Of a DNA stretch of 64,000 bases, positions 1 to 64,000 are shown in pieces. Below the pieces are notes generated by a model. The model saw only the letters and a program-made list of their open reading frames with translations, was not told the origin of the DNA and did not search any database. This DNA comes from an uncultured Thermogutta sp. (GTDB lineage Bacteria; Planctomycetota; Planctomycetia; Pirellulales; Thermoguttaceae): assembly GCA_937128505.1 (NCBI GenBank), contig CAKZMM010000027.1:1-64000 (forward strand). The letters are read 5' to 3'. Every line of letters starts with the position of its first letter. Within the stretch, counting starts at the first letter, position 1. A program made the position numbers and the translations under genes.

Positions 1-286
1 AGAATCACGCCGATCAAAATTGACGGCTACAGGAGCCTTTCACAACAAAAACAAGATGAGTGAAATTAGGGTGAATATTCAAAATTGGGTGAGTTAACCG
101 TGCGGCTGAATGGGTTTTGTGCCGGGTAATCCCCCGGTGGTTTCCGGAAACCGACCGAATCCTCACCCTAACACGGGTCCCGAGCGATCCCGGATAAGCT
201 CATTGGTCGATCCCAGCCGAACCGAAAGGCAAATGAAACGCCCTTGGCTTTGAAATAGGTTGTGGAAGTCTCGGAGAAGACCGACT
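1..286. other. Non-coding lead with two tandem inverted repeats
   Basis: No gene is supported here. Two adjacent inverted repeats stand out: CCGGG/CCCGG at 122-137 (5-bp stem) and a perfect 14-bp palindrome GGTTTCCGGAAACC at 139-152. They lie about 135 bases upstream of the likely GTG start of the acyl-AMP ligase fusion. They could be an operator, a leader structure or the end of a transcript from outside the window; there is no T-tract. Confidence 0.4.
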
Positions 287-3200
287 GTGCAGCAAATTCG
301 TTGGCCTGGAACATTCTTTGGTCCGCCGGACCTGGTGGAGCTCCTTCGTCACCGAGCGACTTTCCAACCGGACGACATCGCTTTCACCTTCCTGGTGGAT
401 GGCGAAAATGAGCAGGTTCACGTGAGCAATGCGGAATTGGACCGGCAAGCTCGCGCCATTGGCGGCTGGCTTCAGTCCATGAACTTGGCCGGCGAAAGGG
501 CCCTGCTCCTCTATCCTCCGGGATTGGAATTTATTGCCGCCTTTTTCGGCTGCGTCTATGCCGGTGTGGTCGCTGTGCCGGTTTATCCACCGCGTCGCAA
601 CCGGTCGCTCCTGCGGATTGAAGCCATCTCGGATGATGCCCAGGCCAAAGTGGCTTTGACCACCGATGCAGTGCTCCGGCGAGTAGAATCGCTGATTGAC
701 GACACTCCGCACCTGAAGCAATTGCGCTGGCTGGCTACCTGCCATGTCCCTCCTGGAATGGAGGATCGATGGCAAAAGCCGCCGATTGATTCCGAGACCT
801 TAGCCTTTCTTCAATACACCTCCGGGTCCACGGGCATACCGAAAGGCGTGATGCTCAATCACGGCAATCTCCTCCATAATTCCGCCCTGATTGCTCATGT
901 GTTTGAGCACACACGTTCCGGGCTCGGGGTTTTTTGGCTTCCCAGCTATCATGACATGGGGTTGATTGGGGGCATCCTCCAGCCGCTTTACGTGGGTCGG
1001 CCGAACATCCTCATGTCGCCGGTCGCTTTTCTGCAAAAACCGTTTCGTTGGCTTTCGGCGATCACGCGATTTGGAGCCACCACCAGTGGCGGCCCCAATT
1101 TCGCTTATGAGCTTTGCGTCCAAAAGATCTCCCCGGCACAACGGGCCCAACTCGACCTCAGCAGCTGGCAAGTGGCGTTCAATGGTGCAGAACCGGTACG
1201 GGAAGAGACTTTGGAGCGATTCGCGGAGGCCTTTGAGCCGTATGGCTTTCGTTGGGAGGCCTTTTTCCCTTGCTACGGACTGGCCGAGGCGACCCTCATT
1301 GTAACGGGGGGATATGCCAAAAAGGCCCCGGTGGTCCGCTGGTTTGAGGCAGAGACCCTCAGTCAAGGGGAAGCGATCGTCACTCGGCCCCGGCAACCCG
1401 GTGCTCGCCCGCTTGTCGGCTGTGGGCAATGTTTGCCGGACCAACGGGTCATCATCGTAAATCCTGAGACGTGCACTCCCTGTCCCGACGGAGTGGTGGG
1501 GGAAATTTGGGTCCAAGGGCCCAGTGTGGCTATGGGGTATTGGCAACGCCCGGAGGACACGCAGCACACTTTCCGGGCCTATTTAGCCACCACGGGCGAG
1601 GGCCCGTTTTTGCGGACGGGCGACCTGGGTTTTATCCGCGATGGGGAGTTGTTTGTGACTGGGCGAATCAAGGATGTGATCATCCTCCGCGGAGTAAACT
1701 TTTATCCGCAGGATATTGAGCTGACCGTGCAGAATGCCCACCCGTGGTTGCGGGCCGATGCCGGTGCGGCTTTTGCGGTCGAAATGGAGGACGAGCAGCG
1801 GCTGGTGGTGGTACACGAGCTGGAACGGCGCGTGAAAGGGGCGCTGGAGCCGGTCTTCCAAGCCATTCGTCGAGCCATAAATGAAGAACACGACCTTGCG
1901 GTCGATACTATCGTCCTGTTGAAACCCGGAAGTATCCCGAAAACCACCAGCAATAAGATTCAACGCCATGCGTGCCGGGCCGCGTTTTTAAGCGGAACTT
2001 TAAATATGGTGGCCTCGTGGAGCCGGCGGGATAAGACCGAAAAGATCCCCGCTTCGGATGAGGTTTTTGCCGAGCAGGAGGCCGTTTCTTCAGTGGGGCG
2101 GGTTGCCGCCTCAGGTCCGGTTGCGCCCGCGGCTGGAGCCTCAGGAAATCTCAAGACTGTCCTCGTCTCCAGGAAGGGGCCCAATATCGGCGGACCGAGT
2201 AACTTACCGACAATCACCACTTCCCGGGCCGAGCATGGAGCGATTGCGGCGGAGCCACGGGCTGCGGCCGCCGACGGCGATGATGGCAACGGGCATTCGC
2301 GCCGTCCCTCTTCCGCCAGGCAGTCATCCCCCGCAAAGGCCGGATCGCCGGAGCCTGCGAACGGCGATTTCGTGCCGCCCGATGCGAGTGCAGTCCCACC
2401 GTCGGTTGAGCAACCCTCGGAAGCTCAAAACAGGGCGGCCAATGGAAAGACTACCATCGAGCTTGTCCTGGAACAGGTCCGGCGGGTGGCCAAAGATCGG
2501 GCCGTAAACCTCACGCTCGACCAATCGATCTCCGAGCTGGGTCTTGATTCCTTAGAGAGAATGGAAATCATTGCAGGACTTCAGGAACAGCTCGGTGGCC
2601 GGATTCCGGAGGAGGTCCTCCCGCAACTCGACACCTGCCGCCAAGTGGTGGAGGCCGTAGAACGCTACTTGCGGAAATCACCGGGCTCAGCAGGACCGGA
2701 ATTCTCTCAGATTGGACCGGAACAATATAGAATCGACCAATTCCCGGAATCCGTCAAGTTACAACAGCGGCTGCTATCGCTGCGGAAAGCGGGCCTGGAT
2801 CGGTGGCAGTATCCCGTCTTGGACGGCGGGCCATTCCCGCAAGTTGAGTGGCAGGGACGTTCCCTGGTCCATTGGGCCAGTTTCAACTATCTGGGCCTTT
2901 CCACAAATCCGGTGGTACTTCAAGCGGCTCAGGAAGCCTTGGAACGCTGGGGTGTGGGAGTTTCCGCCAGCCGCTTGACCGCTGGCCAGCGGCCGATCCA
3001 TGCCCAGTTGGAAGAGGCGCTAGCCGCCTTGGTGGGAGCGGAATCCGCCTTAGTATTTGCCTGCGAGTATTCGGCAGTAAGCTCCACGATCCACCAACTT
3101 TTGGGTCCCCAAGATACATTCTTGTATCAGCGAGGAATTGCTCCCGGATTCCTCCACGGTGCCCAGCAGGCCGGAGCCCAGCAGGAATGTTTCCCCCGGG

Positions 3201-3964
3201 GCGATTGGAAGGCCTTGGAGGAATGGCTGATTCGGTATCGGCCCCGCAGCCGCCGGATTGTCGTGGCCATCGAGGGGTTATCTCCCGTGGACGGCTCGAT
3301 CGCCGAGCTCCCCCCGCTGAGCGAGTTATGCCGTCGCTACCAGGCGCTTTTGGTGGTCGATGAGTCCCATAGTGTGGGGGTGCTTGGGGATTGCGGGCGC
3401 GGCCTCCGCGAATATTGGCACAGCGATAGTGGGTCGATCGATTTGTGTATCGGGTCGCTGGGGCATGCACTTGGATCGGCCGGTGGCTTTGTGGCCGGCT
3501 GTCGCAGTTTTATCCAGCTGCTTCGCTCGAGCAGTCCCGCCATGACCCAGGCTACGGCATTGGCTCCTTCGCTTTCGGCAGCGGCCTTGGCAGCCATTCA
3601 GCAACTGACGAACCATCCGGAGCTTATCCAGAAGCTTCGTGAGCGAAGCATCCTTCTGCGCGGGCTTCTGCAATCGGCGGGCATTCCTATTTGTGGAGAT
3701 CCGCGAGCACCCGCAGTGCCGGTCATAACGGGCAGCTCGGCGGCGGCCATAAGTCTTGCACGGCGGCTTCAGCAACAGGGATTTTTCGTTCTGCCCACAA
3801 TCTACCCCAGCGTGGAGGAACGCCAAGCCCGAATTCGGCTCATGTGCTCGGCAGCCCACGATTTAGACCAGGTTCGCCAGCTTGCCCAAGCAATCATCGA
3901 GGCTTGGCCCAGCCTGAAGCGACCGGCGCCCCTACCGCAGGGTGCATCCCCGCGAGTTTCCTAG
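287..3964 (+). CDS. Fatty acyl-AMP ligase - acyl carrier protein - AONS/SPT-like fusion protein
   Basis: About 1225 residues in three parts. Residues 1-590 are an ANL adenylating domain of the fatty-acyl-AMP ligase (FAAL) type; the P-loop-like motif YTSGSTGIPKG begins near residue 177. After a Pro/Ala/Ser-rich linker comes an acyl carrier protein with the phosphopantetheine site LGLDSLE (Ser755). Residues ~840-1225 have the fold of 8-amino-7-oxononanoate synthase/serine palmitoyltransferase, with the Asp-Glu-Ser-His motif near 1025. The expected job of such a fusion is to activate a fatty acid, load it on the ACP and condense it with an amino acid. However, the Schiff-base lysine of the usual G-T-L-G-K-A-x-G motif is His here (GSLGHALGSAGG, His1060), and the usual D-x-x-N-H-A-S segment is also lost. 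Decarboxylative condensation is therefore doubtful. GTG at 287 was chosen because GGAGAAG lies 7 bases upstream; an in-frame TTG at 260 lacks one. Confidence 0.88.
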   Translation: MQQIRWPGTFFGPPDLVELLRHRATFQPDDIAFTFLVDGENEQVHVSNAELDRQARAIGGWLQSMNLAGERALLLYPPGLEFIAAFFGCVYAGVVAVPVYPPRRNRSLLRIEAISDDAQAKVALTTDAVLRRVESLIDDTPHLKQLRWLATCHVPPGMEDRWQKPPIDSETLAFLQYTSGSTGIPKGVMLNHGNLLHNSALIAHVFEHTRSGLGVFWLPSYHDMGLIGGILQPLYVGRPNILMSPVAFLQKPFRWLSAITRFGATTSGGPNFAYELCVQKISPAQRAQLDLSSWQVAFNGAEPVREETLERFAEAFEPYGFRWEAFFPCYGLAEATLIVTGGYAKKAPVVRWFEAETLSQGEAIVTRPRQPGARPLVGCGQCLPDQRVIIVNPETCTPCPDGVVGEIWVQGPSVAMGYWQRPEDTQHTFRAYLATTGEGPFLRTGDLGFIRDGELFVTGRIKDVIILRGVNFYPQDIELTVQNAHPWLRADAGAAFAVEMEDEQRLVVVHELERRVKGALEPVFQAIRRAINEEHDLAVDTIVLLKPGSIPKTTSNKIQRHACRAAFLSGTLNMVASWSRRDKTEKIPASDEVFAEQEAVSSVGRVAASGPVAPAAGASGNLKTVLVSRKGPNIGGPSNLPTITTSRAEHGAIAAEPRAAAADGDDGNGHSRRPSSARQSSPAKAGSPEPANGDFVPPDASAVPPSVEQPSEAQNRAANGKTTIELVLEQVRRVAKDRAVNLTLDQSISELGLDSLERMEIIAGLQEQLGGRIPEEVLPQLDTCRQVVEAVERYLRKSPGSAGPEFSQIGPEQYRIDQFPESVKLQQRLLSLRKAGLDRWQYPVLDGGPFPQVEWQGRSLVHWASFNYLGLSTNPVVLQAAQEALERWGVGVSASRLTAGQRPIHAQLEEALAALVGAESALVFACEYSAVSSTIHQLLGPQDTFLYQRGIAPGFLHGAQQAGAQQECFPRGDWKALEEWLIRYRPRSRRIVVAIEGLSPVDGSIAELPPLSELCRRYQALLVVDESHSVGVLGDCGRGLREYWHSDSGSIDLCIGSLGHALGSAGGFVAGCRSFIQLLRSSSPAMTQATALAPSLSAAALAAIQQLTNHPELIQKLRERSILLRGLLQSAGIPICGDPRAPAVPVITGSSAAAISLARRLQQQGFFVLPTIYPSVEERQARIRLMCSAAHDLDQVRQLAQAIIEAWPSLKRPAPLPQGASPRVS

Positions 3965-4355
3965 GACGATTTGCCCCAACTTGCGCGACGTCTCAACACG
4001 CAACCAAGCTGTGGGGTTGTGTTGCGGGGTTAAGCGATCGAATTCCGACGCAGGGATAGCGCGAAGGTTTCATCTTCGCTTTGAATCCCCCGGGTAAGAG
4101 ACAGTGCTCCTACCGCAATATGGGCCTTGCAGCATTCACTCCTCAACGCCTCGTTCTCGTGATGTCCCCCGGGAAATTCATTGCAGAGCGGAATCGGGCT
4201 AGGAAGCGCCCCCGGCCTCACGGAACAGTCTTTCGAGAGCCTGCTCGGTCTTGAGGAGCTTCTTTATTCGGGGGGATGCATGCCGGGCGAGCGCAAGGCG
4301 ATTTTTAACATTCTCGGTTCCAGGTTTACTCAATTCCAAAGTCCTCGCGAGTTAG
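3965..4355. other. Convergent intergenic stretch
   Basis: This stretch lies between the 3' ends of two convergent genes. Apart from the hairpin at 3994-4024 I see no gene or repeat in it. A short open frame from 4181 runs antisense into the radical SAM gene and has no family signature. Confidence 0.4.
3994..4024 (+). terminator. Hairpin after the acyl-AMP ligase fusion
   Basis: CAACA-CG-CAACC pairs with GGTTG-TGTTG around a 9-base loop, giving a ten-pair stem with a two-base bulge, 30 bases after the stop codon. There is no T-run, so it may be an mRNA 3' end structure rather than a true intrinsic terminator. Confidence 0.35.
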
Positions 4356-5342
4356 TCACGTTTCTATCGGCGTATTTTGCCACCGCGAGCCCTGCCAAGA
4401 ATCGCGCCGCTTTAACTCCGCTTCAATCCCCCGAAGAACGGCAGACTTTTCATGCGACCATTCCGAAGCCAAAAGAAACTCTCGCGGTGCATCCCCCATC
4501 AGTCGCTCGATAACGCAATGCGGGGGCAGCACCTCCAATAAATCGGCCACTAAACCGATGTATTCATCGCGCTCAAGGAGGCGAATGCTTCCCTTGTGCC
4601 ACATCTCGGCCAATGGGGTGTCCACCAAGACGTGCAAATGGTGAATTTTCACCGAGTGGATGGGTAGCCCACCCAGCACTTGCGCGGTGCGCAACACGTC
4701 GGCCCGTGTTTCGCCGGGAATCCCCAAAATCAAATGACAGCCGACCGCTAGCCCCCGATCGGCTGCCCGGCGGATCGCATCCTGGGCCGTCCGCCAATTG
4801 TGTCCACGACCGAGCCAACTCAAGGATCGATCATGGATCGTTTGTACCCCGAGTTCCAATTCGATCCAAATCTTCCGCGTATATTGAGCGAGGACCTCGA
4901 GGATGGACTCGGGGACCCAATCCGGCCGAGTTCCCACGGAAATCCCCACTACGCTCGGCTGACTTGCGACAAGCTCCAAAAGTTCCGCCAATCGTTCCGG
5001 CTGAGTGTGAGTATTGGTGGCCGGTTGAAAATATGCCACAAAGGCCTCGGCCTTTCGTTTGGCTTGGAGCGTCGTGATTCCGCTCTTGAGTTGCTCCAGC
5101 AGCGACTTACCGGCTTGCGCCAACCGCCGACTGGGTGCAGAGGCTTTCAAGTTGCAAAAAATGCAGCCTTGCGTGCCGATGGTGCCGTCCACATTCGGGC
5201 AACTATGCCCGACATCGAGGCTGATTTTCCATGTCTTGCAGCCGAAACGTTGCCGGTAGAAAAAATCGAGGGAGAAGTAACGAAGCCCCGCTGCACGCCA
5301 AGCCGGCACCGGTAAGCATTCAGGGCTTTTCCTTGACGCCAT
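4356..5342 (-). CDS. TIGR01212-type radical SAM protein (YhcC-like)
   Basis: 328 residues, close to the E. coli YhcC length. The N-terminal part carries the family's cluster signature: GHSCPN near the start of the barrel, then QGCIFCN, so the cysteines are spaced C-x(12)-C-x2-C (wider than the classical CxxxCxxC) as is typical of this subfamily. Further family hallmarks are SVGTRPDWV, ELGVQT and the glycine-rich HLILGIPGET. It should bind a [4Fe-4S] cluster and S-adenosylmethionine in the cytoplasm. The substrate of the family is not firmly known. It is a stand-alone gene, convergent with the acyl-AMP ligase fusion and divergent from the FHA gene. Family assignment is firm; function is not. 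Confidence 0.88.
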   Translation of the reverse strand: MASRKSPECLPVPAWRAAGLRYFSLDFFYRQRFGCKTWKISLDVGHSCPNVDGTIGTQGCIFCNLKASAPSRRLAQAGKSLLEQLKSGITTLQAKRKAEAFVAYFQPATNTHTQPERLAELLELVASQPSVVGISVGTRPDWVPESILEVLAQYTRKIWIELELGVQTIHDRSLSWLGRGHNWRTAQDAIRRAADRGLAVGCHLILGIPGETRADVLRTAQVLGGLPIHSVKIHHLHVLVDTPLAEMWHKGSIRLLERDEYIGLVADLLEVLPPHCVIERLMGDAPREFLLASEWSHEKSAVLRGIEAELKRRDSWQGSRWQNTPIET

Positions 5343-5749
5343 GGGTTCAGATCGTTAAATTGCAGGGGACACGGTCACCTAGCAGAATTATAAGAAGAAT
5401 TACGGACGTCGGCAAGGAAGGCGTTCCCGGGCACTATGGGGTTTTCAGGCTTTTTTCGGCCTTGTCTTAATGGGTTAACTTCCCGAATGACCGGAGGTGT
5501 CGGGAAAAACTTTTCGGACGAAGTTCTGACGGCGGTCAGAGTGGCCTCCATCGCTTCGGGTGCCCCACATTTCGGAAGAAGGTGCGAGAGCTATTCGGCG
5601 GGGGAAATTCTTCGCGGTTGAGTTTTCGTCCTTGATTCCTGCGAACCTGAAAGAGCTATTGACTAAAAATAGAGTGATCTCGGCAGTGCGGTACAATAAA
5701 TCCGGTCACGAAATTAGGCGGGTCGACGGATTCAGTGAGGGGGTGACCC
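5343..5749. other. Divergent promoter region
   Basis: It separates the divergent radical SAM and FHA genes, so it must hold promoters for both. I could not place a convincing -35/-10 pair; a TACAAT at about 5691-5696 is the best -10-like hexamer on the plus strand but has no matching -35 at 17 bases. No gene was found. Confidence 0.3.
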
Positions 5750-6256
5750 ATGTTCGGCGAATTGATCCCCGTGGGCGGCGGTGATCCGATTCCACTTTTG
5801 AAAAAGAATCTCCTCGTAGGACGACGCGAGAGTTGCGATATCGTCTTGCGGTTTCCGAACGTTTCCGCACACCACTGTGAACTGACTTGCGCGGGCGGCT
5901 ACTGGTACGTACGGGACCTCGACAGCCGTAACGGCGTGAAAGTCAACGGAAACCGTGTGACGGAGAAGCGGCTCGATCCGGGCGACATCCTGGCAATTGC
6001 TACCCATAAGTACCAAGTGCATTATTCCCCGGCAGAACTAGGGGCAACCGGTCCGCCCCCTCCGGATCCGGTCGAGGCGGATATCCTGGGAAAATCGCTT
6101 TTAGAACGTGCTGGTCTAGACCGCGGGTTGGAGCGAAAAGTTCGATTCCACGCGCCAAAGCCGCAAGTCGAGGAGGATCTGGGGCCTCCTCCGCGTAGCA
6201 AACCACCGACAGAGGGTGAAACGGCTGCCGAGGACGATGAAATTCAACTCGGCTAA
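5750..6256 (+). CDS. FHA domain protein
   Basis: 168 residues. Residues ~1-95 form a forkhead-associated domain, a phosphothreonine-binding beta-sandwich. The diagnostic blocks are all present: GRRESCDIVL, then VSAHHCEL, then DLDSRNGVKVNG. The remaining ~70 residues are a charged, proline-rich, probably disordered tail. Such proteins recruit Ser/Thr-kinase-phosphorylated partners, and planctomycetes have many Hanks-type kinases; none is encoded nearby, so the partner is unknown. No signal peptide or membrane segment is visible, so it is probably cytoplasmic. The ATG follows a purine-rich GAGGGGGTG stretch that can serve as ribosome binding site. It is monocistronic as far as the window shows. 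Confidence 0.85.
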   Translation: MFGELIPVGGGDPIPLLKKNLLVGRRESCDIVLRFPNVSAHHCELTCAGGYWYVRDLDSRNGVKVNGNRVTEKRLDPGDILAIATHKYQVHYSPAELGATGPPPPDPVEADILGKSLLERAGLDRGLERKVRFHAPKPQVEEDLGPPPRSKPPTEGETAAEDDEIQLG

Positions 6257-7379
6257 GATGTCCCGAATACGCCGGACTTTTCCCGGGCGAACGTCCGAGA
6301 TTCTTCGGTTGTCTGATTTAGGTGATTAGATAAACTCCGCTTCCGGGTGCGCGTCGGGGATTCCGCAAAAAGTGAATCTTTCCGACACGATGTCCGGGAA
6401 AAAGCGTCAAAAAACCGAATGAGAACCGAGCACCCGCGGAGAATTTATATTCATTAAATGCAGAAAGTCAGTAATAAAGGAGCGGTTTGCCGCATCAGCA
6501 TTCACTGATCCGTTGAACGTTAAATAAAGTTCTTCAAAGAGGCAACTAGTGCTATTTTCCTATTCTTCTATACACGCGACTCGCCCCCTTTTTAGGGCGA
6601 AACGTCTCGGCTGTAGGCCCTCAGCCGAGTGGGAAGGCTAACCTTGAGTTGAACCCTACCCTCGCGAACCTCCACGAAATACCGGATGATCAAATCGGGG
6701 CCACTGAAAAAATGCGGCCCAAAAATTATGTTAGCAGTAAACATCTATTGATTTAAATTCGGCAAAAGCTTTGCCGGTTTTCAGCCGTCCTTTTTTCGGA
6801 ATGCGGCGCATGCCGATCCCTCCTGAAGGACGAGTGCTAAAATTCAAGACAGATGAAGCGAATAAGCGACGGGACGACTCCACCGCAATAAAGATGATTT
6901 ACTTGACGTATTTTTGATGGTATAGAATAACTATTCCGCAAATTCCCGGAATGTCGGAAACAAACTTTGGATTTTCTTTCCTGCCTTCAACTGTTGGATT
7001 TAGGACATTCCGAGGAAAAACTTTGGAAGGCGTTGATGGCGGTGGTGCGGAAGCCGGACTGAAGCAAAGTGGCGTAATGAACTCAGGGTTAGCTTCGGCG
7101 AACTCCTTTCAACCCAGCAAATCGGTGCGGCTCCCCCCAAACGAAAACTTCACGCAGTAGCGGGAACTGCACGTATGAGGGCTTCTCAATAGTGTTTTCC
7201 CGATTGTTTTCCCGGATGAAATGGTTCTGGGACGAATATTCTTCGCTAAGTTGTTTGCAACGGAAGCTTAGCAAAAGCGGCGACAGAATCCCGTGCGTTA
7301 ATGGATCTAATTGGGAGCAAAGACGCATCTGATTGGTAGGAAATACTAAGGAGTTGGGGGGAAGTACCAACGAGGCTTT
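6257..7379. other. 1.1 kb non-coding stretch with tandem hairpins
   Basis: There is no convincing gene. The frame at 6951-7160 lacks a ribosome binding site and any recognisable motif. The stretch holds the hairpin pair at 6581-6629 (listed separately). A TTGACG at 6903-6908 followed by TAGAAT at 6923-6928 resembles a promoter with too short a spacer. The length and the structured core make an untranslated RNA possible. Confidence 0.4.
6581..6629. ncRNA. Candidate structured RNA: two tandem perfect hairpins
   Basis: TCGCCC (6581-6586) pairs perfectly with GGGCGA (6595-6600) around an 8-base loop. Five bases later CTCGGCTG (6606-6613) pairs perfectly with CAGCCGAG (6622-6629) around another 8-base loop. 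Two perfect GC-rich stems in series inside a 1.1 kb gene-free region are unlikely to be trivial. I do not recognise a known RNA family; it could equally be a double operator or terminator-like element. Orientation cannot be decided from the sequence. Confidence 0.35.
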
Positions 7380-8534
7380 ATGGGCGATAAGAAAAAGAAA
7401 AAACTCCGCGCCGATTTTCGCAAACATGTCGACGAACGTCGTCGTGAAACGGATTGGACAAAGAAATTCACCCTCGAAAATATCGAAGACGAGCTTCCGC
7501 CAAGTACCGAACGACTTACCGGCAAAGGGTCCCTTACGCGGCGACGCACGGTGGTGGTCGAATCCGAAGCCACGGAGGCTCAGTCCGCCCCGATCCCACT
7601 GCTTGAGGTGGACGAAAGCCGCTGCCAGCGGGGGCGAATTCTCAGTGTCCATGGTCCCACCTGCGAAGTCCGCGCCGAGGACGGCACGCTTTATCGATGC
7701 TTCGTCCGGCGCCTTCTGAAATCCCTCCGCACCGATCAAGCCAACGTGGTGGCCGCGGGCGACTGGGTGCTCTTTCGCCCTGCCGAAAGCGGTGAAAAAG
7801 AGGGACTGATCGAACGAGTCGAACCCCGGCGCGGGATTTTGAGTCGAAAGGTCCATGGCCAACAGCAGGTCATTGTCGCCAACGTCGACCAAATCTTGAT
7901 CGTCGTCAGTGCCGCGGAACCGCCACTCAAACCAAACTTGATCGACAGGCTGCTGATTAGTGCCGAAAAGGCGCGAATTCATCCCGTGATTTGTATCAAC
8001 AAAATCGATTTGGTTGATCCGTCGCGGCTCATGCCCTTGGTGGGAATCTATAGCCAGCTAGGTTATCAGGTCTTGCTGATGAGTGCGACCACGGGATTTG
8101 GGATCGACCGCCTGCGGCGAATTTTAGCCGGTCGTCAGACCGTCGTAGCCGGTCAAAGCGGGGTGGGCAAATCCTCGCTGCTGAATGCGGTGGATCCCGG
8201 GTTCAAACTCCGGGTTGCCCCGGTAAGTCCGGAGACGCACAAGGGTCGGCATACCACGACCACCGCGCGGCTCCTGCCGCTGGCGATCGGCGGTTATGTC
8301 GTGGATACGCCCGGGATTCGCCAATTTGAACTTTGGGATGTGGTCCCCGAGGAAATCGCCAGTTTATTCCCGGAAATGCGGCCGTATTTGAACGGATGCC
8401 GTTTTCCCGATTGTACCCACTTGCACGAAGTGGATTGCGCGGTGAAGGATGCTGTCGCCGATGCTCGGCTGGATGTCCGCCGTTACGAAAGCTATTGCCA
8501 CTTGATGACCGAGGAGGAGGATTTCGATCGATAG
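7380..8534 (+). CDS. rsgA: Ribosome small subunit-dependent GTPase A
   Basis: 384 residues. It is a circularly permuted GTPase: an OB-fold region comes first (~75-160), then the G motifs in permuted order, with NKID (CINKIDLV) before the P-loop GQSGVGKSS and then DTPG. The C-terminal zinc site is present (CRFPDCTH followed by EVDC). RsgA acts late in 30S assembly, releasing factors and checking the decoding centre. An unusually basic N-terminal extension of ~70 residues, beginning with a run of five lysines, precedes the OB fold; it is longer than in E. coli and could contact rRNA. The ATG follows GAGG five bases upstream. The adjacent gene downstream encodes another ribosome-associated GTPase, HflX. 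Confidence 0.93.
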   Translation: MGDKKKKKLRADFRKHVDERRRETDWTKKFTLENIEDELPPSTERLTGKGSLTRRRTVVVESEATEAQSAPIPLLEVDESRCQRGRILSVHGPTCEVRAEDGTLYRCFVRRLLKSLRTDQANVVAAGDWVLFRPAESGEKEGLIERVEPRRGILSRKVHGQQQVIVANVDQILIVVSAAEPPLKPNLIDRLLISAEKARIHPVICINKIDLVDPSRLMPLVGIYSQLGYQVLLMSATTGFGIDRLRRILAGRQTVVAGQSGVGKSSLLNAVDPGFKLRVAPVSPETHKGRHTTTTARLLPLAIGGYVVDTPGIRQFELWDVVPEEIASLFPEMRPYLNGCRFPDCTHLHEVDCAVKDAVADARLDVRRYESYCHLMTEEEDFDR

Positions 8535-8950
8535 TCCCCATTCATTGAACCGCATCATATGCATCCTAGACGCAAAATCATACGCATCCTGGATTCAAGC
8601 GCGCAAAAGCGAGAATTGTAGATCGATCGTGAAGCCGTCGGGTGAAGGATCAAAATATGTTGATCCGCCGCCCGGCCGACATTCGAAGAGGGCTTCTTTC
8701 GTGGGCATGATGAAATGGAATATCGGGATGAGCGATACCGTACGAAAAGCTCGCTCTAAAGTTCGCGCTTTCATAGCTTGTGGTTTTATGGTTTGTAGGC
8801 ATGGGTGGATTTAAGAAGGGCTTTTAGCTTCGGTCAGCGGTCGCGAAAGGCTCGTGAAGCACCCTGCGACAGAAATCGTGAGCAAGTCAAATCGGAGGTG
8901 AACGTTCGTAAGAATCAACTTTTTCGGCAAACCGGGGAGGCTAAATCTCT
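8535..8950. other. Intergenic stretch between rsgA and hflX
   Basis: It holds a diverged 23-bp tandem repeat at 8554-8599 and, at its end, the GGGGAGG ribosome binding site of hflX (8934-8940). A small frame at 8545-8814 has no motif and overlaps the repeat, so I do not call it. Confidence 0.4.
8554..8599. repeat. 23-bp tandem duplication, diverged
   Basis: Two head-to-tail copies, 8554-8576 and 8577-8599, both beginning ATCATAYGCATCCT. The first half is nearly identical and the second half has diverged. Confidence 0.6.
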
Positions 8951-10294
8951 GTGGCTCGCGGCGATCGCTTTGCGTCAACGATAATCGAAAAGGCGGTTTT
9001 GGTAGGCGTGTTCTTGCCGGATCGTCACTATGGAAATCCTCCTTTGGCGGAACTGGAAGGGCTGGCGGAAGCGGCCGGAACCAAGGTGGTGGGTAAACTG
9101 ACTCAGCGGCGAGATGCCCCGGATGCGGCCACCTACCTTGGTTCCGGGAAAGTAAAGGAACTCAAGGAGTTGGTTCAAGCAACCGGGGCGGACGTGGTGA
9201 TCTTCGACAACGACCTGAGTCCTGCCCAAACCCGTAACCTGGAGAATGCCCTTCAGGTAAAAGTCTTGGATCGCACGGAGTTGATTCTCGATATTTTCGC
9301 GACCCGGGCCCGAACTCATGAGGCCCGCATCGCCGTCGAGTTGGCCCAGCTCGAATACTCCATGCCGCGACTGAAACGAATGTGGACCCACTTGTCGCGT
9401 CTGCGAAAAGGGGTGGGGCTGCGCGGCCCGGGGGAAAAGCAGTTGGAAGAGGACCGCCGGCTGGTGGAAAAGCGGATCAACGATTTGCGCGCGGAATTGG
9501 CCACCATTGAACGACGCAAGCAGCGCGAGGTAGCCTCGCGGCATCCGTGGATCACCGTCTCCCTTGTCGGTTATACGAACACCGGAAAAAGCACGCTTTT
9601 GAACCGTCTGACCGGCGCGAATGTCTTCGTCCATGACGGGCTTTTCGCCACGCTGGACACCCGTACACGTAAATGGCCCATCCCGGGTTGGGGCACGGTC
9701 CTTTTGAGCGATACGGTAGGTTTCATCCGTGACCTGCCTTATCATCTGGTCGCCAGTTTCCGCGCCACTTTGGAAGAAGCCCGCGAAGCCCACTTACTCC
9801 TTCATATTGCCGATGCGGCCAGTCCCGATGCCCTCGACCAAATCCGTGCCGCTTACAAGGTCCTTGAGGAAATCGGTATCCAGCAGAAGAATTCCATCCT
9901 GGTGCTCAATAAGGTGGACCTTTTGACCGACTCCAGCCGGCTGGAACACCTGCAAGAGCTTTTCCCCGGGGCGATCCCGATTAGTGCTCGAACCGGGGTG
10001 GGGCTCGACCGGCTTGAAAGTGCCGTGCGGGAGGCCCTCCGCCGCCTTCGAGTTGAGCTGCACGTTGAGCTGGGGATTCACAACGGCAGGCTGCTCGCTT
10101 TTCTGACCGCCCAGGGGGAGGTCATCTCGCGGCAATTCCGCAACAAGGTGATGGAGGTCCACTGCCGCATTTCGCCGGAACACATCGGCACCATCCAGCG
10201 ATGGGGGGGCCAGATCCTCCGCCGCGAGGAACCACCTCAAGACGTCTGGGAAAATACGGCGGCTGTAGCCGACGAGCCCACTTGGCAGAGCTAA
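8951..10294 (+). CDS. hflX: GTPase HflX
   Basis: 447 residues. The N-terminal HflX domain, with its glycine-rich stretch ending in GPGEKQLEEDRR, is followed by a TRAFAC-class GTPase domain: P-loop GYTNTGKST, DTVGFIRDLP (G3) and NKVD (G4). HflX splits stalled or heat-damaged 70S ribosomes in the cytoplasm. The GTG start is supported by GGGGAGG ending ten bases upstream. The C-terminal ~90 residues are a small additional domain of the kind seen in longer HflX proteins. It is probably transcribed independently of rsgA because 416 bases separate them, but both serve ribosome maintenance. Confidence 0.93.
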   Translation: MARGDRFASTIIEKAVLVGVFLPDRHYGNPPLAELEGLAEAAGTKVVGKLTQRRDAPDAATYLGSGKVKELKELVQATGADVVIFDNDLSPAQTRNLENALQVKVLDRTELILDIFATRARTHEARIAVELAQLEYSMPRLKRMWTHLSRLRKGVGLRGPGEKQLEEDRRLVEKRINDLRAELATIERRKQREVASRHPWITVSLVGYTNTGKSTLLNRLTGANVFVHDGLFATLDTRTRKWPIPGWGTVLLSDTVGFIRDLPYHLVASFRATLEEAREAHLLLHIADAASPDALDQIRAAYKVLEEIGIQQKNSILVLNKVDLLTDSSRLEHLQELFPGAIPISARTGVGLDRLESAVREALRRLRVELHVELGIHNGRLLAFLTAQGEVISRQFRNKVMEVHCRISPEHIGTIQRWGGQILRREEPPQDVWENTAAVADEPTWQS

Positions 10295-10359
10295 GCCCTC
10301 TTTTCAGCTATAAAGCAGCCGGTAGCAGATCACAAAACTACCCTTTCCAACCCCCGCAA

Positions 10360-10491
10360 ATGCGGCACCAACACTCGGTTTTGCTTCGCGGCTTCTGTGC
10401 ACTTTTTATCCTGGGAGCTTCTGCCTACTCACGCGCCGAAGACAATTCCACACGCAAGCGCGTTGGCGGCTCGCCCATGGGGCAGCAGTGA
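10360..10491 (+). CDS. Possible 43-residue exported peptide or gene remnant
   Basis: This small frame encodes a peptide with a textbook signal-peptide shape: a basic start (MRHQHS), a hydrophobic core (LLRGFCALFILGA) and an Ala-x-Ala-like end before EDNS. It stops after 43 residues. There is no good ribosome binding site. It may be the 5' stump of a lost exported protein, since other genes here are decaying, or chance. No homologue is recognised. Confidence 0.25.
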   Translation: MRHQHSVLLRGFCALFILGASAYSRAEDNSTRKRVGGSPMGQQ

Positions 10492-10529
10492 CCACGCGAT
10501 TGTTCCTTGAAACCGGGGATGATCCTTTT

Positions 10530-10961
10530 TTAATCGTGGAGGCGGCGACTGAGGATTTTGGCGGGCCGATAACTCGCCGAGCAGTGCGGAGTTTCCCAAA
10601 GCTTCACCATCACCACGGGAAAGCCCATTGCCGAGGCTTGCTCGAAGATCAATTGGGCAATATTCTCCGCCGTCGGATTCTTGTCCATTAGGAACAGCGG
10701 CTCTCCTAGTTTTTGCAGATAAGGCACGACCGGATCCTCGCGGCAAAGGATCATCCGATGATCTAAGTTTTCATCCACCCAGCTGCCAATGGCCTGCTTG
10801 ATCCGGGCAAAGTCGAGGACCATTCCCAGTTCGTCCAAATGCCCGACTTCAAAGGTGACGACGAGCTTTCCGTTATGACCGTGTAAATTGCGGCATTTCC
10901 CCTCATAACCCAAAAGACGATGCCCATAACAAAAATGTAGAGTCCGGGACGCACGATACAT
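10530..10961 (-). CDS. queD: 6-carboxytetrahydropterin synthase (QueD/PTPS family)
   Basis: 143 residues. Zinc-binding histidines are visible in HFCYGHRL near the N-terminus and in NLHGHNG; the catalytic Cys precedes the latter (GKCRNLHGH). The conserved WET segment lies near the C-terminus. It converts dihydroneopterin triphosphate to 6-carboxytetrahydropterin, the first dedicated step towards preQ0 and queuosine, in the cytoplasm. The start at 10961 was preferred over one 18 codons upstream because AGGGAG lies about 9 bases before it and because family homology begins there. It follows queC by 92 bases on the same strand, so the two probably form an operon. The queE gene needed for the intervening step is not in the window. 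Confidence 0.88.
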   Translation of the reverse strand: MYRASRTLHFCYGHRLLGYEGKCRNLHGHNGKLVVTFEVGHLDELGMVLDFARIKQAIGSWVDENLDHRMILCREDPVVPYLQKLGEPLFLMDKNPTAENIAQLIFEQASAMGFPVVMVKLWETPHCSASYRPAKILSRRLHD

Positions 10962-11053
10962 CGCATTCAATCTCCCTGCCGAAAAATCTTCGCCAATTCC
11001 TAAAAAGGCAAACACTTAATTTCGCCCCGGGCTACCCCCCGGGTTACGCACCC

Positions 11054-11746
11054 TTAAAGACTCCGCGGCTCGGGGCTAGCCAATGGCCGAACATAAATTG
11101 TTGGATCCGGCAGATTCAGCCCGACGAAGGCCTCGTGCCGTTCTGCACACTTGTTGCAACCGCCGCAATGATTTCCGTCAATCGGAAAAATGCAGGAAAA
11201 GCTCAGTTCCAATGGCAGGTTGCGCCCCAGATCCATCACCGCAGCTTTATCCAGGTGGCCAAAAGGCCGCACAAAACGAAGCGGGTGGCCCAAGGATCGC
11301 ACCAGCACCCGCTCCATTTCCGTAAAAAATTCCTCAGTCGCATCCGAAAACGGATTCGTGCACAAGACCCCCAAGGCTAACTCCGGTACCCGATGAAGCT
11401 GACACCACAACCCCGCTTTCAAAGCCAAAAGGGCATTTCGGCCCGGCAAAAATACACTTTCGGCACGAGAGAAGGCATCCGGTATTCCTTGGCCGTTTAA
11501 GCTCCAGTGATCCCCGTAAAGGTCCGCGACCGGAACTTCCAGGATTACAAGCGGCGCAAGACGCGGCTGAGCCAATTTGTCCACAATCCGCCGAGCAGCC
11601 CTCAGCTCCACATCCTCCCAGAGCAAATAAAATCGGATATACAGCGGATAGACCACATAGCCTTCATTCAGCAAATGGCCCAACAAAATGGTACTATCGA
11701 GCCCGCCACTAAACAGTAACCCGATCCTCGGATCGCCGGTGGTCAT
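11054..11746 (-). CDS. queC: 7-cyano-7-deazaguanine synthase-like PP-loop protein (QueC)
   Basis: 230 residues. The ATP-pyrophosphatase P-loop SGGLDST lies near the N-terminus and the four-cysteine zinc site near the C-terminus (CIFPIDGNHC followed by GGCNKC). These are QueC hallmarks, and the neighbouring queD supports the assignment. It would convert 7-carboxy-7-deazaguanine to preQ0. The interior is atypical: after the P-loop comes a segment YLLWEDVELRAARR unlike E. coli QueC, so it may be a divergent subgroup with a changed substrate. The start at 11746 was chosen because AGAGG lies 7 bases upstream; an in-frame upstream ATG at 11773 lacks one. Confidence 0.82.
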   Translation of the reverse strand: MTTGDPRIGLLFSGGLDSTILLGHLLNEGYVVYPLYIRFYLLWEDVELRAARRIVDKLAQPRLAPLVILEVPVADLYGDHWSLNGQGIPDAFSRAESVFLPGRNALLALKAGLWCQLHRVPELALGVLCTNPFSDATEEFFTEMERVLVRSLGHPLRFVRPFGHLDKAAVMDLGRNLPLELSFSCIFPIDGNHCGGCNKCAERHEAFVGLNLPDPTIYVRPLASPEPRSL

Positions 11747-11772
11747 CGACACCTCTTCTCGCGTTTGCCTCA

Positions 11773-11810
11773 CCGCGAAAAACTCTCGAAGCCGCGAAAA
11801 ACTCTAACCA
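11773..11810. repeat. 19-bp tandem duplication
   Basis: Two head-to-tail copies (11773-11791, 11792-11810) share CCGCGAAAAACTCT exactly; the last five bases differ. It lies just upstream of the queC start, on the far side from the coding region. Confidence 0.65.
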
Positions 11811-12340
11811 TGCCGAGAAATGTAATCCCCGACAAAAACCTCATATTTCTCTCAAGCCCAATCCTTCCTAATAAACGAATAGCGGATCCAATGCCTGTGC
11901 CGTTTGATCCCGATAATCTTAGACTAAAACTTCCGCCGCCAAGCGGGAATCCAAGAATTATACCCCTATTCATTACGAGTCAGCGCAAAGCCTCGGCAAG
12001 CGTGCGGATATCACGATCCTTGCCATGCTCCATCACTGCCCACATAGGAAATCAAAACAAACAAGCGCCCTCAACCACGAATTGCTCAGAGGTTCCCTGT
12101 AATACTGCCGAATCTGCGCTTCGGCAAGATTCTGACAAACCACTACGCTTTCTCCGGTAAACGGAACGTTATCGCCAATACGTGTGAAAGCCGCCCATTC
12201 AGGGGCCTCATACCAGCGAAACGACCGTGTGTTTTGTCCCCCTATCGGTTATCGTCATTTTAGGGGGGTTGGTAACTCCGGGAAAGTTTGCCGACTTGAG
12301 GAGCCCTCGGTAACCGCTGGCTACCGGGCGAAATCCAGGC

Positions 12341-12365
12341 GATAATAATGATTGTGCTTATTATC
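12341..12365. promoter_or_regulatory. Inverted repeat upstream of the YchF-like gene
   Basis: GATAATA (12341-12347) and TATTATC (12359-12365) form a perfect 7-bp inverted repeat with an 11-base spacer, 30 bases before the ATG. It could be an operator or a leader hairpin. The assignment rests on symmetry and position only. Confidence 0.3.
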
Positions 12366-12394
12366 CGTCTCCGGCCCATCAAAGGAGGCGTGCC

Positions 12395-13429
12395 ATGAAA
12401 GTGGGACTTGTCGGCTACCAAGGGAGCGGTAAAAGCGCTCTTTTCGAGTGGTTAACCGGCTGCAAGCCCGACGTCAGCGGCTCAAGGTCAGCCCACGGGG
12501 CTACCACGGCAATCCCCGAACCGCGGCTGGAGCAACTCCGCCAGTTGTATCAACCAAAGAAGGTGACGCCGGCTTCGCTTGAGATTGTCGACACTCAAGG
12601 ACTGGCGCGAACACACCAGGGCAATGCCGCGCGGCTGGCCACCATTCGCGAAGCGGGCTGTCTGGTCCTGGTGATTGGCGCCTTCGAAGTCGAAAACCCC
12701 GCCGACGACTGGCAATCCTTCGAGGAGGATCTCCTCCTCGCTGATATGGAGGTGGTTTCCGGGCGGATCGAGCGGATTCAAGCCAGCCTAAAAAAACCCA
12801 TCCCGCATCAAGAACGCGAGCAGCTTGTCCGGGAACTCAAGGTGCTGGAGGAACTGCTGGAAGCCATGGATCAAGGGCGGCCCATCCGCGAATCCGGAAT
12901 GAGCGAAGAGCAGCTCAAATTTACCCGGGCCTTCCGCTTGCTGACCGAAAAACCGCGGATGATTGTTTTCAATACCCGCGAAAGCTCGGAAGTGCCCCCC
13001 GAATGGGTTGCCGGGTTGCCGCCGGGTATTCCCGCCGTCGCCATTCCCGTCGCTTTGGAACTGGAGCTCGAGGGAATGAAGCCCGAAGAACGGGCCGAAT
13101 TCGAAGGTCTTCTTTCGGAGAATCGGGTGACGCGAGACCAACTGCTGCGTCTGATTATGGATGCGGCAGGGCAGATGCTCTTTTTCACCGTCAATGCTCG
13201 CGAGGTCCGCAGTTGGCTTCTCCGAAAGGGTGGTACTGCACTGGAGGCTGCAGGGTTGATCCATTCGGATATGGCCCGGGGCTTTATTCGGGCCGAAGTG
13301 ATGAGGGTTCAAGACCTTGTGCGACTCGGCGGAGAACGCGAGGTGCGTGCGCAGCACCTCGTGCGGCAAGAGTCCAAAGATTACGTCATTCACGATGATG
13401 ACGTGTTGCTCATCCGTTTTTCCAGTTAG
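12395..13429 (+). CDS. Divergent YchF/Obg-type NTPase (DUF933 family paralogue)
   Basis: 344 residues. The P-loop GYQGSGKS replaces the usual YchF G-x-P-N-V-G-K-S. DTQGLA serves as G3, and NTRE corresponds to the NxxE that gives YchF its ATP preference. The C-terminal ~80 residues match the TGS-like YchF C-terminal domain (FFTVNAREVRSW, then KGGTALEAAGLIHSDMARGF). It is slightly shorter than canonical YchF (~363), and the central helical arm is compact. It is probably a paralogue of the housekeeping YchF rather than the orthologue. The ATG has an excellent AAAGGAGG site. Three palindromic repeats follow the stop codon directly. Confidence 0.82.
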   Translation: MKVGLVGYQGSGKSALFEWLTGCKPDVSGSRSAHGATTAIPEPRLEQLRQLYQPKKVTPASLEIVDTQGLARTHQGNAARLATIREAGCLVLVIGAFEVENPADDWQSFEEDLLLADMEVVSGRIERIQASLKKPIPHQEREQLVRELKVLEELLEAMDQGRPIRESGMSEEQLKFTRAFRLLTEKPRMIVFNTRESSEVPPEWVAGLPPGIPAVAIPVALELELEGMKPEERAEFEGLLSENRVTRDQLLRLIMDAAGQMLFFTVNAREVRSWLLRKGGTALEAAGLIHSDMARGFIRAEVMRVQDLVRLGGEREVRAQHLVRQESKDYVIHDDDVLLIRFSS

Positions 13430-13436
13430 CCTTTCT

Positions 13437-13508
13437 AGCAAACCATCGGTTTGACGCGAGTTTAGCAAACCATCGGTTTGACGCGAGTTTAGCAAACCAT
13501 CGGTTTGA
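13437..13508. repeat. 27-bp palindromic unit, 2.7 tandem copies
   Basis: Copies at 13437-13463 and 13464-13490 are identical; the third (13491-13508) stops after 18 bases. Each contains CAAACC-ATC-GGTTTG, a 6-bp stem with a 3-base loop. The array starts 8 bases after the stop codon of the YchF-like gene, so it would form three hairpins in its mRNA 3' end. Confidence 0.9.
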
Positions 13509-13687
13509 GGCCGGGGAAGCTGTCCGATTCAGTTAACTGCCCTACGCGCCGTTCACGCTGCGGGCCCGGATTTCTGACTTACATGCCTTCGGTATCTGAA
13601 GGTATTTGGGAAACTGCGCTCCCGCAGCGATGCGTCTAGGTCGTTGTGCCTCCATGGCCTTGGCGCACCCCATGCGCGGAATGTAAC

Positions 13688-13731
13688 GGCCGGTTTCTCC
13701 GGCCCTCCGCCACCTTCTTGTGGCCTTTTTT
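13688..13731 (+). terminator. Intrinsic terminator with preceding hairpin
   Basis: GGCCGG/CCGGCC (13688-13704, 5-base loop) is followed by GCCAC/GTGGC (13709-13724, 6-base loop) and then six T residues (13726-13731). The second hairpin plus T-run is a classic rho-independent terminator on the plus strand. It lies 280 bases after the YchF-like stop codon, so it ends either a long 3' untranslated region or a small RNA. Confidence 0.68.
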
Positions 13732-13823
13732 CTCCCTGGCCATCTGCGAGGGGGCGAAACCCGGCGATCGCACTTGTCCAACGCGATGATCCGATTTATC
13801 ATAATCCCCGAGCTTTCTTGAGG

Positions 13824-13851
13824 GCCCGGCGATCGTGGTGTCGGGCTTTTT
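13824..13851 (+). terminator. Second intrinsic terminator
   Basis: GCCCGGC pairs with GTCGGGC (7 bp including one G-T pair) around a 9-base loop, followed by five T residues and a further T-rich stretch. About 90 bases separate it from the first terminator, enough for a very small RNA of its own. Confidence 0.65.
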
Positions 13852-13884
13852 GTTTAGTTTTTTCGATTTGTTTAGTTTTTGCGA
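13849..13884. repeat. 18-bp T-rich tandem duplication
   Basis: TTTGTTTAGTTTTTTCGA (13849-13866) is followed by a copy with one mismatch (13867-13884). The duplication starts in the T-tract of the second terminator and thus doubles it. Confidence 0.8.
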
Positions 13885-14150
13885 TGAGGGGGCCGCGATA
13901 CTCGTTTCCCGACGGTAAACGCGGCTTCATCACGGCGGGAAGCTTTCAGCTAAGGTCTGTACTACCAATGATTTGAGCACTCCAAGACCTCTTTGTTCTT
14001 TGCCCATTTGGGGGGTGAGCCATAGCCAGCGCCGGTGGTCCTTCCACGCCTGCGGTAGGCCGAATAAACGAAATTTCTTCGCTCATCCGCGTCGCCGCAA
14101 ATGGATTTCGGCTGAGCATCTGAATTAATCCCTTAAACGCGGCGGAGCAC

Positions 14151-14182
14151 AGGGAATAGAGGAGTGAGGGAATAGAGGAGTA
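14151..14182. repeat. 16-bp tandem duplication
   Basis: AGGGAATAGAGGAGTG and AGGGAATAGAGGAGTA follow each other head to tail, with one mismatch at the last base. Confidence 0.85.
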
Positions 14183-14313
14183 AGGCCGAATCAATTATCC
14201 TTGAGGCTTTACAGCGAGCGCTGTCGGGCGCGGCGATTTCCCCGTGATAAGCGCGGTGGCACACCCGCGGAAGTGGTATTGAGGTTGCGGAAATATTGGA
14301 TCTCAGCCTCCCC

Positions 14314-14337
14314 AGTTCTTATGCGAGTTCTTATGCG
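14314..14337. repeat. 12-bp perfect tandem duplication
   Basis: AGTTCTTATGCG occurs twice in succession with no mismatch, in non-coding DNA. Confidence 0.85.
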
Positions 14338-14679
14338 AGTAAAACGAGAACAAACAATCATAATTCATATACATTATTTGACTTATGAACATTTCGGTCA
14401 GGAGGGGCCGACGAGCTTCGCAGGCCATCATGAATTGCCTGCTACGCTCAATCGGTTACGAAGACTAACTTCGCACCCGGGATTTGTGTAAAGTGGGAAA
14501 TACACGAATTGGCTCAACCGGCCGTAGGCAACCAGAATCAGCGGAGGTTTCGAAGGGTAAAGGACTTGGAAAACCGAAGTTCTCGGGTTACTTACCGCTA
14601 CGGCAATCTCCGGAATTCCCTAGTCCCCTGCTGACAACCCCGAACGTAACAAAATCATTTTTTGCGGTTTTGCACGACT

Positions 14680-14713
14680 AGCTTTTGAGGTCGTTTAGCT
14701 TTTGAGGTCGTTT
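14680..14713. repeat. 17-bp perfect tandem duplication
   Basis: AGCTTTTGAGGTCGTTT occurs twice in succession with no mismatch, about 170 bases upstream of the yajC start. Confidence 0.9.
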
Positions 14714-14881
14714 GGCGCGATGGGGATCATCGAACTCGAACTGTCGCGGACCAAGGTGACCAATATACTGATGTTTAGCCACTGGACCTCCAAAGATATG
14801 CTTACAAAGATTTGGTGAAGTTTAAAGGTTTCACAATTCGTTTTTAGACGTAAGTCCACCAACCTTATATGGGGAAATAAT

Positions 14882-15607
14882 GTGCTTACATCTTTTCCTT
14901 TAGTCCTGCGTTCTCCTCACGTTACCAAAATCACCGGCCCGTCTGACAATTCGGGGAGGTTTTGTCGCATCCCGCAGGGGAGATTTGCCGGTTTGGTTCT
15001 ATGTCTGGTTGGCTGCTGGATGGATTGGGGCGAGTGCCTTTCCCGCCAGGCTTGTGGTAGTACTTGCCAAACCGAATCTGCCATCGTTTACCTTCAAAGT
15101 TTTGATTTAGGAGGTTTTTTGCCTCCCGCCAGAGGTTTTTCGCTTCCTGAAAGTTGGATTGCTCATAACGGGGCGAAATTGATGAGTGTTGGAGGGGTAA
15201 GCAACTCTGGAGGATTACTCGGCGAGTACTTGCTTGCCCAACAAGAAGAGGATAATTCGACCGGATCACCCCCCAATCCAAGCGGGCCGAGCATCTTCGG
15301 ACTTTTGTGGCCGATTATTGCCATCTTCTTTTTGTTTTGGTTGCTGCTGATTAGGCCTCAACAAAAGGAGCGCGCAAAAATCCAGCAAATGTTGGCCAAT
15401 TTGAAGAAAAATGATCGGGTCATCACAATCGGCGGCATTTACGGGGTGGTGACCAACGTGCGGCGGGAGGCCGATGAGGTGACGATCAAGGTCGATGATG
15501 CGGCTAATGTAAAGCTGAAGGTAACTCTGGGTGCCATTGCCCGAGTCCTGGGCGAGGAGCCTGAGGCTGATCGTGCATCTGCCTTCAAGGACGGCAAAAC
15601 CGACTGA
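14882..15607 (+). CDS. yajC: Preprotein translocase subunit YajC, with long N-terminal extension
   Basis: 241 residues from a GTG with GGGGA six bases upstream. The C-terminal ~105 residues are a complete YajC: one transmembrane helix (IIAIFFLFWLLLIRPQQKE) followed by the small cytoplasmic domain with the NDRVITIGGIYGVV signature. YajC is an accessory of the SecDF complex, and secDF follows 420 bases downstream. The first ~110 residues are not part of the family, which is usually 85-130 residues in total; they are Cys- and Gly-containing and weakly hydrophobic. The extension could be real, or translation could begin at the ATG at 15182, which would give an ordinary 141-residue YajC but has a poor ribosome binding site. 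Confidence 0.85.
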   Translation: MLTSFPLVLRSPHVTKITGPSDNSGRFCRIPQGRFAGLVLCLVGCWMDWGECLSRQACGSTCQTESAIVYLQSFDLGGFLPPARGFSLPESWIAHNGAKLMSVGGVSNSGGLLGEYLLAQQEEDNSTGSPPNPSGPSIFGLLWPIIAIFFLFWLLLIRPQQKERAKIQQMLANLKKNDRVITIGGIYGVVTNVRREADEVTIKVDDAANVKLKVTLGAIARVLGEEPEADRASAFKDGKTD

Positions 15608-16026
15608 ATCTTGTAAAATCACGCATTTTCGTAAGATCACGCAGTGTTAACAGAAGATCACAAATTTTTTGGAGCAAGGGTATTGAAGGGGATTAAAGGC
15701 GGGGAAGCGATTCGCTATAGCAGTACCTTTATTTCGAGTCCAGGTTTGTAACTCTTTGGGGAGTTAACACCGGGAGCAATCGCTCGAAGTATGTGAGCCA
15801 AATAGGCGAGGAAACAAAGCTGTCTTCGTTTTCCTCAGAGCATTTATATCTTGTTACCGTGCAACTTGTTACCGTGCAAAGCGTTTGTGTTTTCGGCCGG
15901 GTTCTCAACCGTCTAATTTGCATCTTCAAAACAATACTGCCTAATTTCCATCTAAAAAACAATCTTTTAAGCGGCCGATAGCGGAGAGTCGCGGCGGGAA
16001 TTTAGGAAAATGGCGGTGGGAATTTG
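15608..16026. other. Intergenic stretch between yajC and secDF
   Basis: Just after yajC, a degenerate repeat of GTAARATCACGCA occurs twice within 40 bases (about 15612-15645). A perfect 15-bp tandem duplication lies at 15850-15879. No gene is seen. Confidence 0.4.
15850..15879. repeat. 15-bp perfect tandem duplication
   Basis: CTTGTTACCGTGCAA occurs twice in succession without mismatch, about 150 bases upstream of the secDF start. Confidence 0.9.
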
Positions 16027-19000
16027 ATGAGTAAAGTTCGAGAAAATCGGGTGATGGGAATGTTCGAGTCTTCGAAGTGTAGGATGGGTAGATTAGATCA
16101 GGACGATCAGAGCAAAAAAAGCCTTCTGGGCAATGGGCCAGACTATGGAAACGGGGTAAGGACCGCACGAAGCTTCGTGTGGTTTGGGCAAGATGCACTG
16201 GTCGGCCGACTAGGGCGGCTTTTTGCGCTGCGAAACCTTCTTTGGATTGCTCTGGTCGTGGCCACGGCAATCGCCGTCCAAAGCCTTACCGGGCCGAGTT
16301 TAGATCCCCTTTCTCCTCTCACTCAGGCCTCTTTCGCCGGGTCGGCATCCGAAGGAGTAGAACATCTGGGGAGTGTGGCGATCGGCAATTTGGGGGTAGC
16401 CGGAATAGCTCAAGCTGCCTCTGAGACTCAGGAGACCAGTAGTCAAGCGTCAAACTCAGACTCTCAGCCCGCGGTCCAGGCAGCGGCGGGAGAAAACGCC
16501 GGTGATTCCGCCGCGGCTAGCGCCGGAGGATCCCAAGGTCGGGAATCTTCGGCTCAGGTTTCCTCGGACACCGGTGCGACAACTGCTAGCACTGCGACTG
16601 CCGGCGGGGCAAGCGAAGTAACCGGGCCGAGCGATGCGACCGAGTCATCGGCGGCAAACATCCTGGGGGTCCCTGCTGCAAAAGAGGGTTCGACACCCGT
16701 AGCACCGCCGCAACAGGGTTCGGGGGGTCAAACCGGCGAGGGAGGCACTGGCCTACCGGCACAAGGGATGGGGATTGGGGCCGACTCTCAGCCGGCGGCC
16801 ACCACCCTCCCCCCTACGGCAGACGAAGAAGAAGTCGCCAGTCGCGATTGGCGTCAAACCGGATGGGCACGATTCGCGGCGGTCGTGTTGGTGCTTGGCC
16901 TAGGGTTGGGGCTTGCGCGGGTGGCGGCGCTCCGGTGGAGAATGCCGGATTATCAAACCCGGTTTGCCATAGTGCTTTTGACGTTTTTCGCCGGCTGGGC
17001 GATCATGATTATGGGGTGGCCTCCGCGGCGGGGGATTGACCTTCGCGGCGGCGTGATTCTCGTCTATGAAATCGCCGAACCTACGGCCCAGTCAATCAGT
17101 CCGGTGCCGGCGGCAGAGCTGGATGTGATGGCCGAGGGACCGCGCGTGGTGGAAATCGATAAGTTGATTCAGGCGGTAAGTCGGCGGGTAAACCCGGGGG
17201 GTGTCAAGGAGGTCACCATTCGCCCGCTAGGTGACAGCCAAATCGAAGTGATCATTCCCGAGGCCGATCGGGAGGAAGTCGAACGAATTAAGCGGAAGAT
17301 TTCGGCCGCAGGGACGCTGGAATTCCGCATCCTGGCCAATAACCGCGATCATGCCACACTCATTGAGCAGGCCATGCAGCGCCCCGATCGCGAGCTTCGC
17401 GACCCGGAGGGAAGGCTTTTGGCGTGGTGGGTGCCGATCACTAGGGGCCGCGAGAATGATGTCGCGGTTTATCCGGAGATCGCCACTCGAAAGCGAACAG
17501 ACCCCAAATTCGGTTATGAGTTCACCGAAGTTTTGGTGGTCAAGGATCCGTTCGATGTGACGGGGGCTTTTCTCGTTCATTCCGCCCCGGGGTTTGACCG
17601 GACCGGGGCGCCGTGTGTTTACTTCACTTTCAATCAGGAAGGAGGAGCGCGGTTCGGTGGTCTTACCGGCAATAATCTCCCGGAAGAAGGTCAGGAAGCG
17701 TTTCAACGGAAACTGGGGATCATCCTGGACGGATACCTGTACTCGGCCCCCGCAATTCGGGATACGATCTTTACCCATGGCGAGATTACCGGCCGATTTA
17801 CCCGCGAGGAGGTGCAAGACCTGGTCGATGTGCTCAACGCGGGGAGTTTACCCGCCACCTTGTCCGAGCAACCGGTGAGCGAGCTTGTGATCGGTCCTAC
17901 CTTAGGGCGAGACACCGTGCGGCGGGGAACCCAAGCGATGATCATCTCCGCGGTTCTGGTGTGCATATTCATGATTGTGTACTACCGGTTTGCGGGGGTG
18001 ATTGCTTGTCTGGGGTTACTCCAAACAGTGCTGCTGATTCTGGCGGTGATGATCTCGATTCGGGCGGCCTTCACCTTGCCGGGTCTTGCTGGACTAGTGC
18101 TTACGCTCGGTATGGCGGTCGACGCCAATGTGATCATTTACGAACGCATCCGGGAGGAATTAGATCGGGGGGCGGCTCTGCGGATGGCAATTCGCAACGG
18201 CTTCGGGCGGGCTATGTCGGCGATTGTGGACGCGAATTTGACCACGCTGATTACTGCCACCGTTTTGTACGTCATTGGCCGAGACCAAATCAAAGGTTTC
18301 GCGGTGACCCTGTGGTTGGGGGTGGTCATGAGCATGTTCGCGATGATCTATTGCTGTCGTGTGCTTTTCGATGTGGCGGAGCGTCAGCGATGGATCAGCC
18401 GGCTGAAAATGATGCGGCTCTTCGCCACTCCTAGTATTCGTTTTATGGAGAAAGCCCCGATTGCAGTGGCCGGCTCGGTCGTTTTGATTGTCATTGGCAT
18501 CTTGGCTGTATTCGCACGGGGCAAAGGGCTACTGGATATCGACTTCACAGGTGGGGTCTCGATCGAAGTTGAATTTACCGAACCGCAAGACATCGGCCTG
18601 GTGCGGGCAAAGTTGGGCGATCAAGGGGTCGGCTTGCAAGATTTGGCCATCAGTGATGTGCGACGTTTGGATGACCCCACGCCCGGGCGGCACTTCATCG
18701 TCAATACCTCCGGAGTTCGGGGGATGGATCCCAACGCCGATCCCAGCGAGATGTTTGCCGAGGTGCAGCGCCGAATCAAAGAGGTTTTCGGTAAGCAATT
18801 GGCCCATTACTCGATGCGGTATGAACTGGTAAGTTCACCCCAACAAGTGGGAAGCTTGCGGAGGGGCACAGGCTCGAATGCGAGGATAAACTCGGCCGCC
18901 AGGCCGGAGGAATCCGCTTGGACCCAGCGGCCAAGGCAGCCTGGTGCGCTGGTGATGGGGGGAACTTCGGCCGGATTGGTAGGTCTGCAAATCATCCAAA

Positions 19001-20043
19001 GTGCGGTGGGGTTCCAAGGTGCAAATCAGACGGCAGCTTCCGCAGAGAATCCCACGGCCGAAACGCTGGCGGCCGAACCTGCCCTGGGGGATGTTTCGGC
19101 ATTCGGCGGGGTGACAACCGAGGCCAAGTCGCCAGCCCCCGGGGCCGCGCCGGCATCCGAGGCTGCGGCGGCTCAGCCCACGGCTCCGCCGGCACGGGAA
19201 TCTCCTGAGGGGGCCCAGGCTTCCAGCACGGTGGCCCGGTTGATCTTTGAACAGGCGGTGGTTTACGAGACGGTGGATCAACTGTTGGCCGCTGCAATCG
19301 AGCAGGAGCAAAAAGCGGGGCAAATCACCGGTAATGTCGCTTATAAGATTCGCACGGTATCGGACGGAAACGAAACCGAGTTGGCTGCTCACGAATGGGA
19401 GGTAGAAGTTTTTCTGGCTCCAGCGGTAGCCGAAGAAATCCTCCGGTTGGTGCAAGCCCGGGTTAACGATACGCCGTACTTTCCTTCGATCAACACGGTG
19501 GGTGGAGCGGTTGCCGTAGGTACTCGGGTGGTGGCGATTGCTGCGGTGCTCAGCAGTTTGGTGTTTATTGTGGCCTACATTTGGCTGCGGTTTCAGCGGG
19601 TGATTTATGGATTGGCTGCCGTGGTGGCCCTCATTCACGACGTGCTGATCACCTTGGGTGCCATTGCTCTGAGTGCCTACTTGGCCAACTTCCTTGGCTT
19701 TTTGCTGATTGATGAGTTCAAGATCAGCCTCTCGGTCCTGGCGGCATTCCTAACGATTATTGGTTATTCGCTGAACGATACGATCATCGTCTTCGACCGG
19801 ATTCGGGAGGTAAAAGGCCGTGCCCCGCGCCTGACGGTGGAGATGATTGATAAAAGCATTAATCAAACGCTTAGCCGGACGATCCTCACCGCGGTGACGA
19901 CGCTTATTGTCATGATCGTTCTTTACGTCGGTGGCGGGCAGGCGATTCATGCGTTCACGTTTTCGTTGCTGGTGGGGATTACGGTTGGTACTTATAGCTC
20001 CATCTTCATCGCTTCACCCCTGCTGATTTGGCTCACCAAATAG
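16027..20043 (+). CDS. secDF: Fused protein-export membrane protein SecDF
   Basis: 1338 residues, far longer than typical fused SecDF (~750). Layout: a transmembrane helix at ~57-78; an Ala/Ser/Gly-rich low-complexity stretch to ~275; two more helices (~283-325); then the SecD core with GIDLRGG near 335, the periplasmic P1 domain, and helices from ~633. SecF begins near 800 with LLDIDFTGGVSIEVEF. A second low-complexity Ala/Pro/Glu-rich insert (~945-1075) interrupts the SecF periplasmic region before the last helices (~1165-1338). SecDF uses the proton-motive force to pull secreted proteins out of SecYEG. The ATG at 16027 was preferred over an adjacent TTG; GGTGGGA lies upstream. It sits between yajC and murQ and is probably cotranscribed with murQ (35-base gap). 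Confidence 0.93.
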   Translation: MSKVRENRVMGMFESSKCRMGRLDQDDQSKKSLLGNGPDYGNGVRTARSFVWFGQDALVGRLGRLFALRNLLWIALVVATAIAVQSLTGPSLDPLSPLTQASFAGSASEGVEHLGSVAIGNLGVAGIAQAASETQETSSQASNSDSQPAVQAAAGENAGDSAAASAGGSQGRESSAQVSSDTGATTASTATAGGASEVTGPSDATESSAANILGVPAAKEGSTPVAPPQQGSGGQTGEGGTGLPAQGMGIGADSQPAATTLPPTADEEEVASRDWRQTGWARFAAVVLVLGLGLGLARVAALRWRMPDYQTRFAIVLLTFFAGWAIMIMGWPPRRGIDLRGGVILVYEIAEPTAQSISPVPAAELDVMAEGPRVVEIDKLIQAVSRRVNPGGVKEVTIRPLGDSQIEVIIPEADREEVERIKRKISAAGTLEFRILANNRDHATLIEQAMQRPDRELRDPEGRLLAWWVPITRGRENDVAVYPEIATRKRTDPKFGYEFTEVLVVKDPFDVTGAFLVHSAPGFDRTGAPCVYFTFNQEGGARFGGLTGNNLPEEGQEAFQRKLGIILDGYLYSAPAIRDTIFTHGEITGRFTREEVQDLVDVLNAGSLPATLSEQPVSELVIGPTLGRDTVRRGTQAMIISAVLVCIFMIVYYRFAGVIACLGLLQTVLLILAVMISIRAAFTLPGLAGLVLTLGMAVDANVIIYERIREELDRGAALRMAIRNGFGRAMSAIVDANLTTLITATVLYVIGRDQIKGFAVTLWLGVVMSMFAMIYCCRVLFDVAERQRWISRLKMMRLFATPSIRFMEKAPIAVAGSVVLIVIGILAVFARGKGLLDIDFTGGVSIEVEFTEPQDIGLVRAKLGDQGVGLQDLAISDVRRLDDPTPGRHFIVNTSGVRGMDPNADPSEMFAEVQRRIKEVFGKQLAHYSMRYELVSSPQQVGSLRRGTGSNARINSAARPEESAWTQRPRQPGALVMGGTSAGLVGLQIIQSAVGFQGANQTAASAENPTAETLAAEPALGDVSAFGGVTTEAKSPAPGAAPASEAAAAQPTAPPARESPEGAQASSTVARLIFEQAVVYETVDQLLAAAIEQEQKAGQITGNVAYKIRTVSDGNETELAAHEWEVEVFLAPAVAEEILRLVQARVNDTPYFPSINTVGGAVAVGTRVVAIAAVLSSLVFIVAYIWLRFQRVIYGLAAVVALIHDVLITLGAIALSAYLANFLGFLLIDEFKISLSVLAAFLTIIGYSLNDTIIVFDRIREVKGRAPRLTVEMIDKSINQTLSRTILTAVTTLIVMIVLYVGGGQAIHAFTFSLLVGITVGTYSSIFIASPLLIWLTK

Positions 20044-20078
20044 CCGCTGCATGAGGGGGGGCTTCCCGCGGACGAAGC

Positions 20079-21044
20079 ATGAACGATTTAGGCAGTTTAA
20101 CGACCGAAGCCCGAAATCCGGCCTCCGAGCAGCTTGATCGGCTGAGTCCGCTGGAAATTGTCCGTCTCATGAACGCGGAGGATAGCAAGGTGGCCCCGGC
20201 AGTAGCTCGCGAAGAATCGGCGATTGCGCGGGCCATCGAGCTTGTGGCAGACCGCCTGAGTCGGGGCGGGAGGTTGGTTTACTTAGGGGCGGGAACCTCA
20301 GGCCGATTGGGCGTGATTGATGCGGCCGAGTGCCCTCCCACGTTCAATACCCCGCCTGAGATGGTGGTGGGCGTGATTGCAGGCGGAATCCAAGCGATGG
20401 TTCGCGCCGTCGAGGGGGCGGAAGATCAGGGGCCGGCCGCAGTCGCCGACCTTGCCAGCATCGGTTTTTCGGGGGCAGACGTTCTTGTAGGAATTGCAAC
20501 CAGCGGGCGGACTCCGTACGTGTTGGCGGGGCTTCAGTATGCGCGGCAACTCGGCGCTGCCACCATCGGCATTACCTGCAATGAGGATGCTGCTCTCAAA
20601 CAAACGTGCGATTTGGTGATCGCCCCCATCGTGGGACCCGAGGTCTTGAGCGGCTCCACGCGACTTAAGGCCGGCACCGCCACCAAAATGGTCCTCAACA
20701 TGATCAGCACAGGTGCGATGGTTCTGCTCGGGAAAACCTACGGGAATCTCATGGTCGACCTTCGCGCAACAAATACAAAACTTTGGGACCGGGCTCAAAG
20801 AATCGTCTCCACGTTGACGGGGTTGGATGGGGAGAAAGCTCGGGCTCTTTTGCAAAGCTGTAGCGGGGAGGTGAAGACGGCCATCGTGTCGTATCGCCTG
20901 GGCATTTCTGCCGATTTAGCTCGGGCTAAGCTTGCGGAATCCGGAGGACATCTGCGTGCCGTGCTGGAAGCGGAGGATTTGCAAAAGGTAGCTCGTCGCG
21001 ATGGGACCTCCGGTAGCGAAAAGATCGGCGAAAACCAAAAATAG
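20079..21044 (+). CDS. murQ: N-acetylmuramic acid 6-phosphate etherase
   Basis: 321 residues, the full family length. The SIS-domain signature GAGTSGRLGVIDAAECPPTF and the second serine-rich site GIATSGRTPYV, both typical of MurQ, are present, as is LMVDLRATNTKLWDRA. It cleaves the lactyl ether of MurNAc-6-phosphate to give GlcNAc-6-phosphate and D-lactate in the cytoplasm. A kinase of the NagK/MurK superfamily follows, so the pair makes sense as a peptidoglycan-sugar recycling module. This fits the now accepted presence of peptidoglycan in planctomycetes. It begins 35 bases after secDF, with no strong ribosome binding site, so translation may be coupled. Confidence 0.95.
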   Translation: MNDLGSLTTEARNPASEQLDRLSPLEIVRLMNAEDSKVAPAVAREESAIARAIELVADRLSRGGRLVYLGAGTSGRLGVIDAAECPPTFNTPPEMVVGVIAGGIQAMVRAVEGAEDQGPAAVADLASIGFSGADVLVGIATSGRTPYVLAGLQYARQLGAATIGITCNEDAALKQTCDLVIAPIVGPEVLSGSTRLKAGTATKMVLNMISTGAMVLLGKTYGNLMVDLRATNTKLWDRAQRIVSTLTGLDGEKARALLQSCSGEVKTAIVSYRLGISADLARAKLAESGGHLRAVLEAEDLQKVARRDGTSGSEKIGENQK

Positions 21045-21373
21045 AACTTCCTCGACGACGGAAAGTAAAGCAAACGAGGAATAAGAAGCGAGACGCCTCG
21101 AGAGATTCGGCGAGGAACGATCTCCGAGCTATCGCGGCATAATCGAGGCAAGTCCAGACCATCACTTCCCTCGGGCTTTTTCGCCGAAAATGCCGTCAAG
21201 CTTTCCGAATGCGAGGGCGTCAATGGCCCAGGGCAGGTTTCAATGATTTTGGCGCATGATTTTGCCGAAAGACTTCGCTCGTACGGTAAAGCGCATTTGA
21301 AATCCGGGCTTTCCCCGCAAGGTTTGCGTTGTAAACCGTTACCTAACTTTTGATTTTTGCGTTCGAGAAGCCA
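21045..21373. other. Intergenic stretch between murQ and the kinase gene
   Basis: I see no repeat, hairpin with T-run or gene in it. The start of the following kinase is uncertain and may lie at 21350. Confidence 0.35.
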
Positions 21374-22333
21374 GTGGTGTCTGCGAAGACGGCCTTAGTC
21401 TTGGGCATCGATGCCGGCGGGACGAAAACCGCCGCATGCGTGGCTCGGGTGGCGGGCGGAGGCAGCTTTCGAATCCTGGGCAAAGGGAAAGCCGGTGCCG
21501 GCAACCCCGTGGCGGTAGGTTTTGAGGAGGCTACCCAGAATATTGAACGGGCAATGGCGGCAGCTTGCCGAAATGCCGGCCTCGTACCAAGAAAGCTCAA
21601 CTTTGCAGTCTTAGCGGGGGCGGGTTCTGGGACTGCGGAGCGGCAAGCTGCGCTTCTTGAGTGGATGCGGTCGAAACAAGTGGCTTCATGCGTGGAGATT
21701 GTCCCGGATCCTTTAGCGGTTTTGGCGGCGGCTTCTCCCAGTTTATGGGGAATTGCCTTGGTGGCCGGTACAGGTTCGATAGCCTGGGGCCAAGATCGCC
21801 GGCAACGATCGGCCCGTGCCGGAGGTTGGGGGTATTTTCTCGGGGATCAAGGGAGTGGATATCAAATCGGCCTTGCGGCACTCAGGGCGGTATGTCGGGC
21901 TGCCGATGGGTTAGATCACCCGACTCAGTTGACACAGTTTGTGTTCAGTGAGTTGCGATTAAAGTCTGTGGCAGAATTACCGGGGTATACCGCCAAACTT
22001 GCCGGCGATCCCCAGCGTGTTGCCGGTTTAGCTAGGGGAGTTGTCAAAATAGCCAGATCGGGCGACATCGTCGCCTCGCGGATCGTTGAGCAAGCTGCCC
22101 GGGATCTCGCGGAGCTTGTGGCGGGAGTGGCTCGAAGGCTAGGTTTTGATGGTCCCTTTCCGTTGGCTTTATCCGGGGGAGTACTTTCGCGAAGCATTTT
22201 TTTCCGGGAAAATGTTCTGGCGAAACTAAAACTGTACAATTTCGCCCCGGAGCCTATCGAAGTGGTGCGCGAGCCGCTGATGGGATGCATACGCCTGGCC
22301 ATTCATCGGTGGATGCTTGGCGGCACTCCGTAG
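21374..22333 (+). CDS. BadF/BadG-type N-acetylhexosamine kinase
   Basis: 319 residues with the actin-like ATPase fold. The phosphate-1 loop is GIDAGGTKT, phosphate 2 is VAGTGSIAWG, and the adenosine region is LALSGGVLS near the C-terminus. The superfamily includes N-acetylglucosamine kinases and MurK. Next to murQ, a role in phosphorylating GlcNAc or MurNAc is likely, although BadF/BadG members also activate CoA dehydratases; those carry an iron-sulfur cluster cysteine pattern that I do not see. The start is ambiguous: GTG at 21374 or 21377 sits just before the core, while TTG at 21350 lacks a ribosome binding site. Confidence 0.85.
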   Translation: MVSAKTALVLGIDAGGTKTAACVARVAGGGSFRILGKGKAGAGNPVAVGFEEATQNIERAMAAACRNAGLVPRKLNFAVLAGAGSGTAERQAALLEWMRSKQVASCVEIVPDPLAVLAAASPSLWGIALVAGTGSIAWGQDRRQRSARAGGWGYFLGDQGSGYQIGLAALRAVCRAADGLDHPTQLTQFVFSELRLKSVAELPGYTAKLAGDPQRVAGLARGVVKIARSGDIVASRIVEQAARDLAELVAGVARRLGFDGPFPLALSGGVLSRSIFFRENVLAKLKLYNFAPEPIEVVREPLMGCIRLAIHRWMLGGTP

Positions 22334-22788
22334 TGGAAACAAACTTGGGTAATCGGCGGGGTCTTCCGTCCGCGGTCCGCCCTGGTATGGACCGGAAATC
22401 CCAAGTATCATTCCTACTTTTAAGGCACTTGTGGATATTACTTTCAAGGCTTCGGCGGAAGCCTTTCCGTGGGCCCCGGAAAAGCCACCTCCAGAAAAGC
22501 CCTCTGTGCATTAAAGCAGGTAGTTTCGGTGGAGAGGTCGTCGACTTTGCCCCTTCCAAGTTTCTTGCGTGTTAAAGGGAGAAATTTTCTTGCGTTTAAA
22601 GGGAGCAGTTTTCCAGCGTATCGAAGAAGGAGATTTCTGCAGCGTTTTGAAGGGGGAAAATGGTTGGACGACCCGCTATATGGGTCACGGCCATGCCGGG
22701 GGATTGAGCCATCCGGTGAGTGAGTGGGCGTTTGCGAGTGAGTAGTTTATTTAAGACTTGAAGCTGAGATTCGAAGGAGAGCGGTTCG
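22334..22788. other. Intergenic stretch before the aldolase-like gene
   Basis: It holds a degenerate ~24-bp tandem repeat (22561-22609) and, at its end, the AGGAGA ribosome binding site of the next gene. No gene is seen. Confidence 0.4.
22561..22609. repeat. ~24-bp tandem repeat with decayed further copies
   Basis: TTTCTTGCGTGTTAAAGGGAG is followed by a near copy lacking one base. Two weaker relatives of the unit (CAGCGT followed by GAAG and a G/A-rich end) follow up to about 22660. Confidence 0.6.
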
Positions 22789-23760
22789 ATGCCAGCACCG
22801 TGGATCACGTATCGACCAGAATTGAAAGTGCTTGATTGCACCATCCGCGACGGCGGTTTGGTGAACAGCCATCAATTCGACGAAAGTTTTGTTCGCGGCG
22901 TTTATGAAACGTGCGTCAACGCCGGAATTGACTACATGGAAATCGGCTACCGGAATGCGAAACGATTCTTCGCCCCGGATAAATACGGCCGTTGGATGTT
23001 CTGCGAAGAGGACACCATTCGGCGAATTGTGGGCGATAATCCGGGACCGGTAAAGCTTTCTGTGATGATCGATGCCGGTAAGTCGGATTGGAAGTCCGAT
23101 ATTCCGCCGAAAGATAAAAGTGTGGTCGACATGGTCCGCGTGGCTTTTTATGCCCACCAGGTCTCGGAAGCGGTGGAAATGATCAAGCACGCGGTTGATT
23201 GCGGGTATGAAGTATCCGCGAATATCATGGCCATTTCCCGCAATACGGAGACGGAGATCGATCAGGTCCTCGAACTGTTGGTGCAAACGCCGGCCCATGT
23301 GCTGGTGGTGGTCGATAGCTTCGGCTCGCTTTATATGGAGCAGGTGGAACTATTGGTCAAGAAGTATTTGAACTTCGCCCGACCGGTCGGAAAAGAGGTG
23401 GGCATTCATGCGCACAACAACCAGCAGTTGGCCTTCGCCAATACGATCGAGGCGATTATCCATGGGGCAAATCGCGTCGACGCTTCGCTCGGGGGACTAG
23501 GTCGCGGTGCCGGCAACTGTCCGACGGAACTTTTGATCGGTTTCCTCCGTAACCCTAAGTTTCGAATCCGCCATATTTACGAGTTTTTGGAAAAACACAT
23601 TGAGCCGCTCCGGCAGCAGTGGGAGTGGGGACCGTATGTCCAGTATAACATCACGGGCCAACTGAATTTACACCCCCGGGCGGCGATTGAAGCGCGGTCT
23701 TCTCTGGAAAAGAAAAATAGCTACGTCGAGTTCTACGACAAGGTAACCAGTGAAAGTTAA
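22789..23760 (+). CDS. HMGL-like aldolase family protein
   Basis: 323 residues, a DRE-TIM-type metal-dependent lyase barrel. The first strand carries LDCTIRDGG, the metal site HAHNN appears near residue 205, and GLGRGAGNCPTELL follows. The family includes HMG-CoA lyase, 4-hydroxy-2-oxovalerate aldolase and isopropylmalate synthase. The truncated length and the absence of a regulatory or communication domain fit the stand-alone aldolases often found near surface-polysaccharide genes. The substrate is unknown. AGGAGA lies 8 bases before the ATG. It has no close neighbour on the same strand and is probably monocistronic. Confidence 0.85.
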   Translation: MPAPWITYRPELKVLDCTIRDGGLVNSHQFDESFVRGVYETCVNAGIDYMEIGYRNAKRFFAPDKYGRWMFCEEDTIRRIVGDNPGPVKLSVMIDAGKSDWKSDIPPKDKSVVDMVRVAFYAHQVSEAVEMIKHAVDCGYEVSANIMAISRNTETEIDQVLELLVQTPAHVLVVVDSFGSLYMEQVELLVKKYLNFARPVGKEVGIHAHNNQQLAFANTIEAIIHGANRVDASLGGLGRGAGNCPTELLIGFLRNPKFRIRHIYEFLEKHIEPLRQQWEWGPYVQYNITGQLNLHPRAAIEARSSLEKKNSYVEFYDKVTSES

Positions 23761-24062
23761 GGGCAGTTTAAGACCCACTGGAAGGCTGAGCCGGTTCGGC
23801 AAAAAGATTCCTTTCCCCACTTCCGATAAGCAGAGTGGGGACCCTGCCTTGCGATTGGGCACAAGGCCCCGCGAAAAGTGAGCGAATACCCTGCGTTCCT
23901 GATTTGGCCCAGCCGGTGACTAGGTGGCTCCCTTCCGCTGCGGGGGAGGCAAGGTTGATCGATAAAAATTAATCCTTTTCAGCGATCCGTAAGGTCGATC
24001 GTCTTGCCGGGAGTTTGGTTGAGTCACCATTAGGAAAGAACCTTGCGAAAGGGAAAGTGGAC
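23761..24062. other. Intergenic stretch upstream of the broken nuclease-like gene
   Basis: I see no repeat or gene. Near its end AAAGGGAAAG can serve as ribosome binding site for the ATG at 24063. Confidence 0.35.
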
Positions 24063-25506
24063 ATGACTTTCTCGAGCTTGCTTATCTGAATTGTCACCAT
24101 TTTGGCACTTTACTTAGGTACTGCGGATGCTCAAGCCCAGGTAGCAGTGGCAGAGCTTCCCGCTACGGCCGCTCAACACCATTCTGTTGATATCATCTGT
24201 TGATATCACCGAGATCGATGTCCGCAAAGATCCCATCTTTAATCAACGAGATGGCTGGGAGTTGGGCAACCCCGATGCGATCCATAAGCGTATTGAGATT
24301 GCCGAATTTCTTGGCGAATTGGGTGCGGAAAAGTTGGCGAAGCGGAATGGCTGGATCTGCATCTTAAATTCGAAAAACAAGAATCTGCCTCACGGTTTTG
24401 ATCAGGTCTACCTCGCCCCAAACGGACGGGTCATTGTGGTCGAAGCCAAAGGCGGTACGAGTCAACCCGGCATGGCATACGGACACCCACAGGGCAGCAT
24501 CCCCTGGGCTCTCGAAGTGGCCGATCGCACCCTTTCTAATCCGAAAACGTCGCAAAAAGAAAGAGATGCAGCTCTGCAAGTTCTCAAAGCTGCGAAAGAC
24601 GGCAGGCTTGAAGCATGGGTAGTCCGGACAGAACACGTCGCGGGCCGCGGCACGCGGGTCAAAGCAGAAAACATTTATCGAGTATCTAATGAATTTGCCA
24701 AACGGGCGGACAACCTCCTGCAAGCCCATCTGCGTGTCATCTCGCCGAATGCGCCGACAAACGGCAAAGGCAGCACCGCGGCCCGCTCAGCTTCTGGCCC
24801 GGCGAGTCCCGTAACCCATGCCGGTTCGCCCTCGAAAAGTGGAAGCCAAAACGCTAGCCGGCAACCGGCAGAGCCTGGCGAGCACTGGCTCAGGGGAACT
24901 ACCTCGGGTGCGGCTCGTGGCGCGATAAGAACCGAACAGGTGAAAGTTCCATCTCAGATGATGCCTCGCACTTCCGGCCCCGCTCCGGTATCTGCCGGCG
25001 GCGGACAAGCCCTCGCGCTCGGCACGCCTTCCACCCCAGCGGTTGCAAATCCCCCAAGCGTTTCAGCAAGTGGCATCCCTCCCGCAGCCGCGAAGCCAAG
25101 CCCGTCTGCTACCGGCGCTCTTAAGTCTGGGGCGAAAGTCGCCGTGCCGGGAGCAGCCAAAGCTTTGGGGGTTGCAGGTGTGGCCATTGATTTTGCGGTA
25201 CGAACGCAATACTCGATGGAGGTCGAGGCTTCTTATGATCGCGGCGAAATCGGGGAGAAAGCACGGCTTCGCGCCCATGCCGAGAATGCAGGCGGCTTTG
25301 CCGGCGGATGCGCAGTCGGTGCCGCCGGGGGATATTATGGCGCTATCACGGGCGCGGCTATTGGAACGGCCATTTGCCCAGGGTTGGGTACGGCAATCGG
25401 GGCATGGATTGGGGGAATTGCAGGCGCATTTGGCGGATATCACGTCGGGGATAAAGTCGGTGCCGGTGTTGCCGGTGCCGCGGTGGAAGCGCTCGAAGGC
25501 GATTAA
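24063..25506 (+). pseudogene. Broken gene for a secreted PD-(D/E)xK nuclease-like, glycine-zipper protein
   Basis: The ATG at 24063 opens a signal peptide (MTFSSLLI, stop TGA at 24087, then IVTILALYLGTADAQAQ). The same frame runs on until a perfect 13-bp duplication (24183-24208) shifts it by one base. Removing one copy joins the signal peptide seamlessly to the long frame (TTG 24187 to 25506, 439 residues). That frame has a restriction-endonuclease-like core: FDQV (Asp72), then VVEAKGG (Glu86, Lys88), a PD-(D/E)xK pattern, with ALEVADRTLSN after it. A Pro/Ser/Ala-rich linker (~185-330) follows, and residues ~365-435 are a glycine zipper of GxxxG-type repeats that could insert in membranes. 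This layout resembles exported polymorphic toxins. Two lesions make it probably inactive, unless the long frame is translated alone from the TTG. No immunity gene is evident. Confidence 0.72.
24183..24208. repeat. 13-bp perfect tandem duplication causing a frameshift
   Basis: TCTGTTGATATCA occurs twice in succession (24183-24195, 24196-24208). With one copy the reading frame of the signal peptide continues into the nuclease-like domain as SVDITEIDV; with two copies it hits TGA at 24201. Confidence 0.92.
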
Positions 25507-25581
25507 ATTACCTCAGGTGACTAACCGCGGGAATAAGCGGGACTAATTCGCGCCACTCGGGCAAATCACCTTCAAGCGCGT

Positions 25582-26754
25582 TCAACCGTGCCGAGACTCC
25601 CGCTGCAATGTGGGTTCGGCGTCTAAGCCCGGGTCGGCTTTGCCGCATCGCACACTTTCGATGAATTCCAAAACAGACTTGCAAACGGGGTCATCCGCCG
25701 CGCCGAACTCGGTCCGGAGCGATCGGTGGTTGCGTACGGCGGAGGCATCCACGATTTCCGCCCGGCTACCGGCCTCACGCACTACGGCGGCAAATACCTC
25801 CATGCGACTTTTCTTCTTGGCAAGGGCCGGGCCGGAGGCGATCACGATCTGAAACGGCGGCAAGTCCTTCGCCCTTGCGGCGTGAACAATCGGCGAGGCA
25901 TCGGCCCACGCTGCCGGTTCTTCACCAAAGACTGCACGAAAGGAGCGATCTGTGCGGCGCTCGTTGGCCACGGCATCGCGGATATCCAGCGGTGCCGGGT
26001 CCAGCAGGATCACCCCCCGAAGGATTGAAAGCGGCTTACCGCACTCCCCCAGTCGCCGGGCATCCGTACCCAGAAGCGCGACGAGGTGACCTCCTGCCGA
26101 GTGACCCATGAGGAGAATCTGAGCCGGATCTCCCCCATGCTGCGCGATGTGGTCATGGACCCAGGCCACGGCCCGTGCCACGTCTTCAATGTGCACGGGA
26201 TGCTTCACGGCAGGCGACAGCCGGTAATTGACACTCACAAATACAAAACCATGTCCGCAGAAAAAAGCCGGCATGTGCGCGGTGTGGGTTTTGTCGCCGA
26301 GCATCCAAAAACCCCCATGCACGTACACCATCACCGGCAAACCCTTAGCACCCTGAGGTGCATAAATATCGAGGGAAAGGAGATTCGCCCCCACCCCCGG
26401 GCTTTGGCCGTAGGGCACATTCAGCGTGCTGATAATTTCCGGCTTTTCTGCGGTTGACGGCACCGTCCGCGCAGGCCCAAGGGCTCCAGGAGGAAGGCTA
26501 CGCGGCGTGTCCTGTTTTACACCGTCCTGATATTGTGCCTCGTCGCGCGGAAGCGGATCATCTGCGTTTGCCTGCACCTCCGCATAAGCCAAATAATCCC
26601 GGATTTCTCGCGGCTTGCTCTCGGTTTCACATTCCCAATCAGCTTGCTTGAAATCTTTATGTGGGCCGGTAGCTCCAGGCCGTCCTTGATCTGCCGAAAC
26701 ACTCGAACTACCCGTGATGACCCACAGCATGATGGCGATGAAGATAAGCCTCAT
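25582..26754 (-). CDS. Secreted alpha/beta hydrolase (esterase/BD-FAE type)
   Basis: 390 residues. A signal peptide (MRLIFIAIMLWVITGSSSVSA) is followed by a ~90-residue charged region and then an alpha/beta hydrolase fold. The oxyanion motif is VHGGFW and the nucleophile elbow GHSAGGH. A histidine near the C-terminus (RNHRSL) may complete the triad; the usual acidic residue in the preceding strand is not obvious, since the expected Gly-Asp segment reads IASGPALA. The enzyme is probably a periplasmic or surface carboxylesterase or feruloyl-esterase-like protein. The start at 26754 was chosen because GGGGAAAG lies just upstream and the signal peptide begins there; an in-frame ATG at 26784 adds ten residues. 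It converges with the broken nuclease-like gene. Confidence 0.85.
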   Translation of the reverse strand: MRLIFIAIMLWVITGSSSVSADQGRPGATGPHKDFKQADWECETESKPREIRDYLAYAEVQANADDPLPRDEAQYQDGVKQDTPRSLPPGALGPARTVPSTAEKPEIISTLNVPYGQSPGVGANLLSLDIYAPQGAKGLPVMVYVHGGFWMLGDKTHTAHMPAFFCGHGFVFVSVNYRLSPAVKHPVHIEDVARAVAWVHDHIAQHGGDPAQILLMGHSAGGHLVALLGTDARRLGECGKPLSILRGVILLDPAPLDIRDAVANERRTDRSFRAVFGEEPAAWADASPIVHAARAKDLPPFQIVIASGPALAKKKSRMEVFAAVVREAGSRAEIVDASAVRNHRSLRTEFGAADDPVCKSVLEFIESVRCGKADPGLDAEPTLQRESRHG

Positions 26755-26991
26755 GACTTTCCCCGCGACTGGTTTACGAATCACACGGCGGATCGTGGAG
26801 GCAAGCTTGGGCCTCCAAACCGTCGGGCCGCACCGGCAATGGGTTATGGGGCGGCTGAGTGCCCGTTATTTAAATCCTGCGTTTTTCAAATCCTCAAAGG
26901 TTGGTCCCCAACCTGCTAGTTTACAGCGTGTCGGAGCGCCGAGCAAAGTGCACCCTTCAATTGACAACGCGTCCCGGCCTGCCGAGAATCG

Positions 26992-27339
26992 TTCAAGGTG
27001 AATACTCCGGCTGCGATCGATGTCGTCGCCTTCATAGCGGATGCTTGAAAGATTGTCACGGGATCATGGGAGGGCAGTGCCCGGGTGTAGGACGTGGAAA
27101 CCGGCAAGTGCTTCGTCGCCCTTTTCACGTGGAGAGACGGAAACGAGTGGCTTGCCGCAACCCCCGAGGGCTACTTCGACGGATCTTGGGATGGTGTTGC
27201 TAAATTCGGGCTTCGTTTGGCTGGGAGAGAAAAACTTCTCCCCGTGGATAAAAAAATGGACTATTGCCGCCCGGATAAAATCCGCAAAGCCCTGACAAAT
27301 CCGGCCGACACCCGCCCCAGCCTTCGCATATCATACTGA
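26992..27339 (+). pseudogene. C-terminal stump of a WD40-repeat gene
   Basis: Read in the frame of 26992, the sequence gives a recognisable WD40 blade with stops in key places: VAFIADA-stop-KIVTGSWEGSARV-stop-DVETG. The second stop (TAG at 27088) stands where the conserved Trp of RVWDVETG should be. It then continues into the C-terminal signature of planctomycete WD40 proteins (EWLAATPEGYFDGS, then YCRPDKIRKAL). The upstream blades cannot be traced. A 81-residue frame from GTG 27094 remains open but is a fragment. This is the decayed end of a much larger gene. Confidence 0.7.
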
Positions 27340-27428
27340 GGACACAAGCAAACCGAATCTATAAACGGCAAGCGATTGCCTCCGGTTGGTCAAACCGAAA
27401 AGGCAAAATCCCTGATGGCATAAGCCCG

Positions 27429-28169
27429 ATGGCACAGAATATTGAACAGCTCTTGCGGCATTTGCGGCGCCGTTTGGCCGCACCTTCAGACCGGCAAATG
27501 CCGGAGGGGAAATCTGACTGGCTCATCGAAGCAGATCGTTGGGGTCGGCAGCCGGGGCTTGGGGCCCCAGGAATCGGGGACAAGCCGAGTGCCGAAAAGT
27601 GCGACCTAAAACCCCGCTTGGCAGCCGTGTTGATTTTCGTGTATCCGAAGGGGAGAATTTGTCATGTGCCCCTGCTAGTGCGGCCCACGCATTTGCCGGA
27701 GCATGCCGGCCAAGTTTGTCTGCCCGGTGGGGCCATTGAATCGGGGGAGTCTTTCGAGGAGGCGGCAATTCGCGAGTTCTACGAGGAGTTGGGCTGCCCG
27801 GGACACCCGTTGGAATTGGCGGGGCTGCTCAGCCCGGTTTACGTCCGCAGTAGCCGCTTTCTGGTGCAGCCGGTAATGGCCGTCAGCTTTTGTAGGCCGC
27901 AATTCGCCCCCAATCCCCGGGAGGTATCCGGGGTGCTGGAGCTGCCTCTGCGCACGCTGCTAGAATTAATGCCCGAAGGCACGAGCGGTGGAGGCTTGCC
28001 GCTTTTTGTGGGCCAAAGCCCCGCCATCCCCACCGGGCAAGCAGCCGAAAAAGCCGAATTTATGTGTTTGGGATACCGCGTCTGGGGTGCGACGTGGCGA
28101 ATCCTCCGCGAATTTGCGGAACTATTGCGAAATTTGGAAAACGAGGGGCTGCCCATCACCGCCCTGTGA
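27429..28169 (+). CDS. Nudix hydrolase, CoA pyrophosphatase-like
   Basis: 246 residues. The Nudix box is intact: GGAIESGESFEEAAIREFYEELG matches G-x5-E-x7-REUxEExGU. It is preceded by the CoA-pyrophosphatase signature LLVRPTHLPEHAGQVCLPGG, which points to CoA or a CoA derivative as substrate. It would cleave CoA to phosphopantetheine and 3',5'-ADP. The first ~70 residues are a family-typical lead with a loop of low similarity. No signal peptide is present, so it is cytoplasmic. Its context (a pseudogene before, a secreted multidomain protein after) gives no functional hint. Confidence 0.87.
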   Translation: MAQNIEQLLRHLRRRLAAPSDRQMPEGKSDWLIEADRWGRQPGLGAPGIGDKPSAEKCDLKPRLAAVLIFVYPKGRICHVPLLVRPTHLPEHAGQVCLPGGAIESGESFEEAAIREFYEELGCPGHPLELAGLLSPVYVRSSRFLVQPVMAVSFCRPQFAPNPREVSGVLELPLRTLLELMPEGTSGGGLPLFVGQSPAIPTGQAAEKAEFMCLGYRVWGATWRILREFAELLRNLENEGLPITAL

Positions 28170-28502
28170 AGACGAAGCACCGCCGTCGCAGAGCATGCCG
28201 CCCCGAAACTCTGGAGCGGGAGTTGGTCCTCAGATGCCGGTAATGGAATCTGTAGCGGGAAGTCAAGGCCGCCCGAGGACCGAAATTTGCCTTTTTCAAG
28301 CGTGCGAGTTTGTGGCTTCGGTGAAGTGGCGGAATATCTTTCCTCGGCAAGGCGGGGGAAGGTTCGTAAATCTCGACGTGAAGCCAGAGATTCTGAGCTT
28401 TGAGCAGGAATGTACTAGCCCTGAGCACCGGCGTCGATTCCGCGTGTTTTCGGAAGCGTGTTTGCATCGTTCCGTCTGCCCTTTTTGCCGGGGAGGTAAG
28501 CT
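28170..28502. other. Intergenic stretch before the LamG/cytochrome gene
   Basis: No repeat or extra gene is seen. The last bases contain GGGGAGG (28490-28496), the ribosome binding site that fixes the GTG start at 28503. Confidence 0.4.
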
Positions 28503-31500
28503 GTGGGTAACTGTAAACGAGTTAGCCGCGGAAGAAAGGTGGTTTTGCCTAGGGAATGGATCGCTATGATTGCGATCCTGGTATTGATCGCGGCGATTAC
28601 CGGCCCCGCTATTACCCAGGAAGGCGAAACCACCGATCGCGAAGCGCACGATGGTCTTCTGGCTTATTGGTCCTTTGATCGATACGATGGGCAAACTCTT
28701 TACGATTCGGGCCCCTTTGGAATGCATGCCCAGCCCTCCGCGGACCGGCGAGGTACGATCCAATCGGCACCCGGGGTCGCGGGCAGTGCGGTGCACCTCT
28801 CCGGTACCCATCTTGTGCGGTGTGGGCCGCACCCTGTTTGGGAACAATTGAGCCAAATTACTCTTTGCGCGTGGGTGAGCCCGGAAGCGCTAAGCGCCTA
28901 CCGCGAAATCTTTCGCAAGGAAGATGGCGACCGGCGTGTCTTATTCTCTTTCCAGCATGATGGGAGGATCTTATCACTCGGCCTTCATATCGACGGATAT
29001 GTGGAGTGTGATGCGCCGTTGCGGCCCGAGGATGTGCTCGATGGGTTTTGGCATTTCTGTGCCGCGACCTATGACGGGCAATTCATGCGTGTTTTCTTCG
29101 ACGGTCGGAAGATTGGTGAACTGGAGCGATCCGGCAAGCTGCAAGCAGGCGGAAGCGCACCGGGGTGCATCGGTTCCTTAAACGGTGGCGAGAACTTTCA
29201 GGGGCGAATCGACGAATTGCGGATCTATGCCCGGGCGTTGAGTGATCGCGAATTGGCGGAAATCTATCAAGCCGGATTGAAATCGATTTTGGCTCAGCAG
29301 GAGCAGGCGGCCGATTTGGCTCGGCAGGTGTATGTCCGCCATGCCGATTTCGCACAGACGGTTGCGGCGATTCGTAATCAGCTAGCGTCCCTGCCGCCAG
29401 AAACTCGGGCTGTTGCGGCGCCGGTTTTGACGCAGCTTCTTCGCGCGGAATTTCCGGACGATTGCGCACGGCTGGCCGAATACACTCATTGGACCCTGCA
29501 CGCCTATCTATCAGGAGCCGAGGAGGGCATGGTGCGTCGGACCGCGCAATTGCTGTGCGAATTGCTGACCGAATATCGACCGATCACGGAAAGCCAATGG
29601 GCGAAATTGTCGGCGGCGGAGCGGAATCGCTGGGAGAAGCTTGACGAGCTGGCCGCGGAATGTCGCCGACTGATTGAGGAGCAAATCCCGGAAGATTCGC
29701 CAGCCTGGATCACTTGGATTTTGGCGGCCGGACCGCAGATCCAGTTCCGCCCACGGATTCATGAGGCAGTTGCCCCTTATGTATCGCCTCGGACGCCCCC
29801 CACAAGGACGCTCAGTCCCGCGGAGGCTCAAGAGGCCCTGGAACGAGATTGGCTCTTCCAAGCAGATGGTCATCCGACGGTGAGGCGTACTCGGGAAGAA
29901 ATCGGCTGGACCGAAGAATTGATCCGACGCTTGGAGGCCATGCCGCGCGCACCCTCCCTTGAGGATTTGAGCCGGCAACTTGCCGTATTAAAAAGCCGAG
30001 TTGCAAATTTGCCGCTGGAGCATGAGGACCGCGAACTTTATTTTGAAGTTCGCAAGATTAAGCGGCAGGTGATGTTTCGCAATCCGTTGATCGATTTCGA
30101 TCGGCTTGTTTTCATCGATCAACCGTTCCCACAAGGGTCGGAATGGAATCACGAAACGCGGCATCGCCTCGGGTACATGGCGGTGCCTGGGGGACGGCTT
30201 CTTGTGCTCGAAGGGCTTCACCCCGGCGGAAAGCTGCGGCAACTGGCCCCGCAGGGGGCGCTGCATGGGTCGTTTTGGCGACCCGACTTGGATTTCGATG
30301 CCCAGCATGTGGCCTTCTGCTTCAAACCTCATAATGAGAAAAGCTTTCACCTGTTTGAAGTCGGGATAGACAGTTCGGGCCTCGTGCAGTTGACCGACGG
30401 TCCTTACGACGATTTGGACCCGATCTATCTACCGGACGGGAAACACCTGATCTTCACGACTACCCGGGGCCATAGCTACGTGCGGTGCATGCCGCCAACG
30501 AATGCCTTCGTGTTGGCTCGGTGTGATCGCTCGGGGAAAAACATCTGTTTGATTTCTGCGAATAATGAACCCGATTACCTCCCCAGCGTGATGCCCGATG
30601 GGCGAATCCTCTACACGCGGTGGGAATACACCGATAAGCCAGTATGGCGGGCGCAAGGCCTGTGGACGGTGCATCCCAACGGCACACAAGTTCAAGTGCT
30701 TTGGGGGAATCAGAGTGTTTGGCCCGATCTGCTAAAAGATGCGCGGGTTATCCCCGGATCGAACCGCATCTTATTTACCGGGAGTGCGCATCACGATTGG
30801 TTTGCGGGATGTTTAGGGATCCTGGATCCGGAAGAAGGCTTCAATTACCCGGACGGATTGAGAAAGATTACCTGGGAATTACCCTGGCCTGAATCCGGCG
30901 ATGGCCCGCACGAGCGGCCGGCTTCGCCGCGGTATCATCCCAGCGGCCGGTACCTGGCTTACTATTCGCCCTATCCCCTGGGGGAATACGATTTTTTGGT
31001 TTCCGCCGATCGAGGGGGCAAATTCGTTTTGTATATCATGGACCTCGACGGGAATCGAGAATTGATCTACGAAGGCACCCACAACATTTGGTATGCTCAA
31101 CCCCTCCAGCCCCGGCCGCGGCCGCCGGTCCTTCCGGATTTGGTGCAATGGCCCACGCGAGAAAACCGCGATGCCCCCGATCCCGGCATTATCTATAGCG
31201 GCGATGTCTATCAGAACGCTCCGGAGTCACTTCGGGGCAAAGCCCGGTTTTTAAGAGTCTGGACAATCGACCACAAGACCTACACCTATTGGTACCAGAG
31301 GCCGTATGTTTCCACCGGGCCGGTGGTCTCGGCGGTGCAATCCGACGGTGTGAAGCGCCTTATAGGAACGGTGCCGATTGAGGCGGATGGATCGGTCTGC
31401 TTTTACGCTCCGCCAGGAATTCCCCTTCATTTTCAGTTGTTGGACGCCGAGCATCGAGCTTTACAAACCATGCGGAGCTTTGTGCACGTGATGCCCGGGG

Positions 31501-32141
31501 AAAAACGTGGTTGTATGGGCTGTCACGAGGCTCATAGTCGGGCTCCGATTAGCGAGCGCTACGCGGGCGATATGTTCCGGCAGCCCCACGAAATCACCCC
31601 GCCACCTTGGCAGGATCGCACCGTCAGTTATCCCCGATATGTCCAACCAGTGTTGGATAAATATTGCGGCCCGTGTCATCAGGGAACCGGCGAGGCCGTG
31701 AAGGTACTCGATCTTACCCCGCGGCCGGGGTTCCTGGGTTTTGCGGAGCCTTACTTTCTGCTAACCGGTTGGCCCACGTGGGGAACACCGTACCAACGCC
31801 CGCCGGTGGTCCCGCCGGGATTTGGCATCGCCAACATGTTGATGGTCGAGGGGTACGATCAGCGGGATCCGGCAGCCTACAAAACCCCGGTGCCGATGAC
31901 GGCTTTATCTTACAAAAGTCCGCTGGTGGAAATCTGCTCCGGTGGGGAGCATTACGGGGTGAAAGTGGATGAGATCAGCCGGCTTCGGATCATTGCCTGG
32001 ATCGACGCCATGTGTCCGTACCAAGGCGAGGAGGAAATTCGATCCATTCCGGATCCGGAATTCCAGGGAATCGATTGGCTGGCGATTCGGCCCCGGATCG
32101 CGACAGCTCCGGTGGTTGTGCGACCGGGACCCTTGGATTGA
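28503..32141 (+). CDS. LamG - beta-propeller - CxxCH multidomain protein (hydrazine synthase alpha-like)
   Basis: 1212 residues. After an N-terminal signal anchor (~20-38) comes a LamG/concanavalin-like jellyroll (~50-255) with the closing GRIDELRIYARALSD typical of such domains. Then follow a helical region (~255-500) and a TolB/WD40-like beta-propeller (~505-860; for example LVQLTDGPYDDLDPIYLPDG). The C-terminal part has two c-type haem motifs, CMGCH (1004-1008) and CGPCH (1055-1059). This arrangement is that of the hydrazine-synthase-alpha-like proteins common in planctomycetes that do not perform anammox. Hydrazine chemistry should not be assumed. The LamG domain suggests carbohydrate or surface binding coupled to periplasmic redox chemistry. 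The GTG start is fixed by GGGGAGG six bases upstream. It is a large stand-alone gene. Confidence 0.85.
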   Translation: MGNCKRVSRGRKVVLPREWIAMIAILVLIAAITGPAITQEGETTDREAHDGLLAYWSFDRYDGQTLYDSGPFGMHAQPSADRRGTIQSAPGVAGSAVHLSGTHLVRCGPHPVWEQLSQITLCAWVSPEALSAYREIFRKEDGDRRVLFSFQHDGRILSLGLHIDGYVECDAPLRPEDVLDGFWHFCAATYDGQFMRVFFDGRKIGELERSGKLQAGGSAPGCIGSLNGGENFQGRIDELRIYARALSDRELAEIYQAGLKSILAQQEQAADLARQVYVRHADFAQTVAAIRNQLASLPPETRAVAAPVLTQLLRAEFPDDCARLAEYTHWTLHAYLSGAEEGMVRRTAQLLCELLTEYRPITESQWAKLSAAERNRWEKLDELAAECRRLIEEQIPEDSPAWITWILAAGPQIQFRPRIHEAVAPYVSPRTPPTRTLSPAEAQEALERDWLFQADGHPTVRRTREEIGWTEELIRRLEAMPRAPSLEDLSRQLAVLKSRVANLPLEHEDRELYFEVRKIKRQVMFRNPLIDFDRLVFIDQPFPQGSEWNHETRHRLGYMAVPGGRLLVLEGLHPGGKLRQLAPQGALHGSFWRPDLDFDAQHVAFCFKPHNEKSFHLFEVGIDSSGLVQLTDGPYDDLDPIYLPDGKHLIFTTTRGHSYVRCMPPTNAFVLARCDRSGKNICLISANNEPDYLPSVMPDGRILYTRWEYTDKPVWRAQGLWTVHPNGTQVQVLWGNQSVWPDLLKDARVIPGSNRILFTGSAHHDWFAGCLGILDPEEGFNYPDGLRKITWELPWPESGDGPHERPASPRYHPSGRYLAYYSPYPLGEYDFLVSADRGGKFVLYIMDLDGNRELIYEGTHNIWYAQPLQPRPRPPVLPDLVQWPTRENRDAPDPGIIYSGDVYQNAPESLRGKARFLRVWTIDHKTYTYWYQRPYVSTGPVVSAVQSDGVKRLIGTVPIEADGSVCFYAPPGIPLHFQLLDAEHRALQTMRSFVHVMPGEKRGCMGCHEAHSRAPISERYAGDMFRQPHEITPPPWQDRTVSYPRYVQPVLDKYCGPCHQGTGEAVKVLDLTPRPGFLGFAEPYFLLTGWPTWGTPYQRPPVVPPGFGIANMLMVEGYDQRDPAAYKTPVPMTALSYKSPLVEICSGGEHYGVKVDEISRLRIIAWIDAMCPYQGEEEIRSIPDPEFQGIDWLAIRPRIATAPVVVRPGPLD

Positions 32142-32621
32142 GGCGATTCGTGGCATCGGATTGGGAGCGTGTTCTCCGATGTTTTTTCTCATGGAAACTT
32201 CGATGGGGCGTCCAACGTAAATAGCTTGCACAAGTAAAGGTCGTGGGTGGTGTACATTTGAAATTAAGCGCGACGACGCTTGTGTTCGCTTTTGCAAAAC
32301 CTCGCAATTCTAAAATTCTCTTGATGACAGTTTTGATAACGCCTCCGAGCTTGACAACACTTTCGAGCGCAGATGATCTCGGTCGTGAGTACCGGTGGGT
32401 TAAGAAGGTTTTGGGGAGCAAAGGGAAAACGAGGTTTTTCGCTTTTTTCGTTAGGGATTCGATTGCCCGGAGTAAACCTGCTCTACCCGATTTTAAAGGA
32501 TGACTTCCTGGCGTGCCTTGGCAATCGGCAAGGATCGTGCGAAGTGAGCGGACACGGTGGCAGGGACGGGAGTGAAGCTTTAGAGCAGAATGCGAATCGG
32601 GAATCTTCATCCCGGTAAAGT
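32142..32621. other. Intergenic stretch upstream of the VWA gene
   Basis: It contains poly-T-rich segments around 32430-32450 but no stable stem with a T-run that I would call a terminator. No gene or tandem repeat is seen. Confidence 0.35.
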
Positions 32622-34889
32622 ATGCCGTTAGTCATCGAGCCTGTCTTCGATAGCCTCATTTTGGTGGCTCTCTTTTGCCTGGTTTGGGGGGGCATGCTGC
32701 TCATTCGGCCTCGTGGGGCCACCCTCAGCCGCGGCAAGAGGCACGCGCTTTTAGCTTGTCGTGCGGGGACCGGGCTGCTGCTGGTTTTTCTTTTGCTTAG
32801 GCCCCATTGGGTGCAGAAAGTGATCGAACGTCAGGCAGCAACGGTCATTTTCTTGATCGATCAATCCCGGAGTATGTCCGTGGCCGATGAGGTTTCGGGC
32901 CAGTCCCGGTTTGCCCGGCTTCGAGAAGTGCTTCAAGCGTATCAGGCCGAACTGGCTGAGTTATCCGACTCATTACAAGTGAAATTTTACGGCTTTGACG
33001 ACTCGCTTTATCCCCTGGATTGGAACCGCACCGGGCTCCAGTTGCCTCAAGATTGCTTGGGAAGGCAAACTGCCTTTGGGGTCGCTCTGGAAGAATTGAC
33101 TCGGCTCGAAGCGGGTCAGCGTGTTTTAGCTGTTGTCCTTTTAACAGATGGTAAGCAGACGGCACTGCCTCCGAAGAATGTTCCACCGCAAATTCCCGCC
33201 GAGCAGCTTGCCCGGTGGGGAACCGCCTGCTTTGCGGTTCCGTTCGGTCAGCCTCGGGGGCTGGGGCAGTTTATGGATTTAGGATTCGCCGATGTACACA
33301 TTCCCGACCGAGGATTCGTCAAGAACCAGCTGGAGATATCCGGCAGCTTTCGTGCCGAGGGCTTGGCAGGAAAAAAGGTGTTGTTGCGATTGCTGGCGGA
33401 AGATTCCGCGGGAACTTTGAGCCCGGTAGATGAACAGAGTTTTTCCATCGCCGGCTCCACCGAACAAAGGGCATTTCGTTGCCGTTATAGCCTGCCAGCA
33501 CCTGGGGAGATCAAAGTCGTCGTGGAGTTGGTCCCTCAACCGGGCGAATTGACTACGGAGAATAATCGCCGCAGCGGCTTTATCCGGGTTCTTAAAGGGG
33601 GGGTGAATGTCCTTTTCTTGGAGGGGTTTCCCCCGCGTCCCGAGCAGGCTTTGATCCGCCGTGCCTTGGGAAGCTTCGAGCAGGTGAATTTGGATGTGGT
33701 GATCCTCGACCCACGTCGGCCGGAAACCTTCCCGGCCGATTTAAACGAACGGCTTCGTCCAGGTCGCTACGAGGTCTTTATCCTGGGCAACGTGCCGGCA
33801 AGCGCCCTAAAAACGCAACTTCTTCAAGCTTTGGCGGATGCGGTGCATCAGGGGGCGGGCCTGGTAATGCTCGGGGGAACCTGGAGTTTCGGACCTGGCG
33901 GCTATGCCGACACGCCGATCGCGGATGTGTTGCCGGTGCGGATGAGCCATTTGGAGATCCAAAGGATCGACGAGCCGGTGCGAACCGATGTGCATTTGCC
34001 GGGCCCGATTCGCTGCCGATTGACCAAATTGGGGCGCGAGCAGCCTTGGCTAGCGCTGGCCGAAGGGGAATCGGGGTCCGAATCAGGTTTGCAAAACGAC
34101 ACACTGTGGGAAAAGCTCCCGCCGTTACCGGGTATGAATCGCTTCATGGCTCTTAAACGCACGGCGCAAGTGCTGATCGAAACGCCGGATGCTCAGCCGG
34201 TTTTGGTTTACCATCCGGTGGGGGACGGTCGGGCCGTTGCCCTCGCCATTGACTGCACTTGGTATTGGGCCCTTGCGGGTTTTCGTGAGCCGGTCAACCG
34301 CTTTTGGCGGCAGATGACCCTCTGGCTGGCGCGAAAAGACCTGGTCACAGACGGATTGATCGCTGTGGAGTTGAGCCAGCGGCGATTCGAGCCGGGCCAA
34401 CGGGTGGTATACCGGGTCCGGGAGAACCGAAAAGGTTTGGAGGGCGATGAAGAACTGGTTGCAACCTTGTTCAGCGCAGGCGGGGTACAAACGCCTCTTC
34501 CGCCACCGGGAGGACCTCCCAATCGAGAAGGGAGCTTTTCCGCTCCGGAGCAACCGGGGGAGTATACCCTGCGCATCGACCTTCAGGGGAAAACAGGCCA
34601 AGTGGCGAGCGCCGAGGCGCGATTTTCCGTTCTTGTCCGCGACTTGGAACTTGAGGATCCCGCAGCCGATCTCGGCACTTTGGAACAGTTGGCTAAGACC
34701 ACAGGCGGCAGGGTCATTCCGCCGGATCAATTCGGGGAACTGCTGAAATCGCTTCGGCAGACCAGCCAGACTTTGGAAACGACGATCGAGGTGCGGCAAT
34801 CGCTCTGGGATCGGTGGCCAATTTTGATGCTTCTCGTCGCATGTCTTTGCGTGGAGTGGTATTTCCGCCGGCGTTGGGGGATGGTCTAA
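32622..34889 (+). CDS. Membrane protein with VWA and glutamine-amidotransferase-like domains
   Basis: 755 residues. Two N-terminal helices (~11-29 and ~42-60) anchor a von Willebrand A domain. Its metal-ion-dependent adhesion site is intact (DQSRS at 80-84, a Thr in GRQTAFG, and LLTDG). A central ~200-residue domain resembles class I glutamine amidotransferases (GLVMLGGTWSFGPGGY) but without a catalytic Cys triad. Beta-sandwich segments follow, then a final helix near 733-750. Such proteins are widespread in planctomycetes and usually sit with MoxR ATPase and DUF58 genes; neither is present here. The role is probably assembly or surveillance in the envelope. The ATG lies after CCCGGTAAAGT, a weak ribosome binding site. 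Confidence 0.82.
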   Translation: MPLVIEPVFDSLILVALFCLVWGGMLLIRPRGATLSRGKRHALLACRAGTGLLLVFLLLRPHWVQKVIERQAATVIFLIDQSRSMSVADEVSGQSRFARLREVLQAYQAELAELSDSLQVKFYGFDDSLYPLDWNRTGLQLPQDCLGRQTAFGVALEELTRLEAGQRVLAVVLLTDGKQTALPPKNVPPQIPAEQLARWGTACFAVPFGQPRGLGQFMDLGFADVHIPDRGFVKNQLEISGSFRAEGLAGKKVLLRLLAEDSAGTLSPVDEQSFSIAGSTEQRAFRCRYSLPAPGEIKVVVELVPQPGELTTENNRRSGFIRVLKGGVNVLFLEGFPPRPEQALIRRALGSFEQVNLDVVILDPRRPETFPADLNERLRPGRYEVFILGNVPASALKTQLLQALADAVHQGAGLVMLGGTWSFGPGGYADTPIADVLPVRMSHLEIQRIDEPVRTDVHLPGPIRCRLTKLGREQPWLALAEGESGSESGLQNDTLWEKLPPLPGMNRFMALKRTAQVLIETPDAQPVLVYHPVGDGRAVALAIDCTWYWALAGFREPVNRFWRQMTLWLARKDLVTDGLIAVELSQRRFEPGQRVVYRVRENRKGLEGDEELVATLFSAGGVQTPLPPPGGPPNREGSFSAPEQPGEYTLRIDLQGKTGQVASAEARFSVLVRDLELEDPAADLGTLEQLAKTTGGRVIPPDQFGELLKSLRQTSQTLETTIEVRQSLWDRWPILMLLVACLCVEWYFRRRWGMV

Positions 34890-35131
34890 GTTTGGGAATC
34901 GGCGGGTGGCAGAATGCTTTCATCCCAAGCTGCCTTTGCGGCCGGAAAAATCCGTTGAGGAGCATCCTCAGGGAAAATGATCCACCAAGTGCCCCTTGCG
35001 GCGCGAAAAAATCCCGATATGGTAATCGCAAGGGAATGCCTCGGGAGGGGCGGCACGGGAACCGACGGTGTCACCCCGAAAAATATCGAGTTCGTTCGGA
35101 GCCACGATTTATCGTCGGGGAGCCACAGGGA

Positions 35132-36103
35132 ATGGAACGGGTGATTTTAGGAGCCTCTGGTTTACGCGTGTCGCCTATTGCCTTCGGCACCTGGCAGCTT
35201 AGCAAACGTTATTGGGGCCCCCAATGCAAAGAAGACATCATTCAGGCGATTTGGACGGCTTTCGATCACGGGGTCAACCTGTTCGATACTGCCGAGGCTT
35301 ATGGCGACGGTTATGCAGAGAGTGTCTTAGGGGAGGCCCTTCGGCAGTTGCCCCGCGACGAAGTCGTCATTGCCACGAAAGTTTTTAAACGCTTTAGTGA
35401 AGATGGGCGAGGCTGCCCGGATTTGACGGCTGACGAAATCTTGCGGCGATGTGAAGGGTCGCTGCGACGCTTAGGGGCAGATCGGATCGACATCTACCTA
35501 CTGCATTTTTTCGATCCGCTGACCCCGCTTGACGAGACGGCGGCAGCCATGGAGCGGCTTATCCGCGAGGGGAAAGTCCGGGCCATCGGGTTGAGCAACC
35601 ATACGGTGGAGCAAATTCGCGCACAACGGCGGTTTGCGTCATACTCGGTGATTGAGCCATTCTATAGCCTTATCGATCCTCGGGCTGAAGACGATCTTCT
35701 CCCCTATTGCCAGGCTGAGGGGCTCGGGGTGATGATCTACTCGCCGATGCACATGGGCTTACTTTCGGGCAAGTACGAGGGTTGCGAACAATTTGACGAC
35801 TTGCGGCGGCATCATCCCGACTTCCAAGGAGCCCGATTTGCCCAACTTTGCCGACAGGTGCAATCGCTGCAACCGATCGCCGAGCGGTACGAAATGAGCA
35901 TCTACCAGCTTGTGCTGACCGCTACCTTGATGCATCCGGGCATTCATGTGGCCATATGCGGGATCAAAAACCCCGTGCAAATCATGGAAGCGGCGGCGGT
36001 CATGGGCCGTAAGATCCGGCGGGAAGACTACTTCGCTATTCGACGGGCAGTAGCCGGCATCCCGGCCCGAAAGCCGGCCGATGCCGCGGGGGTTCGAAGC
36101 TGA
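35132..36103 (+). CDS. Aldo/keto reductase
   Basis: 323 residues with a TIM-barrel NADPH-dependent reductase fold. The catalytic tetrad is visible: Asp and Tyr in FDTAEAYGDGYAE, Lys in IATKVF and His in IYLLHFFDP. The nucleotide-binding end carries IYSPMHMGLLSGKY and, later, AICGIKNPVQIMEAA. It is closest to the YajO/voltage-gated-potassium-channel-beta-like branch. The substrate is unknown. The frame stays open for 106 codons upstream into the VWA gene, but homology begins at the ATG at 35132, which has AGGGA immediately upstream. It is on the same strand as the VWA gene, 242 bases downstream. Confidence 0.9.
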   Translation: MERVILGASGLRVSPIAFGTWQLSKRYWGPQCKEDIIQAIWTAFDHGVNLFDTAEAYGDGYAESVLGEALRQLPRDEVVIATKVFKRFSEDGRGCPDLTADEILRRCEGSLRRLGADRIDIYLLHFFDPLTPLDETAAAMERLIREGKVRAIGLSNHTVEQIRAQRRFASYSVIEPFYSLIDPRAEDDLLPYCQAEGLGVMIYSPMHMGLLSGKYEGCEQFDDLRRHHPDFQGARFAQLCRQVQSLQPIAERYEMSIYQLVLTATLMHPGIHVAICGIKNPVQIMEAAAVMGRKIRREDYFAIRRAVAGIPARKPADAAGVRS

Positions 36104-37218
36104 GTGATACCGTTAGATCTGCGGTAGATCTCTTCGGGCACGCTGTGCGAACCCTAGAGACAGACTTGCGACTTAGACCTAGGACCGCAGAAAGCAGAAA
36201 GACGGCTTTTTTAAAAAGGGGAGTCGAAAAAAAGAGAATTTGAAGATCACTATTGCGAACGGCAATCAAACCGCATCAATTAGATCTATTTGTTAATGAT
36301 TCAGTGTTTTTTTGAAAGGGGGCTCACACAAGCTGGTTAGCTAGCAGCTATCGAAATAAACGATAGTAAGTTCATTTTTGCCATGAACTTGCTTTGAGTA
36401 ACGGGGTACAAAAACTCCTTTGCTCCGGTAGTACAAAGGCTCCCAAAAGAGTTAAATTAGCATTAAAGGTTAAATTAGCACCAAAAAATTGGCTTTCAAA
36501 GGAATTGAAAACTTACAACGATTGCAAGAGCGGGCAAGAAGCCGCGCCACCAGCTTCGGAGGGCTTGGTTTTCAGGCTTTCTTAAAGTACATTACTGGGT
36601 CAATGACCGGCCCACAAAACGCGGGATTAAAATGAGCGAAACCCGTGCTAGGAAAAGCGGAATTTATTAATAAATTAATGAAAATGACTTAATGAAATGG
36701 AGAGCCCCTGAGTTCGGAAACGGGGCTTCCCAGGGAATTGAAGTCGGCTTCGCGCGGTTGGGAAGCCCCCGGGTGCGGGGAAGGAGTGATCCGCTTCTTC
36801 GTAGCCGTCCACCGCCGAAAGTGGTTTTGTTTCAGTCCCTTCAAGGCATTTCTGGAGCAATTTGACGCGGAGAGAGAAGATTCAAGTCCAGCTCGAGGTT
36901 GAACAGGAGAAGCAAGGGATAAACGGCTTAAATCCACGGAAAAAAACTTTGAAAATGGGGACTTTGGGTTCCAACGAGATTTTTCATGTCTGTTTGAAAA
37001 TGGGTGAATATCAATGGGTTAAGGATCTTTCCTGGTAAATCAGCTCAACACCTCAAATTAGCTACCATTCTTGCAAACATAGTTTTCATACTTGGTGGTT
37101 TTGCAATACTTGTCGTGATTTCGGCTGATCAGTTTTGATTCCAAACATGTAAAATTACCAGATGGATAGTTTTCGAGTACAAAGAAGGCTGCGCACGCAG
37201 CACAATGCTCGCTGGACC
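36104..37218. other. 1.1 kb AT-richer non-coding stretch
   Basis: No gene is supported. It contains a short direct repeat TAGATCTNCGG (about 36113-36137), the 18-bp repeat at 36451-36486 and a clearly lower GC content than the flanking genes. It ends at a tRNA gene. Confidence 0.4.
36451..36486. repeat. 18-bp tandem duplication
   Basis: GTTAAATTAGCATTAAAG is followed directly by GTTAAATTAGCACCAAAA; the first twelve bases are identical. Confidence 0.7.
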
Positions 37219-37293
37219 CGGGGCGTAGCTCAGCCTGGCTAGAGCGCTTGGTTCGGGACCAAGAGGTCGCTGGTTCAAATCCAGTCGCCCCGA
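37219..37293 (+). tRNA. tRNA-Pro (anticodon CGG)
   Basis: It folds as a full cloverleaf. Acceptor CGGGGCG pairs with CGCCCCG. The D arm lies within TAGCTCAGCCTGGCTAGAGC. The anticodon arm is CTTGG-TTCGGGA-CCAAG, with CGG at positions 34-36. The T arm is GCTGG-TTCAAAT-CCAGT. The discriminator is A at 37293. CCA is not encoded and would be added post-transcriptionally. The gene is solitary in a 2 kb gene-poor region. Confidence 0.95.
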
Positions 37294-38175
37294 CTTAAAG
37301 CTCGTACTGCCTCGACCGGGGATATCGGGAGGCTCTCGCTGGCGGTGGCTAATTGGTAGTCAGTCTTTCCTCGGTTGGAACCGCGTACGAAACGCTCTTG
37401 GCGTCTCGTTTCTTTTGTCGGCGTTTCACTCGGTAAAATTGGTGCCTTAGAGCCTCAACCGAAGCCTTCGACTCTTTTCCGCTCAAAAGTCGCTCCGTCT
37501 GGGTCCTAGCCAAGCCGAGAAGCAGTCCACACCCTCCGGTGTTCCGCAACCCTTGCGGCTTCCGGAACCAATTTGCTGCCTAATCCCACGGCCAAAACTC
37601 TCTGCGGTCACTGCACCTTTCTCCTTATAACCTTCTTGCAGACCACCTTTCCACGCTTTGGGGTCCCACCTGAAAAGGCTATGGCGAGAGGAAAACCCCG
37701 CTTTTCAGTGCTCCAAGGAGACGGCACTCAATTCGACACGCAATAGCCCTGGCTCTTGCGTCCGGGCAAAACCCGACGGCGATAAAGCGAAATCGCCTCA
37801 ACCTGAAGGGATTTGAAAAAAGCGAATTTGAGAAGCGGAAAAGGCATTCAGAAACGGAGAAAATTTTGTAACTCCCTCGGCTACAACAAGGCTAACAGGC
37901 CCTTCTCAGCGGTAAGCCCCGCCCCGTTGTGAATGAAAAGATTTTAATTCCTTCTGAGATTTTAATTCCTTCTGAGTGGTAGCTATAAGCTAAAGGTGTG
38001 TATTGGCTAGATGTTGGCGAGCCCGCCCGGTAGCCTGAATTTCCCGAAAGCATTCACGGCAGCGCGCAAATGCAACGGGTATTATTCCCTCTTAATTTCG
38101 ACAAAGACGGTCCTTAACGGCATTTTGCAAGCCCCAAAAGAACCGCTCGCTTTCCGAACGGTAGCACGAACGTTT
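37294..38175. other. Non-coding stretch downstream of tRNA-Pro
   Basis: It holds the perfect 18-bp duplication at 37939-37974. I see no integrase, no repeat of the tRNA 3' end and no convincing gene. The minus-strand frame at 37349-37549 has no motif. Confidence 0.4.
37939..37974. repeat. 18-bp perfect tandem duplication
   Basis: AGATTTTAATTCCTTCTG occurs twice in succession without mismatch, in non-coding DNA about 200 bases before the broken gene. Confidence 0.9.
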
Positions 38176-39365
38176 GTGATACCCGTCGTTTCGGCGGAGG
38201 TCGAATCCACGCAGTTAGTTTCTATCCTATTGGGGTTTGTGTTGGCCATTTGCGGCAGGACGGCCTTCTGCCCAGAAACAGAAGTTAGCTCCACCATCTC
38301 CGTGGATGGTTGGGCCCGAGTCATTGAAGATGACCGCTCGATCAAGATCGAGACCGATAAGTTGGAGGCTGTAATCCCCAAGAATCGTCCCAAGCATTGG
38401 ATCACCGGTATTGAAAGCGGTCCTTTCTGGATAAGGCGACCGGCTTCCCGGAAGTAGGCGACGGTCTAATGGTGGTGGACTGGTTGATGGAACCAGGAAG
38501 CAACGAAGCGTATGCCGATCAGCTCGTGGCTCCTCAGGCGAAGGGAGTTGTCCGGTATACCTGGTACGAAAACGAAACGGATCCAAATCGCCGCCATGAT
38601 GCGCTGATGGCTCACGGTAGCAGTCATCGGAAGCCAATCGTCGAAGGGCCTCAACTATGCCACCGCATAAAGCCGGTGTAGCCCGAGGTCATCTGCGGTA
38701 AGGACTTCGTGGTGGTCAGGACAACCTATTGCTTCGAGTATGCTGCCCCCGGTCGAAAACCCGGTAGTCGGTGGACGCAATTAGTCATTTTTCCGAAAGG
38801 GGAGCGATTTTTTCTTCTGATGGACCAAATCGAGACGGTCAATGATTCTCCAGAAATGTTCCTACGGAACGACACTGCTGGTTGCATCCGGCACAATCAA
38901 GGCGATACTTTCAGCGAAATTTACTTGAGTTACCTCAGCGGGCCAAAAGGAATCCGCATCCCCGCTCGGGACTTTTTCGAACCGTTCCCGCCCGATCTGA
39001 AGTTCAATTACCGGCGGGACACTCACCGGGTACCGGCCCATTTTATTCGCGCTTACCATTTGCGAGATCCTCAAACAGGAAAAGAGGGGCCCTGGCTTGC
39101 CGGCATGACGCTGGAGCCTTCGGTGGTATACGAGGGTTGGTGTAAATAGCGGCCCGGCGGGATTATTGTTATGATTGAAGAAATCCATGGTAAGCCCGTT
39201 AAAGCGGGGGACCGCTTCGGTGCGGCTCACTTGGTGGGTTTTTTCGACAGCATCGAGGAGATGCACACCGTCTACCAGCGATACAAAGAGCACACAGGAT
39301 TAGTGGTGGACGAAAACGGCTGGCGTCTGGTCCCGCGATTGGAGCAGCATTATTGCACCTTTTAG
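38176..39365 (+). pseudogene. Broken secreted-protein gene upstream of a sulfatase
   Basis: One protein can be read across four fragments. A hydrophobic lead (LVSILLGFVLAICG) and SVDGWARVIEDDRSIKIETD lie in one frame up to about 38415. There the frame shifts by one base into FLDKATGFREVGDGLMVVDW. TAG at 38679 and TAG at 39147 then interrupt an otherwise continuous frame through VVVRTTYCFEYA, GERFFLLMDQIETVNDSPEMFLRND and MIEEIHGKPVKAGDRFG to 39365. With one frameshift and two nonsense codons, it is surely inactive unless suppressed. The protein has no family that I recognise; length would have been ~390 residues. The start is uncertain. Position suggests a former partner of the adjacent sulfatase in polysaccharide use. 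Confidence 0.75.
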
Positions 39366-39402
39366 CGAAGGAAAGGCGCAGCCTTAAGTCGCAATCGTTC
39401 GT

Positions 39403-39416
39403 ATAAGTTAACTTAT
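39403..39416. promoter_or_regulatory. 14-bp perfect palindrome before the sulfatase gene
   Basis: ATAAGTTAACTTAT is a perfect palindrome ending 27 bases before the likely GTG start at 39444. Position and symmetry suit a dimeric repressor or activator site. No regulator gene lies nearby. Confidence 0.4.
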
Positions 39417-39443
39417 GAGTTGCTTGAAGGGAGAAGCTCGGGT

Positions 39444-41111
39444 GTGATCCGTAACTTGTGGTTTTGGGGTTTTTTCGCTTTTTCTGCTAGTCTCTTAGGG
39501 GCTCTATGCGAGGTCGGTCTCGGCGACCAGTCGCCCCTGGCGGAACAGCACCGTCGTCCCAATATCGTAATCATCTTGGCTGACGATTTGGGCTACTCAG
39601 ACCTGGGATGCTACGGTGGCGAGATTGCCACTCCGCACTTAGACCGTTTGGCTCAAGGCGGGCTGCGTTTTACCCAGGCTTACAACTCGGCTCGGTGCTG
39701 GCCATCGCGTGCAGCCATTATGACGGGGTATTACCCCCAGCAGGTTCGCCGCGACACGGTACCGGGGGTACAAAGCGGCGGCAGGGGAGTGCGCCCGCCG
39801 TGGGCAGCCTTGCTTTCGGAAGTTTTGCGAGAAGAGGGATACCGCTGTTATCATTCGGGTAAATGGCATATCGATGGTTCGCCCTTAGCCGGCGGCTTTG
39901 ATCACAGTTATGTCCTAAATGATCATGACCGGTTCTTTACGCCGCGAAATCACTTGGAAGATGATAAGCCACTCCCTCCTGCGAAGCCGGAAGACAATTT
40001 TCACGTCACGACCGCCATTGGCCGCTATGCCATCAAGTATCTGGAGGAACATGCCCGGGAGTTTAGCGACCGTCCTTTTTTTCTGTATCTGTGTTTCACT
40101 GCCCCGCATTTTCCGTTGCAAGCCCCGCAGGAGGTGATTGCGCGATATGTGGAGCGGTACCGCGTGGGTTGGAACGCTATTCAAAGTAGTCGGGGCAAAC
40201 GGCTGCGCGAATGGGGATTGGCCAACCATGATCCGCCGCCGATGGAGCTTCAGCTTGGTCCCCCGTATCACTTTCCGGAGGCTTTGAAGATTCTCGGACC
40301 GGCGGAAGTGAACCGCCCATTGCCGTGGGATCAATTGACACCCGAACAACAGGCCTTCCAGACGGTAAAGATGGCGATCCATGCGGCGATGGTCGAGCTG
40401 ATGGATCAGGCAATTGGCGAGCTGGTCGAGCATTTGGAAAAAATGAAGGCCTTGGAAAATACATTGATCCTCTTTGCCTCGGATAACGGGGCGAGTGCGG
40501 AAATCATGGTCCGCGGCGATGGTCACGACCCATCGGCACCCCCGGGCAGTGGCCGGACATTCCTCTGTTTGGGACCTGGTTGGTCTAGCGCCGCCAACAC
40601 CCCCTTTCGACGGCACAAAGTCTGGGTCCACGAGGGGGGAATTGCCACACCCTTGATCGTCCACTGGCCTGCCCGCATTAAATCGGCCGGGGAGCTTCGG
40701 CATACGTCGGTTCATTTCGTGGATGTGTTCCCTACGGTGCTTGACGTGCTGGGGGTGAGCGTCCCCCACCAATGGAAAGGCAAACCAAGGCCTCCCTTGC
40801 CGGGAAAAAGCTTCGCTTCGCTTTTCGAGCAGGATGGGACCATCTCGCACGATTACCTCTGGTTTCTGCACGAGAGGCATCGGGCGATCCGCGTCGGGGA
40901 TTGGAAGCTGGTGGCAGCCCGGGACGATCCGTGGGAGCTTTACAATCTCGCGGAGGATCGAGGTGAAACGCGCAATCTGGCAGACCGGCACCCCGAAAAG
41001 CTTCAGGAGCTCGAAGCGTTATGGAACCAGCTTTGGACGCAGTTTCAGGAAGACGCGACGCGGGACCTACCGGGCGGCTTAGATGCCGGGAAGCCGCGAT
41101 CCAATCGTTGA
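39444..41111 (+). CDS. Secreted type I sulfatase
   Basis: 555 residues. A signal peptide (IRNLWFWGFFAFSASLLGALC) is followed by the alkaline-phosphatase-superfamily sulfatase fold. The N-terminal metal site is ADDLGYSDLGCYGG, and the formylglycine motif is CWPSRAAIMTG, with Cys85 the residue to be oxidised. YHSGKWH and a C-terminal DNGAS complete the active site. It should remove sulfate esters from a polysaccharide in the periplasm or outside the cell. The GTG at 39444 was chosen because GAAGGGAG lies about 9 bases upstream and the signal peptide starts there. An in-frame TTG at 39420 is less likely. No sulfatase-maturating enzyme is in the window. Confidence 0.92.
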   Translation: MIRNLWFWGFFAFSASLLGALCEVGLGDQSPLAEQHRRPNIVIILADDLGYSDLGCYGGEIATPHLDRLAQGGLRFTQAYNSARCWPSRAAIMTGYYPQQVRRDTVPGVQSGGRGVRPPWAALLSEVLREEGYRCYHSGKWHIDGSPLAGGFDHSYVLNDHDRFFTPRNHLEDDKPLPPAKPEDNFHVTTAIGRYAIKYLEEHAREFSDRPFFLYLCFTAPHFPLQAPQEVIARYVERYRVGWNAIQSSRGKRLREWGLANHDPPPMELQLGPPYHFPEALKILGPAEVNRPLPWDQLTPEQQAFQTVKMAIHAAMVELMDQAIGELVEHLEKMKALENTLILFASDNGASAEIMVRGDGHDPSAPPGSGRTFLCLGPGWSSAANTPFRRHKVWVHEGGIATPLIVHWPARIKSAGELRHTSVHFVDVFPTVLDVLGVSVPHQWKGKPRPPLPGKSFASLFEQDGTISHDYLWFLHERHRAIRVGDWKLVAARDDPWELYNLAEDRGETRNLADRHPEKLQELEALWNQLWTQFQEDATRDLPGGLDAGKPRSNR

Positions 41112-41166
41112 GGATCCATCCAGGAAATCGTCGCTTTTGCCCCAAAGTTTTGCCCGATTTAAGACC

Positions 41167-41220
41167 TGCCTAGGGAAAGTTATCCGATTCATGACGTTGC
41201 CTGCGGGAAAGTTATATCGA
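41167..41220. repeat. Degenerate direct repeat, ~32-bp period
   Basis: TGCCTAGGGAAAGTTATC and, 32 bases on, TGCCTGCGGGAAAGTTATATC are related; the shared core is GGGAAAGTTAT. It lies between the sulfatase and the next small gene. Confidence 0.45.
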
Positions 41221-41257
41221 GTGTTTTGCTGCACCTTTCATTGGCACATTCCAAACC

Positions 41258-41887
41258 ATGGGTAGCAAATCCAGACAAGAAATGCTGTGCGGCATCGTTC
41301 TAACCCTTCTGCTACTTATTGGTTTTCCGGGCGAAATTTCCGGAGCTGATGGACCCGGCGGGTTCAATACCGTTTCGCTCGGGAGTGCTCAAGCTCAGGT
41401 GGCAGGCGGGGACCGTCAAGCCGCAACCGGATTATCGGGCAACAGAGAGGGGGGCGAAATCCCCGGCGAATCTTCCACCGGCTTGGACCTCATTAGTGCC
41501 CAAGCAGGAAGCGTGCTGCTTTCGCCCCAGCCGAAACAAGTCCGCTGGCTTACCACATCATGCCGGTTGCCTGCTTGCCCGAGCGTTGGAGCTAGGTCTC
41601 TGGAGGACCTTTTTCTCGGTCGATTATTAGCCGCTGAACTGGGACGACTTCACCGGCTCGATGCCGCTGTTGTGGTCCTGGATGCAAGGGATATGCCCAA
41701 AAGCGAAAACACAACCGCAAAGTCGCAGGTGATGATTCTTCGCCTAATGCGGGCCGACACTCCGGAGGCTCAAACTTTGCTCAAAAGTGTGCAGTCGTGG
41801 GCACAATGGCCGCCGCCCCGAAATGCCGCGGAATCTGCACTAGACTTGGAACCCCAATCCACCCGCCATGTCAGAACTAACGGGTGA
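41258..41887 (+). CDS. Secreted protein of unknown function
   Basis: 209 residues. A clear signal peptide (MLCGIVLTLLLLIGFPGEISGA) is followed by a Gly-rich, low-complexity segment to about 90 and then a compact region with hydrophobic stretches (EDLFLGRLLAAELGRLHRL, then AAVVVLDA). I recognise no family. The ribosome binding site is poor. The gene stops 38 bases before the convergent end of the second sulfatase gene. It could be a truncated remnant like its neighbours, so coding status is moderately sure only. Confidence 0.5.
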   Translation: MGSKSRQEMLCGIVLTLLLLIGFPGEISGADGPGGFNTVSLGSAQAQVAGGDRQAATGLSGNREGGEIPGESSTGLDLISAQAGSVLLSPQPKQVRWLTTSCRLPACPSVGARSLEDLFLGRLLAAELGRLHRLDAAVVVLDARDMPKSENTTAKSQVMILRLMRADTPEAQTLLKSVQSWAQWPPPRNAAESALDLEPQSTRHVRTNG

Positions 41888-41925
41888 TCAAAGCTCGCGG
41901 GATTGCGGGGAAAGGAAACTTTGCC

Positions 41926-43449
41926 TTACCGAATTTTTGGGTCGGGCAATTGCTTTTGAATCCCCTCGTCCAGAGGCATGCGATCGGGCATGGCTCCGGT
42001 GGCTTCCAGCAGCCGCCGGAGTTCGACTTCCAATTCAACGACTTTGGACTGATACCACGGATCGTCGATCAGGTTCCGCAGTTCCAGTGGATCATCTCGC
42101 AGATTATAAAGCTCGGCCTTATGGCGATCTGGCCCCCCATCTCCATGCGGATAGCGCACGTATTTCCACTGAGGAGTTCGAACCGCTCGAACGTTCGGTG
42201 TATACGGAAACTGCTTCTCGTAGTTATACCAATAGAGAAAACTCTTCCGCCAATCCGGATCGGGCTGGCCCGATGCCAACTTCTTGAACGATCGACCATG
42301 GGTCCTCGGCAGGGGATCCACGCCGCAAATATCCAGGATACTCGGCGCCAAATCTACCGTAAGCACCATCTGCTCAACAACGCGGGGTTGTTCCGGCGGC
42401 GTAAGCCCGGGATACCGGATCACCAGCGGAATTCGGATGCTGGGTTCATGTGCCGTACGTTTGTCCACCATGCCGTGTTCGCCGAGCAAAAGACCGTTAT
42501 CCGACGTGAAGATGATCAGTGTGCGATCCATTTGTCCCCTCTGCCGCAAATACTCCACCAGGTGGCCTACGCTTTCGTCCACCGAAAGGATCGTACCCCA
42601 ATAGGCGCGAACCATACGGGCAAAAGCCTCCGCCCCTTGAAGGGAACGATCGGGCCAATTCTCCCGGTAACCGAAGATCGGCCCATAGATGCCGTGCCAA
42701 GTATCGAGTCGGTCCTGATACCAACGCGGCTTATCCGCCAGCATGAAAGCACTAAGTGGATAAGGCACGTGAATATAGTCGAAGGCGTGCTGATACTTCG
42801 GCTCCGGTTCATAGAAACTATGCGGGGCTTTGTGGCCGAGGATCAACGCCCAAGGCTGTTCCGCCGATTGCTCCCCGAGCCATTCCAGGGCGAAGTCGGT
42901 GACCACCGTCGTGTAATATCCTAGAACCACCCGACGCGGCCCTCCGTGAAAGCGGAATTCGGGATCGAAATACCGCCCCTGACCCCTGTGGGTGACAAAC
43001 CAGTCGAAACCCCCACGAACATCATCGTTCTCCTCGCCCATGTGGTATTTCCCGATGTATGCCGTTCGATAACCGGCGGCCTTTAAAGCCTTCGGCCAGG
43101 TGGGAAGTTCCTCGGGATACTCCGTGAAATTGTCCAGCACACCGTGAGCATGCGCATAAAGGCCGGTGAGAATCGATGCCCGGCTTGGTGAGCAAAGCGA
43201 GGTTGTGCAGAAAAAGTGGGGGAAGTAAACACCTTCTCGGCCAAGGCGATCGATATTCGGTGTAACAATGCGAGATTGCGGGTTCAAACTGATGCAATCC
43301 CAACGAAGATCGTCTGTAATGATCATCAGTACATTCGGCCGTACTTTGTCGGCACCGGCACCGAGCACTCCGGCCGTCGGAAAACTTAAAAGGCAAACCC
43401 CGATGCCAAGGAACAAATTTGCAACGCAAGGAAAATCGCGCCTAGTCAT
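41926..43449 (-). CDS. Secreted type I sulfatase (iduronate/arylsulfatase type)
   Basis: 507 residues. A signal peptide is followed by the sulfatase fold with ITDDLRWD (metal site), [11 protein letters not shown] with Cys86 as the formylglycine precursor, and YIGKYHMG. The [12 protein letters not shown] segment and a closing KYVRYPHGD-like subdomain place it nearer to iduronate-2-sulfatase/choline-sulfatase-like enzymes than to the other sulfatase here. It should act outside the cytoplasm on a sulfated glycan. It lies 45 bases downstream of the GH106 gene on the same strand, so the two almost certainly form an operon for a sulfated, rhamnose-containing polysaccharide. Confidence 0.92.
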
Positions 43450-43494
43450 CGTTTTAGGACCTGTTGAAATGAGCTGAGAAACAACGTCGGAAGC

Positions 43495-46347
43495 CTATCT
43501 TTCCGAGCCCTCGAAAAACTCCAGCTTCACGGGGCCCAAAAGCCCCGAAGTTACCAGTGGATCTTCCGATGCAAAACCTTGGAAAAGTCGGAAGTCCGCA
43601 GATCGCTTGCCCGGACGTAGGGCCACGTTGGTCTGGGTGCGACGACGTTCGGGCGGCAAACCCGCATCGCCGATCAGCCGGTTGACCCAGGTGTTGGTCA
43701 CGGCGATTTCCAGCTCGTTCGTTCCTTCCCGCAATGCCCCTGTCACCTCCACCCTCCAAGGTGTCGTCCAAATGATGCCCAGGTTTTTCCCATTGAGTCG
43801 GACCTCCGCCACGTGACAAACCTGGCCTAATTGAAGGCAGGCAACACGCGACGCTTGCTGCGAGGAAAGCTCGAACGATTTGCGATAGATAGCAGTGCCC
43901 GAAAAATAACGGATTTCTTCATCCGCATGCTCATTCCATGGAATTAACGATTCGAAAACAATCGGCTGCTTGGGACCCCAATCTGGGTCGAAGCTCACCT
44001 GCCATGGCCCAGTGATCGGTACGGTTTCTGCCAACACGGGTGAGGACCTAACGGGCGGAGAGGATTCGCTAGGGTGGCGAAACACCACGAAAATCGATCC
44101 GTTTTGCGGCAGCTCAAGCACGACCGCCGTTCGGCCATCTTCCGTCGGATGCCATTCGATAGGATCGCCGATCGCGCCGGTCATCGGATCCCAGAATTCG
44201 GGCTTTTTTCCGGCAACCCGGAATACGCACCGCGCTCGCCCTTGCCCGGAAATGAAGTAGAGGTCTACTTCGGCCGTTTGCCGATGGACGTAAGGCCACG
44301 GACCTTCGAAATCGGGTAGAGGGCCCCTTTGCCGAAACAGTTCCTCGAGTTCGATCCCGCGAACGCTGTGCTGAGTCAACCGATTATAAAGCTCGCGGAC
44401 TTTCTGATCGCAGGCAGGAAAGCCGGTCAAACCGGGGGTGCGCTCCGGCTGCCTTCGACCGAGGATGATTGTTGCCCCCGCCTTTGCCAGTTCGACGAGC
44501 TTTTCCAACACGACTACTTCCAGCGTGTGGTCCTCTGGATCTAGGATAAGCATTCGGTACCGCTTTCCCTCCGGCAGCAGTAGCTCGCCTTGGCGGCAGG
44601 TCAAGCGGTCCAGCAAAACTTCCGTATTCAGCAAATCGTACGCATAGCCGGGAGGAAGCTCGAGCGTGGCCCGATCGCTCCACATCACCGACTGGTCCCA
44701 CTTCTGGGTAGGGCTACTCCATGTAAGGTACGGACGATCACTAGTATACACACAGACATCGGCAACATGATGCCCTTGACGAAGCAACCATTGGCAGCGG
44801 CCGAGATAGCTTAGAAACGCTCCGGCAGCATGGAACCAAGTGACATTCGGATTTAAATGCGTGCCGGCGAAGTACTCGATGCCGGGTTTGCCGAATTCCG
44901 AAGGTGAGGCGGTAAAGGTATGCCAAATGAGGTGGTTGATGCCTTCGCAAAAGGCCGCATCGGCGCGCGGCTTCAAAGCGGCCGGATAAGCCGACCAATG
45001 GAGCACCATATGGGTAAATGCCTCGGCGGCAGCCAGTGGCCTGCCGTAAATACGAGCCGAGATCGCCGCACAGCGATTGAATCCCCGATGTCGCGCCGGC
45101 TGATCACCTCCCCACCAAAACTCCCCTTGCGGCATGTCGGTTCGACCCAGGAAGGCAAGTTGATCCGCCTCGGTAAAAACCGGTAGGTTTCGGTCCCATG
45201 GACCGCCGGATTCCGCATGCCACTTCAGCCCATGCTGTTGGCAGAGTTCTTGCAGCTTGCCGTAATAATGATCGCAGAAGCACTCGGCAAGAGTCTTGTG
45301 ATAATCGCGCAGGAATCGATCGGATTCTTCCCGGCTCCTCACGATAAACCCGGCCAATACCGGTAACCATGGGCGAATGCGATAACCCCGGCGAGTTTCA
45401 AAGTGCGTATCGAAGCCCCGGGTCCAAGTCGGCAAGGCTCCCTCCCAGCTCACGCTATAGAAATGAGTAAGGCTCTTGCCCACCAGTCCACCCGCATCCT
45501 CAATGATTGTCTTGCCCATTCGATCAAAATGCCCACGGACGGCCTCTGCATCGAGAATATCCACATCGTACTGGCGGCCTTCCATCGTGGTATAAGCAAA
45601 CCGCAGGAGTACCCAATGTCCCGCTTCCACATCCCAGACCAGCCGTCCTTGAGAATCGACCTGCGAAGTCAAATCGACCACCCGGAGGGCAAGGCGGCGA
45701 ATAGGTTCCTGCCATGGGCCGGGCTTCCGAACGCCAGGCTCGACAGGTGCTTTTGGATCCGAAACCCGTCCTACCAAAACCCCCAACGTGGCGATCTCCC
45801 AAAAGTGACCGCTCTCGGGCCTTTGCCACGAATAAACCAGTTTTTGGGGCCCTTCAAGCTCGCGAACTTCGTAGAGAAGCTTTTTCGGGACGTCGGCTCC
45901 ACGCTCCCACGGCCCCTTCAGCGAGCCGGCACAACTGCTTAGATTGACGCTGACTTCTAGACCCAAACGGTGGGCATTTTCCAGGGTGAACCGCAGCATT
46001 TTTCGCCACTGAGGGCTCATGAATTCCATGCGGCTGGGAGGAAGGACCACATGCGTTGGATCGTCCCAATAGCCCCGTGCATCGAAGAGCAAAATCCCCC
46101 CAACACCCAGTTGCTTCATTGCTTCCAGATCGCGAAGGATGGTCGGCTCGTCCACGTTCCCGTTAAGCCACCAATAATAAACCCAGGGTTTTGCGGAATT
46201 GGGTACGCTGCGGAAGCCCTCTTCCAGGGGATCGATTTCCGCGGCTTCAAGGCGGCTAGCAGTCTGCCGGTCCGGAACCACCGCGACCATTAGGCCCGCA
46301 TTCACCACCCAAAACACAAACCAATAAAGGGGCGCACCAAGTCTCAT
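43495..46347 (-). CDS. Secreted GH106-type alpha-L-rhamnosidase
   Basis: 950 residues. It begins with a signal peptide (MRLGAPLYWFVFWVVNAGLMVAV). The family start is unmistakable: KPWVYYWWLNGNVDEPTILRDLEAMKQLGVGGILLFD. A long (beta/alpha)8 barrel follows, with HAESGGPWDRN and a histidine-rich GGDQPARHRG region, and the C-terminal third consists of beta-sandwich carbohydrate-binding domains (for example WQVSFDPDWG and LNGKNLGIIWTTPW). It would release L-rhamnose from pectin-like or sulfated algal-type glycans. The start at 46347 has GGAAAGGG 8 bases upstream; the frame is open 27 codons further. It heads an operon with the sulfatase. Confidence 0.9.
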   Translation of the reverse strand: MRLGAPLYWFVFWVVNAGLMVAVVPDRQTASRLEAAEIDPLEEGFRSVPNSAKPWVYYWWLNGNVDEPTILRDLEAMKQLGVGGILLFDARGYWDDPTHVVLPPSRMEFMSPQWRKMLRFTLENAHRLGLEVSVNLSSCAGSLKGPWERGADVPKKLLYEVRELEGPQKLVYSWQRPESGHFWEIATLGVLVGRVSDPKAPVEPGVRKPGPWQEPIRRLALRVVDLTSQVDSQGRLVWDVEAGHWVLLRFAYTTMEGRQYDVDILDAEAVRGHFDRMGKTIIEDAGGLVGKSLTHFYSVSWEGALPTWTRGFDTHFETRRGYRIRPWLPVLAGFIVRSREESDRFLRDYHKTLAECFCDHYYGKLQELCQQHGLKWHAESGGPWDRNLPVFTEADQLAFLGRTDMPQGEFWWGGDQPARHRGFNRCAAISARIYGRPLAAAEAFTHMVLHWSAYPAALKPRADAAFCEGINHLIWHTFTASPSEFGKPGIEYFAGTHLNPNVTWFHAAGAFLSYLGRCQWLLRQGHHVADVCVYTSDRPYLTWSSPTQKWDQSVMWSDRATLELPPGYAYDLLNTEVLLDRLTCRQGELLLPEGKRYRMLILDPEDHTLEVVVLEKLVELAKAGATIILGRRQPERTPGLTGFPACDQKVRELYNRLTQHSVRGIELEELFRQRGPLPDFEGPWPYVHRQTAEVDLYFISGQGRARCVFRVAGKKPEFWDPMTGAIGDPIEWHPTEDGRTAVVLELPQNGSIFVVFRHPSESSPPVRSSPVLAETVPITGPWQVSFDPDWGPKQPIVFESLIPWNEHADEEIRYFSGTAIYRKSFELSSQQASRVACLQLGQVCHVAEVRLNGKNLGIIWTTPWRVEVTGALREGTNELEIAVTNTWVNRLIGDAGLPPERRRTQTNVALRPGKRSADFRLFQGFASEDPLVTSGLLGPVKLEFFEGSER

Positions 46348-46791
46348 GGGTCTAGCCCTTTCCGCTATCAATCCACACCGATATTCCTCTGCCAACCGGC
46401 GGTGGCCAAACACCATCTTGCTTTCCAACCGGCGAGCTTTAGCTGAACCAATCGCGCTTTCCGGTGCCGGGGGAAATAACCTCAGCCAAATCCGGCTTCA
46501 TCAATCTCAGTACGAGCGTATCGCCGGTGCATGGCCGAAACAAGGGACAAGAAGGTACAGTAGCGAGCAACCGGCCCCCTTGCAGCCTAAGGTGCGAGAG
46601 TTAGCGCAGCGTGCGTGTCACGCTCACACAAAAGATACGATTTCGCGTCGCTTTCTGCGGGCTTTTCGCGTCCACATTCCACTCTTGGAAGCGGCTTGGT
46701 GCATGCCCCCATTCATAAGTGACTAAGGTAAGTGACTAAGGATCGTCGCTCTCTGGCCTGCCGGATGATGCCCCGCGGCTGCGATGCCCCT
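46348..46791. other. Intergenic stretch between the dehydrogenase and rhamnosidase genes
   Basis: It contains the perfect 13-bp duplication at 46716-46741 close to the 3' end of the dehydrogenase gene. No gene is supported. Confidence 0.4.
46716..46741. repeat. 13-bp perfect tandem duplication
   Basis: TAAGTGACTAAGG occurs twice in succession without mismatch, 50 bases downstream of the dehydrogenase gene in its transcription direction. Confidence 0.9.
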
Positions 46792-47811
46792 TTAACGAGA
46801 CGAGACGGCACGAACCGACTCGCTAGTGACTAATCCCAGCGGTGTCAGCCCTTGCTCAAAGGCCGTGATATTCCGCAGGGTTTCCCGGGCAATAGCCTCC
46901 ATGGCTCCCCGCGTGAAGAAGGCCTGATGAGCCGTAATGATCACATTCGGAAACGTGAGCATGCGTGCGAACACATCGTCTTGGATAACTCGGTCCGAGA
47001 GGTCTTCGTAAAAAAGATCGGCCTCCTCCTCGTAGACATCAAGGCCTAGAGCGCCGATTTTCCCGGATTTTAAACCCCGCACGACCGCGCGACTATTGAC
47101 CAGCGCCCCGCGGCTAGTGTTAATGAGCATGACGCCACGTTTCATTCGGGCCACGGCTTCTTCGTTAATCAAGTGGTAGGTCGTCGGCATTAGCGGTAGG
47201 TGGAGGGTAACGATATCCGAATTTTCGAATAGCTCTTCCAGCTCGACGTAGCGCAGGCCAAGGGCCTCCGCTTGCGGATTCGGTTGCACGTCATAACCCA
47301 GCAACCGACATCCGAAGCCGACGAGCACTCTGGCTACGTGCAAGCCGATTTTGCCTGTGCCGATGATCCCTACGCATTGGGCATGCAAATCAAAGCCCAA
47401 AAGCCCGTCGAGCGCAAAATTCCCCTCTCGAACGCGGTTGTAGGCTTTATGTATTTTTCGGCCTAAAGCCAGAATCAGCCCTACCGTGTGCTCGGCCACA
47501 GCCGCGGGGGAATAAGCCGGCACCCTAACCACCGTAAGTTCCAATTGCTCCGCCGCGCGAAGATCGACGTGATTGAACCCCGAACAACGTAGGGCTATTA
47601 ATCGCGTACCGTTTTTGGCCAGCGTAAGGAGGACGAAGGCGTCCAATTCATCATTGACGAACGTACAGACGGCGGGAAACCCCTCGGCAAGCCGACACGT
47701 TTCCCGGGTCAATCGCGGTTCCAGGAACACAAGTTCGTGCCCGAATTCTTCATTAGCCGCCAGCAAGAATGTCTTGTCGTAAGGTCGGGTACTAAATACA
47801 GCCACACGCAT
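46792..47811 (-). CDS. ldhA: D-lactate dehydrogenase-type 2-hydroxyacid dehydrogenase
   Basis: 339 residues with the D-isomer-specific 2-hydroxyacid dehydrogenase fold. The substrate Arg lies near RCSGFNHVD. The NAD-binding loop is GTGKIG, followed by an acidic residue in GYDVQP that favours NAD. The catalytic His lies in [24 protein letters not shown] and [18 protein letters not shown] are typical of the LdhA subgroup. It would interconvert pyruvate and D-lactate in the cytoplasm. D-lactate is also a MurQ product, but the genes are far apart. AAGGG lies 8 bases before the ATG. Confidence 0.88.
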
Positions 47812-48531
47812 CGCAAAGCCCTTCCGTGCGGTTGAGGCTTGGAAATCTTAGTGAGCAAATCAATTCAGAACGTGAAAATGTGTTTCCTCACCAGGTGCGT
47901 ATACCATTCTAAAATCTCCTCGTAACACTAATTTTAGGCGGCTCGCCAAGAGGAATCGTCCGTGGAAATCGGAAGAAGCGGATAAAAGCAGGCAAGAGCG
48001 TTTCAATGATCCTGCGATCAATCTTGGGAGAATCGTATTTCCGCGACCCTGGGCGTCAATCGCGAGAAAGCCGGCGGGGATTTACGGTTTTCGTGGGAGC
48101 ATTCAAACTGGCTTGCGGTCGTACCTCGCTGGGAAGGCAAGACTCATTGTTCCTGAGCAATTTGGGAATCTTCCCGCTTCAGACTCCCTTGGAGGCGGAA
48201 GCGCGAACAATCGGCGTTTGGGGGGAAGTCTAGCTTGCCGAGCTGATCGCGCTATTGCCGTTAAACACTCGGCCGGGCCAACTGCGTTTACATGAAGAAT
48301 CCGCCGCTTGGACTCACTCGGGGCTTTTTGAGATCCGAAGCCCAAACCATTCCGCAGGGGCGGATAGCTCCACAAAAATTCGGTAGCTAACCCGAAGCCG
48401 GTAAGGATTCCATCCATTCGGGTTTTCGTCCCTTTACACCGGGATACGCCATGGCTCCGGGGCCGACCATTCGGGCAGCGATTCAATCGACTTAGTGTTT
48501 TTCTCCCACGACGGCGGAGCACGTCGGCCGA
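47812..48531. other. 720-bp non-coding stretch
   Basis: Open frames on both strands (48006-48233, 48103-48522) have no ribosome binding site, motif or plausible composition. I see no tandem duplication here. It must hold the promoter of the dehydrogenase gene. Confidence 0.35.
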
Positions 48532-49344
48532 TTACTGCCGTAAGAAGTGCTTTTGATAATCGATGAAGGTTACGGGCATGAAGATGGCCAGGAATTGCTC
48601 GGCTTGGCTCACGCGGTCGCGATCTGCTTGAACCAAGTGGTAAATGAATTGGTGTCGCGACCGAAAGATTTGCTGTCGGCCCAGGATACCGCCGGTTTTC
48701 TTTAGCGTGAGATGAACTTCCGAGGGGAGTTCGCCGTTTTCCGCGAGTACTCGGCTAAGCAATAAACGTGGAAAAGGAAGTCGCGAGCCCGGGTTAAGCA
48801 TCGTATTAAGTTGACAATACCAATCCGAAAACTCGCGGTAGCGGGTGACAATGACGGGGTCAACCGGATGCTCGGCTTTGACCCGGTAGCTCAGCCATGG
48901 GCTCTCCAGCAGATACTCCCGGGTTTCTTCGTCCCGTGAGACGCTAAGTTGAGGCTCGGCGGTAAATCGGATGAAGCTATCCTGATGGTTTAGGGCCCAA
49001 GTTTTTAGGGTGCCCAAAAAGGCGGCAACCTGATCTGTGCGAAGTTCGGTCTTTACACGCCGGCTCAAATCCAGAAGGACGAACCGACGATTCGCGGCAT
49101 CGAAGAGGGTGATTTCCGGGGGATCTTTCAAAAAATCGTAAACCAAACCCTTTACGAAGATCGTGGTGCTTTCCGTGATTGGGTTCTGCGAATTACCGGA
49201 AAACACCGAATTTTCCACTCGGAATTCGTCAGCTTTTGACGCCGTGACAAGAAGGATGGATGCGATAAAAACCCCTGCGAATAAACCCACAAAGAGATGC
49301 AAAACTTTGGAACGTGGATGGTTGCAATCAGGTTTCATTTTCAT
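48532..49344 (-). CDS. Conserved-type secreted protein of unknown function
   Basis: 270 residues. A signal peptide or anchor (VLHLFVGLFAGVFIASILLVTASKA) is followed by a soluble domain rich in beta-strand-like segments (ESTTIFVKGLVYDFLKDPPEITLFD, RRFVLLDLSRRVKTELRTDQV). I recall this start pattern from planctomycete hypothetical proteins that sense or record a state of the envelope, but no function is established. The C-terminal half is helical with charged residues. It stands alone, with 400 bases free upstream. It is a convincing gene from composition, start and signal peptide. Confidence 0.75.
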   Translation of the reverse strand: MKMKPDCNHPRSKVLHLFVGLFAGVFIASILLVTASKADEFRVENSVFSGNSQNPITESTTIFVKGLVYDFLKDPPEITLFDAANRRFVLLDLSRRVKTELRTDQVAAFLGTLKTWALNHQDSFIRFTAEPQLSVSRDEETREYLLESPWLSYRVKAEHPVDPVIVTRYREFSDWYCQLNTMLNPGSRLPFPRLLLSRVLAENGELPSEVHLTLKKTGGILGRQQIFRSRHQFIYHLVQADRDRVSQAEQFLAIFMPVTFIDYQKHFLRQ

Positions 49345-49751
49345 GCTGTTCCCGAGCCTTTCAGTCCAACTGAAACGTGTCCAGATCGGTAGGAGTCGAT
49401 ATTTGAGGAGCCGACTTGTCCGGATCTATTTTCCGCGTGAGTGCGGATCGCAATCATCGGTTCCTGTGAAAGAATACTGAGGGAGGAAAGCAGGCGTAAA
49501 TGCCAGTTCTCATTCAATATGTCATTTCTTTTACTCACTTACTATGCTTTTATGGCTAACGAAACGAGAAGACAGAATAGAAAACACAATAGTAACTATA
49601 TTCATGAATTAGCTCTACTTATATTGTCTCAAGAAGATGCCCCCCGAGGCCAGACAATTAGGTAGCGATTTGCCGTCGGCGGCCTCCAAGGATTTGGGGG
49701 TTTTCCTACGCCGGCCAAGTCTTGAAGAGGGTTGCGTACGCTATTGAGGTT
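49345..49751. other. AT-rich intergenic stretch
   Basis: A notably AT-rich block at about 49510-49640 separates two minus-strand genes and probably contains the promoter of the secreted hypothetical protein. No gene or repeat is seen. Confidence 0.35.
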
Positions 49752-50777
49752 TTAAAGCCCGATATATTTCGCCACCACGGTCTTGGCCAGCGCGATATCG
49801 TCGGTGCCCGTGACGATGGTGCGACCGTCCCCGAAGACGGTAATCTCCAAATTCTCCACCTTGAGTTTGACGAGGTAGGGGTTCGCCAGCACGGGGCCGA
49901 TGGTTCCAAGCCGCCGGGCCAAATCCTCTAGCGGGATGCTCTCCGCCGGCAAAGACAGTTGCACGGCATTCCGACCGCAGAGCACCGAGGGCCGCGACGT
50001 CTCCCGACCACTTAGCCACGCAAAATCGCCGCGTTTGCAGGTGGGGCAATCGATTTGATCCCGCAACTGACTGACATCGAATTGGCGGATCTCTCCATCC
50101 CAGAGTTCTACCACGGTCAATTTCCGGGAAATCGCCTCCAGATTGCCGCTGAGGATCTTGATGGCTTCGATGACTTGAATGGAAGCAATCACCCCCACGA
50201 CCGGGGCCAAAATGCCAGCGACATCGCAAGTGGGGGTCGATCCCGGCGGAGGGCATTCGGGCATCAGGCAGCGCAAGCAGGCCGTCTGGCCCGGGACGAT
50301 GGTCATGGTTTGACCTTCCGCCCCGAGACAACCGCCGTAAACCCAGGCAATACCGCGTTTGACGGCAAGGTCATTGATCAAAAATCGCGTCTCAAAATTG
50401 TCAGTCGCATCGACGATAAGGTGGATCCCGTCACTGAATTTCTCGATATTGGCGGCGGTGATGTCCGCCACGATCGGCTCAATATGAACCTCGGGATTGG
50501 CCCGGGCCAGCTTTTGGGCCGCGGCGACGGCCTTTGGGAGTCCTTGGGCCACGTCGTCCTCATCGAATAGCAGTTGCCGCTGGAGATTGGTAGTTTCCGC
50601 AAAATCTCGATCCACGATGCGCACTTGCCCAACTCCGGCACGAACCAACATGGCGGCCGATAGGTTGCCTAATGCACCACAGCCACAGACGAGCACAGAT
50701 GACTGACATAGCCGCCGCTGGCCCGCCTCTCCAAGCCGTGCATACCGGATCTGTCGGATATAGCGATCAAGCTGCAT
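49752..50777 (-). CDS. ThiF/MoeB/HesA-family E1-like adenylyltransferase
   Basis: 341 residues. The N-terminal ~245 residues are a canonical E1-like domain: RYIRQIRYARLGEAGQ with the arginine finger, GCGALG as nucleotide loop, then DRDFAETTNLQRQ. The zinc site is CLRC paired with CPTC. A C-terminal ~75-residue domain (from LSLPAESIPLEDLARRL) is additional and may bind or mimic a ubiquitin-like sulfur carrier; it is not a rhodanese. Such enzymes adenylate the C-terminus of ThiS or MoaD for thiamine, molybdopterin or cysteine synthesis; no such carrier gene is nearby, so the pathway is open. The start at 50777 has GGGGAAT upstream; an in-frame ATG lies 15 codons before. Confidence 0.88.
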   Translation of the reverse strand: MQLDRYIRQIRYARLGEAGQRRLCQSSVLVCGCGALGNLSAAMLVRAGVGQVRIVDRDFAETTNLQRQLLFDEDDVAQGLPKAVAAAQKLARANPEVHIEPIVADITAANIEKFSDGIHLIVDATDNFETRFLINDLAVKRGIAWVYGGCLGAEGQTMTIVPGQTACLRCLMPECPPPGSTPTCDVAGILAPVVGVIASIQVIEAIKILSGNLEAISRKLTVVELWDGEIRQFDVSQLRDQIDCPTCKRGDFAWLSGRETSRPSVLCGRNAVQLSLPAESIPLEDLARRLGTIGPVLANPYLVKLKVENLEITVFGDGRTIVTGTDDIALAKTVVAKYIGL

Positions 50778-51944
50778 CGAGTTTATTCCCCGGTGGCAAA
50801 AAATATTGAAACGGCCCACCAACTACCCAAGCTACCCCGGACCAAGTTGCTCCGAAAGGGTGGGCATGCGGTTGGGCCCAAGAATAAATCGCATCAATTG
50901 CATAACCAGCTTGCGACCAAACGACGATCTTTCCCTACTCAGTACCCGCGGATTTTGGAAAACCTCTCTTGCCGCCGCTGCAATCGCTTACGATTGGCCC
51001 GCCGCGGGGTGCGACGAACACATTCCTCTCCGAGTGGTTCTCCTGGTCGCCGTAATTCGCACATCACGAAGCGTGGTTATCATCCATAGCGAGGGCGGGT
51101 TATCCTCGGGTTTGGCACCGGCGGAGACAATCGAAGGCGTCGGCGAAAAAGATCGGCCTTTTGCATGTGTCGTACGCCAATCGCAGCCGAGAATATGGCG
51201 AACGCCTTCCCGCACGGAAACTAGGAGCATCCCCGGGTTTTATTCCTTACCCCTTTCCGATCGATTCAACTCGTTGCATGTTGCCAGTCCCGCCCGCAGA
51301 ACTCCCGTCCCGTCCCTTGAAGCAGGCGATTTGCGATAGATTATTACGCGCTGAAAGCCCCGGCGCAAAGGCGTGCCAAGGAGCCATTCAAGAATTCATT
51401 AACCGTGCGTAGAGAGCGGAAAATCTCGGTATAATCCGAGGGTGTTCGGGAGGTAATCCAAGAAAGATTCGTGCGACAATTTCCGCGGTATTCGTGTGAC
51501 AATCTGCGAAGCCGTGTTTAGAATACCCGGAGTGATAAGCTGCCGAGAAATTGATCATCCGCGTGTGCCCGATCGTTGACATGTAGCTTAGGAAGGACTG
51601 GATTATCGCGCATCGTTTACTGCCGAGCGGTTTTCGCCCCGCCAAGACTCCCAGCTCGGCCGTAAAATTGCGCCACCTTGGGGAAGCGGCAGATTCTTGC
51701 CGGCCGGGGTTGGGAAACGGGGGCACGGGTTTGGGCAGGGGGCATGACGTAAACCGCGCATCGCGTCGAAGGGCCGATCTTGCGGTAACACCACGGTTTA
51801 CCGCCCACGAAAACCATGGGTGGGCAATCAACAAATCGCGCGGCGTTGAAGTGCTGCAGCTCATTCGGCACAATTTGGGAAAAAATGAAACCAAGTTGAA
51901 GAGGTTTGAAACCGGATTTCACGAATTGAAAGGAGAGATTCACA
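50778..51944. other. 1.2 kb non-coding divergent region
   Basis: It lies between the divergent E1-like and isomerase-like genes. It holds the 23-bp repeat at 51467-51512 and the AAGGAGAG ribosome binding site of the next gene at its end. Frames such as 50806-51339 have no protein-like features. Confidence 0.4.
51467..51512. repeat. 23-bp tandem duplication, diverged
   Basis: ATTCGTGCGACAATTTCCGC and ATTCGTGTGACAATCTGCGA are the starts of two adjacent 23-bp units, with several mismatches in the second half. Confidence 0.65.
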
Positions 51945-52817
51945 ATGAACTCAGGAGTGTCGCGACGGGGTGTACTCGGTGCCATGGTGGCCGGGGCTGC
52001 TTGGGGACATGCCGCTCGTTGGAGCGGCGCGGCAACTGCCGAGGAATTTCAGCCGCTTAAGGGCCGGATCAACCATTCGGTTTGCCGATGGTGCTATGGG
52101 AGAATTCCCCTAGAAGAACTCTGTGCCTTCTGCAAGAAGTTAGGGATCAAGTCGGTCGAGCTTTTGGGGCCCAAGGATTGGCCGGTCGTCAAGCAGTTCG
52201 GTCTCACGTGCGCTATGGTATCCTCGGGTACGCGGATCGAAAGGGGGTTCAATCGCCTGGAACACCACGACGAACTGATTGCCCATTACGAACGCATGAT
52301 CCCTCAAGTGGCCGAAGCAGGGTTTAAGAATCTGATTTGTTTTTCAGGCAATCGTCAGGGATTGGACGACGAGCAAGGAATGAAGAATTGTGCCGTGGGC
52401 ATCAAGCGGTTGCTTCCGTTGTGCGAAAAGCATGATGTTGTTCTGGTGATGGAACTCCTCAATAGCAAAGTGGATCACAAGGATTACATGTGCGACCGCA
52501 CCGCTTGGGGCGTGGAATTATGCAAAATGATCGGCTCCGAGCGATTCAAACTCCTCTACGACATCTACCACATGCAGATCATGGAGGGAGATTTAATCCG
52601 GACGATCCGGGCCAACATTGAGTACATTGCTCATTTTCATACCGGGGGCAATCCGGGCCGAAACGAGATCGACGAAACCCAAGAGATCTATTACCCGGCG
52701 GTCATGCGCGCGATTGCGGACACAGGATACACGGGCTATGTGGGACACGAATTCGTGCCCAAATCGCCCGATCCGCTAAAATCCCTTGAGCGATGTGCCC
52801 GGATCTGCGAGGTTTAA
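51945..52817 (+). CDS. Tat-exported hydroxypyruvate isomerase-like TIM-barrel protein
   Basis: 290 residues. The N-terminus is a twin-arginine signal (SRRGVLGAMVAGAAWG). The rest is a xylose-isomerase-like TIM barrel of the Hyi branch: KSVELLGPKDW, then MELLNSKVDHKDYM, then LLYDIYHMQIMEGD, and GHEFVPKS near the end, giving the Glu/Asp/His metal site. Hyi interconverts hydroxypyruvate and tartronate semialdehyde, but exported planctomycete versions probably act on other sugars or acids. AAGGAGAG lies 9 bases before the ATG. It stands alone. Confidence 0.88.
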   Translation: MNSGVSRRGVLGAMVAGAAWGHAARWSGAATAEEFQPLKGRINHSVCRWCYGRIPLEELCAFCKKLGIKSVELLGPKDWPVVKQFGLTCAMVSSGTRIERGFNRLEHHDELIAHYERMIPQVAEAGFKNLICFSGNRQGLDDEQGMKNCAVGIKRLLPLCEKHDVVLVMELLNSKVDHKDYMCDRTAWGVELCKMIGSERFKLLYDIYHMQIMEGDLIRTIRANIEYIAHFHTGGNPGRNEIDETQEIYYPAVMRAIADTGYTGYVGHEFVPKSPDPLKSLERCARICEV

Positions 52818-53433
52818 CGGTGGCCAAGGGTGATGTCAAACCGGTGGAACTGGTGTCGAACCCGCGGAATAATGATGCAGGATTGCGCCGGGAAATCGCT
52901 TCTTAAATCGCGAGCGTTCGCGCGGAAACCGTAGAGAGATATTTGCGGGGCCCGGCAGGATTTCCCCTCGAAAATCTCCGGTGAAAGAGAAACACTACAG
53001 CACGTACTTTCGAAGCGAAAACCGCCGGAATCTCCCCCCAATAACCTCCGGTAAAACGAGGGCTGAAGAAAAAAAAGCGATTTCTCCACCCGGAAACGGC
53101 GCTACCCGCGGGGTGTTTCGCCCTTGCCAAAAGCCGGTTTCAGAGTTACCAATCAGACTCAGAAATCAGAGTTAGGAATAACTGCTTTCCTGCTCGGGTG
53201 CGAGGAGAATTTAATTCGTTTTAGGTTCAAGGGGCGTGAAATCCGATCGAAAACAAACTGCGTGAAATCCAATCGAAAACAAATTGCGTGAAATCCGATC
53301 GGGGACAAATTGCACCACGCATTTTCTTCGCGGAAAACCGACGCTGCTGCGGGTAAGTAAAAGGCTCCCGCGACGACGGGTCGACGAGCACCTCGAGAAG
53401 CAACCTCATTACCAGAAAGGGACTTCCCCCTGG
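52818..53433. other. Convergent intergenic stretch with a 26-bp triple repeat
   Basis: It lies between convergent genes and contains the three-copy array at 53234-53311. No gene is supported; several frames across the repeat are artefacts of its periodicity. Confidence 0.4.
53234..53311. repeat. 26-bp unit in three tandem copies
   Basis: Three head-to-tail copies (53234-53259, 53260-53285, 53286-53311) each start GCGTGAAATCCRATCG. Copies 1 and 2 differ at two bases; copy 3 has a short GGGG replacement. There are no spacers, so this is not a CRISPR array. Confidence 0.92.
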
Positions 53434-54735
53434 TCACCGCAAAGAGGCGCTTTCCGCCTCGTTCGTGCCGGCTGATTCCCCTGGATAGCCCGGGGACTGC
53501 CCCGGCTTCTGGGGTGGTTCACCCGGAGGTGAGGGGCGGAAGTCGGGTGGAGAATCGGGGCCCGGTGCGGGCGCCCGAAACTCCTGGGATGGGCCCTCCA
53601 CTGAGCGGCGGGGGCGACCCGGCCCGAATCCACCCGGTGGTACACCGGGACCGAGACCCGGTGCCGGCGGGCTCATCCCGGGCGGGCCACCCGGGAATCG
53701 CGGACGTGACCACGCCGGTCCTCCACCTGGCGGTGGACCTTCCGCAAGTTCTCGCCACCTGGACCTCAAAAACTCGAACCACAATCGGCCCCTGCGTTCT
53801 GCTGGCGAGAGGCGGAAGAGCTCCTCGCGTCGCTCCGCGCTCATCGTCTGTTCGAGGAATCCTGCCAATTCTTGCTCGCTGATGATGGGAGGCGGGCCTT
53901 CAATCGCTTTTGAAGCAAAGTAATTGACCGCCAAAAACCGCATAGCCCGAGCAATAATACGCTCTTGGTCCCCGGGGGGCATCGCCACCAGTTTTGCCCT
54001 GCTAGCGGGTGTCAATCTCGACAGCAACTGTTCCCGTTCCTCTTCAACCAGCGGCGGCAACTTGTCGGGATGATCCAACTGCCATCGCAACCACAGCCAG
54101 CCGAGGACTTCTCGTTTACGGGTCGGATTGTTCTTGTTAGCTTGCCATTCGGCACGCAGTTGGGCACGAAATTCTTCGGGAACCAAAGCCAGAAACCGAT
54201 CGACGTGTTTATCGGCCAGTTCCTCGCAAAAACCGCCGATGGCCTCCACATCTTCCTTCGTCAACCCTGGCGGGAAGAGGCGACGGAACCATTCCCGCTG
54301 GAAGGAAGCCCGCATGGCTTCCACACCCGCACGCCAACGTGCTTGCTCCTCATGCAACTGTTGAACCCGAGCGAGACGCTTTTCCACGGGAAGCCGCCGC
54401 AGCTCGAATCGCTCATACGGGGCCACCGTACGAAGCCAATCGTAATAAGCGCTCATGATCCGCCGCAACTCCGCCTGACGCGGATGAGCCTCAAGCGAAG
54501 CATGAAGCTCGTGGAGTTGGGCTTTCTCTTGCGGATCGAGATTCCGAAAACGTTCGTACGCTTGCTGGATTTGCCGACGCACCGCGGGATCAAGCTGCCG
54601 GAGTTTCTCCCGCTCCGCCTGCCGCTCCGCACTCGTCGGCAGACTGAAAGCGGCAATCGCTCCCAGCCCAATTACGATGGTCCAGGCAACCAGCGCCGCT
54701 ACGGGGAATATCCAATTACGGAGCCGAAGGTTCAT
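53434..54735 (-). CDS. Membrane-anchored Pro/Gly-rich protein of the ECF operon
   Basis: 433 residues. One N-terminal transmembrane segment (WIFPVAALVAWTIVIGLGAIAAF) is followed by a long, highly charged helical region (~35-310) rich in Arg, Glu and Leu, likely coiled-coil. The tail from ~320 is a low-complexity Pro/Gly/Arg-rich segment of ~110 residues. I recognise no catalytic motif; it resembles DUF3106-type planctomycete proteins near sigma factors. Its ATG lies inside the anti-sigma gene (20-base overlap), which implies coupled translation and a shared job, perhaps sensing in the envelope or periplasm. The start at 54735 begins the membrane segment directly; an in-frame ATG is 12 codons upstream. 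Confidence 0.7.
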   Translation of the reverse strand: MNLRLRNWIFPVAALVAWTIVIGLGAIAAFSLPTSAERQAEREKLRQLDPAVRRQIQQAYERFRNLDPQEKAQLHELHASLEAHPRQAELRRIMSAYYDWLRTVAPYERFELRRLPVEKRLARVQQLHEEQARWRAGVEAMRASFQREWFRRLFPPGLTKEDVEAIGGFCEELADKHVDRFLALVPEEFRAQLRAEWQANKNNPTRKREVLGWLWLRWQLDHPDKLPPLVEEEREQLLSRLTPASRAKLVAMPPGDQERIIARAMRFLAVNYFASKAIEGPPPIISEQELAGFLEQTMSAERREELFRLSPAERRGRLWFEFLRSRWRELAEGPPPGGGPAWSRPRFPGGPPGMSPPAPGLGPGVPPGGFGPGRPRRSVEGPSQEFRAPAPGPDSPPDFRPSPPGEPPQKPGQSPGYPGESAGTNEAESASLR

Positions 54736-55234
54736 TTTCGTCGAAGACCTTGGCTTCATCCAAAAGTTCAAGGAACCGAATATTTCCTACCTGCTCGTAT
54801 GGTCCTAGATTCTGGAGGACTGGGAGATCTTCGACGATAATTTGCTCCGGATCGGACCGCGTCCAAGCGACCGTCAGAAAGCCGATCAACCCCATACCGC
54901 AGACGAAAGCCGCAGCCAAGGCCCACTGCGCTACCCGCCGCCAAGAAAGCAGGCGTCTCTCCTCTTTCAGCTCCTCCTCCGCGGCCAAAGCGACCATCTC
55001 GATTGTGGTGCAGGTAAAGTCTTGCTCGACCTCCCCCTTTTCCAAAAGGTCGAGCATACTCCAGGATTGCTCCAGTTGATGGAGGAGCTGACGGGCTTCC
55101 GGATCCGTCGCCAAGACTGTGTCTACTTCCCGGCTTGTTTCCGGATCCAGCTCGCCATCAAGATAGGCGACCAGCCGGGTCTCTAGCCCTTCGGCTTCGC
55201 TCTCTGGATTAGGCACACTTAAGCGGTCAGCCAT
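54716..55234 (-). CDS. Anti-sigma factor, membrane-bound
   Basis: 172 residues. The N-terminal part has the anti-sigma zf-HC2-like start LVAYLDGELDPETSREV but lacks the usual His/Cys zinc motif, so it belongs to the zinc-free branch. One transmembrane helix (WALAAAFVCGMGLIGFLTVAW) lies near 108-128, followed by a periplasmic tail. It should bind the ECF sigma factor encoded upstream on the same strand and release it on an envelope signal. Its 3' end overlaps the start of the Pro/Gly-rich protein gene. The sigma gene lies 479 bases upstream, an unusually wide gap for such a pair. Confidence 0.8.
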   Translation of the reverse strand: MADRLSVPNPESEAEGLETRLVAYLDGELDPETSREVDTVLATDPEARQLLHQLEQSWSMLDLLEKGEVEQDFTCTTIEMVALAAEEELKEERRLLSWRRVAQWALAAAFVCGMGLIGFLTVAWTRSDPEQIIVEDLPVLQNLGPYEQVGNIRFLELLDEAKVFDENEPSAP

Positions 55235-55713
55235 CTATCGACCAATCCCACCCTAAGGCCGCGGAACTGGGAATCTGCTTCCCAAGAAGCCCTCCCCTCT
55301 TCCGTTCTCGGGGTCTTACATCCGATCCTTCGTTCGAAGATCCAATCCTCCCTCCGGCTGGTAACACGAACGATCTTCAGTTTTCCAATGCTATTTTCGA
55401 CCTTCACTGCGCCTGCAATTCATAATGCTGGGAAATCGTCGGTTTTTGATGCCGATTCGAGTTTTCAGTTCTTGAACCCCTTGCAAGTGCAGCAGTCGAC
55501 GCAGATACCAGCATCAAGTCTGAACCCGACTTTTCATATCGGTTTTCAATAAATTTTCATATCCGTTTTCAATAAATCCGTTATATGCGTGCTCGAAACT
55601 CTGCCCAAACCGAGTTAAATTGATTCGGGATGATTGCTGCTTTTCATCGCGTAGGCACACAGTGGACTCAGACAATCTGTAGACCTCTCACTCTCAAGCT
55701 TTTGATCTTCCTT
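55235..55713. other. Gap between the sigma and anti-sigma genes
   Basis: At 479 bases it is long for an ECF operon. It holds the 23-bp duplication at 55531-55576. It may contain a separate promoter for the anti-sigma gene, which would allow it to be made independently; I could not locate one. Confidence 0.4.
55531..55576. repeat. 23-bp tandem duplication
   Basis: Two copies (55531-55553, 55554-55576) differ at one base; each begins TTTTCATATC and ends TTTTCAATAAA. Confidence 0.92.
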
Positions 55714-56394
55714 TTAATCTTCCGGTTGTTGTTCCTCCGGTGGACCAGACAGAGGCGGTTCACCCGATTCCAAGTAAGGCTCTAGAACTTCGCGGAGGGT
55801 CACCCGAGCCCGGCTCAGCAGAGATTTGACTGCCGGTACCGAAAGCTCCATCACCTCCGCAATTTCCGCATAACTCATATCTTCGAACTTACTCAAGAGG
55901 ACTGCGAGTCGCTGTCGTTCGTTGAGCACATCGAGCGCTGCCCGGACCACTTCCCGAACTTCGGCCTTGTCCAATTGACGGGTGGGGATTTGTCCGCTGC
56001 TGGCCTGCACGGCATGTTGGATCTGAGTGGAGTCGGCCAATCGACGGTGTCTGGATTCCAGACTTACCTCACGGCGGCGGGAACGGCTCCGCAAAGCATT
56101 CGATGCCACGTGATTGGCGATCCGGAACAACCACGTGGAGAATTTGGCCCCCGGTTGATACGTTTTTCGGGCCCGGAATACTCGCAGGAATACCTCCTGA
56201 GCCAAGTCCTCCGCTTGATCCCGACCACCCACGAGGTGTTCCAAAACGTTAATCAGCCGGTTTTGATAGCGAATAACCAGCTCCTCAAATGCGCTGGCAC
56301 TGCCGTCGCGCACCTCGAGCATCAACCGGACATCCGGGTCGCTCAGGGCATATCTCCGAGCGGTAGACTCGCCAACAATCAATGAACTACCCAC
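55714..56394 (-). CDS. ECF RNA polymerase sigma factor
   Basis: 226 residues. Region 2 is clear (AFEELVIRYQNRLINVLEHLV, then DLAQEVFLRVFRARKTY and KFSTWLFRIANHVASNALR). Region 4 follows (VVRAALDVLNERQRLAVLLSKFEDMSYAEIAEVMELSVPAVKSLLSRAR). It directs RNA polymerase to a stress or envelope regulon. The start is a GTG at 56394 with a weak ribosome binding site; translation from a later codon is possible. The tail after region 4 is Pro/Glu-rich. The cognate anti-sigma factor is encoded downstream on the same strand. Divergent uvrD lies upstream. Confidence 0.92.
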   Translation of the reverse strand: MGSSLIVGESTARRYALSDPDVRLMLEVRDGSASAFEELVIRYQNRLINVLEHLVGGRDQAEDLAQEVFLRVFRARKTYQPGAKFSTWLFRIANHVASNALRSRSRRREVSLESRHRRLADSTQIQHAVQASSGQIPTRQLDKAEVREVVRAALDVLNERQRLAVLLSKFEDMSYAEIAEVMELSVPAVKSLLSRARVTLREVLEPYLESGEPPLSGPPEEQQPED

Positions 56395-56723
56395 CGACGG
56401 CTCACTACCGAAATGAAGGCTAACTACTGGGGGATATGTACCGGCAATCTCTAGCTCCTTGATTTACACCCTAATAGTTTACCTTCTACACGCCTGTCGG
56501 ACTAGTCTCCGCCCGGGGGGCCTAAAATTTCAACCAAATTTTTTATGCTCTGCCACATCTCCCCCTTCGGCCGGTATATTACTAAACCCCGCGAAAGGTC
56601 CGGGGTTTCTGCCGGGGTGGCCCAGGGCTTTGGAAACCCACTTGTTAGAGGTATTTGGCACCGGCAAACTCCACCCAAATTGATCCGCAGGAATTGATTT
56701 GGCAAGGATGTTGGACTACAGGG
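56395..56723. other. Divergent promoter region of the sigma factor and uvrD genes
   Basis: No repeat is seen. If the helicase starts at the in-frame TTG at 56655, the stretch shrinks to 260 bases. Confidence 0.35.
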
Positions 56724-58811
56724 ATGCGGCGCTGGCAGGATCAGTTGAACCCGGCACAACGGGAAGTAGTGGAAACGCTTTCGAAACCCATTCTTGTTCT
56801 GGCCGGAGCAGGGACCGGAAAAACCCGGGTGATCACTTACCGAATTGCCCGCTTGATCTCAGCCGGGGTGAGCCCCGAAAGGATTTTGGCCGTCACTTTC
56901 ACCAATAAAGCCGCAGCGGAGATGGCCAAACGGGTCGCCGAGCTTCTGGGGTCTGCCCACCGACGTTGTCCACGGCCTGAGGTCTCTACCTTCCACGCCT
57001 ATGGGCTTCGGGTCCTCCGGCGTCATAGTGCGCGACTGGGGTATCCCCCTCAGTTTTCGATCTATGACCGTGCCGATCAATTGGAGGTAGCACGGGCCGC
57101 GCTACGCGAGGTCAAAGCCACAGAGGCGGCCCTCCGCCCAGAAGAATTGATCGGTTGGGTGAGCCGCTGGAAAAGCCGCGGCATGGACCCGCAGGCAACC
57201 GCCGATTCTGCCCAGACGGATAAAGAGTCTCTTGCCGCCGCCGCTTATCGCCGATATCAGCAGCTTTTGCGGCTTCGGGGTGCCGTGGATTTCGACGATT
57301 TATTGTTCCTAGTGGAAAAACTTTTCAGTCTGCACTCGGAGCTTCGGGAGGAAGAGGCTGCGCGGTTTGAACATCTTCTCATCGACGAATATCAAGACAC
57401 CAATCGCAGTCAATACACAATCGCTCGTATGCTGGCGGAAAAGCACCGCAATCTCTGCGTGGTCGGGGACGATGACCAATCGATTTACAGTTGGCGAGGG
57501 GCAGAGCCGGAACATATCCTGCGTTTCCACCGGGATTGGCCCGATGCCAAAATCGTGCGGCTGGAAAACAACTATCGCTCGCGGCAGCCAATTCTGGATT
57601 GGGCCAATCGGCTGGTGGCCACGAATCGGCACCGTTATCCAAAGCAGTTGCGCGGCCACGACGGCGGCGTAAGCCCGCGGATCCTCCAAGCCCACGATGA
57701 GGATCATGAGGCCGAGCTCGTAGTGAAAGAAATAGCCGCTCGGGTGCGGCAGCAGAAGATTCGCCCCCGCGATGTGGCGATACTCGTCCGCACGAACGAT
57801 CAGATGCGGCCCTTCGAGCTGCACTTGCGGCGGCAAAAACTTCCGTACTGGCTGGTGGGAGGCCAATCGTTTTATGACCGAAAGGAGATTCGCGATCTTG
57901 CGGCGTATCTGAAGGTAATCCTTAACCCTCGGAACGACGTAGCGCTCCTTCGGATCCTCAATACCCCGCCGCGGGGGATCGGGCCACAGACGGTCGAACG
58001 CCTGCTTCACCAGGCCGTGCAGCGGCTATGCCCCGTGTGGGAGGTGCTCGAAGACGGAGCCGCGGAAAAGCTTTTCGGGCAAGGGGCTTTGGAGGCTTTA
58101 ACTCAGTTTCGGCAGCTTATCCTCGGTTTTCAGCACGATTTGCCGCGTCGGCGGTTGGACGATCTGCTTCGCAGACTCGTTGACGAGATCCAATACCGCC
58201 GCGAAGTGGAACGGTGTTACACCTCGGCCGAGGAACGAGAGCGACGCTGGCAAACCGTTCAGGAGTTTGTTGAATCGGCCGGGAGTTATTGCCGGAATAT
58301 TCCCGAGGCAACTCCCGCCGGGTTTCTTCAGGAATTGACCCTTACCAGTTACGATGACGATAGCGATCCGCAAAGCCGACTGGATCAAGAGGCGGTGGTA
58401 CTGATGACCCTGCATGCCGCCAAGGGGCTCGAATTTCCGATCGTCTACCTCGTAGGGCTCGAAGAGGGACTTTTGCCCCACCGAAAAGCCTTAGAACTGC
58501 AAACCGATCAAGCCATCGAGGAAGAGCGTCGCCTATGTTACGTCGGGATGACTCGGGCCCAGGAGCAACTGATTCTGAGCTTTGCCGTCGCGCGGCACAA
58601 GCGCGGCAAATTAGTCGAAACGATTCCAAGTCGCTTTTTATACGAGGCGGCGGGCAAAACCGATCACCCCGGCTACCAAGAGGCGATTTGCGGTATCTCG
58701 CGGAGGGCCGCTCAATTAGCCCGCAGCAAGGCCGCCCGGCGCCGGAAAACTCGCTCCTCGGCAAAAAAGGCATCGGCTAAACACCCCAAGCGGCGAAGGT
58801 CTCAGCCTTAA
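56724..58811 (+). CDS. uvrD: ATP-dependent DNA helicase UvrD/PcrA
   Basis: 695 residues of superfamily 1A. Motifs in order: the Q-motif LNPAQREVV, Walker A GAGTGKTRV, AVTFTNKAAAEM (Ia), DEYQDTN (II), VVGDDDQSIYSWRGA (III), a YRS-containing motif IV, TLHAAKGLEFPIVYL (V) and YVGMTRAQEQL (VI). It unwinds DNA in nucleotide-excision and mismatch repair and removes RecA or stalled polymerase. A basic tail rich in Lys and Arg ends the protein. The ATG at 56724 fits the usual UvrD start (MRRWQDQLNPAQRE); a TTG at 56655 would add 23 unrelated residues. Confidence 0.93.
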   Translation: MRRWQDQLNPAQREVVETLSKPILVLAGAGTGKTRVITYRIARLISAGVSPERILAVTFTNKAAAEMAKRVAELLGSAHRRCPRPEVSTFHAYGLRVLRRHSARLGYPPQFSIYDRADQLEVARAALREVKATEAALRPEELIGWVSRWKSRGMDPQATADSAQTDKESLAAAAYRRYQQLLRLRGAVDFDDLLFLVEKLFSLHSELREEEAARFEHLLIDEYQDTNRSQYTIARMLAEKHRNLCVVGDDDQSIYSWRGAEPEHILRFHRDWPDAKIVRLENNYRSRQPILDWANRLVATNRHRYPKQLRGHDGGVSPRILQAHDEDHEAELVVKEIAARVRQQKIRPRDVAILVRTNDQMRPFELHLRRQKLPYWLVGGQSFYDRKEIRDLAAYLKVILNPRNDVALLRILNTPPRGIGPQTVERLLHQAVQRLCPVWEVLEDGAAEKLFGQGALEALTQFRQLILGFQHDLPRRRLDDLLRRLVDEIQYRREVERCYTSAEERERRWQTVQEFVESAGSYCRNIPEATPAGFLQELTLTSYDDDSDPQSRLDQEAVVLMTLHAAKGLEFPIVYLVGLEEGLLPHRKALELQTDQAIEEERRLCYVGMTRAQEQLILSFAVARHKRGKLVETIPSRFLYEAAGKTDHPGYQEAICGISRRAAQLARSKAARRRKTRSSAKKASAKHPKRRRSQP

Positions 58812-59144
58812 CTCTCGCAGGCTTGGTTCGAACATGCCGTCAGGCCTTAGGCGAAAAGTGACCGGCACTAAAACGCACGGAGAAAGCCGCGGAAAACTCG
58901 CGGGGAAAGCCACTCCTTTCAAAGGCGAAGCACGGGGAGAAGGCACGGCGGAAGCCTAAAAAATCATCGGCTTTTCCCGTATCCCACATCCCTTATACGC
59001 TCAATTTGTGGCCCCATCTTTCTTGGTAGATTTATTCGCGGCAGCAAATCCATCTACGCGCTTAGTTTTTGCCCTTCCTTTCCTTTTTCTGAGGCAAGCC
59101 GAATGTTTTTCTGAGGCAAGCCGAAGGCTCCGCTAATCTTTCTC
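58812..59144. other. Convergent intergenic stretch
   Basis: It holds the 22-bp duplication at 59084-59127 just beyond the 3' end of the glycoside hydrolase gene. No gene is seen. Confidence 0.4.
59084..59127. repeat. 22-bp tandem duplication
   Basis: Two copies of TTTTTCTGAGGCAAGCCGAA plus two further bases follow each other with one mismatch at the second last base. Confidence 0.92.
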
Positions 59145-61217
59145 TCAACCGGTAGGAGCGGGGTTGATTGTCAGAAAGATCACACAATGGGGTGGGATTT
59201 TGCCTCGGAGTTCGCCGCCGGTTATCTCGGGGGAAAATACTCGGACAAACGGCTGCTGCCGGTCCAGTTTGGGCTCGCCATCGAGCTGATCGTCGCTGAG
59301 GATGACCCCGCGGACCGAACCCGGCCGAAAGTCGCGAAACCGGATGCGCATCGGCACGCTCTGCTGCCACGATCCATTAGCAATCACCGCGAAAAGCTGG
59401 CTTCCGTCGGCGGTCACCAGCACCGGGGTCAGCGGGCCGGCTAAAGCGCGGTCCTCGCTGGATGCCGGGGTGTGGAAAGGTGCCATTCCCTCGAAGCTCA
59501 CTAACTCCGTGCCCAGGTGGCGATTGAAGTGCCAGTACAGCCAATACAGCATGCTTCGGCTTTCCGGGGCATCGGAAAAGAGGATGGCAAAACCTTGCCC
59601 ACTCACCCGCGAGAGCATCTGCCAACTACTGGCCCCGTGGAGCATTCCTTCCCGCGCATAGTAAATCATCCGGATCGCCCGGTGTAAAAGGCCCCAAACA
59701 TTTGCATTACGATTGACGTAGTCGGCCCGCTCCCCATTGGGGCCGGAGGCATGAAGCCCCCACTCGGTATCGAGCTGGTAGACCTCGCGGCCAGGATTGT
59801 AGGCCCGGATCACCGCATTGAGCCGCAAGATGTGATCCAGCACGCGCATGTTCTCGGTAATCACCACCTCCTCGAAGGGCTGACGGAAAATCCAAGCGTC
59901 CGCGTAGTAGTGACCGACCACAAAATCGTATCGACCGGCGGCTAATTTCAGGACGAGATTCCCCCAACGGACATTTTGCGGGTGGATGGCAATTCCCACT
60001 TGGTGTTCGGGGGCTACTTCGCGAATGGCTTGGCTTACCCGTTGAAAATGCTCCACATAATCGGTCGGTGTGGGAAAGGCCTTCCCCATGTAAGGCTCGT
60101 TGGCAATCTCCCAGAAGCGGAACCCATATCCCTTTTCCAGCGAATGCCGCACGGCACGGGCCCAGTCCTCCGGCGGAAGTTTGCTGTCGGCGGATTGCTC
60201 CTCCAGTTCGATGACAGTCCATTCCCGCGGAATGCCAAGCCCCTCGCAGAGCCAGGCGATTTTGTCCAGCGACTCTCCGACGGAAAATGGCTCCGCCCCT
60301 ACGGCGTAGAAACGGGTCATCGGTAGCCGCAACTCGCGGATCGCCCTATGCAGCGATTCCGGCAAGGTGAATCGGCCTTGACGATCGAAAGGCTGGCCCG
60401 TCCACCCCGCCACCCGGTGAAAGGAGATTCCCGAAATCTGCCGGTTCGCTTTGCCCCAGCGGCGAGCGAAATCAATCGTCAAATCCAGCGAATGACCCGG
60501 CGTCAACCGGTGATTGAGCGGTTTGTAATCGACCTCGCTTAACCGCAGTAGCGGGGGAGTAGTGCTCGGGTAAGACGTGACCCGAATATCATCCACCCAA
60601 AGTGTGCCTTGTTGACGGCGATCTCGGACCGCCTCGAAACCCAGCAGCCAATACGGCGATTCGTCGGCAAAAAAGTCCAACCCTTCTTCAAATTCGAAAC
60701 TGAAAGGTTTCCACGTCGGCTGAACTTCCAGGATAAAGCGCCCTGGTGATGGAGCATCTTTCAAGGGCCGAACGCTCCGATAAGCATGAATGGCGAAGAC
60801 CGCTTGCCGCGATTGATCGGCCCGGACCCAGAAGCTGATCTGGTACTTCCGACGCGGCTGCGGGCGGATGGCGTGAGTGGGATCGGTCACCACATAGTTG
60901 TTTGAACCTGCCGGATGGAAGATCCGCAGGCACGCTCGGCCCGTGTGGGGGTTCTCTAAATCCCGGACAAAATGCTCCGGATTCTTCGTGCTGGGGGGGC
61001 CCCAAATACTCCAACCGGGCGGGGGCTTGCTCGGGCTTTCAGCTTCAAAATCACCGTTGAAAACAGGAATCTCGTTACTTAAACCCGGTATTTGCGTTTC
61101 TCCACTACTCGCGAAAGACTGTCCCCCTAATGCCCACAGGCTCGCCGTGTCCCACGCGGCGATCGAAATGGCTAACGCTAAAGCGAAGCCGTACCAAGCA
61201 CGATACCGTTGGACCAT
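59145..61217 (-). CDS. Secreted clan GH-A glycoside hydrolase (arabinofuranosidase/GH39-GH51-like)
   Basis: 690 residues. A signal peptide (YGFALALAISIAAWDTASLWA) precedes a carbohydrate-binding-like beta-sandwich (~45-215; NGDFEAESPSKPPPGW, then LWVDDIRVTSYP). The catalytic barrel (~225-560) has the acid/base Glu374 in FWEIANEPYMG and the probable nucleophile Glu485 in QLDTEWGLH. These are the two strand-4 and strand-7 glutamates of clan GH-A. A C-terminal beta-sandwich follows. It probably trims arabinose- or xylose-containing glycans outside the cell; the exact family is not sure. The start at 61217 has GAGGGAAG upstream; another in-frame ATG lies 8 codons before. Confidence 0.82.
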   Translation of the reverse strand: MVQRYRAWYGFALALAISIAAWDTASLWALGGQSFASSGETQIPGLSNEIPVFNGDFEAESPSKPPPGWSIWGPPSTKNPEHFVRDLENPHTGRACLRIFHPAGSNNYVVTDPTHAIRPQPRRKYQISFWVRADQSRQAVFAIHAYRSVRPLKDAPSPGRFILEVQPTWKPFSFEFEEGLDFFADESPYWLLGFEAVRDRRQQGTLWVDDIRVTSYPSTTPPLLRLSEVDYKPLNHRLTPGHSLDLTIDFARRWGKANRQISGISFHRVAGWTGQPFDRQGRFTLPESLHRAIRELRLPMTRFYAVGAEPFSVGESLDKIAWLCEGLGIPREWTVIELEEQSADSKLPPEDWARAVRHSLEKGYGFRFWEIANEPYMGKAFPTPTDYVEHFQRVSQAIREVAPEHQVGIAIHPQNVRWGNLVLKLAAGRYDFVVGHYYADAWIFRQPFEEVVITENMRVLDHILRLNAVIRAYNPGREVYQLDTEWGLHASGPNGERADYVNRNANVWGLLHRAIRMIYYAREGMLHGASSWQMLSRVSGQGFAILFSDAPESRSMLYWLYWHFNRHLGTELVSFEGMAPFHTPASSEDRALAGPLTPVLVTADGSQLFAVIANGSWQQSVPMRIRFRDFRPGSVRGVILSDDQLDGEPKLDRQQPFVRVFSPEITGGELRGKIPPHCVIFLTINPAPTG

Positions 61218-61379
61218 TCTTCCCTCGCTTGCCAAAACCAAGACTCTTATTCCTCGCAGATAAGCACGGCGGATTCACTTTCCTATGCCATCCGGGGCCT
61301 GCCTACGAAGTTCATTCATTAGTGATCCGCAGCAATCCGTTTGATGCGAGAAACTCCGTAGATAATCCGACGCACTCCA

Positions 61380-61401
61380 ATATGATTCTCATATGATTCT
61401 T
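61380..61401. repeat. 11-bp tandem duplication
   Basis: ATATGATTCTC is followed by ATATGATTCTT, and a partial third unit CATATGA comes next. Confidence 0.75.
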
Positions 61402-61576
61402 CATATGAGTCTAATCGCACGAATCAACTTGCCATTTAAAATTGCTATTTTAGACGGTAATGCTTGGACATTCAAAACGACCGCGATTAGCTGCGCAACC
61501 CCATTTCGACCGCACCCCGATTAACCCGAAGTGATCCACCCGAATGTGGAGACAATGTTCCCATACCACGTTAACG

Positions 61577-61633
61577 ATGTTATAGAACGTTCATGCGACT
61601 TGTTAAAAATGGTATAGAACCGTCATGCCACTT
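61577..61633. repeat. Direct repeat with 32-bp period
   Basis: The 25-base segments at 61577 and 61609 share 21 positions (core TATAGAAC followed by TCATGC and ACTT). Confidence 0.65.
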
Positions 61634-61712
61634 CATGGATAAACCCCAAGAAAATGACCGGAATGCCCAGAAAGCCCGGGGCATCCCCTCTCGTGGGCAT
61701 ATTTCACCCACT

Positions 61713-61754
61713 GCATTCCAAAAGAAGACCATCGCATTCCCAAAGAAAACCAAA
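61713..61754. repeat. 21-bp tandem duplication, diverged
   Basis: GCATTCCAAAAGAAGACC and GCATTCCCAAAGAAAACC begin two adjacent 21-bp units. Confidence 0.65.
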
Positions 61755-61770
61755 GCCAAGTGGACGCTCC

Positions 61771-61822
61771 GCAGCAATCTGCAATTATTTGCTGCGGCAG
61801 CAATCCGCAGAATTTTGCCGGC
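61771..61822. repeat. 26-bp tandem duplication, diverged
   Basis: GCAGCAATCTGCAATTATTT and GCAGCAATCCGCAGAATTTT begin adjacent 26-bp units; a partial third copy (GGCAATCC) follows. Confidence 0.6.
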
Positions 61823-61974
61823 GGCAATCCCCCACGTTTCAACGTCCGGCGACCAACCTCGGGGCATTTGGCATCCCCGGGATAACGCTGACTCATGTGC
61901 CGGCATTGGAATAAGCTCTACCGCAACCGCCGATCGTTGTCGGCCGGAAACTTGCCGGCAAACCGAGCCCGGCC

Positions 61975-63387
61975 CTAAGCCGCCTCATTGACCAGCTCGA
62001 CCTTGGCAAAGCGGCAGAAGCGCTCCAAGTCCTTGGTCAAATCTCCGTAGCAGGTCACGCGGTGCAGACCATGCGCCCAATTCTGCCAAAGCTTCTCGGC
62101 ATCGCCGTCGACCTTTACGGTAATCTTGGTGCGGCAACCGCGGGGCAGATCCGGAGCCTCGATGATGTCCCCCGTGAAATAGTGAATCAATTCTTCGGTA
62201 GCGAGGATCGCCGTGGTGGTCTTCCGACCCACTTCCATGAAGACCTGGCACACCGCCCCTTCCTGCCGCTCCATGATCGAACGAAGCCGATACGGGGCAG
62301 CTTTGCCTGCCGGGCCATCCATCTTCGGCGTACCCATGCAGTGGGCCAAGACGATGGCTCCGCGGGAAACATCCATCGTCGGATCGTTGCAAAAACCGGG
62401 CCTTCCTACCAAACCCTGAAAGACAAGCTGTGTCATGGCGGAGCGGAGGTCCGATTCGCACATGCCGCCCATCCCCATGTTGTTCATGCGGGCATGGCTG
62501 ATGCACGGGTAAGCCGGCAGTTGCCGCCACATGCTGCCGTAGCAATCCACGGTCACCATGACGGCGTTTTCCTCGTCGGCAATTTTCTCCAAGGCCAAAG
62601 CCAGTTTGCAGGAACGGAAAATCTCATCTTCATCGGGTTCGACCACCTTCTCTGCCCCTTCGATCCATTGCTTGGCCTCGCTACGAGCCAGCTCGTCGGG
62701 GATGGTTTCATAAGCCTGGAGGACCCGCTCCCGACTTACGGGCAGGATTGTGGTCCCGAACTTGTTCTTGAATCGCTCGGCCAAAGCCGAAAAATCACGC
62801 GTAGTGACATTCAGAATGATCGCCTCACGAAGGTGATGCATAGCACGAATGGGGCGGACGGCAACCGCCAGATCGTTCAGATCGCCAGAAAGGATGGCCT
62901 CGAAAACGGGCACTTCCCGACGCAGGGCACCATAACCGGTCCATTCATGTCCCGAGTAAGGCTGCGCGAAGAGCACGGTCGGCTTCTCGGCCTTAAGCAC
63001 CTCGCGCAAAATCGGGGGAATTCCCATCGAAAGATGAATGGCCAAAATCCCATCGGCTTGCTGCAAAGCCTCGGCTACCTCGCTCACTTGGCCAGGCTCC
63101 GTCAATAAGCGATTGGCCAAGAATTCCACATCGGCGAATTCAGCCCGAGCCTGCTCGAAGTACTGCTCATACCGGGCTATCTCTTCGTTCAGATCCAATA
63201 GCGGGGTGGGCCAAGCGGCTTTGGGTCGGCCAAGGTACAGCTTGGCCACACGCACTTTCGTGCCGCGGCAGCCCGGGCTGATAAGGGGCGCCCCACCGGC
63301 ATGCGCGCACCAGCAGCCCAAACCCAATGCCGCCATTCCGCCCGTCGAAAGCTGCAAAAACTCACGACGTCCCATTTGCATGGCCAT
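61975..63387 (-). CDS. Tat-exported L-fucose/L-arabinose isomerase-fold protein
   Basis: 470 residues. A twin-arginine signal (GRREFLQLSTGGMAALGLG) leads into a three-domain fold seen in fucose/arabinose isomerases: ADGILAIHLSMGIPP in domain 1, a Glu-rich middle, and CESDLRSAMTQLVFQGLVGRPG near 310-335, which carries the metal-type Glu and Asp. The segment GAIVLAHCMGTPKMDG matches the family's His-containing site. Whether it isomerises a sugar in the periplasm or has another role is not known; exported members of this fold are mostly uncharacterised. GGGAGGG lies upstream of the ATG. A dehydrogenase gene ends 394 bases upstream on the same strand. Confidence 0.82.
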   Translation of the reverse strand: MAMQMGRREFLQLSTGGMAALGLGCWCAHAGGAPLISPGCRGTKVRVAKLYLGRPKAAWPTPLLDLNEEIARYEQYFEQARAEFADVEFLANRLLTEPGQVSEVAEALQQADGILAIHLSMGIPPILREVLKAEKPTVLFAQPYSGHEWTGYGALRREVPVFEAILSGDLNDLAVAVRPIRAMHHLREAIILNVTTRDFSALAERFKNKFGTTILPVSRERVLQAYETIPDELARSEAKQWIEGAEKVVEPDEDEIFRSCKLALALEKIADEENAVMVTVDCYGSMWRQLPAYPCISHARMNNMGMGGMCESDLRSAMTQLVFQGLVGRPGFCNDPTMDVSRGAIVLAHCMGTPKMDGPAGKAAPYRLRSIMERQEGAVCQVFMEVGRKTTTAILATEELIHYFTGDIIEAPDLPRGCRTKITVKVDGDAEKLWQNWAHGLHRVTCYGDLTKDLERFCRFAKVELVNEAA

Positions 63388-63781
63388 GGTTCACGCCCTC
63401 CCTTCTTGGTTTGAGTGGGTTACCGATAGGCTCCCTTAGCTGCGGTTTGACCCCACGAAAGCTCCCCTGCTTTACGAGAAACACCCGCGAAATTTCAAAC
63501 TGTAAACCGAAAGGCAGGATTTGTAACTTGACCCGTTTTTGGGCCAATCAGTTAACTGTATTTAAGAAATGTCTCTGTTCCTTGCATTCGGCGGTCATCG
63601 AGCAGGCTATTTTCCGCGCGTTCTCCCTCGCTCCACGTGATGCCGTATACAGTTTCAGACAAAATATTCGCAAACTATTCTTGCGAAATACTCCGCAGAT
63701 GTGCGCAAAAGATATTCGCAAAATATCCTGAAGAATACCGCAAGTATCCCAGCAAACTACCGCAGGTATCCCAAAAGCCGG
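63388..63781. other. Intergenic stretch with degenerate repeats
   Basis: Relatives of the words ATATTCGCAAA and TACCGCARGTATCCC recur between 63660 and 63776. No gene is supported. Confidence 0.4.
63732..63776. repeat. ~22-bp tandem duplication, diverged
   Basis: TACCGCAAGTATCCCA (from 63736) and TACCGCAGGTATCCCA (from 63758) are 22 bases apart in adjacent units. Confidence 0.65.
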
Positions 63782-64000
63782 TCAATGAGATCGAGCATGA
63801 GGGCAAACCAGCACCTTAGAGAATAAACCGCTTTGCTGGTGCATTTGACGGAGTGTCTCAATCGCTTCCTCTAGGCCCACGCGGTGGCTGATCAAAGGTT
63901 CCACCTGAATGGTTCCCCGGGCCATGGCTTGTAAGCTCGTGTGCCAATCGTCCTTATTGCCGGTGACACTGAAGTCGGAGTTCCACGTGCCGAGCACGGT
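63782..64000 (-). CDS. Zinc-binding alcohol/sorbitol dehydrogenase, C-terminal part
   Basis: Only the last ~72 residues lie in the window; the gene runs off the right edge. GTWNSDF, WHTSLQAMARGTI and VEPLISHRVGLEEAIETL are the typical C-terminal stretch of medium-chain zinc dehydrogenases of the sorbitol/galactitol-phosphate/threonine type. It would oxidise a polyol or sugar alcohol with NAD. It is on the same strand as the fucose/arabinose-isomerase-fold gene and may share its pathway, although 394 bases lie between. Confidence 0.82.
   Translation of the reverse strand, partial: TVLGTWNSDFSVTGNKDDWHTSLQAMARGTIQVEPLISHRVGLEEAIETLRQMHQQSGLFSKVLVCPHARSH

Follow-up and report, generated by a model that had tools for sequence, protein, structure and literature searches.

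A Thermogutta FAAL-ACP-AONS fusion protein whose AONS-fold domain lacks the PLP lysine

What is the function of a fatty-acid-loading fusion protein whose terminal domain has the fold of a PLP enzyme but lacks its Schiff-base lysine? The question is raised by a gene in the window, as we call the whole 64,000-nucleotide stretch of DNA from an uncultured Thermogutta sp. that was analysed here. The gene joins a fatty acyl-AMP ligase (FAAL), an acyl carrier protein (ACP) and a domain of the alpha-oxoamine synthase (AONS) fold (Table 1), an architecture already listed as A-CP-PLP2 in a 2013 survey, with Blastopirellula marina A3ZWL3 as the example (PMC3870968). The earlier note on this locus had proposed that the third domain is either a pseudoenzyme or an enzyme with different chemistry, and we followed up both proposals by comparing sequences, models and genomes.

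Domains of the fusion and its PLP pocket

The GTG start codon is preceded by GGAGAAG, a plausible ribosome site. Pfam assigned AMP-binding to residues 21-419, the FAAL-type C-terminal domain to residues 463-575, PP-binding to residues 726-791 and Aminotran_1_2 to residues 860-1203, and NCBIfam matched the protein to FAAL families and to the BioF/KBL/SPT/ALAS families, the latter all under the AONS cut-offs. The adenylating and carrier parts carry their motifs, as the earlier note had said: A3 as YTSGSTGIPKG (815-847, residue 177), the A10 Lys in SNKIQR (1949-1966, residues 555-560), and the phosphopantetheine Ser in GLDSLE. With these motifs intact, the FAAL would adenylate a fatty acid and load it onto the fused ACP. 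Throughout the window's genus, represented by three genomes (window, L056 and L057), Asn precedes the A10 Lys, where the Lys-bearing homologues compared have Gly (SGKIQR).

The third domain was predicted with confidence by AlphaFold2 (pLDDT 91.2, pTM 0.88), and the model matched structures of the AONS family (SPT, KBL, AONS and ALAS) with Z scores of 47-52, in agreement with the original fold assignment. Its closest solved relatives are E. coli KBL (1fc4; E 9e-54, Z 51.6) and S. multivorum SPT (3a2b; E 2.5e-50, Z 51.8), both active PLP enzymes in which, unlike in the window domain, Lys, stacking His and phenol-contacting Ser are present. SPTLC1 (PDB 7k0i chain A) gave Z 47.2; KBL and bacterial SPT outscore LCB1 as matches in both sequence and fold.

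Alignment to 1fc4 places His1060 at the Schiff-base position, as first noticed, and a neighbouring Lys does not take its place, since Lys is absent from the segment GSLGHALGSAGGFVAG. The D-x-x-N-H-A-S segment, which had been described as gone, is indeed absent as a motif but has been substituted rather than deleted, and the position of its stacking His is occupied by Ala952. Asp1025, His1028, Ser1029, Arg1184 and Asn867 are kept. The roles given to the pocket residues (Asp1025 at the pyridine N, the stacking His, the phenol-contacting Ser, Arg1184 at the substrate carboxylate) are those of KBL, AONS and SPT structures. Because Lys, stacking His and phenol-contacting Ser are all missing, we strongly infer that the domain performs no normal internal-aldimine chemistry; judged from the sequence, canonical PLP catalysis has very probably been lost. 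Since Asp1025, His1028 and Arg1184 are retained, non-covalent binding of PLP or of an amino acid is still conceivable.

Table 1. Coordinates of the fusion gene, its domains and pocket segments, and of the candidate partner
Feature	Position	Strand	Details
FAAL-ACP-AONS fusion gene	287..3964	+	1225 aa, GTG start, stop included; full-length relatives in family
Fatty acyl-AMP ligase domain, motifs intact	329..2011	+	PDB 7r7e match, E 7e-189; NCBIfam FAAL models
Acyl carrier domain	2456..2671	+	PF00550, E 3.5e-9; phosphopantetheine Ser755 in GLDSLE, 2540-2557
AONS-fold domain, degenerate PLP site	2750..3901	+	Residues 822-1205
QRGIAPG replacing the PLP-stacking D-x-x-[NA]-H-[AN]-S loop	3128..3148	+	Residues 948-954
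Ser999-Pro1000 replacing Tyr-Ser	3281..3286	+	Pro1000 at the PLP-/phenol-contacting Ser of GV[YF]SMDG (GVFSMDG in KBL)
DESHS, kept	3359..3373	+	Asp1025, His1028; Ser1027 for Ala
His1060 codon at the Schiff-base Lys position	3464..3466	+	Alignment to E. coli KBL 1fc4: GTLGK there, GSLGH here
ARIRLMCSAAH, kept	3827..3859	+	Substrate-carboxylate Arg1184; His1191
Stand-alone Lys-bearing AONS (locus L004/L260), window's genome	G000:C113:33164-34444		Candidate partner

Distribution of the fusion and of lysine loss

Named matches in the GTDB scan put the relatives of the window's assembly in Thermoguttaceae. The fusion type was matched in 347 of 396 Pirellulales genomes, and the AONS region in 57 of 61 sampled genomes of the family, where almost all of the frames are about 1100-1280 aa long. 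We read 122 distinct AONS domains from the family and order directly, and 117 of them have the lysine. The five Lys-less domains are those of the window (His), of two same-genus genomes (Ala in both), of a paralogue in a sister genus (Tyr) and of a marine Pirellulaceae genome (Thr). This sister genus carries the Tyr form as a second copy and also retains a Lys-bearing fusion; none was found in the three genomes of the window's genus. Lysine in close relatives, which the earlier note had named as the sign of a local loss, is therefore the rule at family and order level. Within the genus, however, it is missing from every one of the three genomes, which makes the loss a lineage trait. We also searched genomes of the family (119), order (396) and class (397) with profiles, which a distant independent loss scoring like an active copy could escape; this yielded no further Lys-less members and left a clear score gap.

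We ruled out an error of sequencing or assembly, and equally a mutation confined to one strain, as having practically no likelihood, because four relatives in separate assemblies also lack the lysine, each with surrounding active-site changes. Chemistry relying on the histidine was likewise rejected: His is not conserved at the site, and its replacement by Ala (twice), Tyr or Thr in the other Lys-less homologues makes such chemistry unlikely.

According to the survey that listed the architecture, embedded domains can have Thr or Val where the Lys would be; its named examples stand in the Aminotran_3 table (PMC3870968). Its A-CP-PLP2 fusions have the same domain order and type, and the example given is a planctomycete, but whereas Lys, Tyr999 and a DxxxHNS loop are kept in nearly all fusions of this type read here, none of the three survives in the window's lineage. 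Both the fusion architecture and this kind of pseudo-AONS event are already known; what is new is its place here.

Other homologous AONS domains were also seen. Some Pirellulaceae (G133, G149, G190, G202, G249 and others) have a second one in an open frame of about 2570-2620 aa, for example at G133:C10:764892-766034, and a larger multidomain version may exist. In many Pirellulales an AONS domain is also encoded by a further ORF of about 500-650 aa (G216:C61, G254:C43, G015:C4, G291:C88 and others); it is Lys-bearing in those read, and the ORF leaves no room for a FAAL. Two Streptomyces loci (L120, L124) encode Lys-bearing AONS domains that share about 39-40% identity with that of the window. 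No other match outside the planctomycetes comes nearly as close, and horizontal transfer is possible.

Constraint on the AONS-fold domain and its history

Pairs of Lys-less fusions from the window's genus are 80-92% identical in the FAAL and 39-59% identical in the AONS domain, a difference (AONS minus FAAL) of -33 to -43. For Lys-bearing pairs the same difference has a mean of +0.5 (sd 4.6, range -11 to +12, n=300 pairs), and we therefore conclude that the AONS domain has been specifically accelerated in this genus. At the 84 positions invariant among Lys-bearing AONS domains, the Lys-less domains keep 42-55 residues (49 in the window), and many of those lost are PLP-contact sites. The FAAL keeps 137-138 of its 138 invariants (137 in the window), except in the Pirellulaceae copy, which keeps 128.

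The Lys-less AONS domain contains no stops and 0-2 gap columns over 384, and its omega is 0.14-0.37, of which only the sign is safe since dS is near saturation. Neutral evolution was simulated from the G028 AONS coding sequence in 500 runs at several divergences. Both descendants remained open in 0/500 runs at every divergence tried, and neutral change at d >= 1 left at most about 20% identity and some 18 stops, in contrast to the 39-59% identity observed within the genus. On the evidence of these coding sequences, the data show that the domain has been kept as a folded unit despite the loss of Lys. With the lysine and most other catalytic invariants lost and the fold and frame kept, the proposal of a pseudoenzyme is well supported.

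The fast divergence and the lost invariants could also be those of a vestigial domain that is decaying and is retained only through its fusion behind a useful FAAL-ACP. Neutral decay is disfavoured by the intact frame, the near absence of indels, the simulations and the identity retained within the genus, and a C-terminal truncation would have been an easy way to shed the domain; we regard this explanation as improbable.

Part of the change is shared among the Lys-less copies. Residue 999 is Ser in all five and Tyr in all 117 Lys-bearing domains, and residue 1027 is Ser or Thr in all five and Ala (in one case Cys) in the Lys-bearing ones. The GTDB scan used two patterns, one of which demanded Ser/Thr at 1027, so for the Pirellulaceae copy the signature at 1027 owes something to how that copy was selected; residue 999 is unaffected. 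His1028, Ser1029, Arg1184 and His1191 are retained in all five, and Asp1025 is Glu in two. Together, Ser999 and Ser/Thr1027 look like specific remodelling rather than plain decay.

Such remodelling might mean that the domain is still an enzyme, its pocket binding PLP non-covalently or another ligand and acting on the acyl thioester, for instance by hydrolysis or by transfer to a different acceptor. The exclusive Ser999, the four residues retained throughout and the purifying selection on the domain would all fit altered chemistry of this kind, but the former Lys position varies freely, Asp1025 has given way to Glu in two copies, the domain has evolved at a strongly accelerated rate and the 1027 signature is biased for one copy. 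We therefore consider it unlikely, if somewhat less so than a vestigial domain.

In a tree of AONS domains (LCB1 left out), the window domain groups with planctomycete FAAL-ACP-AONS fusions. The four Thermoguttaceae Lys-less copies form one clade (98/91) and all five fall together weakly (78), whereas the FAAL tree does not group them. Given these conflicting trees, and AU tests that reject neither alternative (p 0.30 and 0.23, with long branches involved), one to three origins of the Lys loss are possible. It is a speculative idea that the five copies belong to a single ancient subfamily with Ser999 as its mark, its pocket rebuilt for a new ligand or the domain serving a lipid alpha-oxoamine synthase as an obligate half without catalysis of its own. 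If true, this would be a bacterial SPTLC1 counterpart that brings along domains for activating and carrying the fatty acid.

Candidate partners and proposed role

Taken together, we favour, at a probability of roughly 60%, an acyl-ACP loading enzyme with a retained, folded pseudo-AONS domain that acts as a non-catalytic partner or scaffold. The pseudo-AONS domain would be a structural or docking partner, by analogy with SPTLC1 in eukaryotic SPT, and a Lys-bearing AONS would take over the ACP-bound acyl chain in trans. Besides its one such fusion, the window's assembly encodes a second FAAL-ACP protein, separate from it, and has two AONS genes that stand alone. This second FAAL-ACP protein, which has no AONS domain, is found in all three genomes of the genus (L002, L058, L059), its FAAL about 50% identical to that of the fusion.

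Of the two stand-alone AONS genes, the one on contig C113 is the candidate user of the acyl chain. Among PDB entries it matches cysteate-C-fatty acyltransferase best (E 4.6e-86), followed by SPT, and it falls below the bioF cut-off. The housekeeping BioF (L003, L060, L061), which passes that cut-off, is unlikely as the lipid partner. Strong orthologues of the C113 AONS occur in 8 of about 119 family genomes, including all four Thermoguttaceae carriers of a Lys-less fusion; the other four family genomes carry it without one. The chance of this co-occurrence would be about 1e-5 if genomes were independent, but three of the four carriers are one genus (two lineages at most), so we treat it as a lead and not as proof. 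The C113-type AONS has no neighbours common to the window's genome and others, and beside the fusions we found only scattered synteny and no operon partner. That the C113 AONS is the specific in-trans user of the fusion's acyl chain is a tentative suggestion.

Downstream of the fusion in the window lie an MnmL/YtqA-type radical SAM gene (4356-5342, minus strand) and an FHA-domain gene (5750-6256, plus strand). This order is kept in both same-genus genomes; a functional link is not evident.

AONS enzymes are dimers with active sites at the interface. A specific form of the preferred reading is that the pseudo-AONS domain is the SPTLC1-like regulatory half of an obligate heterodimer and makes the active site complete in a Lys-bearing partner, namely the second fusion in G001 or the stand-alone AONS in the window's genus. 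Every Lys-less carrier does encode a further Lys-bearing AONS (in G001 the active fusion and a C187 AONS; in the window's genus the C113-type AONS; in G291, the Pirellulaceae genome with the Thr copy, a 507-aa ORF), and human LCB1 is a precedent for a Lys-less AONS-fold subunit, in eukaryotic SPT (PMC3794620). The likeness is one of an AONS fold without the Schiff-base Lys, but SPTLC1/LCB1 belongs to another lineage and to an established, membrane-bound heterodimer, whereas the window domain has candidate partners only. Moreover, there is no operon or fusion link, and extra Lys-bearing AONS also occur in genomes with ordinary fusions, which leaves an obligate heterodimer a possible but doubtful form.

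For the preferred loading-enzyme reading, a second parallel is the AasR-AcpR-SPT system of Rhodobacteria, in which SPT, a separate protein, receives its acyl chains from a dedicated acyl-ACP synthetase with an ACP of its own (PMC9386255). A dedicated synthetase and ACP are present in the window's genome too; it also has a separate SPT/cysteate-acyltransferase-like AONS, which they may supply. The Rhodobacterial components are encoded by separate genes, whereas in the window the synthetase and carrier form one protein with a Lys-less AONS, and the AONS that acts would be encoded at another place in the genome.

FAAL-ACP-AONS, for which we found no characterised product in the literature searched, is close to a core gene of the Pirellulales. 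Not every such fusion gene should be annotated as an active synthase. Where a lineage has lost only the PLP chemistry, with loader and fold preserved, nature has in effect run the experiment: the prediction is that acyl-ACP is consumed in trans, and the lineage offers a bacterial model for the rise of a pseudo-AONS subunit such as SPTLC1.
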